Of a stretch of 64,000 nt of DNA, positions 1 through 64,000 are shown piece by piece. Source of the stretch: Paramecium tetraurelia (taxonomy: Eukaryota > Ciliophora > Oligohymenophorea > Peniculida > Parameciidae); contig NW_001799133.1 in NCBI RefSeq assembly GCF_000165425.1, positions 391,406 to 455,405 of the forward strand, written 5' to 3'. The translations under genes were made by a program, and so were the position numbers. Below the pieces are notes generated by a model that was not told the DNA's origin, searched no databases, and saw only the letters and a program-made list of their open reading frames with translations. Positions within the stretch are counted from its first letter, which is position 1, and the number at the start of each line of letters is the position of its first letter.

Positions 1-9
1 TTTTTATTA

Positions 10-71
<62 letters not shown>

Positions 72-84
72 GTTATTATTATTA
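1..84 (-). repeat. (TAA)n microsatellite coding for poly-Gln
   Basis: On the plus strand this looks like a TTA/TTG trinucleotide repeat. On the minus strand it lies in frame inside the NEK kinase gene and reads as TAA/CAA codons, all glutamine in the Paramecium code, giving about 28 Gln in a row. Occasional CAA interruptions break the tract. It continues beyond the window edge. Confidence 0.85.
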
Positions 85-1203
85 TGGTTGTTGCTATTGC
101 AATGATGATTATGATTAACTACTATTTTATTTACTTAATAGATTAGGGGGTGGTCTAAGATTATCTTCATCAATTAGCTTTAAATCCGACAATTTAGCTA
201 AGCAATTTATTTTCTATAATTGTTTTATATTATAATTTACTTATTTATGCAAAATAGTATGAGCAAATTCGACCTTTTATTAACTTTCGGTCAGGAACTC
301 TTTCATTCTTGCGCTTATTATTGGCATTTCTGAAAGTAATTAAAATTTGTTTTACTTAATATTTAATTTATATTTGGTCTTTTTGATGGTTATGTTTGTA
401 ATAATGTTTTGACCAAATTATTCATTTCTTTGGAATATGTGCTTGGAATTTGTACGAATTGTCCTTTAATAATTTTTAAGGCTAAGAAATGCAAACTATC
501 TGCAGTAAAAGGTGGTTTCAAAGCACACAATTCATACAAAATTGCCCCTAGAGACCAAATGTCGCTCTACATTTATTGATATTATTTACCGCCTAAGAGT
601 AAGGCTTTGATTCAATTATCTCTGGAGACAAATAATAAGGAGTTCCTACTTAAGTCTTTGCTTTTTCTAAAGTGTTTCCTAAAATCTTTGCAATACCAAA
701 ATCTCCTAGCTTTACTCTATTTGCTCTATTCAAAAATATATTTTATCCTTTCAAGTCTCTGTGAATAATTTTCCTATCGTGAACATGTTTCAGTGCCAAA
801 CAAATTTATGTGAACCAATCCAGTATTTATGATTCTGTAAAGGGTTTACCTTATTAGCTTTTGACTTTCTTATCTAAGTCACCACCTAGCCATAAAATTA
901 TTTATTACCATCAGCATATTCCATTACAATACATAATTTACCTTACTTAGTTGCGAATACATCTTTAAATTTAACTATATTTGGATGATCTAAACATTAT
1001 AGTATTTTAGCTTCTTTAATTGTTTCTTCCTTTTCTTTTTAGGGCATTGAACTGATATCTATTTATTTCTTAACCCAATAAGTCCTAAGAATAAAATAAA
1101 TGTAGTACCCATCTCGAATATCCTCTACTAATAGTGCTTTACCAAAAGCGCCCTCTCCAAGCACTTTAATCTTTCGAAAAGAATCATAGTCAGGTGCAGC
1201 CAT
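1..1203 (-). CDS. NEK-family protein kinase, 3' end beyond the window
   Basis: Ser/Thr kinase of the NIMA-related (NEK) group, a family often tied to cilia and cell cycle. Read on the minus strand from ATG at 1203, with five introns of 23-27 nt removed (first at 1085-1108), it shows the Gly loop LGEGAFGKALLV, the VKKQID lysine region, catalytic HRDLKGQN, DFG, and the activation segment GTPYYLSPE, followed by DIWSLGAILYEL. About 360 codons are visible. After the domain comes KMPIISARMKEFL, a typical NEK tail start, then a Ser/Gln-rich stretch and a poly-Gln run that leaves the window at base 1. It starts about 460 bases downstream of the next kinase gene on the same strand. Seen: kinase motifs. 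Inferred: NEK assignment from the catalytic-domain pattern. Confidence 0.9.
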
Positions 1204-1660
1204 ATTTGATTTTTATTTAATAATATAAATTGCAATAACTTATATATCTAACTGTTAGAAAACATTTGAATTTAGTTTAATTTATAAATATTAAACTTAG
1301 TTGTCATTTAATCATAGAGATTTTTGTTTTAAAGATATTGTGTTGATCTAATTTATAAAAGAATTGATAATTTTTTATTATATTTAGATATAATTTTATT
1401 AATGAATTATACATAGTTGTTATGCTTTAGCACCACATCAAGTATATTTAATGATGTAATTGTTATTCTAATAGTTTTCTGAATTTCTATAGCAAAATAT
1501 TAAAATCTAATATAAAATCAATATTGCACTTATATTTTAATGTTAATTTATTTCGAATATTAAGCTATAAATAGATCCTTAGTGAACATAGTTTTGAATA
1601 ATTAAAAGAAGAGAATAAATGTTTAAATTTAATTGATATGTGTATTATTGCAAAAATGAA
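1204..1660. other. AT-rich intergenic, no gene seen
   Basis: Spacer between two minus-strand kinase genes. I found no open frame with coding character on either strand and no RNA gene signature. Confidence 0.6.
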
Positions 1661-3275
1661 TCAAATATCTTAAAGTAAATTCAATATTTATTAAGGTGAA
1701 TATCTTTATTTAGGATTGATAGCTAACATTCCTTTTAATAATTAAGTTAATAAAGGAGTAACTTGAATACCAGAATAATTTTATTCTCGCAATACAAATT
1801 CTAGATTAGTCAGTATCTTAATTTATTTTTCAACGATTTTACTAAAACTCCGACCAGAAACAGCAAAGAGACCTTAAGCCATGACTTTCTGACCCTTATA
1901 ATTGATTACTTATGTATCATAACTCATCCATAAAGGCAGTCCTGATATGATTTCCAAGACAACACATCCTAATCCCCATATGTCTATAACCCACGACTTA
2001 TCATAATTGACAAGGGATTCAATTAACTGATTATCGTAAGACATCTTGTTCTCTCTAAGTATGAAAGTTAGCATCTCTGGGGACATATACTCAGGGGTTG
2101 CCATTGAAAACTTTTCAAAGACTTCAGCAAATTTGAAAGATGAACCATAGTCTATTATTTTAAATTCGACATCTTATGATCCATAAGAGATAAGAATGTT
2201 TTCACTTTTAATATCACTATGGACCCAACCAGTTTTGACTAACAATTCTAAAGTTTAGGTGATTCTTTTGATAAACTTGAATAAAAAGACAGGAAACTAC
2301 TTAAAGAGCAAACTTAATTTCTATGGAATTAACTACCATGTATTCTTATTATACCTTATAACTATTATTGAGGGATTCAAAGTCATACAATTAAGTTCCC
2401 AATGAATATCCACAAACTTCATACATTATAAATACATCGTGAGGATCAATAACATAATCTAGCATCTTGCATAAGTATTTAATCCCTTCATTTTACTAAA
2501 ATTAACTCCTTATTTAACCTCCTTTGTTAAAAAACTAAGTGCAAAATGCTAATTCTTTGAAATGAGTTTCATGTTTAGATTTCCTTGGGATCTATTTAAC
2601 AGCACACAAAGCACCTCCCTTCTATTCTTTAGCTAACCAAATCAATGAAAAACCTCCTCTTCCCAATAGTTTCTCCCTTTGAAATCCAAAAGGGAACCTA
2701 TTTCCAAATTTATCCCATTCTTCTATCGTTAACTCAAATTATTAAACAAACGACTTGGCATCAACTATTTGATTCTTATTGACCCCAATAGACTAAAATA
2801 GAGATTACTGTTGCTATCTTTGTTGTTATTATTATTGTTGTATAGAATACGATCTTTATTTTTGACTTGTATATAAGGATTGTCTATTTTAATTATTAGG
2901 AGATTAATTGTAATCTCCGATACTATTATTTCTTTTAGTCGATATAGATCTTTTTGTTTATGCCTAGCTTTTTTGAGTTAGTTAAATTAATTTCAATTGA
3001 TTTGGGAATTCATTCTCTGAATCTGATTATTGTTGAGTCAACATCCTGTTTGTTCTGTTACCCAATAATCCTTTGTTAATTTTCCACTTATTTGTATATA
3101 CACTTTGATCTATCTTATTTAAAGGAGAATAATTTAAAGAAATCTAAACTTGATAATAGTTACTTACTTGCTTTGTGTTTCGTGTGTCATCTACTTCAGT
3201 TTAGATATTAAGTTTCTATCTGCAATACAGTTATTTTAACTAGAGCTGCTGTTGCTATTTTAAACTCTTCTTCAT
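1661..3275 (-). CDS. Divergent Ser/Thr protein kinase with Gln-rich N-terminus
   Basis: About 522 aa after removing two introns (22 and 24 nt). The first 160 or so residues are Ser/Asn/Gln-rich with a QQQQQQQRQQQQ run. The kinase domain follows: LLGRGGFSLIWLAKE (Gly loop), ALCAVKQIP (Lys), HSDIKSENIL (catalytic loop, with Ser replacing the Arg of HRD), DYG instead of DFG, and ATPEYMSPEM (activation end), then DIWGLGCVVLEI. Lys, Asp and Asn catalytic residues are present, so it is probably active. The missing Arg of HRD suggests it is not controlled by classical activation-loop phosphorylation. ATG at 3275 is the only start in frame before AT-rich DNA. Substrate unknown. Confidence 0.88.
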
Positions 3276-4031
3276 TTGTTTTTACTAATTTATAGATGAT
3301 TATATTTATAAATATATCAAATCATTGGTAATTCTTATCTCTAAAATAAATATATACAAGAATCATTAATTGAAACAATCATAGAAAACTCAGTTTAAGG
3401 TTAACAAATTTGAGTATATTAATCTATTTATTTTAAAATCAACTGAATGAAAGTTATATAGACTTTATCGATCCTCCTACTTCACCAACCATCAATACTC
3501 CAGTAATTTAGTTTTCAATTTTTGAATGTTGATCTTCCTTTGATATTGTTGCTTAGATTAAGTATAAAATATAGGTTTTCGTTTTTTAGCAACCCAAATT
3601 TCGCTATTTTTATTCAAAAAGATTTGGTGAATTTATACTTTCCTCTGCTTCTAAAACTACAAAATATTTTGATATTTCTTTTACTTTTTTGTTTTTGTAT
3701 TTTTATTAAACTTAAAGGTCTTTTTAAGATAGTAAAAATAATTGATAATTAAAATTATGACTTTATTTGTAATAATAATAAATTCATTTTTTAGAATGTT
3801 ATTAAAGTGAAATAATATTCAATTGGATTATCTTAATTTAAGATCAACAATAGGTTATATTACTCTATTTAAGTTAGATCAAATTTTTAACTGATTTCAT
3901 ATCTTTAAATCATATTTCTGAATATATCTTTGTCAACTATTTAGATATTTAATTCATCTAGTAGTTGAATTTGATGGGAGAATCTAATATTTGCAATTTT
4001 TAAATTGATTAGATATTTTTCATATAATATA
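3276..4031. other. AT-rich intergenic
   Basis: Between two minus-strand genes. A 76-codon open stretch on the plus strand (3522-3752) consists of hydrophobic AT-rich codons without motif. I regard it as chance. Confidence 0.55.
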
Positions 4032-5506
4032 TCATTATAAATGTTTTTTTAGACCAGTCTACTCAATTTAATTTAAGAACTCTTATTTTAATGAGAGTCC
4101 AATTTAGCCAATATCATTTTCTGATCCATTGTATAATATACAATTATCAAACACCAACATGATATCATGATAGAATTCTTTACAATTTTTATATTGATTT
4201 GCATTTAATTTTTGCTATTTAGTATTATATATTGTTAAATACCTTAACAGTTCCAAAATCCATGGGTCTTTTAACAATGTCATAGTAATCATTGATGCCA
4301 TACTTTTTCTCGTCCACAGGATTATGAAATAATTGTGCTCCTTTTGCTTTCCATAATATTTACAACACCTTTTTAGCTACTTTTTCCCAAATATCATCAT
4401 CTTTCATAGAGTTCAAAACATTGTCATCTATTAATTCGTCTGCATTAATTATTAGATTAGCTATTTATGGGTATTACTATTAAAATTTAGAAAATTCTGA
4501 GGATGTAATCTCTTGAAGATTACCATATTCATCAGTAAACATTAATTTATATGCTTACTTAGGCAAATCCTTATTTTTCTTCTTCTATTATTTAGGTTGT
4601 TCTCCTCTGCTATTCTCATTATTGTAATTAGAATTTTGTTTAAAATCATCTTTATTTTTTCCAAAATATGAATTGAACAGTTCCATCACTTCCTTCCTCT
4701 AAAATCTCTTGGCAAAGAATTAGGCTGTCTTTTTGTGTTGATCTTGATGATTTGGATTGCAACCATTCTATATAGTCTAAGATCTTACATCAATTAGAAT
4801 TTTACAGATTTCAGCATTCCCTTCTCTGGCTGAATAGAATAATGCTGTTTGATTTGAGAGGGTATCCACTAAATTGACATTGGCTCCAACTTTAACAAGT
4901 CTATTCAAATACATGAGAAGTACCTTGTGACAATATCTACTTTATTGTCCCTGGCTGCATAAAATAAAGGAGTTTATCCATATTAATCTTGATCATTTAT
5001 GTTGACTGCATTCTAAGACAATACGAAATCAAGCAATTTCAGTTTACCATCTCTGCATATGTAAAATAATATTGACTATTTTAACGAATCCTTGAAATTT
5101 AAATTAACTCGAAAATCTGTCAATAGAGACAGAAATTTCAACGCCAACCCTTCATTATCAAATTACACTACGATATAGGAGCAAATCTATTTGCTCTGCT
5201 AATCAACTACATTCACCAAATCCATATCCTTGTTTTATTCTAATAATATTCGTACACTCTTTTACATAGAAAATTCACCGCTTTATCATATTCTTATCCT
5301 TTTAAAAGGGTTTTGAATTCCTCATAAATTTATTGCTGTGATTCTTAAGTAAATTTTTGCTGATTCTAATTTTGATCTACTTGTTAGGGTATGGGTTATG
5401 GAATTTGAGTTGGGAATCTGTAAGTGGGGATGTTTTGAACCACGATACTACGCATAAACTAACTTTAAGCTATATACTTAATTACTTTTACTTATTTCAT
5501 CATCAT
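4032..5506 (-). CDS. Ankyrin-repeat plus bromodomain protein
   Basis: About 458 aa with four introns (26, 23, 21, 28 nt). The N-terminal third is Gln/Pro-rich. The middle carries ankyrin-type repeats: INDQDQYGQTPLFYAARDN, VGANVNLVDTLSNQTALFY, NGCNPNHQDQHKKTA. The C-terminal 110 residues form a bromodomain, with FHNPVDEKKYGINDYYDIV (ZA loop), KRPMDFGTVK, and LVFDNCILYNG, where the YN asparagine that contacts acetyl-lysine is kept. Role by family: reading acetylated histones at chromatin. An ankyrin-then-bromodomain order is known in the apicomplexan BDP1 protein, so this may be the ciliate counterpart (inference). The start is the ATG triplet run at 5506, directly after an in-frame TGA. Confidence 0.88.
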
Positions 5507-5840
5507 TCACTTTGGATAACACATTATTTATTTGCATATCATTGTAATTAATAGACTACAACATGGATTTCAAATCAGCCCTAGTTATTTTCCCATTTTT
5601 TTAGAATTGTTAAAATAAAGCATCATAAGGTTAGTAATACATGTATTGCGTATTCATATATAATAAAAATTATAATTGACATAAAAATAGCATTTTCTGA
5701 GTCATATTTTAAAAATATGTCATGTATTTCTTTTCCGATCCAATTTATTCAGTAAATCACAATTTCCATATATAAACATACCCTTAATTTAGATTGTTAA
5801 TCAAAATTATAAATAGTAACTCTTTAAAATATTATCAATT
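5507..5840. other. AT-rich spacer, probable promoter of the ankyrin-bromodomain gene
   Basis: About 330 bases between the start of one minus-strand gene and the stop of the next upstream. No coding frame, repeat or RNA signature seen. Confidence 0.5.
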
Positions 5841-6377
5841 TCATTAGAGAGTGAATGATTTTTAGCTTGAATCCCATGGTTACAATCTATCTGAAGGATC
5901 TGGCTCAGGATTAGGTTCAGTATAGAGATCTTACTTTGGCAACGAATGACGATACTTCAACCTCTACGGTTTGCTATTTAGACAATGGAGTTTGGGAAGG
6001 AAACAATCTTTTACAGTTTCAATTTGTTTCCCCTAAATTTCATGAATAGAATTGCAGTATTTCTTAGGACTTTCTGGTTTATCCTTCAATTTTCGCTTAA
6101 CTATGTTGTCAATGTAGGACTGATAAACTGTATTTTTTTTGGGTATATTTGTGATCACAAAAGGAGAAGGACTGTCTTATTGGAAATTTGATCTCCTTGC
6201 AATCTTTGAGGGGAATACTTTGAGTTCAATATATTTTGATTGAGATGGTTGACTATTAACGCGATATGTGAAAATTGGAAAGACCTATCCTCTATTATTC
6301 TATTTTATTAGACCTTTCTTGACAAAGAATTGAAAACTGGGTTCTTAATAAAATGTTTGTTTTTCTTTTGATGCCAT
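5841..6377 (-). CDS. Hypothetical basic protein, 178 aa
   Basis: Uninterrupted frame from ATG (6377) to TGA with TAA/TAG as Gln. The protein is rich in Lys, Ser and Pro, for example KPESPKKY and TEPNPEPDPSDRLQPWDS near the C-terminus, with no membrane segment or motif I recognise. Codon use and density match its neighbours, so I consider it real. It is divergent from the ribosome recycling factor gene, with only 70 bases between starts, which suggests a shared promoter region. Confidence 0.7.
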
Positions 6378-6447
6378 AAAATTAACAAAAAGAAATTATT
6401 AATAACTTATGATAAAATTATTCGCAACAGCATTTCGACCTGTTATC
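6378..6447. promoter_or_regulatory. Short divergent intergenic region
   Basis: Seventy AT-rich bases separate the start codons of two genes transcribed away from each other. It must hold both 5' UTRs and any promoter elements. No specific motif is identifiable by eye. Confidence 0.4.
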
Positions 6448-7154
6448 ATGCAGTAACGTTGTTTTCAAAGATAATTTTAATATAATTTTGCGAAGATCAG
6501 CAAGAAGGATCAGGAAAGGATGGATAAAAAGCAAGAGAAATAAAATCTTGGACTTTCAAAAACTATTGATTTTACTTCCTATCAATCCAAGTTTGATCAA
6601 TATGCTCAGAAATTTTAAGAAGCTCTAAAGAAATTGTAAGTAGGTAAACTAACACCAGAAATGCTGGACAGAGTATCAATTTAAGCTTACGGTGAAAAAT
6701 TGCCCTTGTCTTCTCTGGCTTAGGCATCTCAAAAATCGTAAGGAGTCTTGATTCTAAATGTATTTGATGAATCTACATTGATGGATGTAATGAAGGTATG
6801 CATAATTTCATTCATAGGCTTTAGAAAATTCAGACCTTAATTTGTAAGTTAAGAAACAAGACAAACAAATAGTATGTCAATTAGCTTAAGGCAATACAAA
6901 GGAGAGCAGAATAATGGCAGTCAATAATTTGAAGAAATTAATGGAAGATGCTAAACAAAACCTTAGACAAATTAGACATGAATGCATAGATGATGTAAAC
7001 AATTATTTAACCCAAGTTAAAACCTTATAAAAAAGTCACATCCGAAGATACTATGAGACAGGCAGAGAAACAAATCTAAGATTTATTTGAAAAGTAAACA
7101 CAATCTTTGGATTCATTATATAAATCCAAAGAGAAAGAGTTATTGAATAATTGA
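6448..7154 (+). CDS. Ribosome recycling factor, probably mitochondrial
   Basis: About 220 aa after two 22-nt introns; the length closes exactly in frame. It releases ribosomes from mRNA after termination. Family marks: DRVSIQAYGEKLPLSSLAQ, QGVLILNVFDESTLMDVMKA, then RIMAVNNLKKLMEDAKQ and RQIRHECIDD in the helical core, ending in a long helix with EDTMRQAEKQIQDLFEK. I chose ATG 6448 over 6520 because the added residues MQQRCFQRQFQYNFAKISKK are basic and almost free of acidic residues, like a mitochondrial presequence. The second intron (after HECIDD) ends AAG, not TAG. Without it the C-terminal helix is out of frame. Confidence 0.88.
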
Positions 7155-7315
7155 TCATTTTCACATTATTTAAAATTTTATATATATATATAATACTCGA
7201 TTTGCAGCCATCAATAATGCATTCAATAATTTATATCATACTTTTTGTGAGTTGAAATGAATTCATTTATGCATCTCAAAATATCAATTAGAATATATAC
7301 AATAAAATAAATATT

Positions 7316-8259
7316 ATGTATTCTAAATAAACAACAATCTCAAAGTCGCAGAACTTAAAATCTAAGCTTTCTATTAAGGACACAATGTCGAATTCTCACT
7401 AAATTCATAGTCAACCCCAATCTTCTAAGGGCAAGGACCATCCAAAACAAGAAGTATATTTGTTTTAATTTAGAATAAATAAGATTGTAATCAGATGAAG
7501 AAGAAACTTTGCAACATTTTGGGGAAGAATAGTGAATCACATAAGATATTTAAAGTTTCGCCAACCAACTCGCTTAAGCAATAATATTTCGTCTCTGCTT
7601 CTTTGTAGCAAAAATCGAAGGGTTCTGTGTTAAAATACAATCATACAACTGATAATAATGATTCTCTCAAAACTCTCAAGTGCAACGCTTTGAAGTTACT
7701 CAAACCCAATAAACATAAAGACATTAACAAATATCACGAATTCTTATCGAATAACAATTTTGATATGCAAAAGCAATTTGGTAACTTTGTTCGATCTATT
7801 GATGAAATTTAAGCTGAGTAATTACCCATTTAAAATACTGAAAGAAGCAGTTTAATTGCACTTTTTGAAAAACTCAATGAAAAAGATTAAAAGTAAATTA
7901 AGCCAAAAAGATAAACTCTTCAACACTCAGAATCTTATTCATAAAAGCAATCTATTGAAGGCGAATTCATTGATTTAAGATTGAAGCAAAGAAACAAGTG
8001 CAATTTCTCTAATAATTCATCAGGACAATTAGTGAATCCAAATTCAACAACAACATAAATACATTAGAATCCAATAACATCAATTGAACAGAAAATTAAA
8101 ATCGATGAAAACTTATAAACAATTGTCGATAAAACTAAATAGATTTTATTAAAATATCAAGCAAAATTGAAATAAAATGACATTGAAAAGGATGTATTAA
8201 TATAAGAAATATAATATTGGAAATCTAAATACTTAAAATGTAAACAACAATAATTTTGA
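7316..8259 (+). CDS. Hypothetical Ser/Gln-rich protein with C-terminal coiled coil
   Basis: 307 aa, with one 20-nt intron at 7454-7473. ATG 7316 adds 23 natural-looking residues before the next ATG at 7385 and follows AT-rich DNA. The first 220 residues are Ser/Lys/Gln-rich and low complexity. The last 60 (for example SIEQKIKIDENLQTIVDKTK) look like an amphipathic coiled coil. No catalytic motif. It follows the recycling factor gene on the same strand after 160 bases. Function unknown. Confidence 0.72.
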
Positions 8260-8312
8260 TTTTTTATTTATATATTCAAATTTTGTAATATTATATAATA
8301 ACTTTTACTCAA

Positions 8313-8695
8313 ATGAATAATTACAACTCTGAAGACAAGAATCATGAACAACAGGAAGATGCTATGTCAGAAGAAGAAAGATAATTTGCTGAAGAATTAG
8401 ATTAGAAAATTTAGAATGCATAACAAAAATTGGATTAGTTAGGATTAATATAGAGCAGATTAAGTTGGTTGTAAGATACAATAAAGCAGAGACAAGAAGA
8501 GAATCCATTGACAGATGAGGAAAAGAAAGAGAAATTTTAATAATTGGCAGATAAAGCAATCGATATACCTAGAATGTTGATATAATTTTAGTGATATCAA
8601 ATTATTATTCTTATTAAACAAATGATAGGAAGAAACTAGCAAGAGAATTAAGATCGCAATTATTGAATAAACCAAATAAAAAGGATCAAAATTGA
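8313..8695 (+). CDS. Small acidic coiled-coil protein
   Basis: The frame starts MNNYNSEDKNHEQQEDAMSE and runs as a charged coiled coil. A TGA at 8592 would end it at 93 aa. Removing a candidate 38-nt intron (8591-8628) instead yields 114 aa ending KKLARELRSQLLNKPNKK, which looks like genuine protein and closes in frame. A 38-nt intron is long for this genome, so the C-terminus is uncertain. Open frames on the opposite strand here are shadows. Confidence 0.6.
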
Positions 8696-8748
8696 GTGTT
8701 GTGTATAATTTAATTGTGAAATTAAAATATATTTTTTAAAATTCAATA

Positions 8749-10691
8749 ATGGATCAAAAATATCATGTTAATTGTACTTCCTTTCATCTCTTATCCAAAT
8801 ATTAAATAAGCATCGGAATTTTTGTATCATAGCTCATATCGATCGTGGAAAGTCTACTTTAGCAGATCGATTCCTAGAAATCACAGGGACAATTTAGCAA
8901 AGGGAAACATGAGTAATATTTGGATAAATTGGAAGTTTAAAAAGAAAGAGGAATTACTGTTAAAGCATAATCAGCAGATATGTTTTATAAGGTGGATGGA
9001 ATAGAGGTAATATTAGTGAAGAAAGTATCTGTATAATTTGATTGATACCCCTGGACATGTCGATTTTACATATGAAGTGTCACGTTAAATGGGAGCTTGT
9101 GAAGGCGCAATCATATTGATTGATGCAACTCAAGGAATCTAAGCGTAAATGCTATCTAATTATATTTTGGCTAAGAAGTAGAATTTAAAGATTATACCCG
9201 TTATCAATAAATAGATATGATATCTGCAAATACTGAGAGTGTTATAGAATAACTAGTTGAAAAATTCGATATGAATCCAAATGAGATATTTAAGGTATCT
9301 GCTAAGTAAGGAACTGGGGTTACAGAGTTGTTAAATAATATAGTTACATTGATACCTCCTCCTTAGGATCATAAAGAACTGAAATGTTTTTTGATTGACA
9401 GTTGGTATGTAAGAGACAAAGGAGTTGTGTTGTTGATATTAATGAAAGGAGGGTATTTAAAGAAAGGAGATTAGATATTATCCTGTGCATTCAAAAAGAA
9501 ATATGATGTTTTCGAAGTATTCAAGTTTATTAAATTAGGTAGGGCTTTAAAGTCCAGAGAATGTTCCTTAGGAGAGGTTGGAACCGGGTTAGGTAGGATA
9601 TGTGATGACGAATGTGAAGGCAGCAAATGAGGCCAGATTAGGAGATACATTTAGACATCCTCTATCTAAGACTTTGCCTGAAGCTGGTTTTGAGGAGGTA
9701 AAACCATTGGTCTATTGTGGAATTTATCCTGAAGACCCAGATGACTATGCTGAATTAAATAAATCAATATTCAAATTGGCATTGACTGATCCAGCTGTGA
9801 TAATTTAGAAGGAGAGTTCAGCAACATTAGGAAATGAATATCTTTGTGGTTTTCTAGGAGTTTTACATATGGATGTTTTCAGAGAGAGATTGGAGAATGA
9901 GTATAATTTGAGTGTCATCTTGATATCTACAAGTGTACCTTATAAAGCAATATTGAGGGATGGAAAAGAGGTAATGGTTGAGAATGCAATTTTGGCACCA
10001 GATGCAGCTGTCATCAAACATTATGAACAACCTATGGCTATTGCTACTATAATGTGTCCAGAAGAGTATAGTGCCACAATATTTTAATTGTGTGATGCTA
10101 GGAATGGTAGAATAGTAGATTAAGAGAAGTATGATAAATAAGATAGATACACTTTTAAATTCCCTTTGAATGAAATCATCTAGGATTTGTTTGATAAAAT
10201 AAAGAGTGCAACTAAAGGGTATGGGTCATTGGAATACGAATTCTGCGGATTTGAAAAAGCAAACATTGTTAAATTGTTAATGCATTTATGTATGATCCAG
10301 TGGATGCATTGTCATTTATGGTACCAGAAGAGAGAGCTCATTAATTGGGAAAGAAGATTTGTTAAAGATTGAAGGACAATATCCCTTAACATTTATTTGT
10401 TGTATCAATTTAAGCTAAGGTTGGTGGTAAAGTGATAGCAGCAGAGAAGATAGGGAGCACAGGGAAAAACGTTACTGCTAATGTTATGGAGGGGATTACA
10501 CCAGAAAGATGAAGTTATTGGATAGATAGAAAGAGGGCAAGAAGTGGATGAGAGAAGTTGGCAAAGTTACTGTTAGGAAAGATATTTTCATCAGTGTATT
10601 CAAAGATGATTTGAATTATTGTTGTATCATATTATCATAACTTTTGTCTGTTGTTCACAACCTATTTTATTAATAACCTCTAGGTATCTGA
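8749..10691 (+). pseudogene. GUF1: GUF1/LepA (EF4) GTPase copy with several frameshifts
   Basis: The protein, read piecewise, matches the mitochondrial back-translocating GTPase GUF1/LepA almost end to end: [102 protein letters not shown], and the C-terminal GKNVTA-YGGDYTRKMKLL. But it needs single-base changes of frame near 8814, 8906, 9211, 10277 and 10480. A true 22-nt intron lies before VGLQSPENV, and a 19-nt AAG-ending one is needed before YLYNLIDTPG. The usual DHGK is DRGK here. Without its own frame-matched stop it runs into the convergent stomatin gene. No in-frame TGA is otherwise present, so decay is recent, or these are assembly indels. Confidence 0.8.
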
Positions 10692-11498
10692 TTTACATAG
10701 CTGCTTTAGAACTTAGAAGTTCAGCAGCTTCTTTCATCAATTTGGCAGACTAAACATTTGATTCGGCGATTAAAATTTTGGCTTATGCAGCTCTTGAAAT
10801 TTAAATCAATGTCCATACCTAAGTTCCGTAGCTGCTTATGCTAATGCAGATTTAATTCTATCATCAATCTAAATATCTTTAATCATCATTAATTCTATAT
10901 CTATTCCCCAATCATCTACGTGATCATCAACAAACTGTTAAATATAATCTTAAATTTCAGTTCTTTTCTCTAAAACATCTTGTAAGGTATATGCACCAAT
11001 TACACATTTTATTGATGCCAATGTAATTTAAGAAACAGCCATTTGCATATCATAAATATAGAATATAGCCTTCTTTGGTTCCAACACTCTGTAATATACA
11101 GATGCATCAACTTATAAGAGAATATTGTCTTTTGTTATCACCTATTGTTTCTCACAGTCTATCATTTAAGTTCTACAATCAATTTTGATCAATTTATCAG
11201 TGCATGGATTAAAATACTATAAACCCGGAGGCACTAAGATATATTCTATTCCAATACTTGTTTTCACATACTTTCCAAATCTTAAGTAAACTCCTACATA
11301 CCCTTGTTCTATCTTTTTGTATGGATATTCTACAAAGGGATTGCATGGACAAATGGCTGAACAATTTCCACAACATTCTCCACAATTATAGATATAATTT
11401 TGATAAGATCCTCCTAAATTCAGGTTTTTTTCATTCTCAACTAACTGTTCCCGAGGATATCTCTACTGATCGCTTTTCTGGTTTGAATAGGGATTCAT
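10627..11498 (-). CDS. Stomatin/band-7 (SPFH) family membrane protein
   Basis: About 281 aa with one 26-nt intron ending AAG. Family marks: EQGYVGVYLRFGKYVKT, IEYILVPPGFQYFNPCTDKL, DNILLQVDASVYYRV, AVSQITLASIKCVIGAYTLQ, and the C-terminal helix AAELLSSKAAMQIRYLEVI typical of stomatins. The usual hydrophobic hairpin is replaced by a Cys-rich patch, NCGECCGNCSAICPCNPF at about residues 48-65, a likely palmitoylation site. Start at 11498. An upstream ATG at 11571 joined by a 19-nt intron would add 18 residues and also stays in frame. Stomatins scaffold membrane microdomains and gate channels. Confidence 0.88.
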
Positions 11499-11611
11499 TT
11501 TCTCTTTTTCGATTGCATCCGGATAAACTGTGGAAGCTTATTATAACTCAATTACTTTTAGCTATTTGCATTTAGTAATGAATTACTTAATATATTACTA
11601 TTATTAAAATC

Positions 11612-12581
11612 ATGAATTTTGAAGATTATTAGTATCTCTTTAAATTTGTATTGATTGGAGACACAGGTTGCATTCATTAATTATTCTTAGGAGTTGGCAA
11701 ATCCTGCTTCTTGTCTTAATATGTGAAAGGCAAATTCATCTAGGAGTATGATCCTACTATCGGATTGGAATTTGAAAGCAAATCTATTGAATTCAATGAT
11801 GGTGTTGTTGTTCAAAATCAATTATGGGATACTGTAACTTTTACTATTTTAATTAGTCTGGAAGCTCTCAATTTATGGCAATATAGAAAACATTTTGTTA
11901 AAAGTAATTAATCTTCTTTATATACTCAATCTAGTGCAGCTGCTGCTATTGTTTTCTACAAAATAAATAGTGAAGCCTCATTTAAATCCCTACAAAATTG
12001 GATAAACATTCTTAAATAAGTCTCCTCTGATAAGATTCAGATCGTTATTGTTGCAACTAATAAAGATTTAGAAGATCAAAGGTACACTATAATTTCTCAA
12101 TTTAGACAAGTACAAACATCCTAAGGGAGAGATCTTGCTGATTCTTTAGAGGCAAAATTTTATGAGATTTCCAATCATGACAAAGATTAAATAGACGGAA
12201 TCGTTAATTCTATATCCTACAATGTGCTACGTTTAATCAATTCCAGCAAGATCAACCCATTAAACACGGTATTTCCATTTATCATAATAGCAATATGGTG
12301 TTAAAATGAGTAGGTAATAAGAACAACAATATGCATCTTAAATAGAAAACACTGATGAGAAAGTCATTTAGCAATCACCTTCTCCAAAAAGGAGAGGTTC
12401 AGATATTAAAACCGAATAAAATATGATCTCCCCCAATAAAATATCAGCCTCTCCTTAAAGATCATAACAAGAATAAGAATAAACTCAATAAAATTAATAA
12501 TAAGAAAAACCAAAAATTCAGTTAAGACACATTCTGATACCAATAATCGTTGCTTATGTGCTGTATTTAATATTTTTCTGA
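11612..12581 (+). CDS. Rab-like small GTPase with C-terminal membrane anchor
   Basis: 281 aa after five introns (24, 23, 31, 24, 22 nt). G1 is GDTGVGKSCF, the effector region YDPTIGLEFES, G3 WDTSGSSQF instead of WDTAGQE, G4 ATNKDL. After the GTPase fold comes a Ser/Gln-rich linker with SPSPKRRGS and a final hydrophobic segment, HILIPIIVAYVLYLIFF, at the very end. There is no C-terminal cysteine for prenylation. The missing catalytic Gln predicts poor GTP hydrolysis (inference). The anchor is seen in sequence, though its reading frame depends on the last 22-nt intron. It lies 40-113 bases from the divergent stomatin gene. Confidence 0.87.
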
Positions 12582-12787
12582 ATTATTGTGTATTAAAATG
12601 TATATATATAATAATAGCAATTTAATCATTATTTGAATAAGCATTCATTTCTTATATTATAGTTCGAATATTAATCATATAATGAGTGAATTTACAGAAT
12701 TATGCTCTAATTTTGTAGTATAGTTACAATTTACTCTTATTTATGAATAGAAATTAATATGACAAATTAATTATTATAATTATTGTA

Positions 12788-14100
12788 ATGTGTCTTACTG
12801 TTGCATGTGAGGCTGTGTGTTGTGCAGGAACACAAATTTGTAATCTTGCTTGTTGTTGCTGTAAGTACTTTGCTGAAACAACCTTAAAAGAGCAAATAAA
12901 ATTAGCTTACATACTCTTAAACTATTTAATCATGGCATTTACTGTGATTGCATTGTACTACATTTAAGATTTTTATATCAATTATCTACATTATTTTGGA
13001 TGTCCAGAAGGAATTTCGAATTTATGTTTGGGAATATCAGGCATCTATAGGATGAGTTTTGTTCTTACAATATTTTATATCATAATACTATTGTTTATGT
13101 GTTAAAAAGGATGGTTGGCTAAGATGATAAACGATGGATTATGGTTGCTCAAATTCATGTAAACATGATTTATATGATAAATAGATTCATAACAGTGTTT
13201 TTTTATGGAACACTCTATATGCCAAACCGATTTTTTGAAGTCTTTGTAGACATAAGTATCGTTGCTTCAGGGATATATCAGCTATTTTAAATAATTATCT
13301 ACATTGATATTTTCTACTTGTGGGCTGAGAAGTGGGCAAGAATGTATGATGACGGAATTGAAGGAATGGGATCAGCTTTGGTAGCTGCAGCTTCATTAAC
13401 ATTTACATTAGCTTTAATCCTAAATATCTACAATTTTATTTGGTTCGATCATAATTACATCATCAACCTTATTAATATTGCAATAATAATCTTATTAACA
13501 GTAGTTTAATTATTTGGATTCAATCCTAACGGATCTCTACTCGCAACAGGGTGTATCTCTTGTTATATAACATACTAGACTTTTAGTGCATTATCCAGTT
13601 ATCCAAATGCAGATATCAATATATTTTATGATTCTGAAAAGAACATGAAAGTCTAGATGTTCGTTAATGGAATCTTAAACTTTGTTGCATTGATTTACAT
13701 CATATTTGCTACATAAGAACAAAGCAAATAGGCATTAGCAATCTTAGATAAATCAAATGAAAAGAAGAGATCAAATCAAAATTCAAATCAATAGATTGAA
13801 ATCGAAATGACTTCTACTCAATAAATGAATGAAGCTAAGGCTTTAATTGAATAAATTGAATTACAACCTTACTCGACCAATCAATATATTGTATTCCATA
13901 TTGTCATGACCTTTTGTTCAATGTATATGGCTATGATGATTACGAATTGGGGTAGTCCGAGCATCAGAGTTGGCACTTTTGAATTGTATATGCCTAGTCA
14001 ACTCAGTTATAATGTGAAAATAGGATCAAGTTGGATTTGCTCTGGACTTTACTTTTGGACTTTGATTGCTCCAAGAGTTCTGCCAGATAGATTTAATTGA
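12788..14100 (+). CDS. SERINC/TMS1 family multi-pass membrane protein
   Basis: 428 aa with a single 26-nt intron. The N-terminus has the family's cysteine cluster, AGTQICNLACCCCKYFAET, and many membrane spans follow, with CLGISGIYRMSFVLTIFY and a C-terminal YMAMMITNWGSPS. It ends SGLYFWTLIAPRVLPDRFN, as SERINC proteins do. The family was named for serine incorporation into lipids and acts as phospholipid scramblases. Spans are about ten by eye. ATG 12788 is used because upstream codons in frame are AT-rich noise. Confidence 0.88.
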
Positions 14101-14251
14101 TTTATTATAATAGAGGGATTGCAAAGTACTAAATTAATAAAATATTTATAATAAATATTAATATCCGACTTTGTTTTTATTTGTTTTTATTTGAATATAT
14201 GAAATAGGTTGTATATACAAATAAACTCAAAATTTGTCCATCTTTCTATCA

Positions 14252-14656
14252 TCATAGCTATTTGAATGTGGTAAATGAATTCGATCTTTTTCGATGACCT
14301 TCCTTTTCTTATTTAGTTTATTTGGATTGTTTCAATTACCATACAAATTAATTAGGAGTGCAACTTAATGTACTTTTTTAACATTCAATTTCAGATATAG
14401 AATAACATGAATCATCCTCATCCTCCATAAATTACTCATTGTTTCTTGGATTTATGTAATTTTCTAAAATAAATTACTCCAACTATCCTTTCTCGTAAGA
14501 TTTAAATAATTGCCCTAAATCTTTCGAATCATGAGAAACAACAAAATTCTTCAATTCACTTCTTTCCTCAGCCGTAATCAATTTCTACTGGTACATACTT
14601 TAAATTGTACGAAGTAATGAGGAATAAAATGGAACTAGCTCTATATTTGAAGACAT
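14252..14656 (-). CDS. Hypothetical protein, 134 aa
   Basis: Intronless frame with clean start and TGA. The first half is helical, with an acid/base-rich stretch ITAEERSELKNFVVSHDSK. The second half is acidic, then basic and Ser-rich (HRKRSNSF). I do not recognise it. It lies convergent with the SERINC gene and just downstream of NOP10 on the same strand. Confidence 0.68.
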
Positions 14657-14792
14657 ATTTAAACGAATTATATTAAAATATTGTTTTAGTTTTTAACTAA
14701 AAATATCTACACTATCATCCATCCTCATTCTCTCCGATCGTACATTCATTAATAGATATTACATAAAATATAAATTTATAATCATTAACATT

Positions 14793-15012
14793 TCAAAATT
14801 AATGAGGTTCACCTTAAGTTGGTAATAAACCAAATCTCTTCTTTAATTCAACACGATATTTCTAATTAACATCATCGGGACTAAATCTCGCTATTCAATT
14901 AATTCTAATCTATACCAGGATGAGCATTAAATGTATATGAACCATCATCAAGTGTGTTTTTTAAAGTGTAAACTCTTTTTCCTTCCTCATTCAAATAATA
15001 CCTCAAATGCAT
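14793..15012 (-). CDS. NOP10: NOP10, H/ACA snoRNP protein
   Basis: 64 aa, the normal family length, with one 25-nt intron at 14891-14915. The sequence runs MHLRYYLNEEGKRVYTLKN, then HPARFSPDDV and KKRFGLLPTQ, which matches eukaryotic NOP10 nearly residue by residue; the HPARFSPDD motif spans the splice site. NOP10 is a core subunit, with dyskerin, GAR1 and NHP2, of the particle that makes pseudouridines in rRNA and supports telomerase RNA. Small size and the split motif make it easy to miss in automatic annotation. Confidence 0.95.
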
Positions 15013-15593
15013 TTTTATTTTAATATTTAATTTATATTGATCTCTATTCAGATTGAAGAATAAACAAAAACAACATCATCTCTAACTCAAAATTTCACTC
15101 AATTCTAACCTCTATCCATTCCTTTTTTCTATTAAAACTCATACATCAATTCAGAGAATGCTTTATTATTGAAATAACATATATATTTTATCACTATTCT
15201 ATTCATTGTCCAAATTGATATAACACATAAAGATAAGAATGCAAATTATTGCATTCAAATTCCTCTATCTTTTATAAAATTAAAGGATATATATTGATTA
15301 TTCAATGTATTATCTCAATCTAAAGTTTATATATTTTGTAGATATTTATTACGTAAAGATTGAATTATTATACCTATTTCTAGCCATATTACTTAATTAG
15401 AAATTATACACTTGTTTTTAATGTACTTTTTTCAAAGCTATATTCAGAAGATGATCCATTTGATTTTATGATCTTAGCGCAATACTATCAATTTGGTATA
15501 TGCATTAAGGTTTCAATTTCCTAATACATGTGATCATGTGATCATGACCTGTAAAACAAAACATGCGTAGATATTTATATAATATAATATGAA
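15013..15593. other. AT-rich intergenic with one doubtful ORF
   Basis: About 580 bases between NOP10 and Sec61 beta. On the minus strand 15151-15459 is open for 102 codons in ciliate code, starting MDHLLNIALKKVHQKQ, but it has no motif and could be chance in such AT-rich DNA. A palindromic stretch with repeated GATCATG around 15532-15547 is also visible. Confidence 0.4.
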
Positions 15594-15873
15594 TCATTGT
15601 CCTTCAGGGGCAGTTTCTGCTCCTCCTGATCTAAGTTTGCTGAATATGTGTAAGAGCACAACGATTCCCAAATATACAAGACTAATTATAAGTACGGTGT
15701 TTGGTTGAACTTTTAGGGATGAGACATCTCCAGAATAGAAATTTAATCCTGATTGTCCTCCATTTTCTGTTGCTTTTGATGCTAAATCATGTAAACACAA
15801 ATATCTTACGACTCTTGCCTCCACCTTGTCTTCTCTTTATTGCATCCTTGGCGAGTTAAGCTTTTTCAGACAT
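15594..15873 (-). CDS. SEC61B: Sec61 subunit beta
   Basis: 83 aa, the usual size, with one 28-nt intron. The N-terminal cytosolic part has a GGGKSPSKATENGG segment, then LNFYSGDVSSLKVQPNTVLI leading into the single C-terminal membrane span ISLVYLGIVVLLHIFSKL. This is the tail-anchored beta subunit of the ER protein translocon. Splicing replaces a standard-code reading that would carry unrelated residues upstream of the membrane segment. Start ATG at 15873. Confidence 0.93.
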
Positions 15874-16119
15874 TTATTAAATTAATTAATATCAATAATG
15901 TGCACGTTGTTTAATTAATAGTTGCATTAAAATCATCAAATAATTCATATTTCATATTATAAGAAATATTATTCAAAATTATATGAATTCAAGCATTAAT
16001 TACAACTGAATTCTATTTCTTACCCCGATGCTTAATAAAAGAGACAATTCCTTGTTATATCATTTTTATTTCAAAATTCATATGAAGTGGATTCTTATCG
16101 GATATATTGGAAGTTAAAT

Positions 16120-16666
16120 ATGAATTTACTAGAGATTGAATAACAAGTAACATATCTTTTAATCTAAAGTTTAATCTGCTATTTCTACCATAGAAGTAAT
16201 AGGATTAGAATTAATTAAAGTGAAGATTGCTAAATAAAACAATGAGTTAAGAGATCAAACATTCTTTATTGCTACTTAATATGATAGTCTTCCTAATCTT
16301 CATATATGTTCATATTATTTAATATTCCGTAATAGACAACAACATTATAAATTTTATGTCATAGAATACTTATCAAAATTGAAATATTAATCCAATATTA
16401 ATAATAGTTATAGATCAATATTTAAGACAATTTTGTATATGGTATTAACTCAAAGAGATATTAGTATGATAACTTTGATGGATCTTACTTAAGCACCTAT
16501 GAATTTGATTAGAAAGGGATTTGATTTAAAATTGATAATGTATAAAATGGACTGCTAATAAAATTACTTTATCTCTTTTATTATTAATTTCTTAACATTA
16601 TTTTATGTTAATATCGATTAAACCGACATATTACGTATTATGCAGTAATTTAAATCCAAAAAATGA
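16120..16666 (+). CDS. Hypothetical protein, 173 aa
   Basis: ATG 16120, one 25-nt intron (16169-16193) and TGA at 16664-16666. The protein is hydrophobic and basic, for example VIGLELIKVKIAKQNNEL and LTQRDISMITLMDLTQ, with a hydrophobic stretch FISFIINFLTLFYVN near the end. The intron is required: without it the frame hits TGA. I do not recognise the family. Only 31 bases separate it from the next same-strand frame, so the two could be parts of one gene. Confidence 0.55.
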
Positions 16667-16697
16667 AGCTAATAAATATAATTTAGAATAACTAACT

Positions 16698-17156
16698 ATG
16701 AATCTAGATCAATATTAATCTACAGAAGAGAATTGGTCTCAATAATCTTGGAATGAAAATGAGTTATTTGATATTTCATCTTCTCCAATACAGTTTGGTC
16801 GTTAAACCCTCAAGATTAAATATGATAATAACTTAAACTATTTAGATTTTCGTAGTTAGATCTAATAGGTTGAATAACTTTCAGAAGATCAGGATTGTAA
16901 TCTAATTTCTATCGATTCTGTAATTCCTTAAACAATAAATAAGATCAAAAAGAATAAGAAAATTAAAAACAAAACAATTACAAATTTATATAAAGAAATA
17001 TTTTAAAGAATTATTGACAACACGAAGTCTAAATAAGAAGCCCTTCAAAAATTATAGTAGTGTTAGAATATGAAAGTCATGATAGATGAATTGGAAAGTT
17101 CTTTGATGAAAATTAAGCATGTTCTTCTTCTGACAACTAAAACTAATGAATGCTGA
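16698..17156 (+). CDS. Hypothetical Gln/Ser-rich protein with C-terminal helix
   Basis: 152 codons without intron, beginning MNLDQYQSTEENWSQQ. A low-complexity first half leads to a Lys-rich patch (KIKKNKKIKNK) and a helical, coiled-coil-like C-terminus. The same frame extends 15 or more codons upstream without a stop, which leaves open that it is the 3' part of the preceding gene joined by an intron I could not place. Confidence 0.55.
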
Positions 17157-17587
17157 CTGATATTTGTGTTTTCAATTCTAGAATAATTAATTTAATATTT
17201 AATTAGCTATCTATTCTCTATTTAGAAGGATTAAATTCTACTTGAATATTCAAGTATTAAGATTTTTACATAGTATTTTAATTTTTTTCAGAAGCATTTT
17301 CTAAATTTCTGATTTAAAAAAGAGAATTAAATTACAATATATATCACTTTAACCTAATAAAATAAGGTTTAGAACTGGAAACTGTTAGTCATTCGATAGT
17401 TGGATATTCATATATGGATGTAAATTAATGATAATATTTATCAAATGATTAAATTTTGCTTTTAACAACATAAAGTAAAATGAAGTAACTTGTTTATAGG
17501 AGTTAAATTAGTATATATCTTTGCTTTTGGATAATTTAATCATTATAAAATATTAAAAAGAAAATACATACAAGTAAGATAATATAA
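17157..17587. other. AT-rich intergenic between convergent genes
   Basis: About 430 bases of roughly 20% GC sequence. No frame, RNA or repeat of note. Confidence 0.55.
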
Positions 17588-18545
17588 TCATTAATTAAAA
17601 GTGTTCAGAAACCAACCATCCGGGATTATTTATAAATTAGATTCATCAGAACAACTTATTAATTTACCATTTTGCCATTCTCCAAATTTCTTCTTTCCCT
17701 CTTTATTTATCATAAGTCCTTTTCCATGTTATTTTCCATCCAGCCAATATCCTTAGTATTATTTTCCATCAGGCCAATTAAAGATACCGAATCCAGACTT
17801 TTTATCAGCTTCGTATTCCCCATCATAGTATTTACCGTCAATCCACCTATAGAATCCTCTGCCGTGCATTTAATTTCTAGCCCATTAACCGTAATAAGAC
17901 TATGTTCTGAATAATTAATAAATTACCCTACCGTCTGGCCATTCGTATTTGCCAATTCCATTAATCATATTATCCATCCATTCTCCATTATATGTACTTT
18001 GCTAACTCCACTTATAGATTCCCTTTCCATTCTTTTTTCCATTTTAGAACTCTCCCTCATAAACAGAACCATCTGGCCATACTTCTTTACCAATTCCATT
18101 TGATTTTCCTTGCTTGAATTATCCAGTATAGACAGGTCCTCTTGCATATATACATTTTCCATCTCCTTCTAAATAATTGTTAACGAAACTGCCCTCATAG
18201 ATATCGCCATTCGGCATAACTAATCTGCCAAATCCATTTGCTTTATTGTTGAAAATCGTTCCAGTATATATCCCACCACCTTCGAATTTAAGTTGATTCT
18301 AATAACTTTCAACTTACTCCTGTTTTGATTCTTGGGAAATGTATTACTCTTTAAAAAAGGTGGAAGAGTTGGATTTGCTATCCATTGAAGGTGGTTTTTC
18401 TAATTAAAAAGTAATGATTACAAGGCTGTTTTTCATCTTCCTCTTCATATTCTGGATCAGAATCAGAACTAATTTCTTCTTTTTTATTGATTTCACTCTG
18501 AACTCCCTCTGATCTCATTTAGCATTTCTAACATTCTTGTCCCAT
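17588..18545 (-). CDS. MORN-repeat protein with MGQEC N-terminus
   Basis: 302 aa, with introns of 22 and 27 nt. The N-terminal 80 residues are acidic and disordered (SSDSDPEYEEEDEKQ). Then come about nine MORN repeats of 23 residues, such as GGIYTGTIFNNKANGFGRL, YEGEFQNGKKNGKGIYKW and YNGEWMDNMINGIGKYEW. MORN repeats bind membranes and scaffold cortical and ciliary structures. The start MGQECQKCQ has Gly2 and cysteines, compatible with N-myristoylation plus palmitoylation (inference). It is divergent from another MORN gene just 53 bases away. Confidence 0.9.
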
Positions 18546-18598
18546 TGTAATATCGATAAAAAACCTCTTTGATGATATATTATAAATATAATAATTAA
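18546..18598. promoter_or_regulatory. 53-base bidirectional promoter region between two MORN genes
   Basis: The starts of two divergent genes coding for the same class of protein are only 53 AT-rich bases apart, so 5' UTRs and promoters must be shared or overlapping. No core element can be named by eye. Confidence 0.5.
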
Positions 18599-19710
<1,112 letters not shown>

Positions 19711-19788
19711 ACATCTTTTCTATTTATTTTCGTTATTCTACATTCATTTTTTATTTTATTCACCTCTTTAATTATATTATTAACTGAC

Positions 19789-21373
19789 ATGAGTGAATCC
19801 TAGCTAATTGAAAAGCTTCAAAAATATGGTAATAAGAAAGGAATGTATGAGAATGATCTGTTAAATTCCTCCCAAGAATGCAGCTATAAGATTAGCACAA
19901 GTCCTAGATTTCATAAATATCATCATCAATCACCTGTCATTTATCAATCTCCTGCTAATGTTTCATCATCCCTAGAACATTATCCCTTTGATAAAGAGGA
20001 TGTATAAATCAAAGACCCTCAAGGTGAAATACGCTTCTTGCTTAACATCATAGATTAATTGTAATATGATTTATAGATATAATACAATGACAGTGAGATG
20101 ATTAAAAAGAAGTATTAAGAATTACAATATTAAGTGCAGAAGATGCAAAGCAATGTTTTCAAAGAGTAAGAATAATATGAAACTAAACAATTCTGTGATT
20201 AATTAGAGAAACAAAACAAATAATTAAATAATGAGAATAACACACTCAAAAAAAATTACTAAGAAGTTTAATAAAAATATCTAGATTGCTAAAAGGAATT
20301 AGATAACTTAAAACTGAATGCTTCTGAACTATTAATTTAAAATGAAGGATTATATTCTCTATTAAACTCTTTAAAAGATAAACATCAATTCGATATTGAC
20401 AGTCAAGCAAAACATTTTGAACTTATTAATCAAAAAAAAATTGATGATGAAGTCAATGTCATTCAGAGATAATACAGAAGAGAAATTGAAACTTAGAATT
20501 CTATCTCAGATTCTTACAAAAAAAAAATAGAAGACTTAACAAATGAATGTGAGATTAAATCAAAGAAGCTAAGCTAATAACAAGAGATTAACTTAAAATA
20601 AGAATTAGAAATTGAAATATTAAATGGAAAACTAATAAGATATCAAAAGTTAGAATAAGAGTTAGTTGATATCGATACTCTATATTAATAAAAAAATAGA
20701 TTNNNNNNNNNNNNNNNNNNNNNNNNNNNNNNNNNNNNNNNNNNNNNNNNNNNNNNNNNNNNNNNNNNNNNNNNNNNNNNNNNNNNNNNNNNNNNNNNNN
20801 NNNNNNNNNNNNNNNNNNNNNNNNNNNNNNNNNNNNNNNNNNNNNNNNNNNNNNNNNNNNNNNNNNNNNNNNNNNNNNNNNNNNNNNNNNNNNNNNNNNN
20901 NNNNNNNNNNNNNNNNNNNNNNNNNNNNNNCGTTTAAATTATAATAAAATATCTTGGACAAAGAAAGGAATGACTATATTGATAGGATTAAATAATTATA
21001 AAAATAGTTAGATGAATTATCAAATGTTAATAATGAATTCAAAAAAAAGGAGTTGGAACAATAAAGATTGCTAAATAAATTATCAGAATATGGGGATGAA
21101 AACATGAGATTATTGGAATAAAACACTTTTATCTTGGATAAGACCAATGACACAGAAACATTAAGAGTTAATTATAAGAACTTAGTTAAAAAATATTATT
21201 ATTTAAAGAGTGAAAATGATGGATTAGTATAATCAATAAATTAGCATATAACTAATAGTGCTATTTTATAAAGATAACTATCAAATGCAATTATTGAGAA
21301 AAATGAAGTCATTACAAATCTTCATTATACTTAATAATAATTACTTAACTTGTAATATTCAATAAGTCGTTGA
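19789..21373 (+). CDS. Long coiled-coil protein interrupted by an assembly gap
   Basis: Starts MSESQLIEKLQKYGNKKG. A short Pro/His-rich segment is followed by an almost continuous Gln/Glu/Lys/Leu coiled coil on both sides of a run of N (20703-20930). The frame after the gap is offset by one relative to the frame before it if the N count is literal, so either the gap length is an estimate or an intron lies inside. The stop TGA is at 21371. Many such coiled-coil proteins in ciliates are basal-body or ciliary. No specific family is recognised. Confidence 0.75.
20703..20930. other. Assembly gap (228 N)
   Basis: Unsequenced bases inside a coiled-coil coding region. The flanking sequence is repetitive Gln/Lys-rich coding DNA, which may explain the assembly break. 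Confidence 0.99.
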
Positions 21374-24255
21374 AAAATTATAGTTTAATTATTTTAGATT
21401 AATAAGAATAGAAAATGCTATAAATTATATATATATATCTCTTTCAATTCTTGATGATTATAATAATTAAAAATTATTCCAATTAAATTTATGTTAAAAT
21501 TCATTTACTTTAACCTTTATTAATTCTGTCTTACAAAATTAGCTCTAACATTTAGTTCTTCATTATAAATTACTATAAAAATAAGAATTGTTAGCAAAAT
21601 GACTCTTTAGTCTAACTGTAAAAAATTGTATCTTATTTTTTACAATTATTTTAGTAAGAATTCCATTCTTTATCACTTCCAACTGAATTGTTATCATAAA
21701 TTCAAGTACTATTATAAAATGATTAAAATTATTATAATTTTTTTATTTTGTCGTTAATATTTCTTCAATTTATTATAAAATTTGATGACCAAAATTATAT
21801 ATACAATTTTATGTATTTTTTAGTGAATTTTTGCCCAATTCAATATGTTTGTATTTGATTTTACTCAATTTAAGGGATCGTTGTCTGTACACTTACCAAT
21901 ATGATCTAGTATGACAAATTATACCCAATAAATGGTTAAAAAGTCAATATATATTTTGAATATATATTTTTATTCAGCACACCCTCCATCCTCATCTATA
22001 TCAAACTCGTTATTTCAAAAAGTTATTACGGTAAATTAATGACTCAACTTCGGCGATGATAAAATTACATTAAACTTTCTTAAAAATATAATTTTGAGGA
22101 CTAATTTTATAAAAACGATATTAATCAAATTTTAGGGCAATGTGAATTCCTATCAATCAATCACACAATTATCTACTTGGTGGATTAATTTAACATTTTA
22201 TATTAGATATTATTTTAGATATCAGAGCTTTAAGCATAAAATTTACAACATCCCAAAGGAATTATTTCAAGAATTAATGTTTGTGAATTTCAAACTTCTT
22301 AATAAGAAAATATCAAAATTCATTAGATGTGGATTTAATATATTTAAAATAATATCAAATAAGTTATTATATGAGGACAGATATTGAATATATAAGTCAA
22401 ACAGAAAAATCGTACTTGTCAAGGCCTGACGGAGTCCTTGTCTTTTGTTAAGACTTAAGCTTTCTTCTTTATATAATAGGGTTCTTTTCAATGGAATATT
22501 ATTTGCTTCGTGATACCGGCGGTGATTGTACCAGGCTTTAAGTTATCAAATATGATTCAAATTTATCAGTTGTAGATTTATTTTGATTCTACACTATTTT
22601 AGTTTTTGTGACAGAACACCCCATAAATTTTAATTATTATTTTTAATCTTAATTAACAAGTCATAGGAATTTAATTTAAATAAATTCTTTCTACTGATAG
22701 TCAACCCTATCTAATGTTTAATTACAATATAGATTAAGACTCATTTCTCAAGTTTTTTCTTTAATTGAAATATTTGTCAAATGATTTTTCAGATATAAAA
22801 ACATTATCGATTATATGTAAATGTTTAACTTTTGATATATTTGTTGGATTAATCGGTTTATTCCTTAACAAAAATCTATTTTTTAACTGTATATTTATTT
22901 CATAATTTAAATTTAATATGTATTACTTTAAAAACTTTGAAAAATCTCAAAGAATGGCCACTCTTGGTATAAATAATTTGAAAGTGTTATTTTTACTCCA
23001 CAACTATTATCTATTTGTAATTTAAAGTTTAGAATTATGACCCTATCCGTAACTATCATTATAATGAAAAAATAAACATGAATCCAAAAAAATAATCTCC
23101 TAGTTGTTCTCATGAGTAAACTTGGCGTCAGGGATACATCAAATATAATTGATTATACTAACACATTTATACAAATAATGCAATTGTTTTAATCTAAAAT
23201 GTTTTACTGAGTAGAGTAGTAAATCGGAATATATAAAAAATCTAATAACTATATTCTAATTGAAATTTTTTTTTATAAAAATATAATCAAAATAAAAAAA
23301 AATAATCTCCAAGGAATGAAAATTAATTAATTTTACTTTAATTGCATGCATGATTAAAACAAGCAATAATTAATTAAAAATCAAAATTTTGTTCTCCCAT
23401 TGATTAAGGATTTATGATATCCAGCAACACAAATTATAAGTATAAAAATATCACTATAATCAAAAATATTATTCTTCTGAGGAGTGAAAAATAAAATAAA
23501 TTCTTTATTAAATAATTGAGAATTTAATTTAACTATTATAAATTTGAGTATATTAATCTCTAGCTAGCTGTTTTCTGAATCCCATTTAAAATTTAACTAC
23601 AATATATCCTTCTTTATTTATCCTAACAAACTACAAAAATATCGTAGACATTATTCAAACCTAAATTAGTGAAAGGAATCAAAAAACTATGTAATGTGTC
23701 TTATCTATTTCATAATTGTTATCAATTTAACAATTTACACCTTTAAATTCTCTTCAGAGAATAATTACTAAAAATAACTTTAAATAAATTGAGTCTATTT
23801 ACACTAAAAGAGAACTTTAAATTAATATTATTGCTGGTTGTTGAAAAAAAGTCATAACCCTTCGGTTTTTATAAATATGTATATATAAAAATACTTTTTA
23901 TTATTTTTAGATTAAAATTAACCCTTTTATTTTAATCTGAGTTTATGGAACATCAATTTTTTAGGGTGACAGTTACTTAATATGATATCAAAAGATCTTT
24001 TTTGTAGGAAGAACAATTATAATAATTTTCGAATAGGATGTAAGCATTTTCAATTCGTAATAATTATATTTTATATTTTATTGGAATTAAAAATGATTAA
24101 AATTATAATTACCTTTAAAATTGAATTAGTTTATTCGCAATCTTTTTTTCTTTTTACCCTTTATCTGTTAATTCAGCAATTAAGTGAATTTTATATCAGT
24201 TTCATTAAAATAATCAAGATATTGTTTTCAATAATAATATAAAATATATGAATAA
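21374..24255. other. Gene-poor AT-rich stretch, first part
   Basis: Nearly 2.9 kb with no gene I can support. An 81-codon plus-strand frame (22142-22387) and an 86-codon frame (23982-24242) are free of motif. At about 22400-22550 there is a patch of higher GC than its surroundings. Its minus strand reads LKAWYNHRRYHEANN followed by about 70 codons, reminiscent of the end of rve-type integrase cores, but the upstream frame is broken. It may be a transposon relic. Confidence 0.5.
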
Positions 24256-24675
24256 TCAAAATATTTTTCCATAATTATAATAGTTCACAAGGTTATGACA
24301 ACTCATGTATTATAGCCAAGCTTGCGTTTAATACCAGTTTTGATAATTGGAGTACTAAGTGTAATAAGAATTATTATATGATTCATTATTTTGAAGGGTT
24401 TAAAACTCTTAAACTTATTTAGTTTCCACAATAGGTATTTCCTTTGAATTATTGTAATTCTATTATATTAATTCTTCTTTTTATTATTTTAATCTTCGAG
24501 TCCTCCTCTCTTTTTTCCCGACCCGGCCTTCATGTTTATAAAGAGAGAGAATTGCTTTCCCAGTTGAGAATTTAATTCCAAATTATTTAGCTGCTTGTCT
24601 TATTGTACAAGCTCCTTAATTTACTTTTTCGATGAAAGCTCTTCGAGTTTCATTTGAAATTTTGGAGTATTTCAT
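24256..24675 (-). CDS. Small helix-turn-helix protein, transposase-like DNA-binding domain
   Basis: 139 aa, intronless, visible only in ciliate code (many TAA/TAG). The N-terminal 50 residues, for example ETRRAFIEKVNQGACTIRQA then AKQFGIKFSTGKAIL, have the pattern of the N-terminal helix-turn-helix of Tc1/mariner-like transposases, followed by a very basic GRVGKKERRTRRLK stretch. The rest is Asn/Gln/Tyr-rich and contains no DDE catalytic part. It stands alone in 4.7 kb of gene-poor DNA. It could be a domesticated DNA-binding domain, or a decayed element whose N-terminus stays open. Family match is inference. Confidence 0.7.
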
Positions 24676-26098
24676 AGATTCTATAAATAATTATCTTCAA
24701 TTAGAAAAATAGCTTTTGGTTTTAAATTATTTGGATTTGGATTTCGGCAAGTAAATTATAGATGAGTTAACAATAATTATATATATATAAAATTATAGAA
24801 ACAATTAAAATAGCAAGTTAAAATACTTATATGGCGTATCTGGTTATTGACATGTTTTGTTATCCATAATATCTTTTTGTTATTTCATTCTATATTGTAA
24901 GGCACTCCATTTTTAGATAATAACTTCCTTCTTATGATTCTATAATTATAGGACATTTAATTTGACCATAAAAAGGGCAGTTATGTGTGATTAAATTATT
25001 GCTGTGCATTATATAATTTGTGTTTAAATTAATCGAAGGTTAATATATGTATTATTATTTTTTATTATTATGGAAATATGTCAATCATATAACTTTAAAC
25101 AAATTTAATTTTCTTTATATTTTTTTAAATAATTAAATTCATTTATATATAAGTAATTCCTGCTATCAAAGTTTATTAAGAAATTCTTCTTGAAATTTTA
25201 TGGAAACAGCAACATTTGGCCAATTGTATTAAATAATTAATATCTACATTTTTTTTTAAATTAATTATGATTCACTTAATTATTAAATAAACATAACTTA
25301 AATTAATGTTAAAAAATACATATCAAAAGATTACTTTATAGCAATCAATCAGATCAAAATTTTAAGGCTTAATTTCATAGTTTAACCAGGCCAAATTGTA
25401 ATTTTTAATATTTTGAAGTATCAACTTAGCAGGGATGGAATTTAACTCATCCTAATTATATAATAATTTTAGAATTGACTTTACCCCATCATTAAGCAAG
25501 TGAGATTGATTTAAACTATTTTTGATGATTAAAAAATACAAAGTAATAAACAAATAATTTAAGCTACTAAAAAGTATTATTATAAATCTAAAATAAAGAG
25601 GCAATCAATGAAAAAATAAATATTGTTGTTATTCTATGTTGAAAATTAAAAATATAGAAACTTATAACATATTCTTAATTTTCTTTATTTAAATTCGTAA
25701 AACTAATTATCCGTACTACCAAATTGATATGAGTGTTTCAAGGTCTTATATTTTGACTGTGATAAAAATGTGAAAATGTAAATTAAATTCATGAATATAT
25801 GAAGTATTCAGATGAAATTTTACTAATGTAATAGATTTTCTTAGAATATTTCAAATTCAATAAGTATTAATACAACGAAAGTGATAATGAATAATAGAAA
25901 AATGATAAACTATTGTTTTAATGATTAAAGAAAACTTGTAAGCATAATTGATCCTAAACCTTATTAAATAGTTATTCATTCAATCGTACTCATAGTTGAT
26001 AACCAGGTTTCAGATGATACAACAATGAAAAAACAAATATGCAATGATAATTTGATAAACTATGAAACATAATTTATATTGATAATTGAACATATTTA
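24676..26098. other. Gene-poor AT-rich stretch, second part
   Basis: About 1.4 kb of very AT-rich DNA upstream of the HTH gene and downstream of the repeat protein. I see no coding frame, RNA or tandem repeat. Confidence 0.55.
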
Positions 26099-27636
26099 TC
26101 AAAAGGCTTTCTCTGATGCTCCTCTTTGATCTATTATTATTCCATGCAATTTATATTAAACAGTTAATTTATTCTCCAAAACGGTCTTTAAATCTTAAAT
26201 AGCTATCTAATGAGATCTCTTATCATTAGTATTGGTGTATAATCTTGCATTCTATAAATATTTCTATAAATTACACTACTGTTATCAAGAACAGAGATTA
26301 TGTATACTTCCTTAATGTTATATGCATTGCTCATAGTATCTAGATATTATTTTAAGCTTTGTTCTTAAAGAGAATTATTCTGTAAACCAAACACACCTCC
26401 AGGATATGTGAATACATCGAAATCATCGATACCTCGAGTTCTAAAGAATGCAGACACTTAATTCCTTGCTGCTGAACTGCTATCAGTAATTGCAAGCACT
26501 TTGATAGACTTATTCTAATATTGAACATTTCCTTAGCCTTAGGTATTTCTATAATAATAAAATATGATGCTTACTATCCACCGCCATATTGTTGAGATAC
26601 TCCATCAATTCCATAAAATTGCTAGAGATTTTTTTAGAATCTAGGATCCTACTCTAGTCTTTGGAGTTTATTTTATTCAATAGCATTAATTTATTATTAT
26701 TATTGTGATTGTTTGGTTACTTGTTTTTTTGGTTGTGAAGGGTCATCGGCAGCAAAAAATTTATTAAGATTCTTTTAAAAATTGGGATCACTCACCAATC
26801 TAGGATCAGGAGGAGCATCATTAAATTATTGATATCTTTACTGTTATTATTATGAGTGGCTAGTGTATTATTTTTAAGCAGCAGGTTTTTTGACTTAGGA
26901 GGGATCATCAGCAGCAAAGAATTTATTTAAGTTTTGTTAAAATTGTTGATCATTTTAGCTTCTTGACTATTATCCTTGATATTGTTGTTGGGGATAAGAT
27001 TATTGTGGATATGCATTATTTGCCCTAGAATTACTTTGTCTGATGTTATTATTTTATTTATTGAACTAAGAGGGATCATCAGCCGCAAAAAATTTGACAA
27101 GATTCTTCTGAAATTAAGGGTCTGATGGTATTGAATTGTTTGTTTTGTTATTAGATTTTTATTAGATTTGATTGGGGTCATCAGCAGCGAAGAATTTCAC
27201 CAAATTCTTTTGAAATTATGCATCATTAACACTCCCTCCTGCTCCAATCAGACCTGCTGATGTAGCATAGCCACCAGCATTTTATTGTTGGCCTTAGGAC
27301 GAGTATTTGTATTGAGTAGGGTCTTGTTGATAACTAATTGGATTTCTGACAAGAGGGGCTCCCGTGAGGGGATCTAAATTTTGAATATGAATATACTAAT
27401 GGAGCTGGCCTATAAGGCAACCTTCTTATCAAAATTAGAATTATTATATTGCTATTAATTGTATGATTAATCAGGTCTCAACATTGCACCTGTTAATGGA
27501 TCTATATAGGGAATGAATGAAATGTTGATTTACTTATGCTACTAGATTATAAATATAATTATTTTTCTTTAAGATTGATTGAATCCATCGTAGGTTCTTA
27601 TTAATATCTAGTTTTGGAACTTGGACGGTTATACAT
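26099..27636 (-). CDS. Gln-rich protein with five FFAADDP repeats and a folded C-terminal domain
   Basis: 476 aa with introns of 32, 26, 26 and 23 nt; the spliced length closes exactly. The N-terminus holds two PLTGA motifs (NPLTGAMLRPDQ and LDPLTGAPLVRNP). Next are five spaced units of the form DPxFQKNLxKFFAADDPSQ, the last degenerate (FQKNLQQFYGIDGVSQ), separated by Gln/Asn-rich linkers. The final 150 residues look globular and alpha/beta: VLAITDSSSAARNQVSAFFR, DDFDVFTYPGGVFGL, EVYIISVLDNSS, and HGIIIDQRGASEKAF at the end. The alternation resembles beta-carbonic-anhydrase-like folds, but I see no metal ligands. Family not recognised. Confidence 0.8.
26590..27232 (-). repeat. Five spaced protein repeats (FFAADDPSQ core)
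   Basis: In-frame degenerate repeats of about 18 residues spaced by 15-40 Gln-rich residues. At DNA level the plus strand shows the recurring phrase GATCATCAGC(A/C)GC(A/G)AA near 26735, 26890, 27075 and 27180. Conservation of the core against variable linkers suggests a short binding motif present in multiple copies. Confidence 0.8.
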
Positions 27637-27686
27637 TTAATGAATATATATATTAATAATAATTTGAATATAAAACTAACCACAAA

Positions 27687-28536
27687 TCAATAAGTAATGC
27701 TTTAAATTTGAATAAGTTAGGAAAAGAGTTTGGCAGCTTTTACATTGGCAAGTATTGTCTCTTCGTCGAAATCGTGATGTCCTTCGATCTTGCCATTTAA
27801 AGAGATTTAGTAATCTTCTTCAATCCTTGATAATTTGACTGCCTCTTGGACATCAATCTGATTATTCCAGATCTGAAAAGCCAGAATGCATGACTTTAAG
27901 TTTTCTAGTGATTAATTCAAACATACCAACTTTGGAGTCCAGACAAACTAGTTGCCAACTATTCAACTCCTTAAGAATTGTTTCAATTCTAATTTAATCA
28001 TATTATTTTAAGGGTTCTACATCTAATCCAAAATTGGCCTTTAAATGCATACCAAATTTTTGATTGAATAATTTTAATTGAGGGTCTAATTTTTACATTT
28101 ATATTTAGTAAAGTTCTGAATGGGATTGCTCCCTAAATAAAACTGTATCTCTCTCCAGATAACTGATAATCGAATGCTCCATGAATTCCCTCATATTCTC
28201 ATCCGCTTCAATATCCACAGCATTTCTAGCCAACGTCATTAATGGCATAGTGGCAGGGTTAATGAATTCTGCTTATGCACTAAATTCATCAGCAATTCGT
28301 TAAGCCAATTATGGTGTTGGGATTGACAATTCATTTTTGGAAGGAGTCTTCACTGTTTTCCCATCCAACTAAATATCTCCATGGATTCAATATACCTTTA
28401 CTAGCCATTAGCGATATGGATCAGCCTCTCCGAATGCCATTTCAATTTTAACATCCTTGTAAAACCTCTTGATTTGTAAGGTCTGCGAAGTGGATATCTG
28501 TTCTGTAAATCTAAATTTAAGTAATAAACCCCTCAT
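27687..28536 (-). CDS. ATP12: ATP12, mitochondrial F1-ATPase assembly chaperone
   Basis: 266 aa after 27- and 22-nt introns. The start MRGLLLKFRFTEQISTSQTL is a plausible presequence. Family marks: LDGKTVKTPSKNELSIPT, QRIADEFSAQAEFINPATMP, LKLFNQKFGMHLKANFGLD, WQLVCLDSKVENLKS, and the conserved C-terminus VQEAVKLSRIEEDYQISLNG then KIEGHHDFDEETILANV. ATP12 binds the F1 alpha subunit during assembly of ATP synthase in the mitochondrial matrix. The second intron falls in the middle of the conserved region. Its stop is 50 bases from the next gene start. Confidence 0.94.
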
Positions 28537-28606
28537 CTTAAATTATAAAATTAATAAACAACATCATTTATTTTCTATTCACATAATATTAGAAATTTAA
28601 TAACAT

Positions 28607-29288
28607 TCAACCAGATCCCATAAATTGCTAAGCAAAAGTCCTCTTGGCAGATGCGAATACTGAAGAAAATGCTCCTCCTTATATACTAGTGCTTTCTTGT
28701 TTTTCCAAGTTTATGGCTTCAGTATCTCTCATGGTTGCTCTGGCTATGATCACTGATGGATCTATTGTAATGATTATTCTAATATTAATTATTCTATCTA
28801 TTTACATACCCCTGATCACAAATCTCATCAATTATTATTATGACTTGATCAAAGTTCTCTAATAAGGTTTTCTTATTGATATGATCCTTTGTTATGTGAT
28901 TCAATGACTCATAGATTCCATTTATAACTTATGACAATATGATCTCATTTTCCTCAAAGTCACCCAACACAAACAAGTGTACTTCATTAAATGCCTTCAT
29001 TACAATGTTAAACTAGCAATATTGAAATATCTCAGCTTTAAAATCATAAGCATCAATCATACTTTCACTTCCCTTAGTCAAACGAGCTCCAACTCTCTTT
29101 CCCTTCTCCCATACATTATGTTCGAATTATTTTTACACGTCAATATTTGTAAGCACACCCTCTGGCACTCTTAATAAATTCTTTGGAAACAACTATGGGT
29201 AGTATTTCGAGTACAGTCTTGTACCATCCTATGATCTTACGAATATTATTCCAAATATTTTAGATAAAGAAGTAGATAATTAACTCAT
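28607..29288 (-). CDS. Coatomer subunit zeta (COPI)
   Basis: 216 aa with one 31-nt intron. The longin-type core shows DGTRLYSKYYPQLFPKNLLR, then LFVLGDFEENEIILSQVING, KKTLLENFDQVIIIIDEICD and the typical ending IDPSVIIARATM. Zeta-COP is a small subunit of the COPI coat that returns cargo from Golgi to ER. The tail, with Ser-rich FSSVFASAKRTFAQQFMGSG, is longer than in animals. It begins 31 bases after the stop of the WD-repeat gene on the same strand, an unusually tight spacing. Confidence 0.92.
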
Positions 29289-29319
29289 TCAATAATAATA
29301 TTTATATATATGTTTTAGA

Positions 29320-30291
29320 TCATTATCCAACATACTCAAACATACTAATAAATCCATTGTTCTATCCTACTACCAATTGTTTATTATCATTTGATATATC
29401 AATGCATGAAACCAAATCCTTCACCTCAATTGTTTACATAAACACCCATTTATTGTCTTTCAATTATTTCATTATTCTCACTTATGAGCCTTCTCCAATA
29501 AGCAGAATGCTTGAATTCAAATTAAAATAAATCACCTCGATAGTCTTCTCACTCTAATACTGACATTATAATTCATATTTTTAACTTTGTTGGTTTTTCT
29601 CCCAAATAATAGCGTTACCCTTCTAATCAGCACCAACCAATATATCTTTTGAACTGCTAAATCTCACCTTGGTTATAGATCCTTGATGTAATTCCAATCT
29701 CTAATAGATCTACCATTCATTGTTTATTTATTTCCAAATTGATATATGACCATCTGTAAATCCAATTGCAATCTCTTGGGAATCTCGATTAAAACTTACG
29801 CTTGTTGTAAATATGCATTCATCTTCAGTGAAAGTCTCATTCAAAGAACTTATCTCAACCCATTCTTAATTCTAATTTTCCAAAGCAACGGCAAAATCAT
29901 ATAAGCATTACACCATTCTTGTTGATGTGTTATTCAATTACAATTCTAGAATTTGATTGCCTTCAGATTCTCTAATTGTTTTTGACACCCATTTATCTTA
30001 TTCCTAATTATAGCTTAGTTGATCTATTTATCCTTTTTTATGAGCATAAACGAAGCTGCCTAGTGCTTAGCTGAAAGTGCAACATTGTAATTATTAATTC
30101 TCCAAAACTACTTCTTTCAGTGCCCATTCTTTATTTTATTACTCAAGTTTAATAAAATGATCATCCTTTCCTATACTAATTATATTAGTATCATCCTTAA
30201 CAAATTTAACCGATAGAATCTTAGAATTCTAATGTTTTTGGTGGCATACTTCTTGATAATAAACCTTCTTGTTTTTTGAATCTTGTTACAT
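29320..30291 (-). CDS. WD40-repeat protein
   Basis: 323 aa, intronless, invisible in standard code because of many TAA/TAG Gln codons. Blades by eye include ILSVKFVKDDTNIISIGKDD, VSFNRDSQEIAIGFTDGHIS followed by IWK, VRFSSSKDILVGADQKGN followed by AIIWEK, and CIDISNDNKQLVVGQNNGF. This is a beta-propeller of the kind found in WD proteins with CIAO1/SEC13-like arrangement. The partner is unknown. ATG 30291 is preceded by AT-rich DNA and a divergent gene 358 bases away. Confidence 0.85.
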
Positions 30292-30648
30292 ATTTTAATA
30301 AAGAAATACAAATCTCGATATCAATTTATATTCTTAAATAAACCAGAATTTATTAGTATTTTCTATAATATAATTAAAGTTTATATTAGCCATCTAAATA
30401 TATTACCTAAAACTACTAGAAAATAATATTGTTAACAAAATTAGTGGATGTTGCATCTATATATCATTTGATTTCACATAATTATTGAGATATCTATAAT
30501 TTTTTAACTAAGATAATATTAGATATTAAGAAGATTTAGCTAAGGTGTATGGATAGTTGACTCATCTATATCTCATTTAGTAAGAAAGAAAATGATACTT
30601 ATTTATGAAAGCAATTTATTTTATTTATATATATTTTTATAACTTAAA
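30292..30648. other. AT-rich divergent promoter region
   Basis: About 360 bases between divergent starts. No frame or motif is identifiable. Confidence 0.5.
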
Positions 30649-31727
30649 ATGTAAAGAGCTTAATCTGCAGCACCTAATTTTGGTATTTTGAGTAACTAAA
30701 CTAGACTTTCCCATGGAAGATATGTTTAAGATAGCAACTAGACAAACATCAGGTTTTGGAATTGAGGGGTATGAAGCTCCAAAAAAGTACGTTGATCCAA
30801 TTAAATAAATGGAAGATAGAAAATTTTTAACTCAAAAGAAAGGTAGAGTATGATAATGATGATTAAGGTTAAAAAAATAGAAATCATGTCACAAAACGAG
30901 GACATTATTTAGAAGATTTGAAAAAATTATATGAGAAGTTACCTGCGCCAAACAAATATGATATTGTTAAACCATGGGTTCCACTAAAATAAGAAGGAAG
31001 AGTCAAGAGTGCTCCATAGAAGAGGTAAATATTCTAAATGTATTTTAAATAGATGCACATTTATAGACTAAATATTCAAAGAAGCAAAAGTAAGAGGAGT
31101 TCCTGGAGCTGGTAAATATAATGTGATACCTACTCTTGAGGATGTTTTAAAATAAGTTGAAGAAGATAAGAAAAAAAAAATAGCGTAATCGTTCTTAAGT
31201 TATTAGATAGACCAGTTGAAAGACCAACTTACTTAAATGAAATTCAACATTTAGCTGTAATCAATCCAGGTCCTGGAAATTATAATCCTCATGTAAGAGT
31301 TCTCTTGAATTATAATAGAGAATAGAGAAAAAACTGAAAATGAATGAGACAAAGCCAGCTGATTAAATTGCAAAACACAAAGAATAAGAAAGAAAGAGAG
31401 GCAAATCATGTTTGCCAGATATTGGAACTTATAATCCAGAGCCTGTCGAATTTACATCCTTTAACAAGTTGCAACAACTCTCAAAAAAGAAGGACAAATC
31501 TGATAAACATGTTAATATTAGTATCCCATAATTTATAGAATTTTGGAAAAGAAGACAGATTTAAGGATCCTAAAAAAACTAAATCGAAGTAACTTCCTGT
31601 ACCAGGTCCAGGGTAATATCCTATGATTGTATAATGGGCTGGTAAGGAGAAGGATAAAAACAATCCAAAATAGAAGAACTATTTGGATGTCACCACAAGA
31701 GGCATTTCTCGTTCAATATATTATTGA
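30649..31727 (+). CDS. Sperm-tail PG-rich repeat (SHIPPO/STPG-like) protein
   Basis: About 316 aa with five introns (22, 25, 28, 26, 28 nt). Repeats of the PGP-x-Y type recur: RGVPGAGKYNV, INPGPGNYNPH, LPDIGTYNPEP and PVPGPGQYPMI, plus LPAPNKYDIV near the start. Proteins of this class associate with ciliary and flagellar microtubules, some as inner proteins of doublets. A run of ten A at 31171-31180 breaks the frame by one base: adding one A restores KKKNSVIVLKLLDRPVERP and the rest of the gene. Either a sequencing slip or a real frameshift. Confidence 0.82.
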
Positions 31728-33113
31728 ATTAAACTTTATTTATTATTATTCAATTTTTCATAATAAATGTAATAAGTGGAATGATGAAGTCTTTTTATAA
31801 AGAAGACAATGTCTTAATCAATTGAAAAATATAAGTGGAGATTTTATGAGGTTGACAATTTAAATTGAGTAGTATTACAATGCCTCCGAATTTTTCAATT
31901 GTGCACGTGCAGATCTTTAAGAATGCTAATTAATATTTTTAATCTAAATGAATAAACCTTATTAATATAATCTCGAAGAGAAGGAACAGTATTAAAAGAA
32001 GAAGCAAGTATATTTAAGATTTTGCCAACTCAAATGTAGGTTTATGTTGCAAAATTAGTTTTCATTGAATGGATTTTGGAAAGTTTAGAATGTAAACAAA
32101 ATAACTAATTATAAAATAGTGAATTTTCCTAACTATTATTCTTAAACAACCATCCTTTAAGTAGCAGTTTATATTAATAGTTGAATCTAAATATTGTACT
32201 CTCTATACTCAAAAATTTATGATTACCAAAAGATGTAATAATTAATTGAATATCAAAATAATTATAGAAGATCTTCATTCGACTTCATTCATCTCATCTT
32301 CTTTCAACTATCAAAATCCTTTCATATTTGTAAAGGTTAAATCATATAGCTATATTCTAAATTAAACTTAGGTAACTCGGTTTTGATTACCTATGTTATT
32401 AAAGAATATTTAAAAACAATCCTCTATTTTGTTGATTAATCTTTGGTTATAGAACTGTAATTTAATATCACTTCTGTTTTTCTCATTTCAAAGATATATA
32501 TAGAATATTGACTTTGCTTATCTGATAATAGATCCTTTTAAATCTTTTGTTAGATCAATTGTATTTGCACTATTGCATTCTAATATCCATTCCTACTATA
32601 ATAACTATTTTTTAAGGATCAAGCTAATATCGAAAAGTCTCAAGTTAGATGTTCATAAATGTAAATAAAATTTGTAAATATTTCTGATAAAAAAATGATT
32701 AATAATAATTAATAATACAAATTATAATAGATATATCAAGGATATTAATACTTAAACGAGGTATCATTAAATTAATTGAATTTTAATAAATTTTAACCAA
32801 AGAATAATTTAGAATTCAACTTCGTATTACTTTACAATGTTTGATTTAACCAATATCGATATCAAAATAGACTATTTTAATTAGCTTAATTAATCAAGCA
32901 ATTAAAAAAAATATATATATTATTTATATTAATTATATCTTGTTATTTGTAATATTGTACAAAATTTCATATGCGCAAAAATATATAAGCTTAAAACTTT
33001 AATCATTTGAAGTTCAACAAATAAATATTACTAATCAAAAAAGCAAGAATATTTAAAAAGACTAAGTTGACTATTTGACATATCAAAGATCTTAAAATTC
33101 TTATTATTAATTA
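31728..33113. other. AT-rich stretch with one possible small gene
   Basis: About 1.4 kb. On the plus strand 31948-32184 gives an intronless 78-codon frame, MNKPYQYNLEEKEQYQKKKQ onward, which has reasonable composition but no motif. The remainder I consider non-coding. Confidence 0.4.
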
Positions 33114-36100
33114 ATGATTTTTTTATCTAGTCTATTTATAACATTATATAGCTTTGCATTATATCCCTCTTATAATGTCTATCTAACTTAGGGAGAAACT
33201 TATTCCCTACCTTTGAATGAATTATTTAAAGAAATAAGACTTAACTTCACTATTTTGGATTGCCCTAGCAATGTTCAATTATTTAAGACCTTAAATTTAT
33301 TATCTGAATAGAATAATAGTATTATTAGATAAGTTATTTAGATTAAAAATTTACTTCAATTTCCTCATCATCTCAATACTACTTACTAACTACTTAAGTT
33401 AATGTATTAAATTTGTATTTTTGGAATTCAGGCTATTTAAATCTCATAAATAAAATAAAATTACCACAATAAACTTGTTTGAATGCTTTACTAACTAAAG
33501 AAGATTCAATAATTGTAGACTGCTACAATTTGAATAATTTAAGTATTTATTTATATCAAAAGAATTCCTGGACAATTGCTTACTCAGAATTAACTCAATA
33601 AATACCAAAAAAAACAGACCTTAAATAATTTATAAGTAATTCAATTAACTTTATTCTTTATGCATAATATTATGAAGATAATTAAATCTTAACACAGTTT
33701 TACTTTAGTCAAGATTAATTATACAATTTTTCAATTTGGACATAACCATTTATTAACTTTATTGTTACTAATAAATTGCAATCTCAAAATACAATATACT
33801 TATGGAATAATCAATTCTTATATATATTAAATGTTACTGAATATGAGTTGTAATCTACAAATATTGTTTATTTCTCTTAAATAATAGATGTTTTATTATT
33901 CAATCCATAGAATATGTTTTACTAATGCGATAAGTTATTAATAATTGCTCATGATCAAAGCTTATAATTTCAAGTATGTAATTAGAATACAATGATATAA
34001 GAATATTAAAATTAGATCAACCTTAATAATGTGAACTACATCTCTTAAGCTTTCTTAAGTAATTAGTTCTTAATTTTATAATTATTTGATCTAATAGAGA
34101 TTTACGAGATTATTGATTTTTATTTCAACTTAATTGGAGGACTTCAACTAAATTCTTCATTTTCTTAAGTTTCATTTGATTATAATAGCAATTAATTATT
34201 TATATTTAGTGATACTGAGATTACGACTTACTAAGTAGCTTATCCTAAGATAAAATTCGAATCTGATTAGAATTTGTCAAATTATCAATTATTTATACAA
34301 GGAAGTCCATATTAGATAAATTAAACTGATGCCTATAAATGCTAAAATTGTATGGTATAGGTAAATGTTAGTGTTCTCTCAATTAATGATAACAACACAT
34401 ATTTAACTCATGAGATTAGCCATTAAATTGTAATTAATTTTTTAAGTCAACATTACCATAAATTCATCTCATAATACTCAGGTTCCCTCTTAGTTGCAAA
34501 TTTCTCAGTTGATGAATCAAGCCTTGGAAACTTTACGGATACAACATTTCGAAATATAGGCTCGATAAATTAGAAATTCGAAAATTTACAATTTTTAAGT
34601 GGAGGTTATGCTGTTGGAATAACAAACCAAACTATTGTTTTAATATCTTTATAAATGTAGCACAATCATTTTAATTAACAAATTATGAATTTTATTGAAT
34701 GTAATTGGGAAATATAACCACAACAACAATTTATATTAACTTTTCTTGAACCATTTTAATAATTCTATTTGCTATTTTAATAAATTGTACTTCTGCTTGA
34801 ATCAAACATAATTTAAATTTGTAATTTTTTTGAAGATTGCACAGATTTATAAATTAAAAATGATATAAAACCAGTTGGTATAGCATTGAATTAACAATTA
34901 TGTTCATCAACTTTATATATTAATAACAATCATAAAAGCATTATTGTTGGCTAAATAACATCATCAAATACTTATATTATATTCAGTTAAATAGATGTTA
35001 AAATTCAAGTTTAAGATATGAAAATTGTAAATAATCGGTTGATATTAAATTATTATTGCTAGTAGAATTAATTTATTTGTTTTTAAGTCTGGAATGTTGC
35101 AAATTTGAACTCCCCATATTTTGAAAAGAATTTAAGAAGTATTTTGAACTCAAATAATATTTAATTATTTGCTGATAATCTATTTTATTATGTTCAGACT
35201 AATAATTAAATCTATGTTTATAATCCAGTTGTGCTTGAACATTCTTCATTATTTTATACATTTAACTATAATGGATCCTATTTTACGACCACCTCTATTT
35301 AATCTAAGGCTTTCATTTCATTCAATTCTTAATTTTACTAGCTATTTCCAATCTTAGTGTATTCTTATCAAACTACAATCAATATGTTCCAGAATGATAT
35401 AACACTTTTGCTTAACACTTTTAATGCTTCAATTTCAAGTTAAATTGGAACTCAAACTTTTATTGATTATATCTCCAATTAAGATATCATCATTTTGAAT
35501 AATTTTTTGTAGATTCAACCGAAGAATTAAACATATAATGTTTCGCAAAGCCATGTAACATTAACATCAGATAATATAACTTTTAGTGGATAAGTTGGAT
35601 GGTTTTCAATAAGTTGTGATGGGAAATCGAATTCTCAAGTTATCAATATTTTAAATTTTACCTCTATGCGTAAGAATGTGATTGCTGCATTTAATAAGTA
35701 AATTTTAGTTTTAGATTACTACCAGTAAAATTATTTAATATGTTACTTATAAGTTTATAATATAACTTCAAAAGGGACAATAAAAAGGGTATCACTCTAA
35801 TAAAAATATCCAAAATATTGTTTAAACAGATTTGCCTAAATGAATGCTTAATATATATTTTTAGTTTGCGCTCAGACTTATTAGCAAAGCTATTTAGGAT
35901 ATGACTTAGTTATGATCAATATCACAAACGCATCATTAGGTTAAATGACTACCTTATCTAATTTTACAATAATAGAACTAAGTCCAATACTATAGGATGA
36001 TACTTTATATATTTGCAATAGATACTAAATTTCAATCTATTATATAAATTAGAATATTTTTTAACGTATCCAAACGTAATGTAATTTGATTAGTTTTCAG

Positions 36101-36961
36101 CTCTTTGTTTATCAGAATTCTAATTACTCTTTTTATGCCAATATTTATTTATGCAAAGACGATCAGAAATTGTATTATCAATTAGGAAAGCGTTATTTAC
36201 AAGAATAAATTTAGTTTATTTCGGTTAAGTTTATATCTATTGAAAATTTCTTCTATTTAGATTCTTATATTGTAGGAATTCTTATAGTCTCAGAATAAAA
36301 AACCCAATTAGCGATGATGTGTTTTACCAATTAAATTAGCTTTATTATCAGGCTTAACTATACGATTAATGAATCCGATTTTTAGCAATCTACTCTAGCA
36401 TTCAAAAATTTATTGTTTTATTCTCCTCCTTAAAGGACTAACTATTTATATTAATTTAAATAGGCAATGATTTCTAGTGGTTTGGTGGTTGTGTATTATT
36501 AGAGTTATTACCCCCAATACTTGGATTATTATGTTCTTTATAATACTTCTTATTTAAATTTTACTTTAGGAAATTAGGAAAACACATTCTTATTTTCTGC
36601 TATGTAATAATATTCTTGTTGTTAAATTTAATGTATCGTAACTTTCAATAGTTCTTATGGATTCATATTTAATTATGATTAAACCATTCTAATTAATAGC
36701 TTAAAAATTGAAGTTCATCTTTAAAACAACGCAACTTAATGCAGTTTATAAGCTTTTAATTTAGGATATATGGCTATTTCTAATTACACTTTTTATTTTA
36801 ACAAATAATTAGATTTCGGATTTGAATATGCTTTAATCGCATTTTTGATAATAGTTTTCATATTAGCACTATTTTTTTTATGGTATAGGACGAAAGATTA
36901 GGATTATTAATTTGGGCTACAAGAATTTGAAGAATTAGAGATCGATACATTCTAATAATGA
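33114..36961 (+). CDS. Very large single-pass type I membrane protein
   Basis: About 1,276 aa. It has an N-terminal signal peptide, MIFLSSLFITLYSFALYP, a roughly 1,200-residue ectodomain rich in Asn, Gln, Tyr and Ser with many N-x-S/T glycosylation sites, one membrane span near the C-terminus, FEYALIAFLIIVFILALFF, and a short acidic cytosolic tail (EEFEELEIDTFQQ). Almost all of it is one exon of 3.5 kb without TGA. One change of frame is needed near 33410-33435. A 17-nt intron ending TTCAG would do it and makes the length divisible by three, though that is shorter than others here. No known ectodomain family is recognised; probably a surface receptor or adhesin-like ciliate protein. Confidence 0.82.
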
Positions 36962-37324
36962 TAATTTAATTTATTAAAATTATAATTTTAAATAATCCTT
37001 ACATCAATCTATTTTTTGTATTAGAATTCAGCAATTTAAAGGGATATAAAGATTAATATTAAAAAAAGTTAAATAAATCTTTATAATTTCTCTTTCAAAG
37101 ATAATGAATTTAAATTTATGAATGAATGTTCCTTATGCTCATTCTAGAATGGGTGATTTAAAAAAGAATATCCATTTCAAATAAAAGAATTCCTCTCTAA
37201 ATTTCTTTTTTTATAAAAAATAGTTTAGTTAAAACTTATACATAATAGTATTTAATTTTATTCTATTTATATTATCTTATATAATCTTGTTAAAGCATAC
37301 ATTTTAAAATATATTATCGAATTA
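36962..37324. other. AT-rich intergenic
   Basis: About 360 bases, no coding frame or signature. Confidence 0.5.
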
Positions 37325-38633
37325 ATGGCTAGCACGTGTTGGTAAACTAATAAAAATCAGGCTGAATATCAAATATATCAATAGCAAGCTTAAACTAAGG
37401 CTTAAGCTCAGATTTAATATTTTGTGTTCTAAGACTTATAATATGTTATCAATTTACTCTATTAACTGAAAGCTGTTGCTTAACATTTTAAGAACTCTGA
37501 ACATACTATGGTTAAACTGTGTAATAACAAGTTGATGTTATAGTTAAATATATCATACGGAATACATTTTGATTAATTATAACAATTTCAGAAGGATTAA
37601 ACAAACTTAAACTTTTTAATAGCATAAAGAAATACTGCAAAAGGGATACTTGAGTCCATTATTGGAAAAATGAATCATGATGAGTAGAAATTATTAAAAG
37701 AGTAATTAGAATTTATTGAAGATTACAAAACTAATTGTTTAGGATCGCAATGTAATTTGAAGCAGTATTCATTAAAAAACACAAATTTGACTCCCTAATT
37801 CAATGAGTAAGTATTGCAATAATTAATTCATTCAATCTAATAAGTTGATAATTAAGTAACTCACATAAAAGAAAATACTAATTCTAGCTTTTCATTGGAA
37901 TAAATTGAAAGAACAGCATAGTACATTATTTTTTTATCATTTTAGATAGTATGAAAGAAAAACATAAGATTAATTGAATCTCAATTTTCCAAATGTGAAT
38001 AGTTCTTCTTACAATATGCATGATAATCAATTTCCTTAAGGAGATAAACAAAATATAAGAAATTGCAACAATACTTTTAATTTTAATTAAACTACTTAAT
38101 AGAATTAATTAAATAATTAAAAACCTTATTCTCCTTATCCTGATTTAATAAATTCTAATGGTATCACTGATTTTTAGAACTAATCATTAGAATATGTCTT
38201 ATGCTATTTTGAATAATCTAACTTGAACAAAAATACAATATTATAATAAATCTATAATCATTACGAAAGCTGTAGAAATCACGTATTTAATCAACTATAA
38301 AAATATATTAATTACAATTTATTATTGGATTATTAAGAATAAGGACACTTAAGAGAATAGTTCAAATTTTTTTAGATCTTTAAGATTTATAATGATTATT
38401 TGCAATAAACAAACTAGAATTAGACCAAACAATTAGCATAGTTCTTGGAATCTTACTCATATAAATATTAGCATTATAACGAATTCATTAATTATTACAA
38501 CCAGTCACAAAATATAATAAATTCAAAGAACAAATATACATATCATAATAATAATCAAACCATTGTGGATTTTTAATATTGTCATGATCTCTATTAAAAG
38601 TTTTTACTTGTATTTTAGTATCAAAAAAGATGA
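37325..38633 (+). CDS. Gln/Asn-rich protein of unknown function, 427 aa
   Basis: One 25-nt intron near 37922. Very rich in TAA/TAG glutamines, so absent from any standard-code scan. The N-terminal 200 residues contain long helical segments (LQYVINLLYQLKAVAQHFKN, IIGKMNHDEQKLLKEQLEFI). A disordered Asn/Gln/Pro middle follows, then a second helical part rich in Tyr. No signal, span or motif recognised. Confidence 0.72.
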
Positions 38634-39573
38634 TTTATACATATCTATATCAAATATTATATAAAAATTCAAAAAGTTATTTATTATATACCTGAGGTAT
38701 TTTGAGTTATTTTAAATAAATTAATAATTATTCTGTTTGAATTTGAGGAACTTAATTAATTTGGGTTTTAATATTTGATAGGCATATGGATTTTTGAACT
38801 CTAAAATTAATTATTTGATTCAAATGAAATCCAGAATAATCAATACAAAATGTTAATGATAAGGTTTATTCGAAATATTATATAAGAATGAAAAAGTTCC
38901 GAATTTAACTAAAAAGATCAGTATTTTTTCAGATCAAATATTTCAAGACCCATAAACAGTTGAGAATCGATCTAAATTAATAAGATGATAAGTTTATCAT
39001 CCATCTCAATCAATCTCCATCTTAGTCTGAGATTCATCCAAACTCTGAATACATATCCTTTTCTTTATTTAAGAAAGATTAATTTTTGTTTAATGTAAAT
39101 AATAAAATCCATCTAATAAATAAATACATCTCTCATAATATAACCCAATAATTTTTAGGTAGATATTATAATTTAATGATGTAGAAGTTTTTACTTTACT
39201 GTATATATTTGATGGGGTATTAACTTCTAAGTTAATATCAATGGATTTGAAACCATATCAAAATAAATAAATTATTCTTGAAGTTATAAAACTTCTATAT
39301 TAGGTTTGATAGATTAAAAGAAAATATTTCTATTAATATAATATAGGGAGGTCATCCAAACACTGTCTCCTCTTTGAATATTATATATTTTATATGCACA
39401 AGTTGAACTATTTTCAAGTTTAAATTAATAAATCTACTCAAAATATACTGTTTAATTTTTGGCTATTATTAGAAGAGAGAAATACAATCAACAATTTTGA
39501 ATAGTAATTCGTAATAGCTTAGAAATATATTAGATTTTAAATGGTAATAAATTATTTACATAAATAATCTTAT
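38634..39573. other. AT-rich intergenic between convergent genes
   Basis: About 940 bases. I found only short frames without character on either strand. Confidence 0.5.
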
Positions 39574-40796
39574 TCATCTATCATTATTAACTTGCATCTT
39601 ATGTATTACAACTAGAGGTTAATTCTGACGAACTTTTCTATATTCAAGGTAGTTTTAATAATAATCAAAATCCTCCTTTTTGACTTTTTCATCTTATGCT
39701 TCTTTAAATTAATATAATGCAAATTAGCCTTCATATTCGCCTTCTAATACTTAAATTAGTGAATTTGAGTTATTCCTGTTGACATTATGGATCAAAACTA
39801 CAAATTCAACATTTGAGGATAAATATAAAGTTTCTAGTGAGATAAACTTTTTAAATGTCATTATTTACTTAGCTTGTCTCATTTCCTGGATTTTAAGTTC
39901 TTGAAATTTCAGTTTCTATGTATTGATTATTATTATTTATAGTATCATTGATGCTCTCTATTACTAATTCTTACAATTCTTTTTTAAATATAGCTTTCTT
40001 TTATTCATCTTTGATAAACTAATTCATTAAAATTGTTGATACTTATAATTAAGTTTAGTCTTTAATGGCCGAACTCTCATTGAATGTGGAATTATAGTTT
40101 GTTCTGTCGATATTAATATTTTCGAGGATAGACTCAGTCTAATTGTGATTTGAAAATTCTTCCTTCTTGATATCTTCATAAAATTATTATTATACTTTGA
40201 TTATTATTTGTGTTGATGATAATTTTAATTTTTTTACAAGGAATTTTAAAATTCTTCAAATTCTAATATTATTCTTGGTTATTGTTAAGAGATTGTATGG
40301 TTTCATTCTAAATTTCACATAGTTTTTAAAAATTTAAAGTAAATTATTATACTTATTCAATTTAGTATATATTTTTATGGGTATCGATAATTTAATCTTT
40401 TGTCAAGCATTTATTTAATCGAATTTAAAATAATTCTTCCAAACGATTAAAATATTAATTCTTTTAAGGGTTTAACAGATAAAAAATGATTTAATAGAGA
40501 GTCCAAAATTCAATTGTTTATAAAATTCTTTTCCCACAAAATGTTGTTTGATAAGGAATTTACATTGGAAATTCAATGTGCTTAAGCAATGGACTAGTGA
40601 TATCAAAAACATAATCCATTAATCCATCAATTGTCGATTATGATTAATGCTGTGTTAACAAGCATATTTTCTTTTTAAGATATTCAACAATATTATCAAA
40701 TTCATCTCTGAAACTTAATTGTCTTTTTTCATAGGATAACATTCCTCTTTAATGGACGTTCCTGGGGGCAGTCTTCTAATCTGATTTAGAATACAT
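39574..40796 (-). CDS. Hypothetical coiled-coil-containing protein, 392 aa
   Basis: Reconstructed on the minus strand from ATG 40796 with two 22-nt introns, both ending AAG rather than TAG. The total closes exactly in frame. The N-terminal part is helical (RQLSFRDEFDNIVEYLKKKI, SPLLKHIEFPMQIPYQTTFC), the middle is acidic and Asn-rich, and the C-terminal part is charged (LEGEYEGQFALYQFKEAQDE). No family recognised. It is followed 46 bases upstream by another coiled-coil gene on the same strand. Confidence 0.62.
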
Positions 40797-40842
40797 AATA
40801 TTATTTTATAAATTCTTATAAATTATTTAATATCAATTATAC

Positions 40843-41638
40843 TCATTTCGATTAGATTATTGATTTACTAAGATGACTTTGATGAATATCATAGCTTGGT
40901 TGAGTTTATATAATAGATTTTTGAAGTGTATCTAATATTGATGGTTTTGCTTGGTTTGTTTAAAGCACTTATTGCTATTATTGGAATTAGTTTAACAGCA
41001 TTTGATATTTCTAATTCAATTCATTATATGATTATTATTTTTCATGAAGTTGCTACTCTAAACTTTTTATTTATCTTCTTTATTATTCTATGGTTAATCT
41101 TAATTCATCACTATTTTATGAAACGTCCTCATCCTGTATTATTATTCCAGAATTTGTTTAGAGTTTTAATTTAGTAATTAGTTTTGATTTATCTAAATCC
41201 AATTATACGATTGTTTCATACTAATTGCAAATTATTTTCACTAGTTCTTCAGTGTATTGATTGCTGTTCTTAAAATCTACTTCTAACTTTTTTTTCAAAT
41301 TGTTAATTTACTCTTAGAAATTAGGAGCACTAAATTCCCTCTTGTTGAACGAGGCAAAATTTTAGCATTTATTCCTTAACAAATATTATTACTTGATACC
41401 TCTCATATTCCAAATCATCATTAAGCACCTCATTCTTATAAATAAGATCGTCACACATATTCCTTAATTCATTAACTGTGGTTTAAAGTTACAATATCTT
41501 ATCCTCATAATTTATGTTCTATTCATTATTCCCCAGAGCAACTTGCCTTGATTCCAAAAGAGTTTTTATTTGAAATTTCAAATTCATGTTTTCCAACTTC
41601 AAAGTATTAATTTCTCCTTGCAAGGTTATTTTATCCAT
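40843..41638 (-). CDS. Coiled-coil protein, 256 aa
   Basis: MDKITLQGEINTLKLENMNL begins an almost continuous heptad-like coiled coil, with one 25-nt intron ending AAG, and ends Gln-rich then SYDIHQSHLSKSIIQSK. The plus strand here has a long open frame that would encode a hydrophobic protein (40926-41174). That frame is the shadow of this gene: it lacks a start and ends in mid-air, while the minus frame has start, stop and a splice site. Confidence 0.75.
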
Positions 41639-42220
41639 AATAAGAAATATCAAATAAATAAATATATAAAAATAAATTTTGTATTTTTAATTACACCTCA
41701 CTTTGAATCCATATCTATTTCTTGAGAATTTATTTAAATTCTATTTCTCTAATATGATGTTCAAATAGTATTATTCTGGTTTCATTAATTAAAACAGGAT
41801 TGCTTCTCTTTTCTGAAAAATAACATATATTTACAAATAATTGATCAATAGAATGCCTAAAGAATTTAATAATTTTACTGAATATTAAGTTCATTTTTGT
41901 TCTGAAGTAGCTTATTAACATATTAATTGATTTCTTTGAATCTAATATCAATTCAGAAAGTCTGTAAATAATTAAAAAGGAAGGAATTTATTAAATTAAG
42001 AATTCATTAGATAAAATGATAAATAATATTTTCAAGATTATGTGCGTATATCTCTTTTTGTATAATATTTAAGTCTAGATATATAATATCTTATTAAAGT
42101 ACTGCAATAAAACTAACAATACGCCTTGATTTTGAACAATTTAGATATATAAAGCATTTTAAAATAAACTTTATAAAACATAACTCTTTATTTCATTTTT
42201 TAATGAATTAAGTAATCAAA
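41639..42220. other. AT-rich intergenic
   Basis: About 580 bases. A minus-strand open stretch (around 41730-41951) reads MILDSKKSINMLISYFRTKM onward, but it has no defined ends in ciliate code and overlaps the next promoter. I treat it as unproven. Confidence 0.45.
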
Positions 42221-43870
42221 TCAAAATTAATTTTTCTTATTAACCATTTTTTCTTTAAAAGATTATTAATTCAAGAATATTCTGTATATTTAATTTTATT
42301 TCTCCAAATTTGTTAGTTCTATATTTTGAGGGGATTATCCTAATGATTTCTTTTTTTAAGAGATGTCATACAAATCAATTGATTTGTTATTTGAATGTCT
42401 AGTTACTTCGGTAGTCAACATATTGTTTTTTCTTTTATTATGATTTGCACTTAAATTATTGCTCTCTAGAGAAATTTGAGGAGTTTGAACAAATAATTCT
42501 TTTAATTTAATTATCTAATTTTATATTTTCGCTTTAACATTTTATCCATGTTTTGCATACTCTTATAAATAGTAATCATCTTCTTTATCACCTAAGTCTT
42601 ATTCTAAAATGAACTATTTTGGATCAAACTGCTATTATAAATCATCTAGATCATCCCAATTAATATAGCTTGCATCCTTTTAAACAGTCTCATTTTTTTT
42701 TTATTTCATTCTGCATCTTTCAGTCAGATTTACCCTTGGAAAATGAATTTCTACAGTATGTCTTTCTTTTTTGACACTTTCAAATCTTGCATTTGGTTTT
42801 GGAAGCAAGAAAATTTTTCTTTCATAAAGTTTTTCTTGTGTTAGAATTTCACTATGTTCTTTAGAGTTAAATGGTTTACCAATTAATTACATTTTCCTTC
42901 TATATTATTTTGGATCTATTAAGCCCAAATAGTTATAGAATAAATCATTCTGTTCTGGAAAGGTTATTTAAGCAAGCTTGATAATAACCATTTAAAAATT
43001 TTCATATTTCAATTCCATTTAAGGATTTGCATTCTTTTTATATATTTCAACTAAATTAAATTTAGTAACTATAAAGTTTTACTTATGATTGAATTTAAAC
43101 TGATTTTTATGCTTATTTATAATTATATCCAATTTACCACCTAACTTAAGGATTAAATCATTAGTAATTTCTAAATCTATTATTTCAAAATCTTTGCAAA
43201 AAAACATAAACTTTTGTAAAATCATAATGTTAGACAATTATAACAGTTTTTCAAAGGTATTATATTTATTTGCTGTGATTGATTATTTTGAATAAAATTA
43301 AAAAATCTCTTTCAAATTTCCAATCATTTGCTTATCAAGTGGTTTTGGTTTAACAACTTCTTCTTGAATAGCTTATTATTCTACTATCTAAACAGTTTGT
43401 TATATATTTTGATTTTAGTTTTTATTGCCAATTTATAACATAACCTACTTATGTTTATCTATCTAATGGTGGGTAGTGTTGTCAGTATTCATGACAATTA
43501 ATTGAGGTGATAATTTCTCTTGATTTGCTGTTTAAATTTCGAATAAATCTTATTAAGAAAAGGGTTATTTATGATTCACCTTATTTAATATTTGTTTTCC
43601 ATCAAACTTTATATCATTCTCTTTGACATCAGCTTATGATAAATCACCTGAGCTAATCAAAATATTAGTAACATTTTCTTAATCTTACTAAATCGCCATA
43701 TTATGATTCTGAATATCAAATATATTTGCTTTGCTGCTTTGCCAGCTTTAAGTATTTTTAGAGTTTAATGATATTTGATTGGATTGCAAAGATGACTATT
43801 TTGGATTATTTTACTTTTATGGTTAAGTAAGGTGATTTATTATCATTGATTGCTCAATAATGTTTGTCAT
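42221..43870 (-). CDS. Large hypothetical protein, 549 aa, intronless
   Basis: Continuous frame of 550 codons in ciliate code. The first 170 residues are Gln/Asn/Ser-rich. A structured helical middle follows (SIDs of the type ANKYNTFEKLLQLSNIMILQ, QMVIIKLAQITFPEQNDLF, then YNYLGLIDPKQYRRKMQLI and GKPFN). An arrangement with helices followed by a DPxxYRRKM-type element recurs in ciliate proteins I cannot name. An acidic region (DWDD-type, DDLQQQFDPKQF) and a basic tail follow. No signal peptide or membrane span. Function unknown. Confidence 0.78.
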
Positions 43871-44336
43871 TAATAATATTTTTTGTTCATTAAATCAATT
43901 TATTCAATGCTTTCATAATGAATGCTAGGATGAATAATATATATAATAATTTATAAAGTTAAAGAATTATATGGGGTGCTTAATGACAAAAGTGTTTTAA
44001 GATCTAAAATGCAATTACAACATTATTAAGACCTAAAGGAAGCAAAAAATATACCAGTATATTTTATAGATGTATAGGCATGAATTTTTTAATAATTTCT
44101 CATAAGAGTATCAAGTGATAGTCCAATTAATAAACAGATTTATAAAAAATCTCATTTTAATCAAAAAAATAAATAATATGAAATAAAATGTAGGGAAACT
44201 GAATCCAACATCATAATTACATGAGAAAAAGGTAATCATTTGATTTCAGTAAGGTAACCTTTATTTTTTAACAAGTGAATGAATCAAACTTAAGATAATG
44301 TTAATAAAAATTAAATAACTAAATGAATACAAAAGT
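43871..44336. other. AT-rich intergenic between same-strand genes
   Basis: About 470 bases without coding or RNA signature. Confidence 0.5.
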
Positions 44337-45567
44337 TCATGTTTTTCGCATAGTATTAGTCTTTTTCAGAATCTCCTAACTATTTTCATATTACTTATCA
44401 ATCAATTCTAAATCTAAGCATTTTTTGCTTTAGTTTCTTTTGCTATTTTGGTCGCTAAAACTTTTAGCTCTCTAAATGTTATATAGATAAATTTAAATAC
44501 TGAACTAAGATACTCATATTTTATTTGGTTTTATTTATTATTGGAATTGTTGATATATTGTATATTTTAAGGGATGTTATTCTAATACAAGGACTTAGAA
44601 CCTGATCTTGTATTATCAGCAAAATAATTTTAGGGTTTTGTATTATTATTTGGTGTTTTGGAAATAGATTACTGCAACGGAATTTGAAACTCGAATCCTG
44701 CAAAGGAGTTTTTATTTTAACAAGATTAGGCTATATTTTGGGATCCTCCAATATTAAGGAGAACCTCTAAGTAAAAGATTGATTTTATACATACATTTAG
44801 TTGCTTATTAACTGTTCAAAAATGCAGAGGGTTCTTCAACAACAGTTGATAATCTTTATTCTTTAATTTTAATTTTTTTCATTTCAAGTTATTTAGAGTT
44901 TTTCATATTTTCTTTAGATCCTTATAGTTGTAATTGTTTAGAGGAAAGAGTGCATGGCTATGTAAATTGTTTTCTTTCAGTGTTATTTTTGGTGCTTTAA
45001 GGGAGCGAAATACCTTCCATATTTAGAGTAGCTTTTACACCTTATTGCCCCATTTTGTTGAAATTCTTAAAGACTTCTGTTGATGGTTCTGTTACCTAAT
45101 TTTCAGGTTCGAAGTATTATTGCATTTCTCGGTTGATACTCTCATAAGCACTATCAAATGGTGTACCTTAATAATTAACTATGGACATCTAAAATATGAA
45201 TAAATTAACCTTTTTGGGATTATTTAATTCATTTTGAAGGTTGTCGTTGTTGTAAATCTCTGTATCTTCGAACTTTCTGAGAAAGAAATCATCTGGCTCA
45301 GTTTTATGTACCATCTTTCGAATAGGAGAGATTGGCATTTGTTATGGTTTCTTGTTGGGTTTAGAGAAGTATTACAATATCTGTTATATGAGAATAGTCT
45401 AAGTATTATTAATAGGATGATACATTCTGATTTTGTTGTTTAGAATTCTATACTTGTAATTCCATGATTTAGGTAAACACTTTAGTCCAACTTTTAAGAG
45501 TCTTTTTAATTGACTTGATATCATTGGCTAATTGATCTCTAACTAAGACGCCTTGTTCATCCATCAT
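44337..45567 (-). CDS. Hypothetical disordered protein, 375 aa
   Basis: Four introns (25, 21, 28, 29 nt, all ending TAG) give an exact frame. The start is a double ATG at 45567. The N-terminal 60 residues are helical (RDQLANDIKSIKKTLKSWTK). The remainder is disordered, Gln/Asn/Ser-rich, with segments such as TEPDDFFLRKFEDTEIYNN and GTPFDSAYESINREMQQYF. A short basic helix closes the protein. It is divergent from the AGC kinase gene (101 bases between starts). Confidence 0.65.
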
Positions 45568-45668
45568 AGTTGTTATAATTAAATATATAAATATCGTTAA
45601 TGAAGAATTATGCATCACCCCAACTATAATAAAGTGGTAGAGGGAGTATTTAAGACAATCCTTATTAT

Positions 45669-48326
45669 ATGGAGTTAAAATCGAAAAAAAGTAATTCCAA
45701 AATAGCCAACACTGAAAGAACAAGCGGTAAAAACACTAAACAGGACTTGTTGGAATACTTCAAAAAAGAGCGAAATACTCTGACCTAAGTAACTAATAGT
45801 ATTAAAACGTAACTTCAATAAAATCGATCCATCGATAATTTGAATAGTCAGAAGAGTGAGCGATTCAAAACTCTCAATGCCCAATATCAGTAAATTCCCC
45901 TGTCTTTAGATCAGAGGCTACACACAGATGAAGGAAATAACATTAAACGATAGCTTATAAAGGGAAAGAATCTGTCCCTTGCCACAATTCAGATGGAATC
46001 AAAGTAGTAGAAGATAAATAGCAAACAAAGCAAAGTGAATCAAACACCATAAAGCGCTTATAAGATGCCAAAATCTACAGTAGATCAATATTTTCAAGAC
46101 ATGCAAATAAAAAGTGCAAAGCAATATAAAAATCATCCACAGATAGAATATCAGCAATATTTCAATATTAGGCCTAGCAAAACCTCATTGTTGCAAGAGT
46201 CTCAAGCATTAAAATAATCAATTGAACATATCTTGTCGAAAAATAAGGGAGATTCTAAAAAACATGTTAAGAGAGTTGACTCAACTGAGCCTCGTTCCAT
46301 CAATCAATCTACTCAATATAAGGGGGAATCCAGCAAAAAGATTAACAGAGCTGAAGAATCAAACCATTATGACCCCAAGAAGTAATTAAAAATTGTACTA
46401 TTTTATAAGAATTAAAAGTAATTTGTTTTTAATATTTAGATATAATTATTTATTTGATTACCAAAACAAAACAACTGATAACTTATATAATTACTTGATC
46501 CAACAAATAGGTTGCATCGAAAAATCATTTGCTAAGCAAGGTGGAGGCACAGGATCAACTGAGGAAGATCAAATTTAATAAGGTACATTCTATAATACTA
46601 GTATTAGAAATCAACAAAATATGTCAATTTTATTGTGTCTAAAAGAATGTCCCATATGATTATTATCTAAGTCTCCCAAATTTATCATTGCATGTGTTTT
46701 AAGGAATTACTCTACAATTATAACCATTAATTGCTTAGTCTGCTTCAGGCAAAAGAGTAAATTTGAAAGACTTTGCACTTGTAAAATGCATAGGAGTAGG
46801 TGGATTTTCGAGAGTTTATTTAGTGAGAAAGAGAGATAACGGGAAATTTTATGCACTTAAATTGATTGATAAAAGCTTTATCATGGAAAATCAAAAGGAA
46901 GTTATTGTTTAGAATGAAAGAGACATAATGGTTAAAATGGATAATTAATTCATCACTCCATTACATTTTGCATTTGAAACGAAATATTATATTGCCTTTG
47001 TTCTTGATTATTGTGCAGGGGGAGAATTATTCTTTCATTTAAGAAAACTTAAAAGATTGAGTGAGTAAGATGCCAAATATTACTTTGCTGAAATATGTAT
47101 AGGAATGGCATATCTACATGCTTAAAATATTGTTTATCGAGACATTAAACCTGAGAACATCTTATTGGATTTGCAAGGACATCTCTTACTTAGTGATTTT
47201 GGACTAAGCAAACCCAACATGTCTCCAGAAGATTTTGCTTATTCTTTTTGTGGATCCCCTGAATATATGGCTCCGGAGATGCTTCTAAAGAGCGGTCACA
47301 ACTATTTAGTTGATTGTTATTGCTTAGGAGCATTGCTCTATGAATTAGTTACAGGATTACCTCCATTCTATTCTCATAATACTCAAGAAATTTACAATTC
47401 AATCTTGACGGAACAAGTATTGTTTCCTCCCTATGTGTAAATATCGGACTTGTTAAAAGACTTGATTTATCAATTGCTTGAGAAGGACCCCTCATAGAGA
47501 ATAGGGTAGACCTAAGGAGTCATTGAAATCCTAACTCATCCTTGGTTTGCTGATGCGGATTTTGAAGCCATAGTTAATAAATCAATCAAGCCCCCATATA
47601 AACCAGAGCCCTTATAATATAACTTCGATGAGGAAGAGTTCAATAAAGGAGATGTAGAATTTAGAAAATAATACAATGCAAACTTGCAAAAAGAATATGT
47701 AACATTGCAATATTAATTTAGTATAATGATAATTTTGGTAATTACATCCTTCAAAACTTTTATTATTCCAGAGAAGATCTACCAGAATCACCAGAACACA
47801 AGTCAAAAAGATCAAATGTTATTGATTTAACTCAACTTCATTTTGAAGGTGTGCCTGAAGAATAGAGTTCTCCAGAAAGAGTTGGAGTATTCAATCTAAT
47901 TATTCAATAGGTTTATACAAATGATTTCAGAAGAGTATAAAAGTATTAAGGAAAATCAGATATTCAGGATTTTTTAAAAAGAAGTGATCAAAATAACAAT
48001 AAATCATCTTCTTTGATTTAATCTTCAAAAATAAGTCATGCTTATTCCAAAACTATGCAACAATAGCATTCGCATACTGATTTACAAGTAGTTCTTTTAT
48101 TAATCAAATCTAGACTCTTAGATTGATGATCGATTCTACTAAAATGTAACTCAGTTCTGAGAGAACACCCACTTTGCCTGAAAATTAAAGTTCAAAGTTC
48201 TAAAACAATCGAATTAAGACTGAACAAATCTCTTAGATGTTATATCCTAAAACAACTACCAATTATTAGTTTAATAAATAAACCAATCTATAGAAATTGT
48301 TTGGATCTGATAAAAGAAAAAAATGA
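45669..48326 (+). CDS. AGC-type protein kinase with long N-terminal extension and hydrophobic-motif tail
   Basis: 855 aa after introns of 22, 19, 23 and 26 nt; length closes exactly. Residues 1-250 are basic and disordered. A short globular segment around VPYDYYLSLPNLSLHVFQG, possibly PH-like, precedes the kinase domain: IGVGGFSRVYLVRKRDN, YALKLIDKS, CAGGELFFHLRK, VYRDIKPENILL, SDFGLSK, and the T-loop CGSPEYMAPEMLLK, then LVDCYCLGALLYELVTG. The C-tail reads NFDEEEFNKGDVEFRK and FGNYILQNFYYSRED, like the turn and hydrophobic motifs of AGC kinases, followed by 170 Ser/Gln-rich residues. AGC kinases act in PDK1-type signalling. The 19-nt intron at about 46584 links N-terminus and kinase and deserves proof. 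Confidence 0.88.
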
Positions 48327-48387
48327 ATTAATTTTGTTGAGTGATATATTGATTTTACAATTAATTTTAAGTTTACTTAATTTATTT

Positions 48388-50390
48388 ATGATATAAGTTC
48401 TTGATCAGAATGATAGAGAAATCTACAAATATCGATTGTTACAAGGAGAAAATAGGTTTGGAAGTGATCCAAAACAATGTAAATACCTAATCCGAAATGT
48501 TCAAGGTGTTCTATTCTCTGTCGTAATATCTTCATTCTAGAAATTTAGGCTTTACTTAATAACGATGTGTACTTCACCCATTTCAGTAATACAGATTAAG
48601 TTTTGAAAGAATCAACCTTGAAATAAGATTAAAAAGTAGAGATTCCCAAAAACTTCATAATTGAGATGGTCCCACTCAGAAATTATTATTTTTAAAACTT
48701 TAAGTTCAAATTACTTAACTCCATCGAAACAATTTAGTAAAATATCTAATGCACATTACAAACAACTTAAATCTTAGAGGATTTTAGTGGTACAATGGCA
48801 TTAGATGATATCCTGGATATTCCGTAATAAGTTGCCCCTAAGGTTTAAACCACTTAATAAATATCCACCACTTAAGTACTTAGTTCCTAAGACCCAGTCG
48901 TAACTTCTACTTTAATTTTAGATGAGGTAGATTAATCGACATTATCAAGCTTAAATGAATTAATTTCATAGTATTCAGGAATAAATTCTATGGTGAAATC
49001 AAATCACCTTTCCACTAATGACGCATAAACCTAAACAGAAATCATAGAGGCAGAACCTTAATTACAGAAAACTCGAACCTTATTTAGTGATCTTTTTAAA
49101 ACTAAAAGACAAACTTCTTAAATCTCATAGTAGATTTATTAACATCCTTAATAGCCTACACTTATTGACTAAACAATGATTGATTCTCAAATGTAAAGTA
49201 TTGATCAAAATTAAAATCATGACTCCTAATTTGTGAACAAGAAAGCCGAAATTAAAGGTACTATGATTGACGATGATTTAAATAAAGCATTTTCTTCATC
49301 ACAAAATAAAAGTGTTGATAAGTTAGAATAATCTTAAATCAAACGTTTTAATAGTATTCAATCAGATAATGTATAAATAACATAGTCTAAATAAGAAAAT
49401 AATAATTCAAAAATTGAACTAAATGATCTATTTGGTAGTTTACCTGAAATGCCAAATTAATAAATTTAACAACAATAAACAATTAAAAAGTTTCCCTAAC
49501 CTAAGTCAAACATTTTAAATACTCGATATGATGATTCTTAAGATGATAAAAATAATTAATAATAAGATTAAACTCCTATTAAAGTTAAAAATTAAAAATT
49601 AAAATAAACATCTTCCATTGAGAAATAAGGAAAAAAGCAAACCAAAGGGGATTTGAAGAAAGTGGCATTGCTCAAAAAAATAACAGATGAAATTTCTGAT
49701 GAAACCTCAGAAGAATCGAATTAATCAAAATAGTAGATAAGACATACTAATTCTATTGAATTGCCTGCTACTAAAATATTTTAGTAAAATGATTCTAAAA
49801 ATAATAAAAAGTTAGGAAATAAAAAAAACCAATAAAAGAAAGTTAAAAATGTTCAATTAATAGCCTTTAGTGGATTTTAGCCCAATGAAATACCACAAGC
49901 AAATGATTTAAAAAAACTAGGTTTAGAAATAGTGAACAATCAATTAGAGAAATTTGATTTGTTAGTTTTGAACAATCCTCCTAAAAGAACATTCAAATTT
50001 CTAAGTGCCTTGCTGCTTGGGGCTGAAATAGTAACACTGGATTGGTTGACTAACTCACTTAAATAAGGAAAGGCTATTTAAAAGTTCCATGATTATGTTC
50101 CCAATAGTGATGAATTTTAAAACTCTTTCGGATTAAGCATTGAACAAATTGTTCAAAGCAGGGATACTTATTTTGAAACTAACAAGAATCTAGTAAAAAT
50201 CTTTGATGGGAAATATCATGTTAAAGCAGATGTAACACCATCAAAAGCTGAAATTGAGTATCTTATAAAATTAGGAGGTGGAGAGGTACTACAGAAACCT
50301 GGGAGAAATGTCATAACCATATGTGATACCAAAGTAGGCAATTCAATGCCATCAGATTTCATATTAGATGGATGCATGTTTCAATCATGA
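48388..50390 (+). CDS. BRCT-pair protein with possible N-terminal FHA region, DNA-damage-mediator-like
   Basis: 655 aa, with one candidate 35-nt intron. The C-terminus has two BRCT units: NVQLIAFSGFQPNEIPQAND with LEIVNNQLEKFDLLVLNN and GAEIVTLDWLTNSLKQGKAI, then YHVKADVTPSKAEIEYLIKL followed by GGGEVL and NVITICDTK. The N-terminus, with GENRFGSDPKQCKYLIRN, resembles the start of an FHA fold but lacks the usual SRxH, so this is only a possibility. The middle is disordered and dense in SQ and TQ, though Gln is abundant everywhere here. Order FHA, linker, tandem BRCT is that of MDC1, which reads phosphorylated H2A.X (family knowledge). Confidence 0.82.
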
Positions 50391-50532
50391 GAGTGTGTTT
50401 TTGAAACTTTTTATCACATTTTTTGTTAGTACATTATGTATTATTACAATTATTAATAAAAGGCTTAAGTGTATTTAAAATATTGAAACTGATTTTAAGA
50501 TTCGGTTAGATTAATTTCAGGATATTAATATT

Positions 50533-50849
50533 TCATTATAAATGCTCCATCCAATCTTTTGAACCATTTATCCAACGTTCCTTATCACAAGTTGTATTCA
50601 AACTATTATTTCTGTACATTGTGGCCATTAATAAGTGCTGAAATGCATTATATCTTTACATCAGTGAATTTTCCATCATGATTGCTCTCCTTAGGAACTG
50701 GGATGTAGGACTGTTTGCTGCCAATCAATTACCCATGAGTTTTATAGAATTGCTTTGCATGAAGTTTCATAAATTCTAATGGGATTGTAAGTAAATTTAG
50801 TACCTTCATCTGAGAGTTCTTAAGTGTTAGTTTATTAATTAGTGCTCAT
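50533..50849 (-). CDS. Small conserved-looking protein, 88 aa
   Basis: Two introns (28 and 22 nt) are needed and give an exact frame: MSTNQQTNTQELSDEEFMKL, then HAKQFYKTHGQLIGSKQ, HDGKFTDHLLMATMYRNN and KERWINGSKDWMEHLQ. There is no presequence or span. Density of non-AT-rich codons suggests selection. I do not recognise it. Confidence 0.65.
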
Positions 50850-50980
50850 TGTATTTTTGAAAATATAAATATTAATTAATCATTCATATTATGTAACAAC
50901 TTTTTAATATAAATTGCAATTCAAAATACTTCAGAAATAAATGATACTTAAATTATTAATATTATCAGATTTATTTACTT

Positions 50981-51256
50981 ATGGGTTGTGCTTAAATTGT
51001 GAATCATACTCAAGAAGTTCACTAGCCTCAATTATAGAGAAATTAATCAAAAAAGACTACTTTGGAATAGACTAAGAATGACTATGATTCTCCAATTATC
51101 TTCCCCCTCACTTTCCCTGAAGGATTCGGAAGATACAGAAAATAATAGAGAAACTCCACTGTGAAGTTGAAAAACACGATGAAAGTGGAAATCTCTCTGG
51201 ACAGTAGTAGGAACACAATCCTGAAAAGAAGAACGACTCTAAATCCCTATACTTGA
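50981..51256 (+). CDS. Small protein with MGC lipidation-type start
   Basis: 91 codons, intronless. It starts MGCAQIVNHTQEVHQ: Gly2-Cys3 is compatible with myristoylation and palmitoylation. It continues basic with a central IIFPLTFPEGFGRYRK and a Lys/Arg/Thr-rich end (LKRRTTLNPYT). Whether coding continues into the following 300 bases through further introns could not be settled. Confidence 0.6.
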
Positions 51257-51575
51257 CTTTTGAATATAAACTTCCTTCATAATCTAAACCTTTAATTTCT
51301 TACAAGATTATTAACTCTATCTAAATTCAAAGCCCTTACAAAACTGTCTTTTGTCCTGATTTATGATGTCAGTGACTAATTTTCAGATGAAAAAAGATTT
51401 CTCAATTTATATATTATTCACATTACTAATGTGAAAAGTAGTACGCAATTTCTGAAAAAACATAAAAATCAAAAGGGAAGGGGAGACTTTCGAATTTCTA
51501 GGGTTAGAGTTCTAAGAATAGAATATGAATTAATAGAGAGATGTTAAATGTTTATTTAAATTATTTATTTCTTTT

Positions 51576-53370
51576 ATGTAGTTTACCAATTTGGAAGAAT
51601 ATTTAACTACTAGAATGCAGGAGATGTCTAAGTTTTATAATCAACTAAATATCCCAATATGTATCAAATGATTATATGATAAGATGATGAAATAAAGTAT
51701 AATGTTTAAGTTAAGGAATAACAATCAGATATTAGAAGTTAAAAACATTTTGAATAAAAGCAAGAAGCTTCATAGAGTTCATTTATGAATGAATTTACAG
51801 AAGAAAATTATAATCACCTAAATCAACATGCAGACATCTTCGATGAAATACCAATAAAAGGAGCATAAAAGCCATTTGAATAATTATTACAAGATCAGGG
51901 AATTGTGTAATAGGAGAAAAAAGATAAGAAGGAATTTCTAAAGAAGGGAACTAGATAATTCTTGTCCAATGCATAAACGAGATCTGAATTATCAAGGAGG
52001 GAACATTAGGAGATCTTGAAAATGAATAATGAAAATGCAGTAGAGTAATAATAACCAAAGAAATTGCCAGTTCATTTTTTATAGAAAGGTAAGGGAAAGC
52101 AATGCACTCAAAAAGCAAATGATTCAATATTGGATCATACTAAAAATGATGAAAGCATAATCTAATAGGATGATGATAAAAATGAATCAAAAAAAGAGAG
52201 ATAATTATTGGAATAACAAAAAAAGGAATTATAAAGATTGAAAATTCAATAATAGAAATAATTAGAATAAGAGAAATAGGAATTTGAAAAATGGAAGGAA
52301 GAGGAAAAGAAAAAAATCGAGAGAATAACAAAAAAGCACTATACTATTCAATAGCAAAGATAACAATAACTAACAACAAAACAATTGGAAGAATTAGATT
52401 TCCTTAGAAAAAGAGTGGCATAATAAAATGAAGAAATAAAGGAACTAAAATTGTAATTGGAGAAATCACAGTAACAAATCTAATAATAAATGAGCAATAG
52501 TCAAACAACAAGCACTCATAATATCAATAAATTAATTGCTTAATCATCCCCTCCACAAAGTAATTATTCTACCAAAGCATCTATTGCTTCAGAAAATAAA
52601 GCAAATTCTTATGCCGTGATGCACAATAAATAAGTTTGCATCAATGAGGAAGAGGAATTTGAATCTTAGAATGGAGAGGATCAAAATAGTTATTAAAATG
52701 GAGATAGTTATGAATAAGAGAAAATTAAGATTGATTTAATTTAGTTAAAAAGCTAACCAATAATTTCAATAGATATAATTAATGATTTGATAGATGAATC
52801 AGAATTCGAATTTCAAAATAACAAATACTATGGATAATATTTAGATTATTTGAAATTTGATGACAAAGTCATTTAATAAAATCAATCAGCAGATGGGAAG
52901 ATTTCAAGAACATATTAAAGTGGCAAAAAGGAAGTCGTTTTCAACAATGGAGTTAAAAGAGAAGTTTTTACTAATGGGTTTACCATTGTTCATTTTACAA
53001 ATAATGACAAAAAGCAAACTCTGCCTGATGGAACTATAGTTTACTATTTTGGTCAAGCTAAAACTACTTAAATTACTATTCAAAATGGACCCCAAGTATT
53101 TTAATATCAATATATACATAGATCTATCGATTTTTGAATAATTAAATAGAAATTCACTTCTAAAATGGCGAGAAATAGATTAGATTCGCTGATGGAACCA
53201 AAAAGTATATATATCCTAATGGAGAAGAAGAGACTTTGTTTAGTGATGGTATATTCTAAAAGGTGGATGTAAATAAGGTTAAATACATTGAATATCCTGA
53301 TGGTAAAATTGAGATTACCTATCCGGATGGCAGAATAGAAAATTAATCTCCTAAAAAATAAAATTATTGA
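51576..53370 (+). CDS. SAS4: SAS-4/CPAP (CENPJ) basal-body protein
   Basis: 581 aa, introns of 23 and 26 nt. The N-terminal and central parts are charged coiled coil (KKERQLLEQQKKELQRLKIQ). The C-terminal 150 residues form the TCP10/G-box beta structure of repeated Asn-Gly and Asp-Gly hairpins: DGKISRTYQSGKKEVVFNNG, REVFTNGFTIVHFTNND, LPDGTIVYYFGQAKTTQI, IHFQNGEKQIRFADGTKKYI, EYPDGKIEITYPDGRIEN. This domain binds STIL/Ana2 and defines SAS-4/CPAP, which builds centriole and basal-body microtubule walls; Paramecium has thousands of basal bodies. Start chosen at 51576 (MQFTNLEEYLTTRMQEMSK). The first intron ends AAG. Confidence 0.92.
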
Positions 53371-53476
53371 ATTTATTATATCTGTTAACTCAAAGATTAT
53401 TTATTATAAAAATTGAAGATTATAACCAATGAAACAAGGCTAGGTCAAGAGGAAATTTGAGAGTATTGAATGATCC

Positions 53477-55330
53477 ATGAAATTAGGTTTCGGCTTTTGT
53501 TCTTCAAATCCTTATGACCCTCGTGCTTAGTAAGAATTGGTGCTACATATTTCTAATCAAGTTTAAAAGGGAAATGATTTTACAATAAAAATGTATAGTT
53601 GGATGAAGATTTCAATATTGAAACAGAAAATCCACAAAACAACGAAATTGGATCTAGCAGATTTTAGAATTCTTTATAAAAATCAAGAACTCTCTCTAAA
53701 TAATGAAGATCTAGAAGTAATAAATTAAACTCATAACATTTCAGGATTATGGAATCAAAAATCATGTCACTCTAAAATTGATGGCTAGAAAATAGGCATA
53801 ATAGTTGTATTTTATCAACAGCATTCACAACATATTGGAAGAATCCAAGAAAACATAAGAGTCATTTTAAAATGCCAAATGGGCAGTAGAAGGAGCATTC
53901 ATGAAAGGAATTACACCTAAATTAACTGATTTTGGCACGCAAGGCACTTATATTTTGGAGGATCTAAATCATAAACCTGTGGCTATTTTTAAGCCCTACG
54001 ATGAAGAAGCATTTGCGTATAAACTATAATCATCAATAGTCCCAATAATCCAAGAGGAATGAGAGCCAAAATGAATTCACCAGGACTTAGACAAGGCATT
54101 TTGTCAGGGGAAGGAGTTGATCGAGAAGTGGCAGCCTATTTGATAGATCAATAATCTGGACATTATCATAATGGTAATCATTAATATACACTATATAGTT
54201 CCCATAACTAATTATGTATAGATTTGTCATCCTGCATTCCATGAGGCTGAGGAATACAAGTAATTTTAATACGAGAAAATCCCCATTAAAGAAGGATCTT
54301 TTCAATTGTATATAAAACATGACGATAATGTTGGCAATTTTGGGAGTGGGTTGTATCCATCTATTGAAGCAAAAAAAATAGCCATCTTAGATATCAGAAT
54401 ACTAAATTGTGATAGAAATGAGGAGAACATTTTAGTTAGAAAAAAGTATATTTCTTATATATTTCCCGATTCTAGAAAAGTCAATCAACCAATTGGACAA
54501 ACTAGATAAGCGTATGACTACTTTCTTATACCTATTGATCATGGATACACATTTCCAGATTCTTTCAAAATATGCAGAGATGAAGTAGTATGGTACCATT
54601 GGGGTCAGATGACTCAAGCATTTACTTAAGAGGAGAAAATTTTTATTGAGAAGATTGATCCAATCAAAGATATATAAATTTTGAGAGAGAAGGTCAAATT
54701 AAGAGAAATCTGTTTGAGGAATGCTAGGATAGCTACGACTTTATTAAAGCTTGGTGCATAAGCGGATTTGACCATCCACGATATTTCGTAATAAAAATAA
54801 TTAATTTATTAGTGAAATATTATATAGAGAAGATCCGGATGAATTATCACCTATTGAAATTGCTATTAGTAAAGCTGAACACAATTACGAGTATGTTAAT
54901 ATATTTTATAACCAGTAATAATATAAGAGTGCCAAAAGGATATTCAAATTTTAAAGAAAAAATATTTTCAAATAATTTAATTTAAAAATCTTTGGAATTT
55001 GATTAATCTAAGTTATAAAATGAACAAAAACCTAAAATAGGACAACCTTTCATAAAATTGGAGATTATCAGAGATGAGGATGAAAACAAAGAGATTAAGA
55101 GAGATTAAATAATCAAAAATAATTAATAGAATTCAGACAAAAAGTTAGCTAGGGTTGGTTCTTAACAAGAAATCAAGAAATGTCCTAAACCTATTGAGAA
55201 GGTATGGAATGAAGATTTCTACTCGCATGTGACTTTCTTCTTACAACAAATTATTGATAGTAAGTTACAAGAAAAGTCCCAATCTCCTCGTAAATACAGA
55301 GCTAGATACATAAGTGAAGAAGTCAAATGA
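53477..55330 (+). CDS. Phosphatidylinositol 4-kinase, gamma class, with ubiquitin-like domain
   Basis: 565 aa with six introns (23-30 nt), exact frame. N-terminal ubiquitin-like fold: ILKQKIHKTTKLDLADFRIL then YKNQELSLNNEDLEDYGIKN and HVTLKLM. The kinase part has GTQGTYILEDLNHKPVAIFK with the ATP-binding Lys, GLRQGILSGEGVDREVAAYL, the catalytic LDIRILNCDRNEENILVRK, and IPIDHGYTFPD with the metal-binding Asp. This is the layout of plant UbDK-gamma/PI4K-gamma enzymes (type II-related). They phosphorylate PI, or in some plants act as protein kinases. The C-terminal 130 residues are charged and specific. ATG 53477 follows an in-frame TGA. Confidence 0.93.
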
Positions 55331-55520
55331 AAAAAAAGAATAATCTTAAAAATAGTTTTAGGAAAATTTTATATTATAATATTTATTGATTCAAAATTGT
55401 TGATGAATGGAACTTCAATAGTGTTGGATGCTATTTTCTTCATATTCACTTTTGCTCCTCTTCTTAGAAGTGGTTAGTAATTAGAAGGAATTTACACTAG
55501 AAATTATAATATTATATAAA

Positions 55521-56278
55521 TCACCTATTGCTCATTACCTACTCTTCATCACTGATGTAGTTCTATTCAATCATTTCATTATTCTCTCCTTTGAGCTACT
55601 GTTCTCCCTCCAACTCTACCAGATCTTTGAGTAGCCTATTCTTCTTGGATTGCTTGGTAGGGTAGGAAACATCGTCACTCTCTGAAGACTCACTAGTAAT
55701 GCTCTTATACTATTTAATCATTAAGATAATCTCCAGAGCCTTCTTTTGTAATGGGTCATAATCGTTCAAAATTGAAATTCTTATTTAAGCTTCTTAAGAT
55801 ACCCTTCTCTTTAAAATTTCTACTTAATTTAACCCAACTTCATTTAAAATTCAGTCATTCTCTTTTTCATGCCACTATTCCAATGGTTCTTAATCGAGTT
55901 ATCTGTTCTCCCTCTGACATGTTTGGCTATTTCAGCCCATTTATTGTCTTGATCTATTATGAGGATTTATACTTAAAGCCTTGTGATAGAGGAATAAAAT
56001 CCATTCCTCGTCCTCTTCCCAAGGGGTTTTCTTAATTGATGGATTCAAATGGTTATGCCATCTATTAAATAACAATTCACAATCACCTTTCTCTACATTA
56101 TTTTCCGATTCTTCCATCTAATTATTAAGCAATTTGAGTCCATTTTTAAGGACCAAATTCTTAAACTAATTCAATTACCCTTAGATCCTCTTCGTCAGTC
56201 CATGGTCCTATAGGACATTAGAGATTTAAAATTACTCTTGCGGATAACCTTATGTATATTTTATTTATTTTATTTCAT
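55521..56278 (-). CDS. Two-repeat (R2R3-like) Myb DNA-binding protein
   Basis: 220 aa with four introns (28, 25, 19, 23 nt), all needed for a continuous domain. Repeat one: [39 protein letters not shown]. Repeat two: [40 protein letters not shown] followed by W. Tryptophan spacing and the recognition helices NHLNP and KNHWNS are those of c-Myb-type factors. An acidic Ser-rich tail ([15 protein letters not shown]) follows. Divergent from SIN3 across 113 bases. Nuclear transcription factor by family. Confidence 0.93.
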
Positions 56279-56391
56279 TTATTTTAAATTAATCAAAAAG
56301 ATCATTCATTATAAAATTTATTTAATATTAGATAATATTCCTGATAATAAGTTGTTAAATATTTTAATTATATTTTATATAAGATAATTTA
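56279..56391. promoter_or_regulatory. Divergent promoter region between Myb and SIN3 genes
   Basis: 113 AT-rich bases lie between the two start codons. Both products are nuclear regulators, so co-transcription is conceivable. No element identified by eye. Confidence 0.45.
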
Positions 56392-58899
56392 ATGAGTGAG
56401 GATATATTAAGTAAAAGCAATATGGGTGAATATGGAGAAGTACATTTTCATATAGATTTGTAATTTAGGACATTGATCAACAACTCTATGAAAGATGTGA
56501 GCAATTTTGCTAAAAATTGAGACGAACAAATTAATAACTTTATAAGTTTGAATTGATATCAATTTTAGACAATTTTCGAATATTGTCAATTAAAATACGA
56601 AAGCAGCTAAAGAGTAATTGGGACAAATGTTGAGTGAGGAACCCGAATTATTAAAGGAAGTAAATGCCCTATTGGAAGATGATGTCAAATTCAAGACTCA
56701 GAAAGAGAAACTGACTGAGTTTATCAACAATGAGACTAGCAAACCCAAAGCATTGGAGACAATTTTGAAATAAATATAAAATGGACATCTAGATGGACAT
56801 CAAAACAAAGACCATATCTTGGAATTATTTAGCAATGAACCTCAATTACAATAACAGTTCTTGTAGAGTTTCAAAAAGAAGCATGACCAAATTCCCCCAA
56901 AAAAAAAAATTGAAGAAAATAGAAATTATTTTTAAAAACTACTGGATAAAAATGGAGTTGTCGATATGGTAAGACTTACATTTTTTAAATTAGAATGAAT
57001 TACTTTTTTGGGATAAATTTAGAATGAGAGTTGTCTAACAATTCCCCAATGAACATTAGCAATTTATGAACGAATTCATGAAGATTATACATCTATATTC
57101 CGAATGCATCATCACCTAGATGGAAGTGATGGAATTAATCAATCAACAACAATGGTTAGAAACAGAATACATAGACGAAATTAGATCCATGTTGTCTACA
57201 AGGGTCATTGCTCGAAGAATACAAACTCCACTTTTTAAACCTCTAAAAGATACTGATTTTGCTTAGGTTGACAGGGTCACCAGATCCTATGTTCGAATGC
57301 CTATTGGCTATGCAAAAGCTAACAACAATTCAGAAATCCTCAATCATTCTTGGGTGTCAGTGCCATTTGGTTCTGAAGATCAATCATTCTTAATTATGAG
57401 AAAAAACACTTTTGAAGAACAACTATTTAAAAGTGAGGATGAAAGATTCGAATTTGATGTCAATATTTAATAAATAAAAAGAACCATAAATTTATTATAA
57501 GAGATAATCGATGGTAATAAAGAGGATCCAATATTGATTGCTAAAGTAATTGACATGAGAATTTTGCAACAATTATATAGAAATTAAACTCAAGATTAAA
57601 ATGAAGTCCTTTAGATATTTTAAACCAAACCTGCTGAAAGTGCTAAAATCCTCATTAAGAGAGTCAAATAAAAATTAAATGAACTCATTTCAGCAAGAAA
57701 TAACAAGGCTAAATAAATTTGGGAAAATGTCTCCCTGAATAACTTTCATCGTTCCCTTGATCATAGATCCTTTTATTTCAAAAAGAATGACAAATTGGTC
57801 ATAAATGGATAAAGATTTGCCAGGGAAATCGAGGAGTATGCCAAAAACATCTTAATTAAACATCTTGGAACAAAGGAGCATGTTTTTGTTAAAAGAAAGC
57901 AAGATCAAATATAATACACTTTCGAAAACTCCTTTCTGAATTCCCTTGCGTAGATGACTAATATAAGACCTATTTTACCTAAATAGATGCCCTTAGTACC
58001 GGCTACTAGAGACAATATCAGATTTTTCCCATTGATTTCGCTATGGATGGGAAATGAATAAATTTTATAGGAATGTGGTCAATTTGTTATTCATTATCTC
58101 CAAATTATGGGAGGTAACAATTCTCTGGATAAAAGAAACGGAACATTTTTTATGATAAAATTGATCAACCATTTCTTTTAAGTTTCCATGAAACCAATGC
58201 AAATATCCCAATTGACATTAATAGATACTAAATTGAAAAATGAAATTTAAGAATTAGAAATTTATGACATTCATTACAATCCAGAAGATGCCTCCACCTC
58301 TATTCCAGAAATAGAAAATGAATCCCCAGGTGTATTCCTGAACCTACAACCAAAAGTTAAGTCAACCACATATGTGACACAAAACCTGTATATCCTATTG
58401 AGATTTTTGCATACGATATATCAAAGACTAGAGATGGCTTATGTCATAAGTCAGCAAAACAAGTTAGGACAAGATAAGAGATATAACTTATTCAAATCTG
58501 CTCTATTTCTTTCATTAAAGGCCAAAGATTTTAAATATGAGGATCATTTACGAAGTTTGTTCGGAAAGCATGTACATTGATTCTTAATTATGTTAGGGGT
58601 TCATATTTTCAACTTTGGAGAAGGTGTTTCATGATGCTGCAAAACAGTTGGCTATTTGCGCTTCTGATGTTGTGACTATGTCATTTTTTGAGAAATCAGT
58701 TTCAGTGGAGGGAGACCTGGATAAATACTTTTAAGTTGTTTCCAGCATTGTAAATGGGGAAGGAATTAAGGTTTGTGATTTAGAAGCTTAGGTTTTGTGT
58801 AAGTTCTCGTAACTTCAAGAGGAGGAACAATTATTGAAATTGCATTAGGCATTTTCTCATCATAAACCAGAAAAGAGGCCTATCTATAGAGTAAATTGA
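56392..58899 (+). CDS. SIN3: SIN3 co-repressor scaffold
   Basis: 801 aa up to TGA 58897 with introns of 29, 23, 25 and 25 nt. Two PAH-like helical domains are visible near the N-terminus (YERCEQFCQKLRRTNQQLYK; PKALETILKQIQNGHLDGHQ). The HDAC-interacting core has LNHSWVSVPFGSEDQSFLIM, TFEEQLFKSEDERFEFDVNI, LIKRVKQKLNELISARNNKA and FHRSLDHRSFYFKKND. The C-terminal region includes KYEDHLRSLFGKH and STLEKVFHDAAKQLAICASD, as in Sin3 of animals and yeast. SIN3 bridges histone deacetylases to transcription factors. Coding similarity appears to continue past the TGA (see 58900-59135). The canonical PAH1-PAH2-PAH3 set seems reduced. Confidence 0.93.
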
Positions 58900-59135
58900 T
58901 TGATTAAATATAGATTGCTTGTTGGCATAGGGCTTGTTTTATTTCAATATTACCAGCATATGGAGGATGCAATCAAGAGACATGTAAATCTTGTAAATAA
59001 CCTTTCTTAATGAGGAATATGAAAAGAGGAGAAAGACGTATGATGATTACAAACAGTGTTGAATGGAGTGTCGATGAGTGTAGCCATTTCAAACCAATCA
59101 TTAATTAAGGAGAAGACTATTTAAAATGTGTATGA
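58900..59135 (+). other. Candidate C-terminal continuation of SIN3 beyond an in-frame TGA
   Basis: Directly after TGA 58897-58899 the same frame continues LIKYRLLVGIGLVLFQYYQH. Two candidate introns (22 nt ending GAG, 19 nt ending CAG) then join KRRKTVEWSVDECSHFKPII and NQGEDYLKCV before TGA 59133. The last part resembles the end of Sin3 proteins, where a Leu-Glu...Phe-Lys...Glu-Asp-Tyr pattern occurs. No intron I tried removes the first TGA while keeping frame. It may be readthrough, a nonsense change, or a one-base error. Confidence 0.5.
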
Positions 59136-59598
59136 GTGTGATCCTGATATGAAATGTTATTTTTTAATGTTATATTTTACATATTATCTATCTGGGTCAA
59201 TTAGGGTTGAGTATGATGCAAAATTAGAGGAAAATATAAAAAGAAATTAAGTAAATGAGAATATAATTCTCAATTTCCTCTTATTTCGATATGATATTGA
59301 TTTGTATGTTTTTCATTTGTAATTATGAATGTATTGTCTATTTAATTAGGTGGGGACTCTATTTTTAGAAATACTATTAAAATAAATGCATTTATGTGAG
59401 ATATAAAATATAACTAAATTTATTGAATTTGTTTGGGATATGACGTATTATGATAAAATGTGAGTTAAAAATATCATAAAAATATTAACTCAGCTGAAAT
59501 TCGTATGATATCGTAATGAAATATGAATTTAAATAGGTTCTAGAATAGTGATTATAAAGCAATAATTAATATAAATAGTTTTTAACCAACATTTTACA
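59136..59598. other. AT-rich intergenic
   Basis: About 460 bases between same-strand genes. One frame (to about 59330) is open by chance and has no recognisable motif. Confidence 0.45.
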
Positions 59599-60247
59599 AT
59601 GGAAGTTAATATGAAAGAATTACAAGAAGGTCCTGCTCTGGCTATCGAAGGCCAAACAAATATAGATTTAGATTCTGAGGAGAGGAATTTAGAGGAAGGA
59701 AAAACTAAGAACCATATATAGGTTCCTGTAAAACCTGCAAAATATATTCTCACATAGGGTGATAAGATGGCATTGAAATTGGCAAAAGGTCTAATCTTGA
59801 GCAATCTAATTGGATTTGTTTTGTTATTTATTGGATGTGCTGTCATCTACACAACGCTCAAATCTAACTGGTATGATGAGATGATAGTGTCCTTTTAAAT
59901 CTTCATATTTTCAGACGTCCTTCTTTTGGGAGAAAAGATTTTGTTTTTCGCAGCCTTGATAAACAAGAAAAAGATGGTTAAATTATGTCCCTTCTTAAAT
60001 GTAGTCTCTTTATTACTGAAGATAGTGGCCAGTGGATTGATTGTGTAAGACATGTAATAGATAATTATAGTCACACTCTCCCTAGTCCACTCATAGTTAG
60101 TCTCATTTTGGTGTTACTCTAAATGCCTCATAACATCATGATTAAAGTGATCACCAAAAGATGGAGGAACATCCCTCAAAGGAAGTGGAAAAAACAATTA
60201 GTTTTAGTTAGAAAACCAATCCCTTAGAAGTGAAACCTGTTTAATGA
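59599..60247 (+). CDS. Multi-pass membrane protein, about 200 aa
   Basis: Starts MEVNMKELQEGPALAIEGQ with an acidic cytosolic N-terminus, followed by about four hydrophobic segments (ILSNLIGFVLLFIGCAVIY, IFIFSDVLLLGEKILFFAAL, FLNVVSLLLKIVASGLIV, IIIVTLSLVHSQLVSFW). The uninterrupted frame stops at TGA 60139. A candidate 37-nt intron just before it would instead give a charged tail, HQKMEEHPSKEVEKTISFS, ending at 60247 with an exact frame. I prefer the longer form because the tail looks coding. No family recognised. Confidence 0.68.
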
Positions 60248-60596
60248 TCAATATTTTTGTTTATATTTCTTATTATATTTTTATAGGTATTCTCTCATCT
60301 CTACGAAATGTATACCAAAACTATAGATTCCTCACCATCACCATTTCTATTAATTTTACTATCTCTTTTTCAAATATAAGACCCAAGAACTTGTTCCTAC
60401 TGTTATTTTGACTGATTCCCTGTCTTCGAACTTCTTGGTTATCATTTCAAACCTCACTCCCTCTAAATTATACATCTCATTGGACTTCATAGTGCAAAAC
60501 TAAAATCTCTTTAAATTCTTAATCTTCTCAGATCATTATTAAAACATATTTTTTAAGGAATTAAAAAGACATTAATCAATAAAAATTAATATTATT
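60248..60596. other. Spacer with a possible minus-strand small ORF
   Basis: Minus-strand frame 60338-60490 encodes MKSNEMYNLEGVRFEMITKK and 30 more residues of coding-like composition (VKITVGTSSWVLYLKKRQ), then TGA. Further exons are possible but overlap the preceding gene. I consider it a candidate small gene only. Confidence 0.4.
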
Positions 60597-62319
60597 ATGA
60601 TTGATTATATAAAGGAAACAGGCGACATTCTCATCACTAAATAAGGCTCCATGAGTTCCTTTTAATAGAATAGCGATTCAAGTCCAAAAAACTTATTGGG
60701 TAGTCACAAACAATTGCGTTTTCCAACAATTTCTACTTCATTATTGAAATCAGCCATCGAGGCCAATTACTTGGAGGCTGATCAAAGGAACAATATCATT
60801 AGAAATCCCAATCAATTAACTGTGTTTAGAATGCATTTTGATACAAATTCTCCAAGAACTCAGGCTGCAATGGAAATTCTGAAATTGCATGTTGAGGATC
60901 TTCAAGTGAAAGATTATGAGGAATACTATCAGAATCGCAAAGATCCACTTCAGAACCTCATATCATATTTGTAATATGTAACCAATAAATACAAAATATT
61001 GAACGACATCCTAAAGAAGAGAAATTAAATTAAACACATCCAATCTTAGGTCTCCAAACAAATGAACTCGAAGAACATCAAGTTTAAGGATGAATCTATC
61101 TCTCTCGAATAGACTGAATTGAAGAAGCCGTCATGTGAAGATGTTCATTCAACTATTTTAAGTGCAACTCAAAAGAAGGAACTTTTTGATAAGAAGTTGA
61201 TCAAAGCATCAGAAAATTACAATAAGTAAGTAAATATTAATACCATTAAGGTTTCTGAATTTGGTGCATGACCAAATAAATAAACAAGATGAATACTACA
61301 GTAAGACTGCCCCTGAGATGTATTAAAAAGCAGAGAGATTGAAATAGAAACAACTAGAATTAGTGAAAAAGAAACTCAAGAGGAACCATTTGAAGGTAGA
61401 TCAAATATGTCAGAAGGCCAAAATGGAAGAATAAACACAATATCGAGAACATTAGAAGATGGTGTAAGAGTTGGAGAAGGATCACACTCTTCATTAAGAG
61501 AGAAAATAAAAATAATTGTAATAGGCATAGGAGGAATTACTGGAACAATTGAGAAAGAGGGAAGAGAAGGAAAGAGAGAGATAGTTAAAGAGATAGATGT
61601 AGATGAATTTAGAATAGAGTATGATTGATTAGGTGATGGATTCAATAAAGAAGAAGTCTGATTACATGAACGAATATTTACATAAGAAGTAGGAGGAAGA
61701 TAAGAAGAAGCATAATTAGAATGTGAAAATATTTGAAGAGAAGTAAAAAAAATTACAAGAATCCTATGTATAAAAGGAGAATCAGAATGTTTAGAATTAT
61801 TTCAGTAAGTCAACGTAAAGACTGGTATTTTATATATATAAATTTATGGGTAGATTCAAATAAATAAGCATGAAATATCATAATTGAAGTAATAGAAGAG
61901 TCTGTCTTTGAAGAATAGTAGGATAATGAAGAGGGTTGAATAATTTCAGGAGTCTTTGGATTAGAAGAGATTTGAGGAATTGAATTCTAAATTGTAGGAG
62001 ACAGACGAGAAATTAGAGGAGGGAATGAAGAGGTATGAATTTGATTTACAAGTGTAGACATTAATCTCTTTTGGATTTGAGGAAGATTAAATTAACTTAG
62101 AAGAATGAGCACAGATTCAAATTGGCAAAGCAGAAATAGATGGAGAATATGTTAGAAAAAATTTATAAGCAAAATAAAATATTATAAAAAAATCTCGAAA
62201 TTACTTAGAAAAATGACAAAATAAAATAAGAATTAGAATTTTTGGAGAAATACAAAAAAGAATAATTATAAGATCATGTTATTTAGAGAAATATTTTGGC
62301 ATAAAAATTATCATCTTGA
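60597..62319 (+). CDS. Long coiled-coil protein, 546 aa
   Basis: Three introns (25 nt ending AAG, 29 nt ending TAG, 28 nt ending GAG) give an exact frame. The N-terminal 190 residues are mixed (QLTVFRMHFDTNSPRTQAAM). From there to the end it is a highly charged Lys/Glu/Gln coiled coil, for example ERLKQKQLELVKKKLKRNHL and KRYEFDLQVKIKLTQKNEHR. Probably a ciliary or cytoskeletal structural protein by composition, but no family mark is seen. Standard-code frames on both strands around 61400-61640 are shadows of the repetitive coiled-coil region. Confidence 0.78.
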
Positions 62320-62431
62320 TTTTTATTTGGTTTTATATTATTTTTTCATTATTTGTAAAAAATGTAATATTATATTTAGATTATAATTAGAAAATATATA
62401 TGAAGAGAGAAATGCAAATTATTGTAATAAA

Positions 62432-63172
62432 ATGAATGAAGAAACCCAAACTTTATTAAAAAAGATATTGGAAATGCAATTGGAATGCACTTAATTATTG
62501 ACAAGCATTTTATTCAAGAAGAATCCAACATCAAATGACGGAGAGCAGCAGAACAAGAAATCTGAATAAATAGAGGAGTCCAAATTACAGTTAGAGGGGT
62601 CAAAGAGAAGAGGCAGAAAATCAATTAAGAGTGCAATTCAAGTTGATACTCTACTGTAAAGTGAAGATGAGATCTAACTCTAGCAATTATTTTAGATGAC
62701 TCCAAAAGGATTACTGTCACCTGAACAGTGCTATAAACAACTCAATGTGATTGTATAGAAATTCAGATAGCTGAATTCTTTGGCCAACAAGAATCATTAA
62801 TTAGACATCGAATACATTAAGGCATATCATAGTAAAAACAAATTTAAATATCTGAGAGCAATAACTAAGTTGTTTGTGCAGAGCATCAAGAATTTAAAAT
62901 AGATTTAATCTAAAGATAATCAATCTGACATTTTCCAATGTCCCTCATGTGACTTTACAGGTATTAGCAGTGTATTTTACCCTCATATCTTGAAGAAGCA
63001 TTGTTAGAACTATCACATATTCAGTTGCTTCTTGTGTTCAAAAGATTATCAGTCTCACACTTTGTTACATACTCATCTGAAGAGATATCATGGTAATTCG
63101 AAGAAGAATCAAAAATCAGAAACTAACATATTGCTTCAATAAATAGATGATGATGTGAGCATAAGTCTATGA
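62432..63172 (+). CDS. C2H2 zinc-finger protein with AT-hook-like motif
   Basis: 246 aa, intronless. The N-terminal part is helical. At about residue 58 a basic SKRRGRKSIKS resembles an AT-hook. Near the C-terminus are two C2H2 fingers, FQCPSCDFTGISSVFYPHIL followed by KKH and FSCFLCSKDYQSHTLLHTHL followed by KRYH, with correct Cys and His spacing. Likely nuclear and nucleic-acid binding by family. It is followed on the same strand after 33 bases by another gene that also begins with a C2H2 finger. Confidence 0.85.
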
Positions 63173-63205
63173 AAATTTTATATATTTTAATTAATTAAAT
63201 TTAAA

Positions 63206-64000
63206 ATGATGAATCACTTTTTTGAGTGTCCCCACGGTTGCGGTAGAAAATTCGATGATAACTAAAGATTGGAGGATCATATTAAAAGGAGACATTTCCT
63301 TCAATAGAAAGTCTATCCAAGTCTATACGAGAATACAAATGGAAGTGCGATACAAAAGAGAGTCAATGTCTTAAGATCAAAACTGCCTCAGCTCAATGAT
63401 AATCATTCGTAAGTTCAATAATAATACTCCTAAACATAATAATAATTATCTGAGTCAATCAATACATAACAATTACCTCCAAAACCAATTTCTAAATTGT
63501 AGTTACAATTCAAAAAAGGTTCAATTCTTCGTCCCAATTCAAGTAATAAAAAGTTAGATGATGTATAAAAAAATGCTGATTAAAAAGATAAGCAATCTAA
63601 TGAAAACAAGGAGATTCAAAAAAGCGTAAAGATAATCGAACCTTCTCCAGTAATATCAGCTTAGGATTTGGTGGAAGCTAGAAAGCTGATCACCAAACAA
63701 TTTATATGCACAAACAGTGATGCTTCTGATTTGGAATCAGTTACACACTTGACCTTGAATGAGAAAAATCTCTTGGTTTTTGAAAGCACAACAGAAGTTC
63801 CATTTTAAGATTTAATGTAATCCTATATTAATTTATTAGCTCCTTAAAGAGTCTATCCTTATCCTAAAACAAGTTGATCAATGTAATTGGAATCAGTGTG
63901 TTGCATAATATTGTAGATTTGAATCTCAATAACAACAAAATATCTACACTATAGCCATTGGGAGAATGCAAGAGACTCCAGAAATTGTATGCAAATAACA
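63206..64000 (+). CDS. C2H2-finger and leucine-rich-repeat protein, truncated by the window
   Basis: MMNHFFECPHGCGRKFDDNQ then RLEDHIKRRH forms one C2H2 finger. A long Gln/Ser-rich linker follows, then VTHLTLNEKNLLVFE, which looks like the first LRR. The frame reaches TGA at 63875, but the next 120 bases in another frame read VDLNLNNNKISTLQPLGECK and RLQKLYANN, an unmistakable LRR of the SDS22-like type, running off the window. An unplaced intron or a one-base frameshift must join the two. LRR proteins of this kind are common in cilia. The finger-plus-LRR order is unusual. Confidence 0.72.

Follow-up and report, generated by a model that had tools for sequence, protein, structure and literature searches.

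The window, a 64,000-nucleotide stretch of the Paramecium tetraurelia genome, contains at 48388..50390 (forward strand) a gene for a 658-amino-acid protein with a tandem BRCT at its C-terminus, a long linker, and an N-terminal region that may be FHA-like. The gene is real. These coordinates, proposed in an earlier note on this DNA, hold an ATG at 48388 and a TGA stop at 50388-50390, and the frame, read with TAA and TAG as Q, is open after removal of one intron. Exon 1 (48388..48522, +) has 45 codons, which would cover the first half of the FHA-like domain and align in all three copies of the gene described below, while exon 2 (48549..50390, +) has 613 codons plus the TGA stop. Eight GT-AG intron choices, spanning 18-44 nt, leave the frame open. 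The 26-nt GTAATA...TTTAG intron at 48523-48548 (+) is favored among them because a 25-nt GTAAAT...TAG intron sits at the same codon boundary in each of the other two copies. Introns of this genome are about 25 nt long, and 23 to 28 bp is the range given for introns of Paramecium (PMC11334263). Such introns, together with the use of TAA and TAG for Gln, are what a macronuclear genome of the Paramecium aurelia type should show.

The search of the genome (69 Mb, 231 contigs) found two further copies, one on contig C222 and one on contig C22, which share 71% and 57% identity, respectively, with the window protein. The upstream neighbor (window 46529-48016) is matched beside both of them. A counterpart of the downstream neighbor at 51680 adjoins the C222 copy, and none was seen in the sequence fetched next to the C22 copy. 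The three genes are taken as whole-genome-duplication copies. The upstream neighbor resembles a protein kinase, as judged by eye. Between the window gene and the C222 copy, dN/dS is 0.06 over residues 1-101, which form the most constrained part of the protein, 0.135 over the BRCT region, and 0.27 over the linker; in the comparison with the C22 copy, synonymous changes have reached or almost reached saturation.

Related genes are found elsewhere in the genome. A diverged paralog (C161:51000-56000, minus strand) has an FHA-like N-terminus and a C-terminal BRCT region with MDC1 as its best PDB match (4.1e-4); in BRCT1, it shares 30% identity with the window protein. Another gene (C213:28707-31838, minus strand) has a BRCT pair whose best PDB match is PTIP (3e-5). 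At C190:283000-288500 (1882-2791), a RING finger is followed by a tandem BRCT with BRCA1 as its best PDB match (6.3e-14), making this gene a candidate BRCA1 orthologue; an intron is assumed in it because its RING and BRCT parts lie in different frames. There are also four FHA-RING loci, the proteins of which resemble CHFR.

The tandem BRCT, claimed in the earlier note, is solid. It occupies residues 476-658 (49839..50387, +) and is matched by Pfam, by PDB sequences, and by AlphaFold/Foldseek comparison. The Pfam models RTT107_BRCT_5 (3.2e-9) and BRCT (7.7e-5) score over their cut-offs and BRCT_2 (9.3e-5), on the second BRCT unit, below its own; all BRCT models are confined to the last 190 residues. 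A single-sequence search of PDB chains returned Mdb1 (6.9e-8), PTIP (1.4e-7, spanning both BRCT units), Brc1 (1.4e-5), and MDC1 (5.9e-5 and weaker). These four are the only matches with E < 1e-4, on which the window protein alone and a three-copy profile agree. They score 28.7-37.3 bits against the profile, compared with at best 13.5 bits for BRCA1; below them come viral fusion proteins (best 6.2e-4), taken as chance matches, and BRCA1 and 53BP1 at E of 0.36 or above.

A first AlphaFold model of the tandem BRCT, made from a three-row alignment, had a pLDDT of 39 and was useless. The second was made from a six-row alignment including the C161, C213, and BRCA1-like C190 genes, and it has a mean pLDDT of 61.5, with model residues 1-80 averaging 68-87 per block of ten and a poor BRCT2 (blocks of 33-55 across model residues 111-183). 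With this moderate-confidence model, the fold prediction that the earlier note had proposed for the C-terminal end gave gamma-H2A/H2AX readers as the best Foldseek matches: the best 10 are all tandem BRCTs of Brc1, PTIP, Mdb1, or MDC1, at TM-scores of just 0.42-0.48 by query length, and BRCA1 comes eleventh. VIA-align Z values are tied at about 9.5-10.5 for SLF1, BARD1, TopBP1, BRCA1, and MDC1. Since many tandem BRCTs lie no more than about one Z unit apart by this method, the fold comparison backs a tandem BRCT more firmly than any sub-family of it.

The phosphate-binding pocket was aligned with human MDC1, the sequence of which was verified against PDB 2azm. S486 (49869..49871, +) is the aligned counterpart of MDC1 T1898, a phosphate contact, and the K524-R525-T-F-K528 stretch (49983..49997, +) supplies counterparts of R1932, R1933, and K1936, the roles of which are described in the same work (PMC4013092). 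D648 (50355..50357, +) aligns with E2063, the partner of R1933 (PMC11014961), and G487 with G1899. All six residues (S486, G487, K524, R525, K528, and D648) are identical in the three copies; relative to MDC1, the changes at S486, K524, and D648 are conservative. The Ser, Arg, and Lys of the pocket are also kept in the C161 paralog, and the C213 gene has Asn in place of the Lys. The Ser/Thr and Lys that the earlier note had singled out for checking are therefore present as S486 and K528 in all three copies, and the BRCT pair does not lack phosphate-binding residues. This Ser/Arg/Lys triad is common to other phosphoserine-binding tandem BRCTs, e.g., BRCA1, so the pocket alone is no proof of specificity for an H2A tail.

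The H2A tails of the genome offer a candidate mark. The search turned up five intact core H2A genes (E 3.6e-75 or better), on contigs C167, C52, C79, C184, and C6, and every one of them ends in KEDPSQAV followed by the stop. The SQ tail is absent from all six H2A.Z-like genes found, which end in ...PKE. A broken H2A-like relic at C29:179700-180300, with two in-frame TGA and a TSQAV-like tail still present, was excluded from the count of intact core genes. The major H2A would thus carry the SQ tail, as in yeasts, and SQAV is a plausible cognate mark of the BRCT reader. Its last residue is hydrophobic, but Ala stands where most organisms have Glu; H2Av of Drosophila ends in SQAY. The definition of the tail motif used for plants is SQ followed by E/D and a hydrophobic residue (PMC11014961), and SQAV falls outside it. 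In a search for a candidate H2A kinase, two FAT matches were found in the genome.

Between the two ends of the protein lies a Q/S/N-rich linker (residues 102-475; 48717..49838, +) with a Gln content of 16%, the composition of which suggests that it is disordered. The many SQ/TQ sites remarked on in the earlier note do not exceed what this composition yields. The window protein has 14, all within the linker, compared with 11.4-11.6 in composition shuffles (p 0.22-0.25), while the other two copies have 12 and 11 (p 0.20 and 0.07); SQ/TQ sites are not enriched, because these counts match the prediction from the Q-rich composition. Of 14 S/T residues followed by Q, 8 are S/T in every copy, which is no more often than for other S/T (26 of 58; Fisher p 0.55). 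What stands of the claim is the conservation of particular sites beyond chance. All three copies retain six complete (S/T)Q dipeptides; the column-shuffle mean is 1.5, and six or more were reached in 3 of 2000 shuffles, or in 2 of 2000 when shuffling within 10 columns. Three of them, at T118, T147, and T153, belong to TQx-phi motifs clustered at 48765..48881 (+), and the others are at S158, T206, and S258. The three intact TQx-phi motifs compare with a column-shuffle mean of 0.11 and were reached in 1 of 2000 shuffles and in 0 of 2000 within 10 columns. Invertebrate MDC1 is described with TQxF repeats only and the plant protein BCP4 with TQx-phi (PMC11014961). A strict TQxF occurs once, as TQSF in the C22 copy, and the SDTD motif occurs in none of the three copies.

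The FHA-like start described in the earlier note did not emerge from domain searches. The second half of the region (residues 46-101; 48549..48716, +) lies within the highly constrained N-terminus, and its assignment to FHA is weak: no Pfam family scores over its cut-off (the best are DUF1132 at 0.011, in one of the three copies, and ART at 0.1), and no PDB chain is matched at E 10. In profile-profile comparison with 20 FHA domains taken from this genome, the match is collinear and weak (15.9); a score at least as high came up in 1 of 60 column shuffles and, in a second set, in 6 of 200. Adding the diverged C161 paralog raises the score to 21.5, which none of 200 shuffles reached, and the same holds for C161 alone (0/200). 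The N-terminus of C161 also has a sub-threshold match (E 0.021) to PF16697, an FHA-like family. For the N-terminal region of C213, 31 of 200 shuffles are as good as the real comparison with the FHA profile, giving it no support. Phosphothreonine-binding FHA domains bear the signature GR and SRxH; by the profile alignment, the first is GS in the window protein and the second is absent. The N-terminal region, if it has an FHA fold, would lack the usual phosphothreonine-binding residues.

Taken together, these features suggest, with a probability of about 70%, that the window gene encodes a gamma-H2A-binding scaffold of the MDC1/Mdb1 type. The resemblance to MDC1 drawn in the earlier note holds for the C-terminal half, with its tandem BRCT, conserved pocket, and fitting H2A tail; the SQ/TQ-rich linker is weaker than had been stated, and the FHA-like start is unproven. 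A tandem-BRCT protein could instead serve as an adaptor for an internal phosphoserine motif in some other protein of repair or replication, as BRCA1 or TopBP1 do, rather than for the H2A tail. This is improbable, given that gamma-H2A readers head both the sequence and the Foldseek matches, that all five intact core H2A genes found supply a free-ended SQAV tail, and that the genome has a separate BRCA1-like RING-BRCT gene on C190. BRCA1 and BARD1 carry an N-terminal RING, for which Pfam gave no match in the window protein.

A fork protein of the PTIP/Brc1 kind, reading gamma-H2A at stalled forks in vegetatively growing cells and having no particular role at programmed breaks, is suggested by the presence of PTIP and Brc1 among the best matches. 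PTIP, Brc1, and Rtt107 carry six BRCT domains, though, and Pfam matches just the C-terminal pair in the window protein, which in addition has TQx-phi motifs and a putatively FHA-like N-terminal region; MDC1 and Mdb1 are characterized by such motifs and by an FHA or FHA-like domain at the N-terminus (PMC4013092; PMC11014961), so that we consider this reading unlikely. Even less credence is due to an FHA/BRCT protein of the NBS1 kind within the MRN complex. It would account for the FHA-like start combined with a BRCT pair, and the genome has Mre11 domain matches at two places and no Nbs1_C match at E 1. The C-terminus of NBS1 binds MRE11, and the window protein has its BRCT pair in that position, as its last 183 residues, with about 370 residues between the pair and the FHA-like part; in NBS1, FHA and BRCT pair are adjacent at the N-terminus (PMC8079451). 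The C213 gene, with a BRCT pair nearer its N-terminal region, is by layout another lead for NBS1.

Among the known readers, Mdb1 of Schizosaccharomyces pombe, which binds gamma-H2A with its tandem BRCT, resembles the window protein in the C-terminal position and the pocket of that BRCT pair (the Mdb1 residues being S392, K434, and two Arg), in its length (624 versus 658 amino acids), and in a beta-rich N-terminus of about 90 amino acids that its authors suspected to be FHA-like and that is undetectable by sequence (PMC4013092). Mdb1 binds a gamma-H2A peptide, for which two conserved phospho-binding residues are required (PMC4013092). The Paramecium protein differs from it in having three TQx-phi motifs, three gene copies, and SQAV as the H2A tail. 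Human MDC1 shares the C-terminal tandem BRCT, the counterparts of T1898, R1932, R1933, K1936, and E2063, and TQ motifs in the linker, whereas the window protein has 658 amino acids, no SDTD in any copy, and no recognizable FHA signature residues; an N-terminal FHA is reported for all 119 metazoan MDC1 proteins (PMC11014961). MU2 of Drosophila has an N-terminal FHA, TQ sites, and a C-terminal tandem BRCT that binds gamma-H2Av (PMC2672170). Its FHA was found by domain search, which detected none in the window protein. Mutation of MU2 raises the recovery of irradiated chromosomes with a lost end and a new telomere (PMC2672170). BCP3 and BCP4 of Arabidopsis likewise have a C-terminal tandem BRCT that binds gamma-H2A.X, with TQx-phi in BCP4, but they are described without an FHA and with Asn at the position of MDC1 K1936 (PMC11014961).

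As an MDC1/Mdb1-type scaffold, the protein would bind the H2A tail through its tandem BRCT once the serine of the C-terminal ...SQAV has been phosphorylated beside a DNA double-strand break. The phosphate would be held by S486 and K528, and R525, braced by D648, would touch the end of the tail. The three TQx-phi motifs, the other conserved TQ/SQ sites, and the N-terminal FHA-like domain may then recruit further factors, the last probably by protein contact rather than by phosphothreonine binding. The gene structure, the tandem BRCT, the conserved pocket residues, the SQ tails of the five intact core H2A genes found, and the conserved TQx-phi sites are observed; we infer the phosphorylation of the tail, its binding, the recruitment, the nuclear site, and the timing.

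A role for this family at programmed breaks is plausible by analogy with Tetrahymena, where gamma-H2AX is present in developing macronuclei and largely absent without LIA5, which IES excision requires (PMC3775806). The link between the mark and the elimination bodies may not be a simple one, because gamma-H2AX and Pdd1 elimination foci do not co-localize in Tetrahymena, and repair outside the foci has been suggested (PMC3775806). A broader proposal, which we regard as speculative, is that ciliates might use this family to read gamma-H2A (pSQAV) at the programmed breaks that are made in their tens of thousands as the macronucleus develops, and that it might, by analogy with MU2, bias each break between end joining and chromosome-end formation. 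On this view, the three copies, together with one or more older FHA-like/BRCT paralogs (C161 among them), may share out duties in vegetative growth, meiosis, and development.

Readers of the MDC1 type are known from animals and fission yeast. They are also seen by sequence in amoebozoa (PMC4013092), and plants have functional counterparts (PMC11014961); none named in a ciliate appeared among the open-access papers listed. A ciliate member with a matching H2A tail, if true, would extend the pairing of reader and mark to another large branch of eukaryotes, and it would give a handle on whether damage-chromatin signaling helps, or is bypassed, at tens of thousands of programmed breaks.
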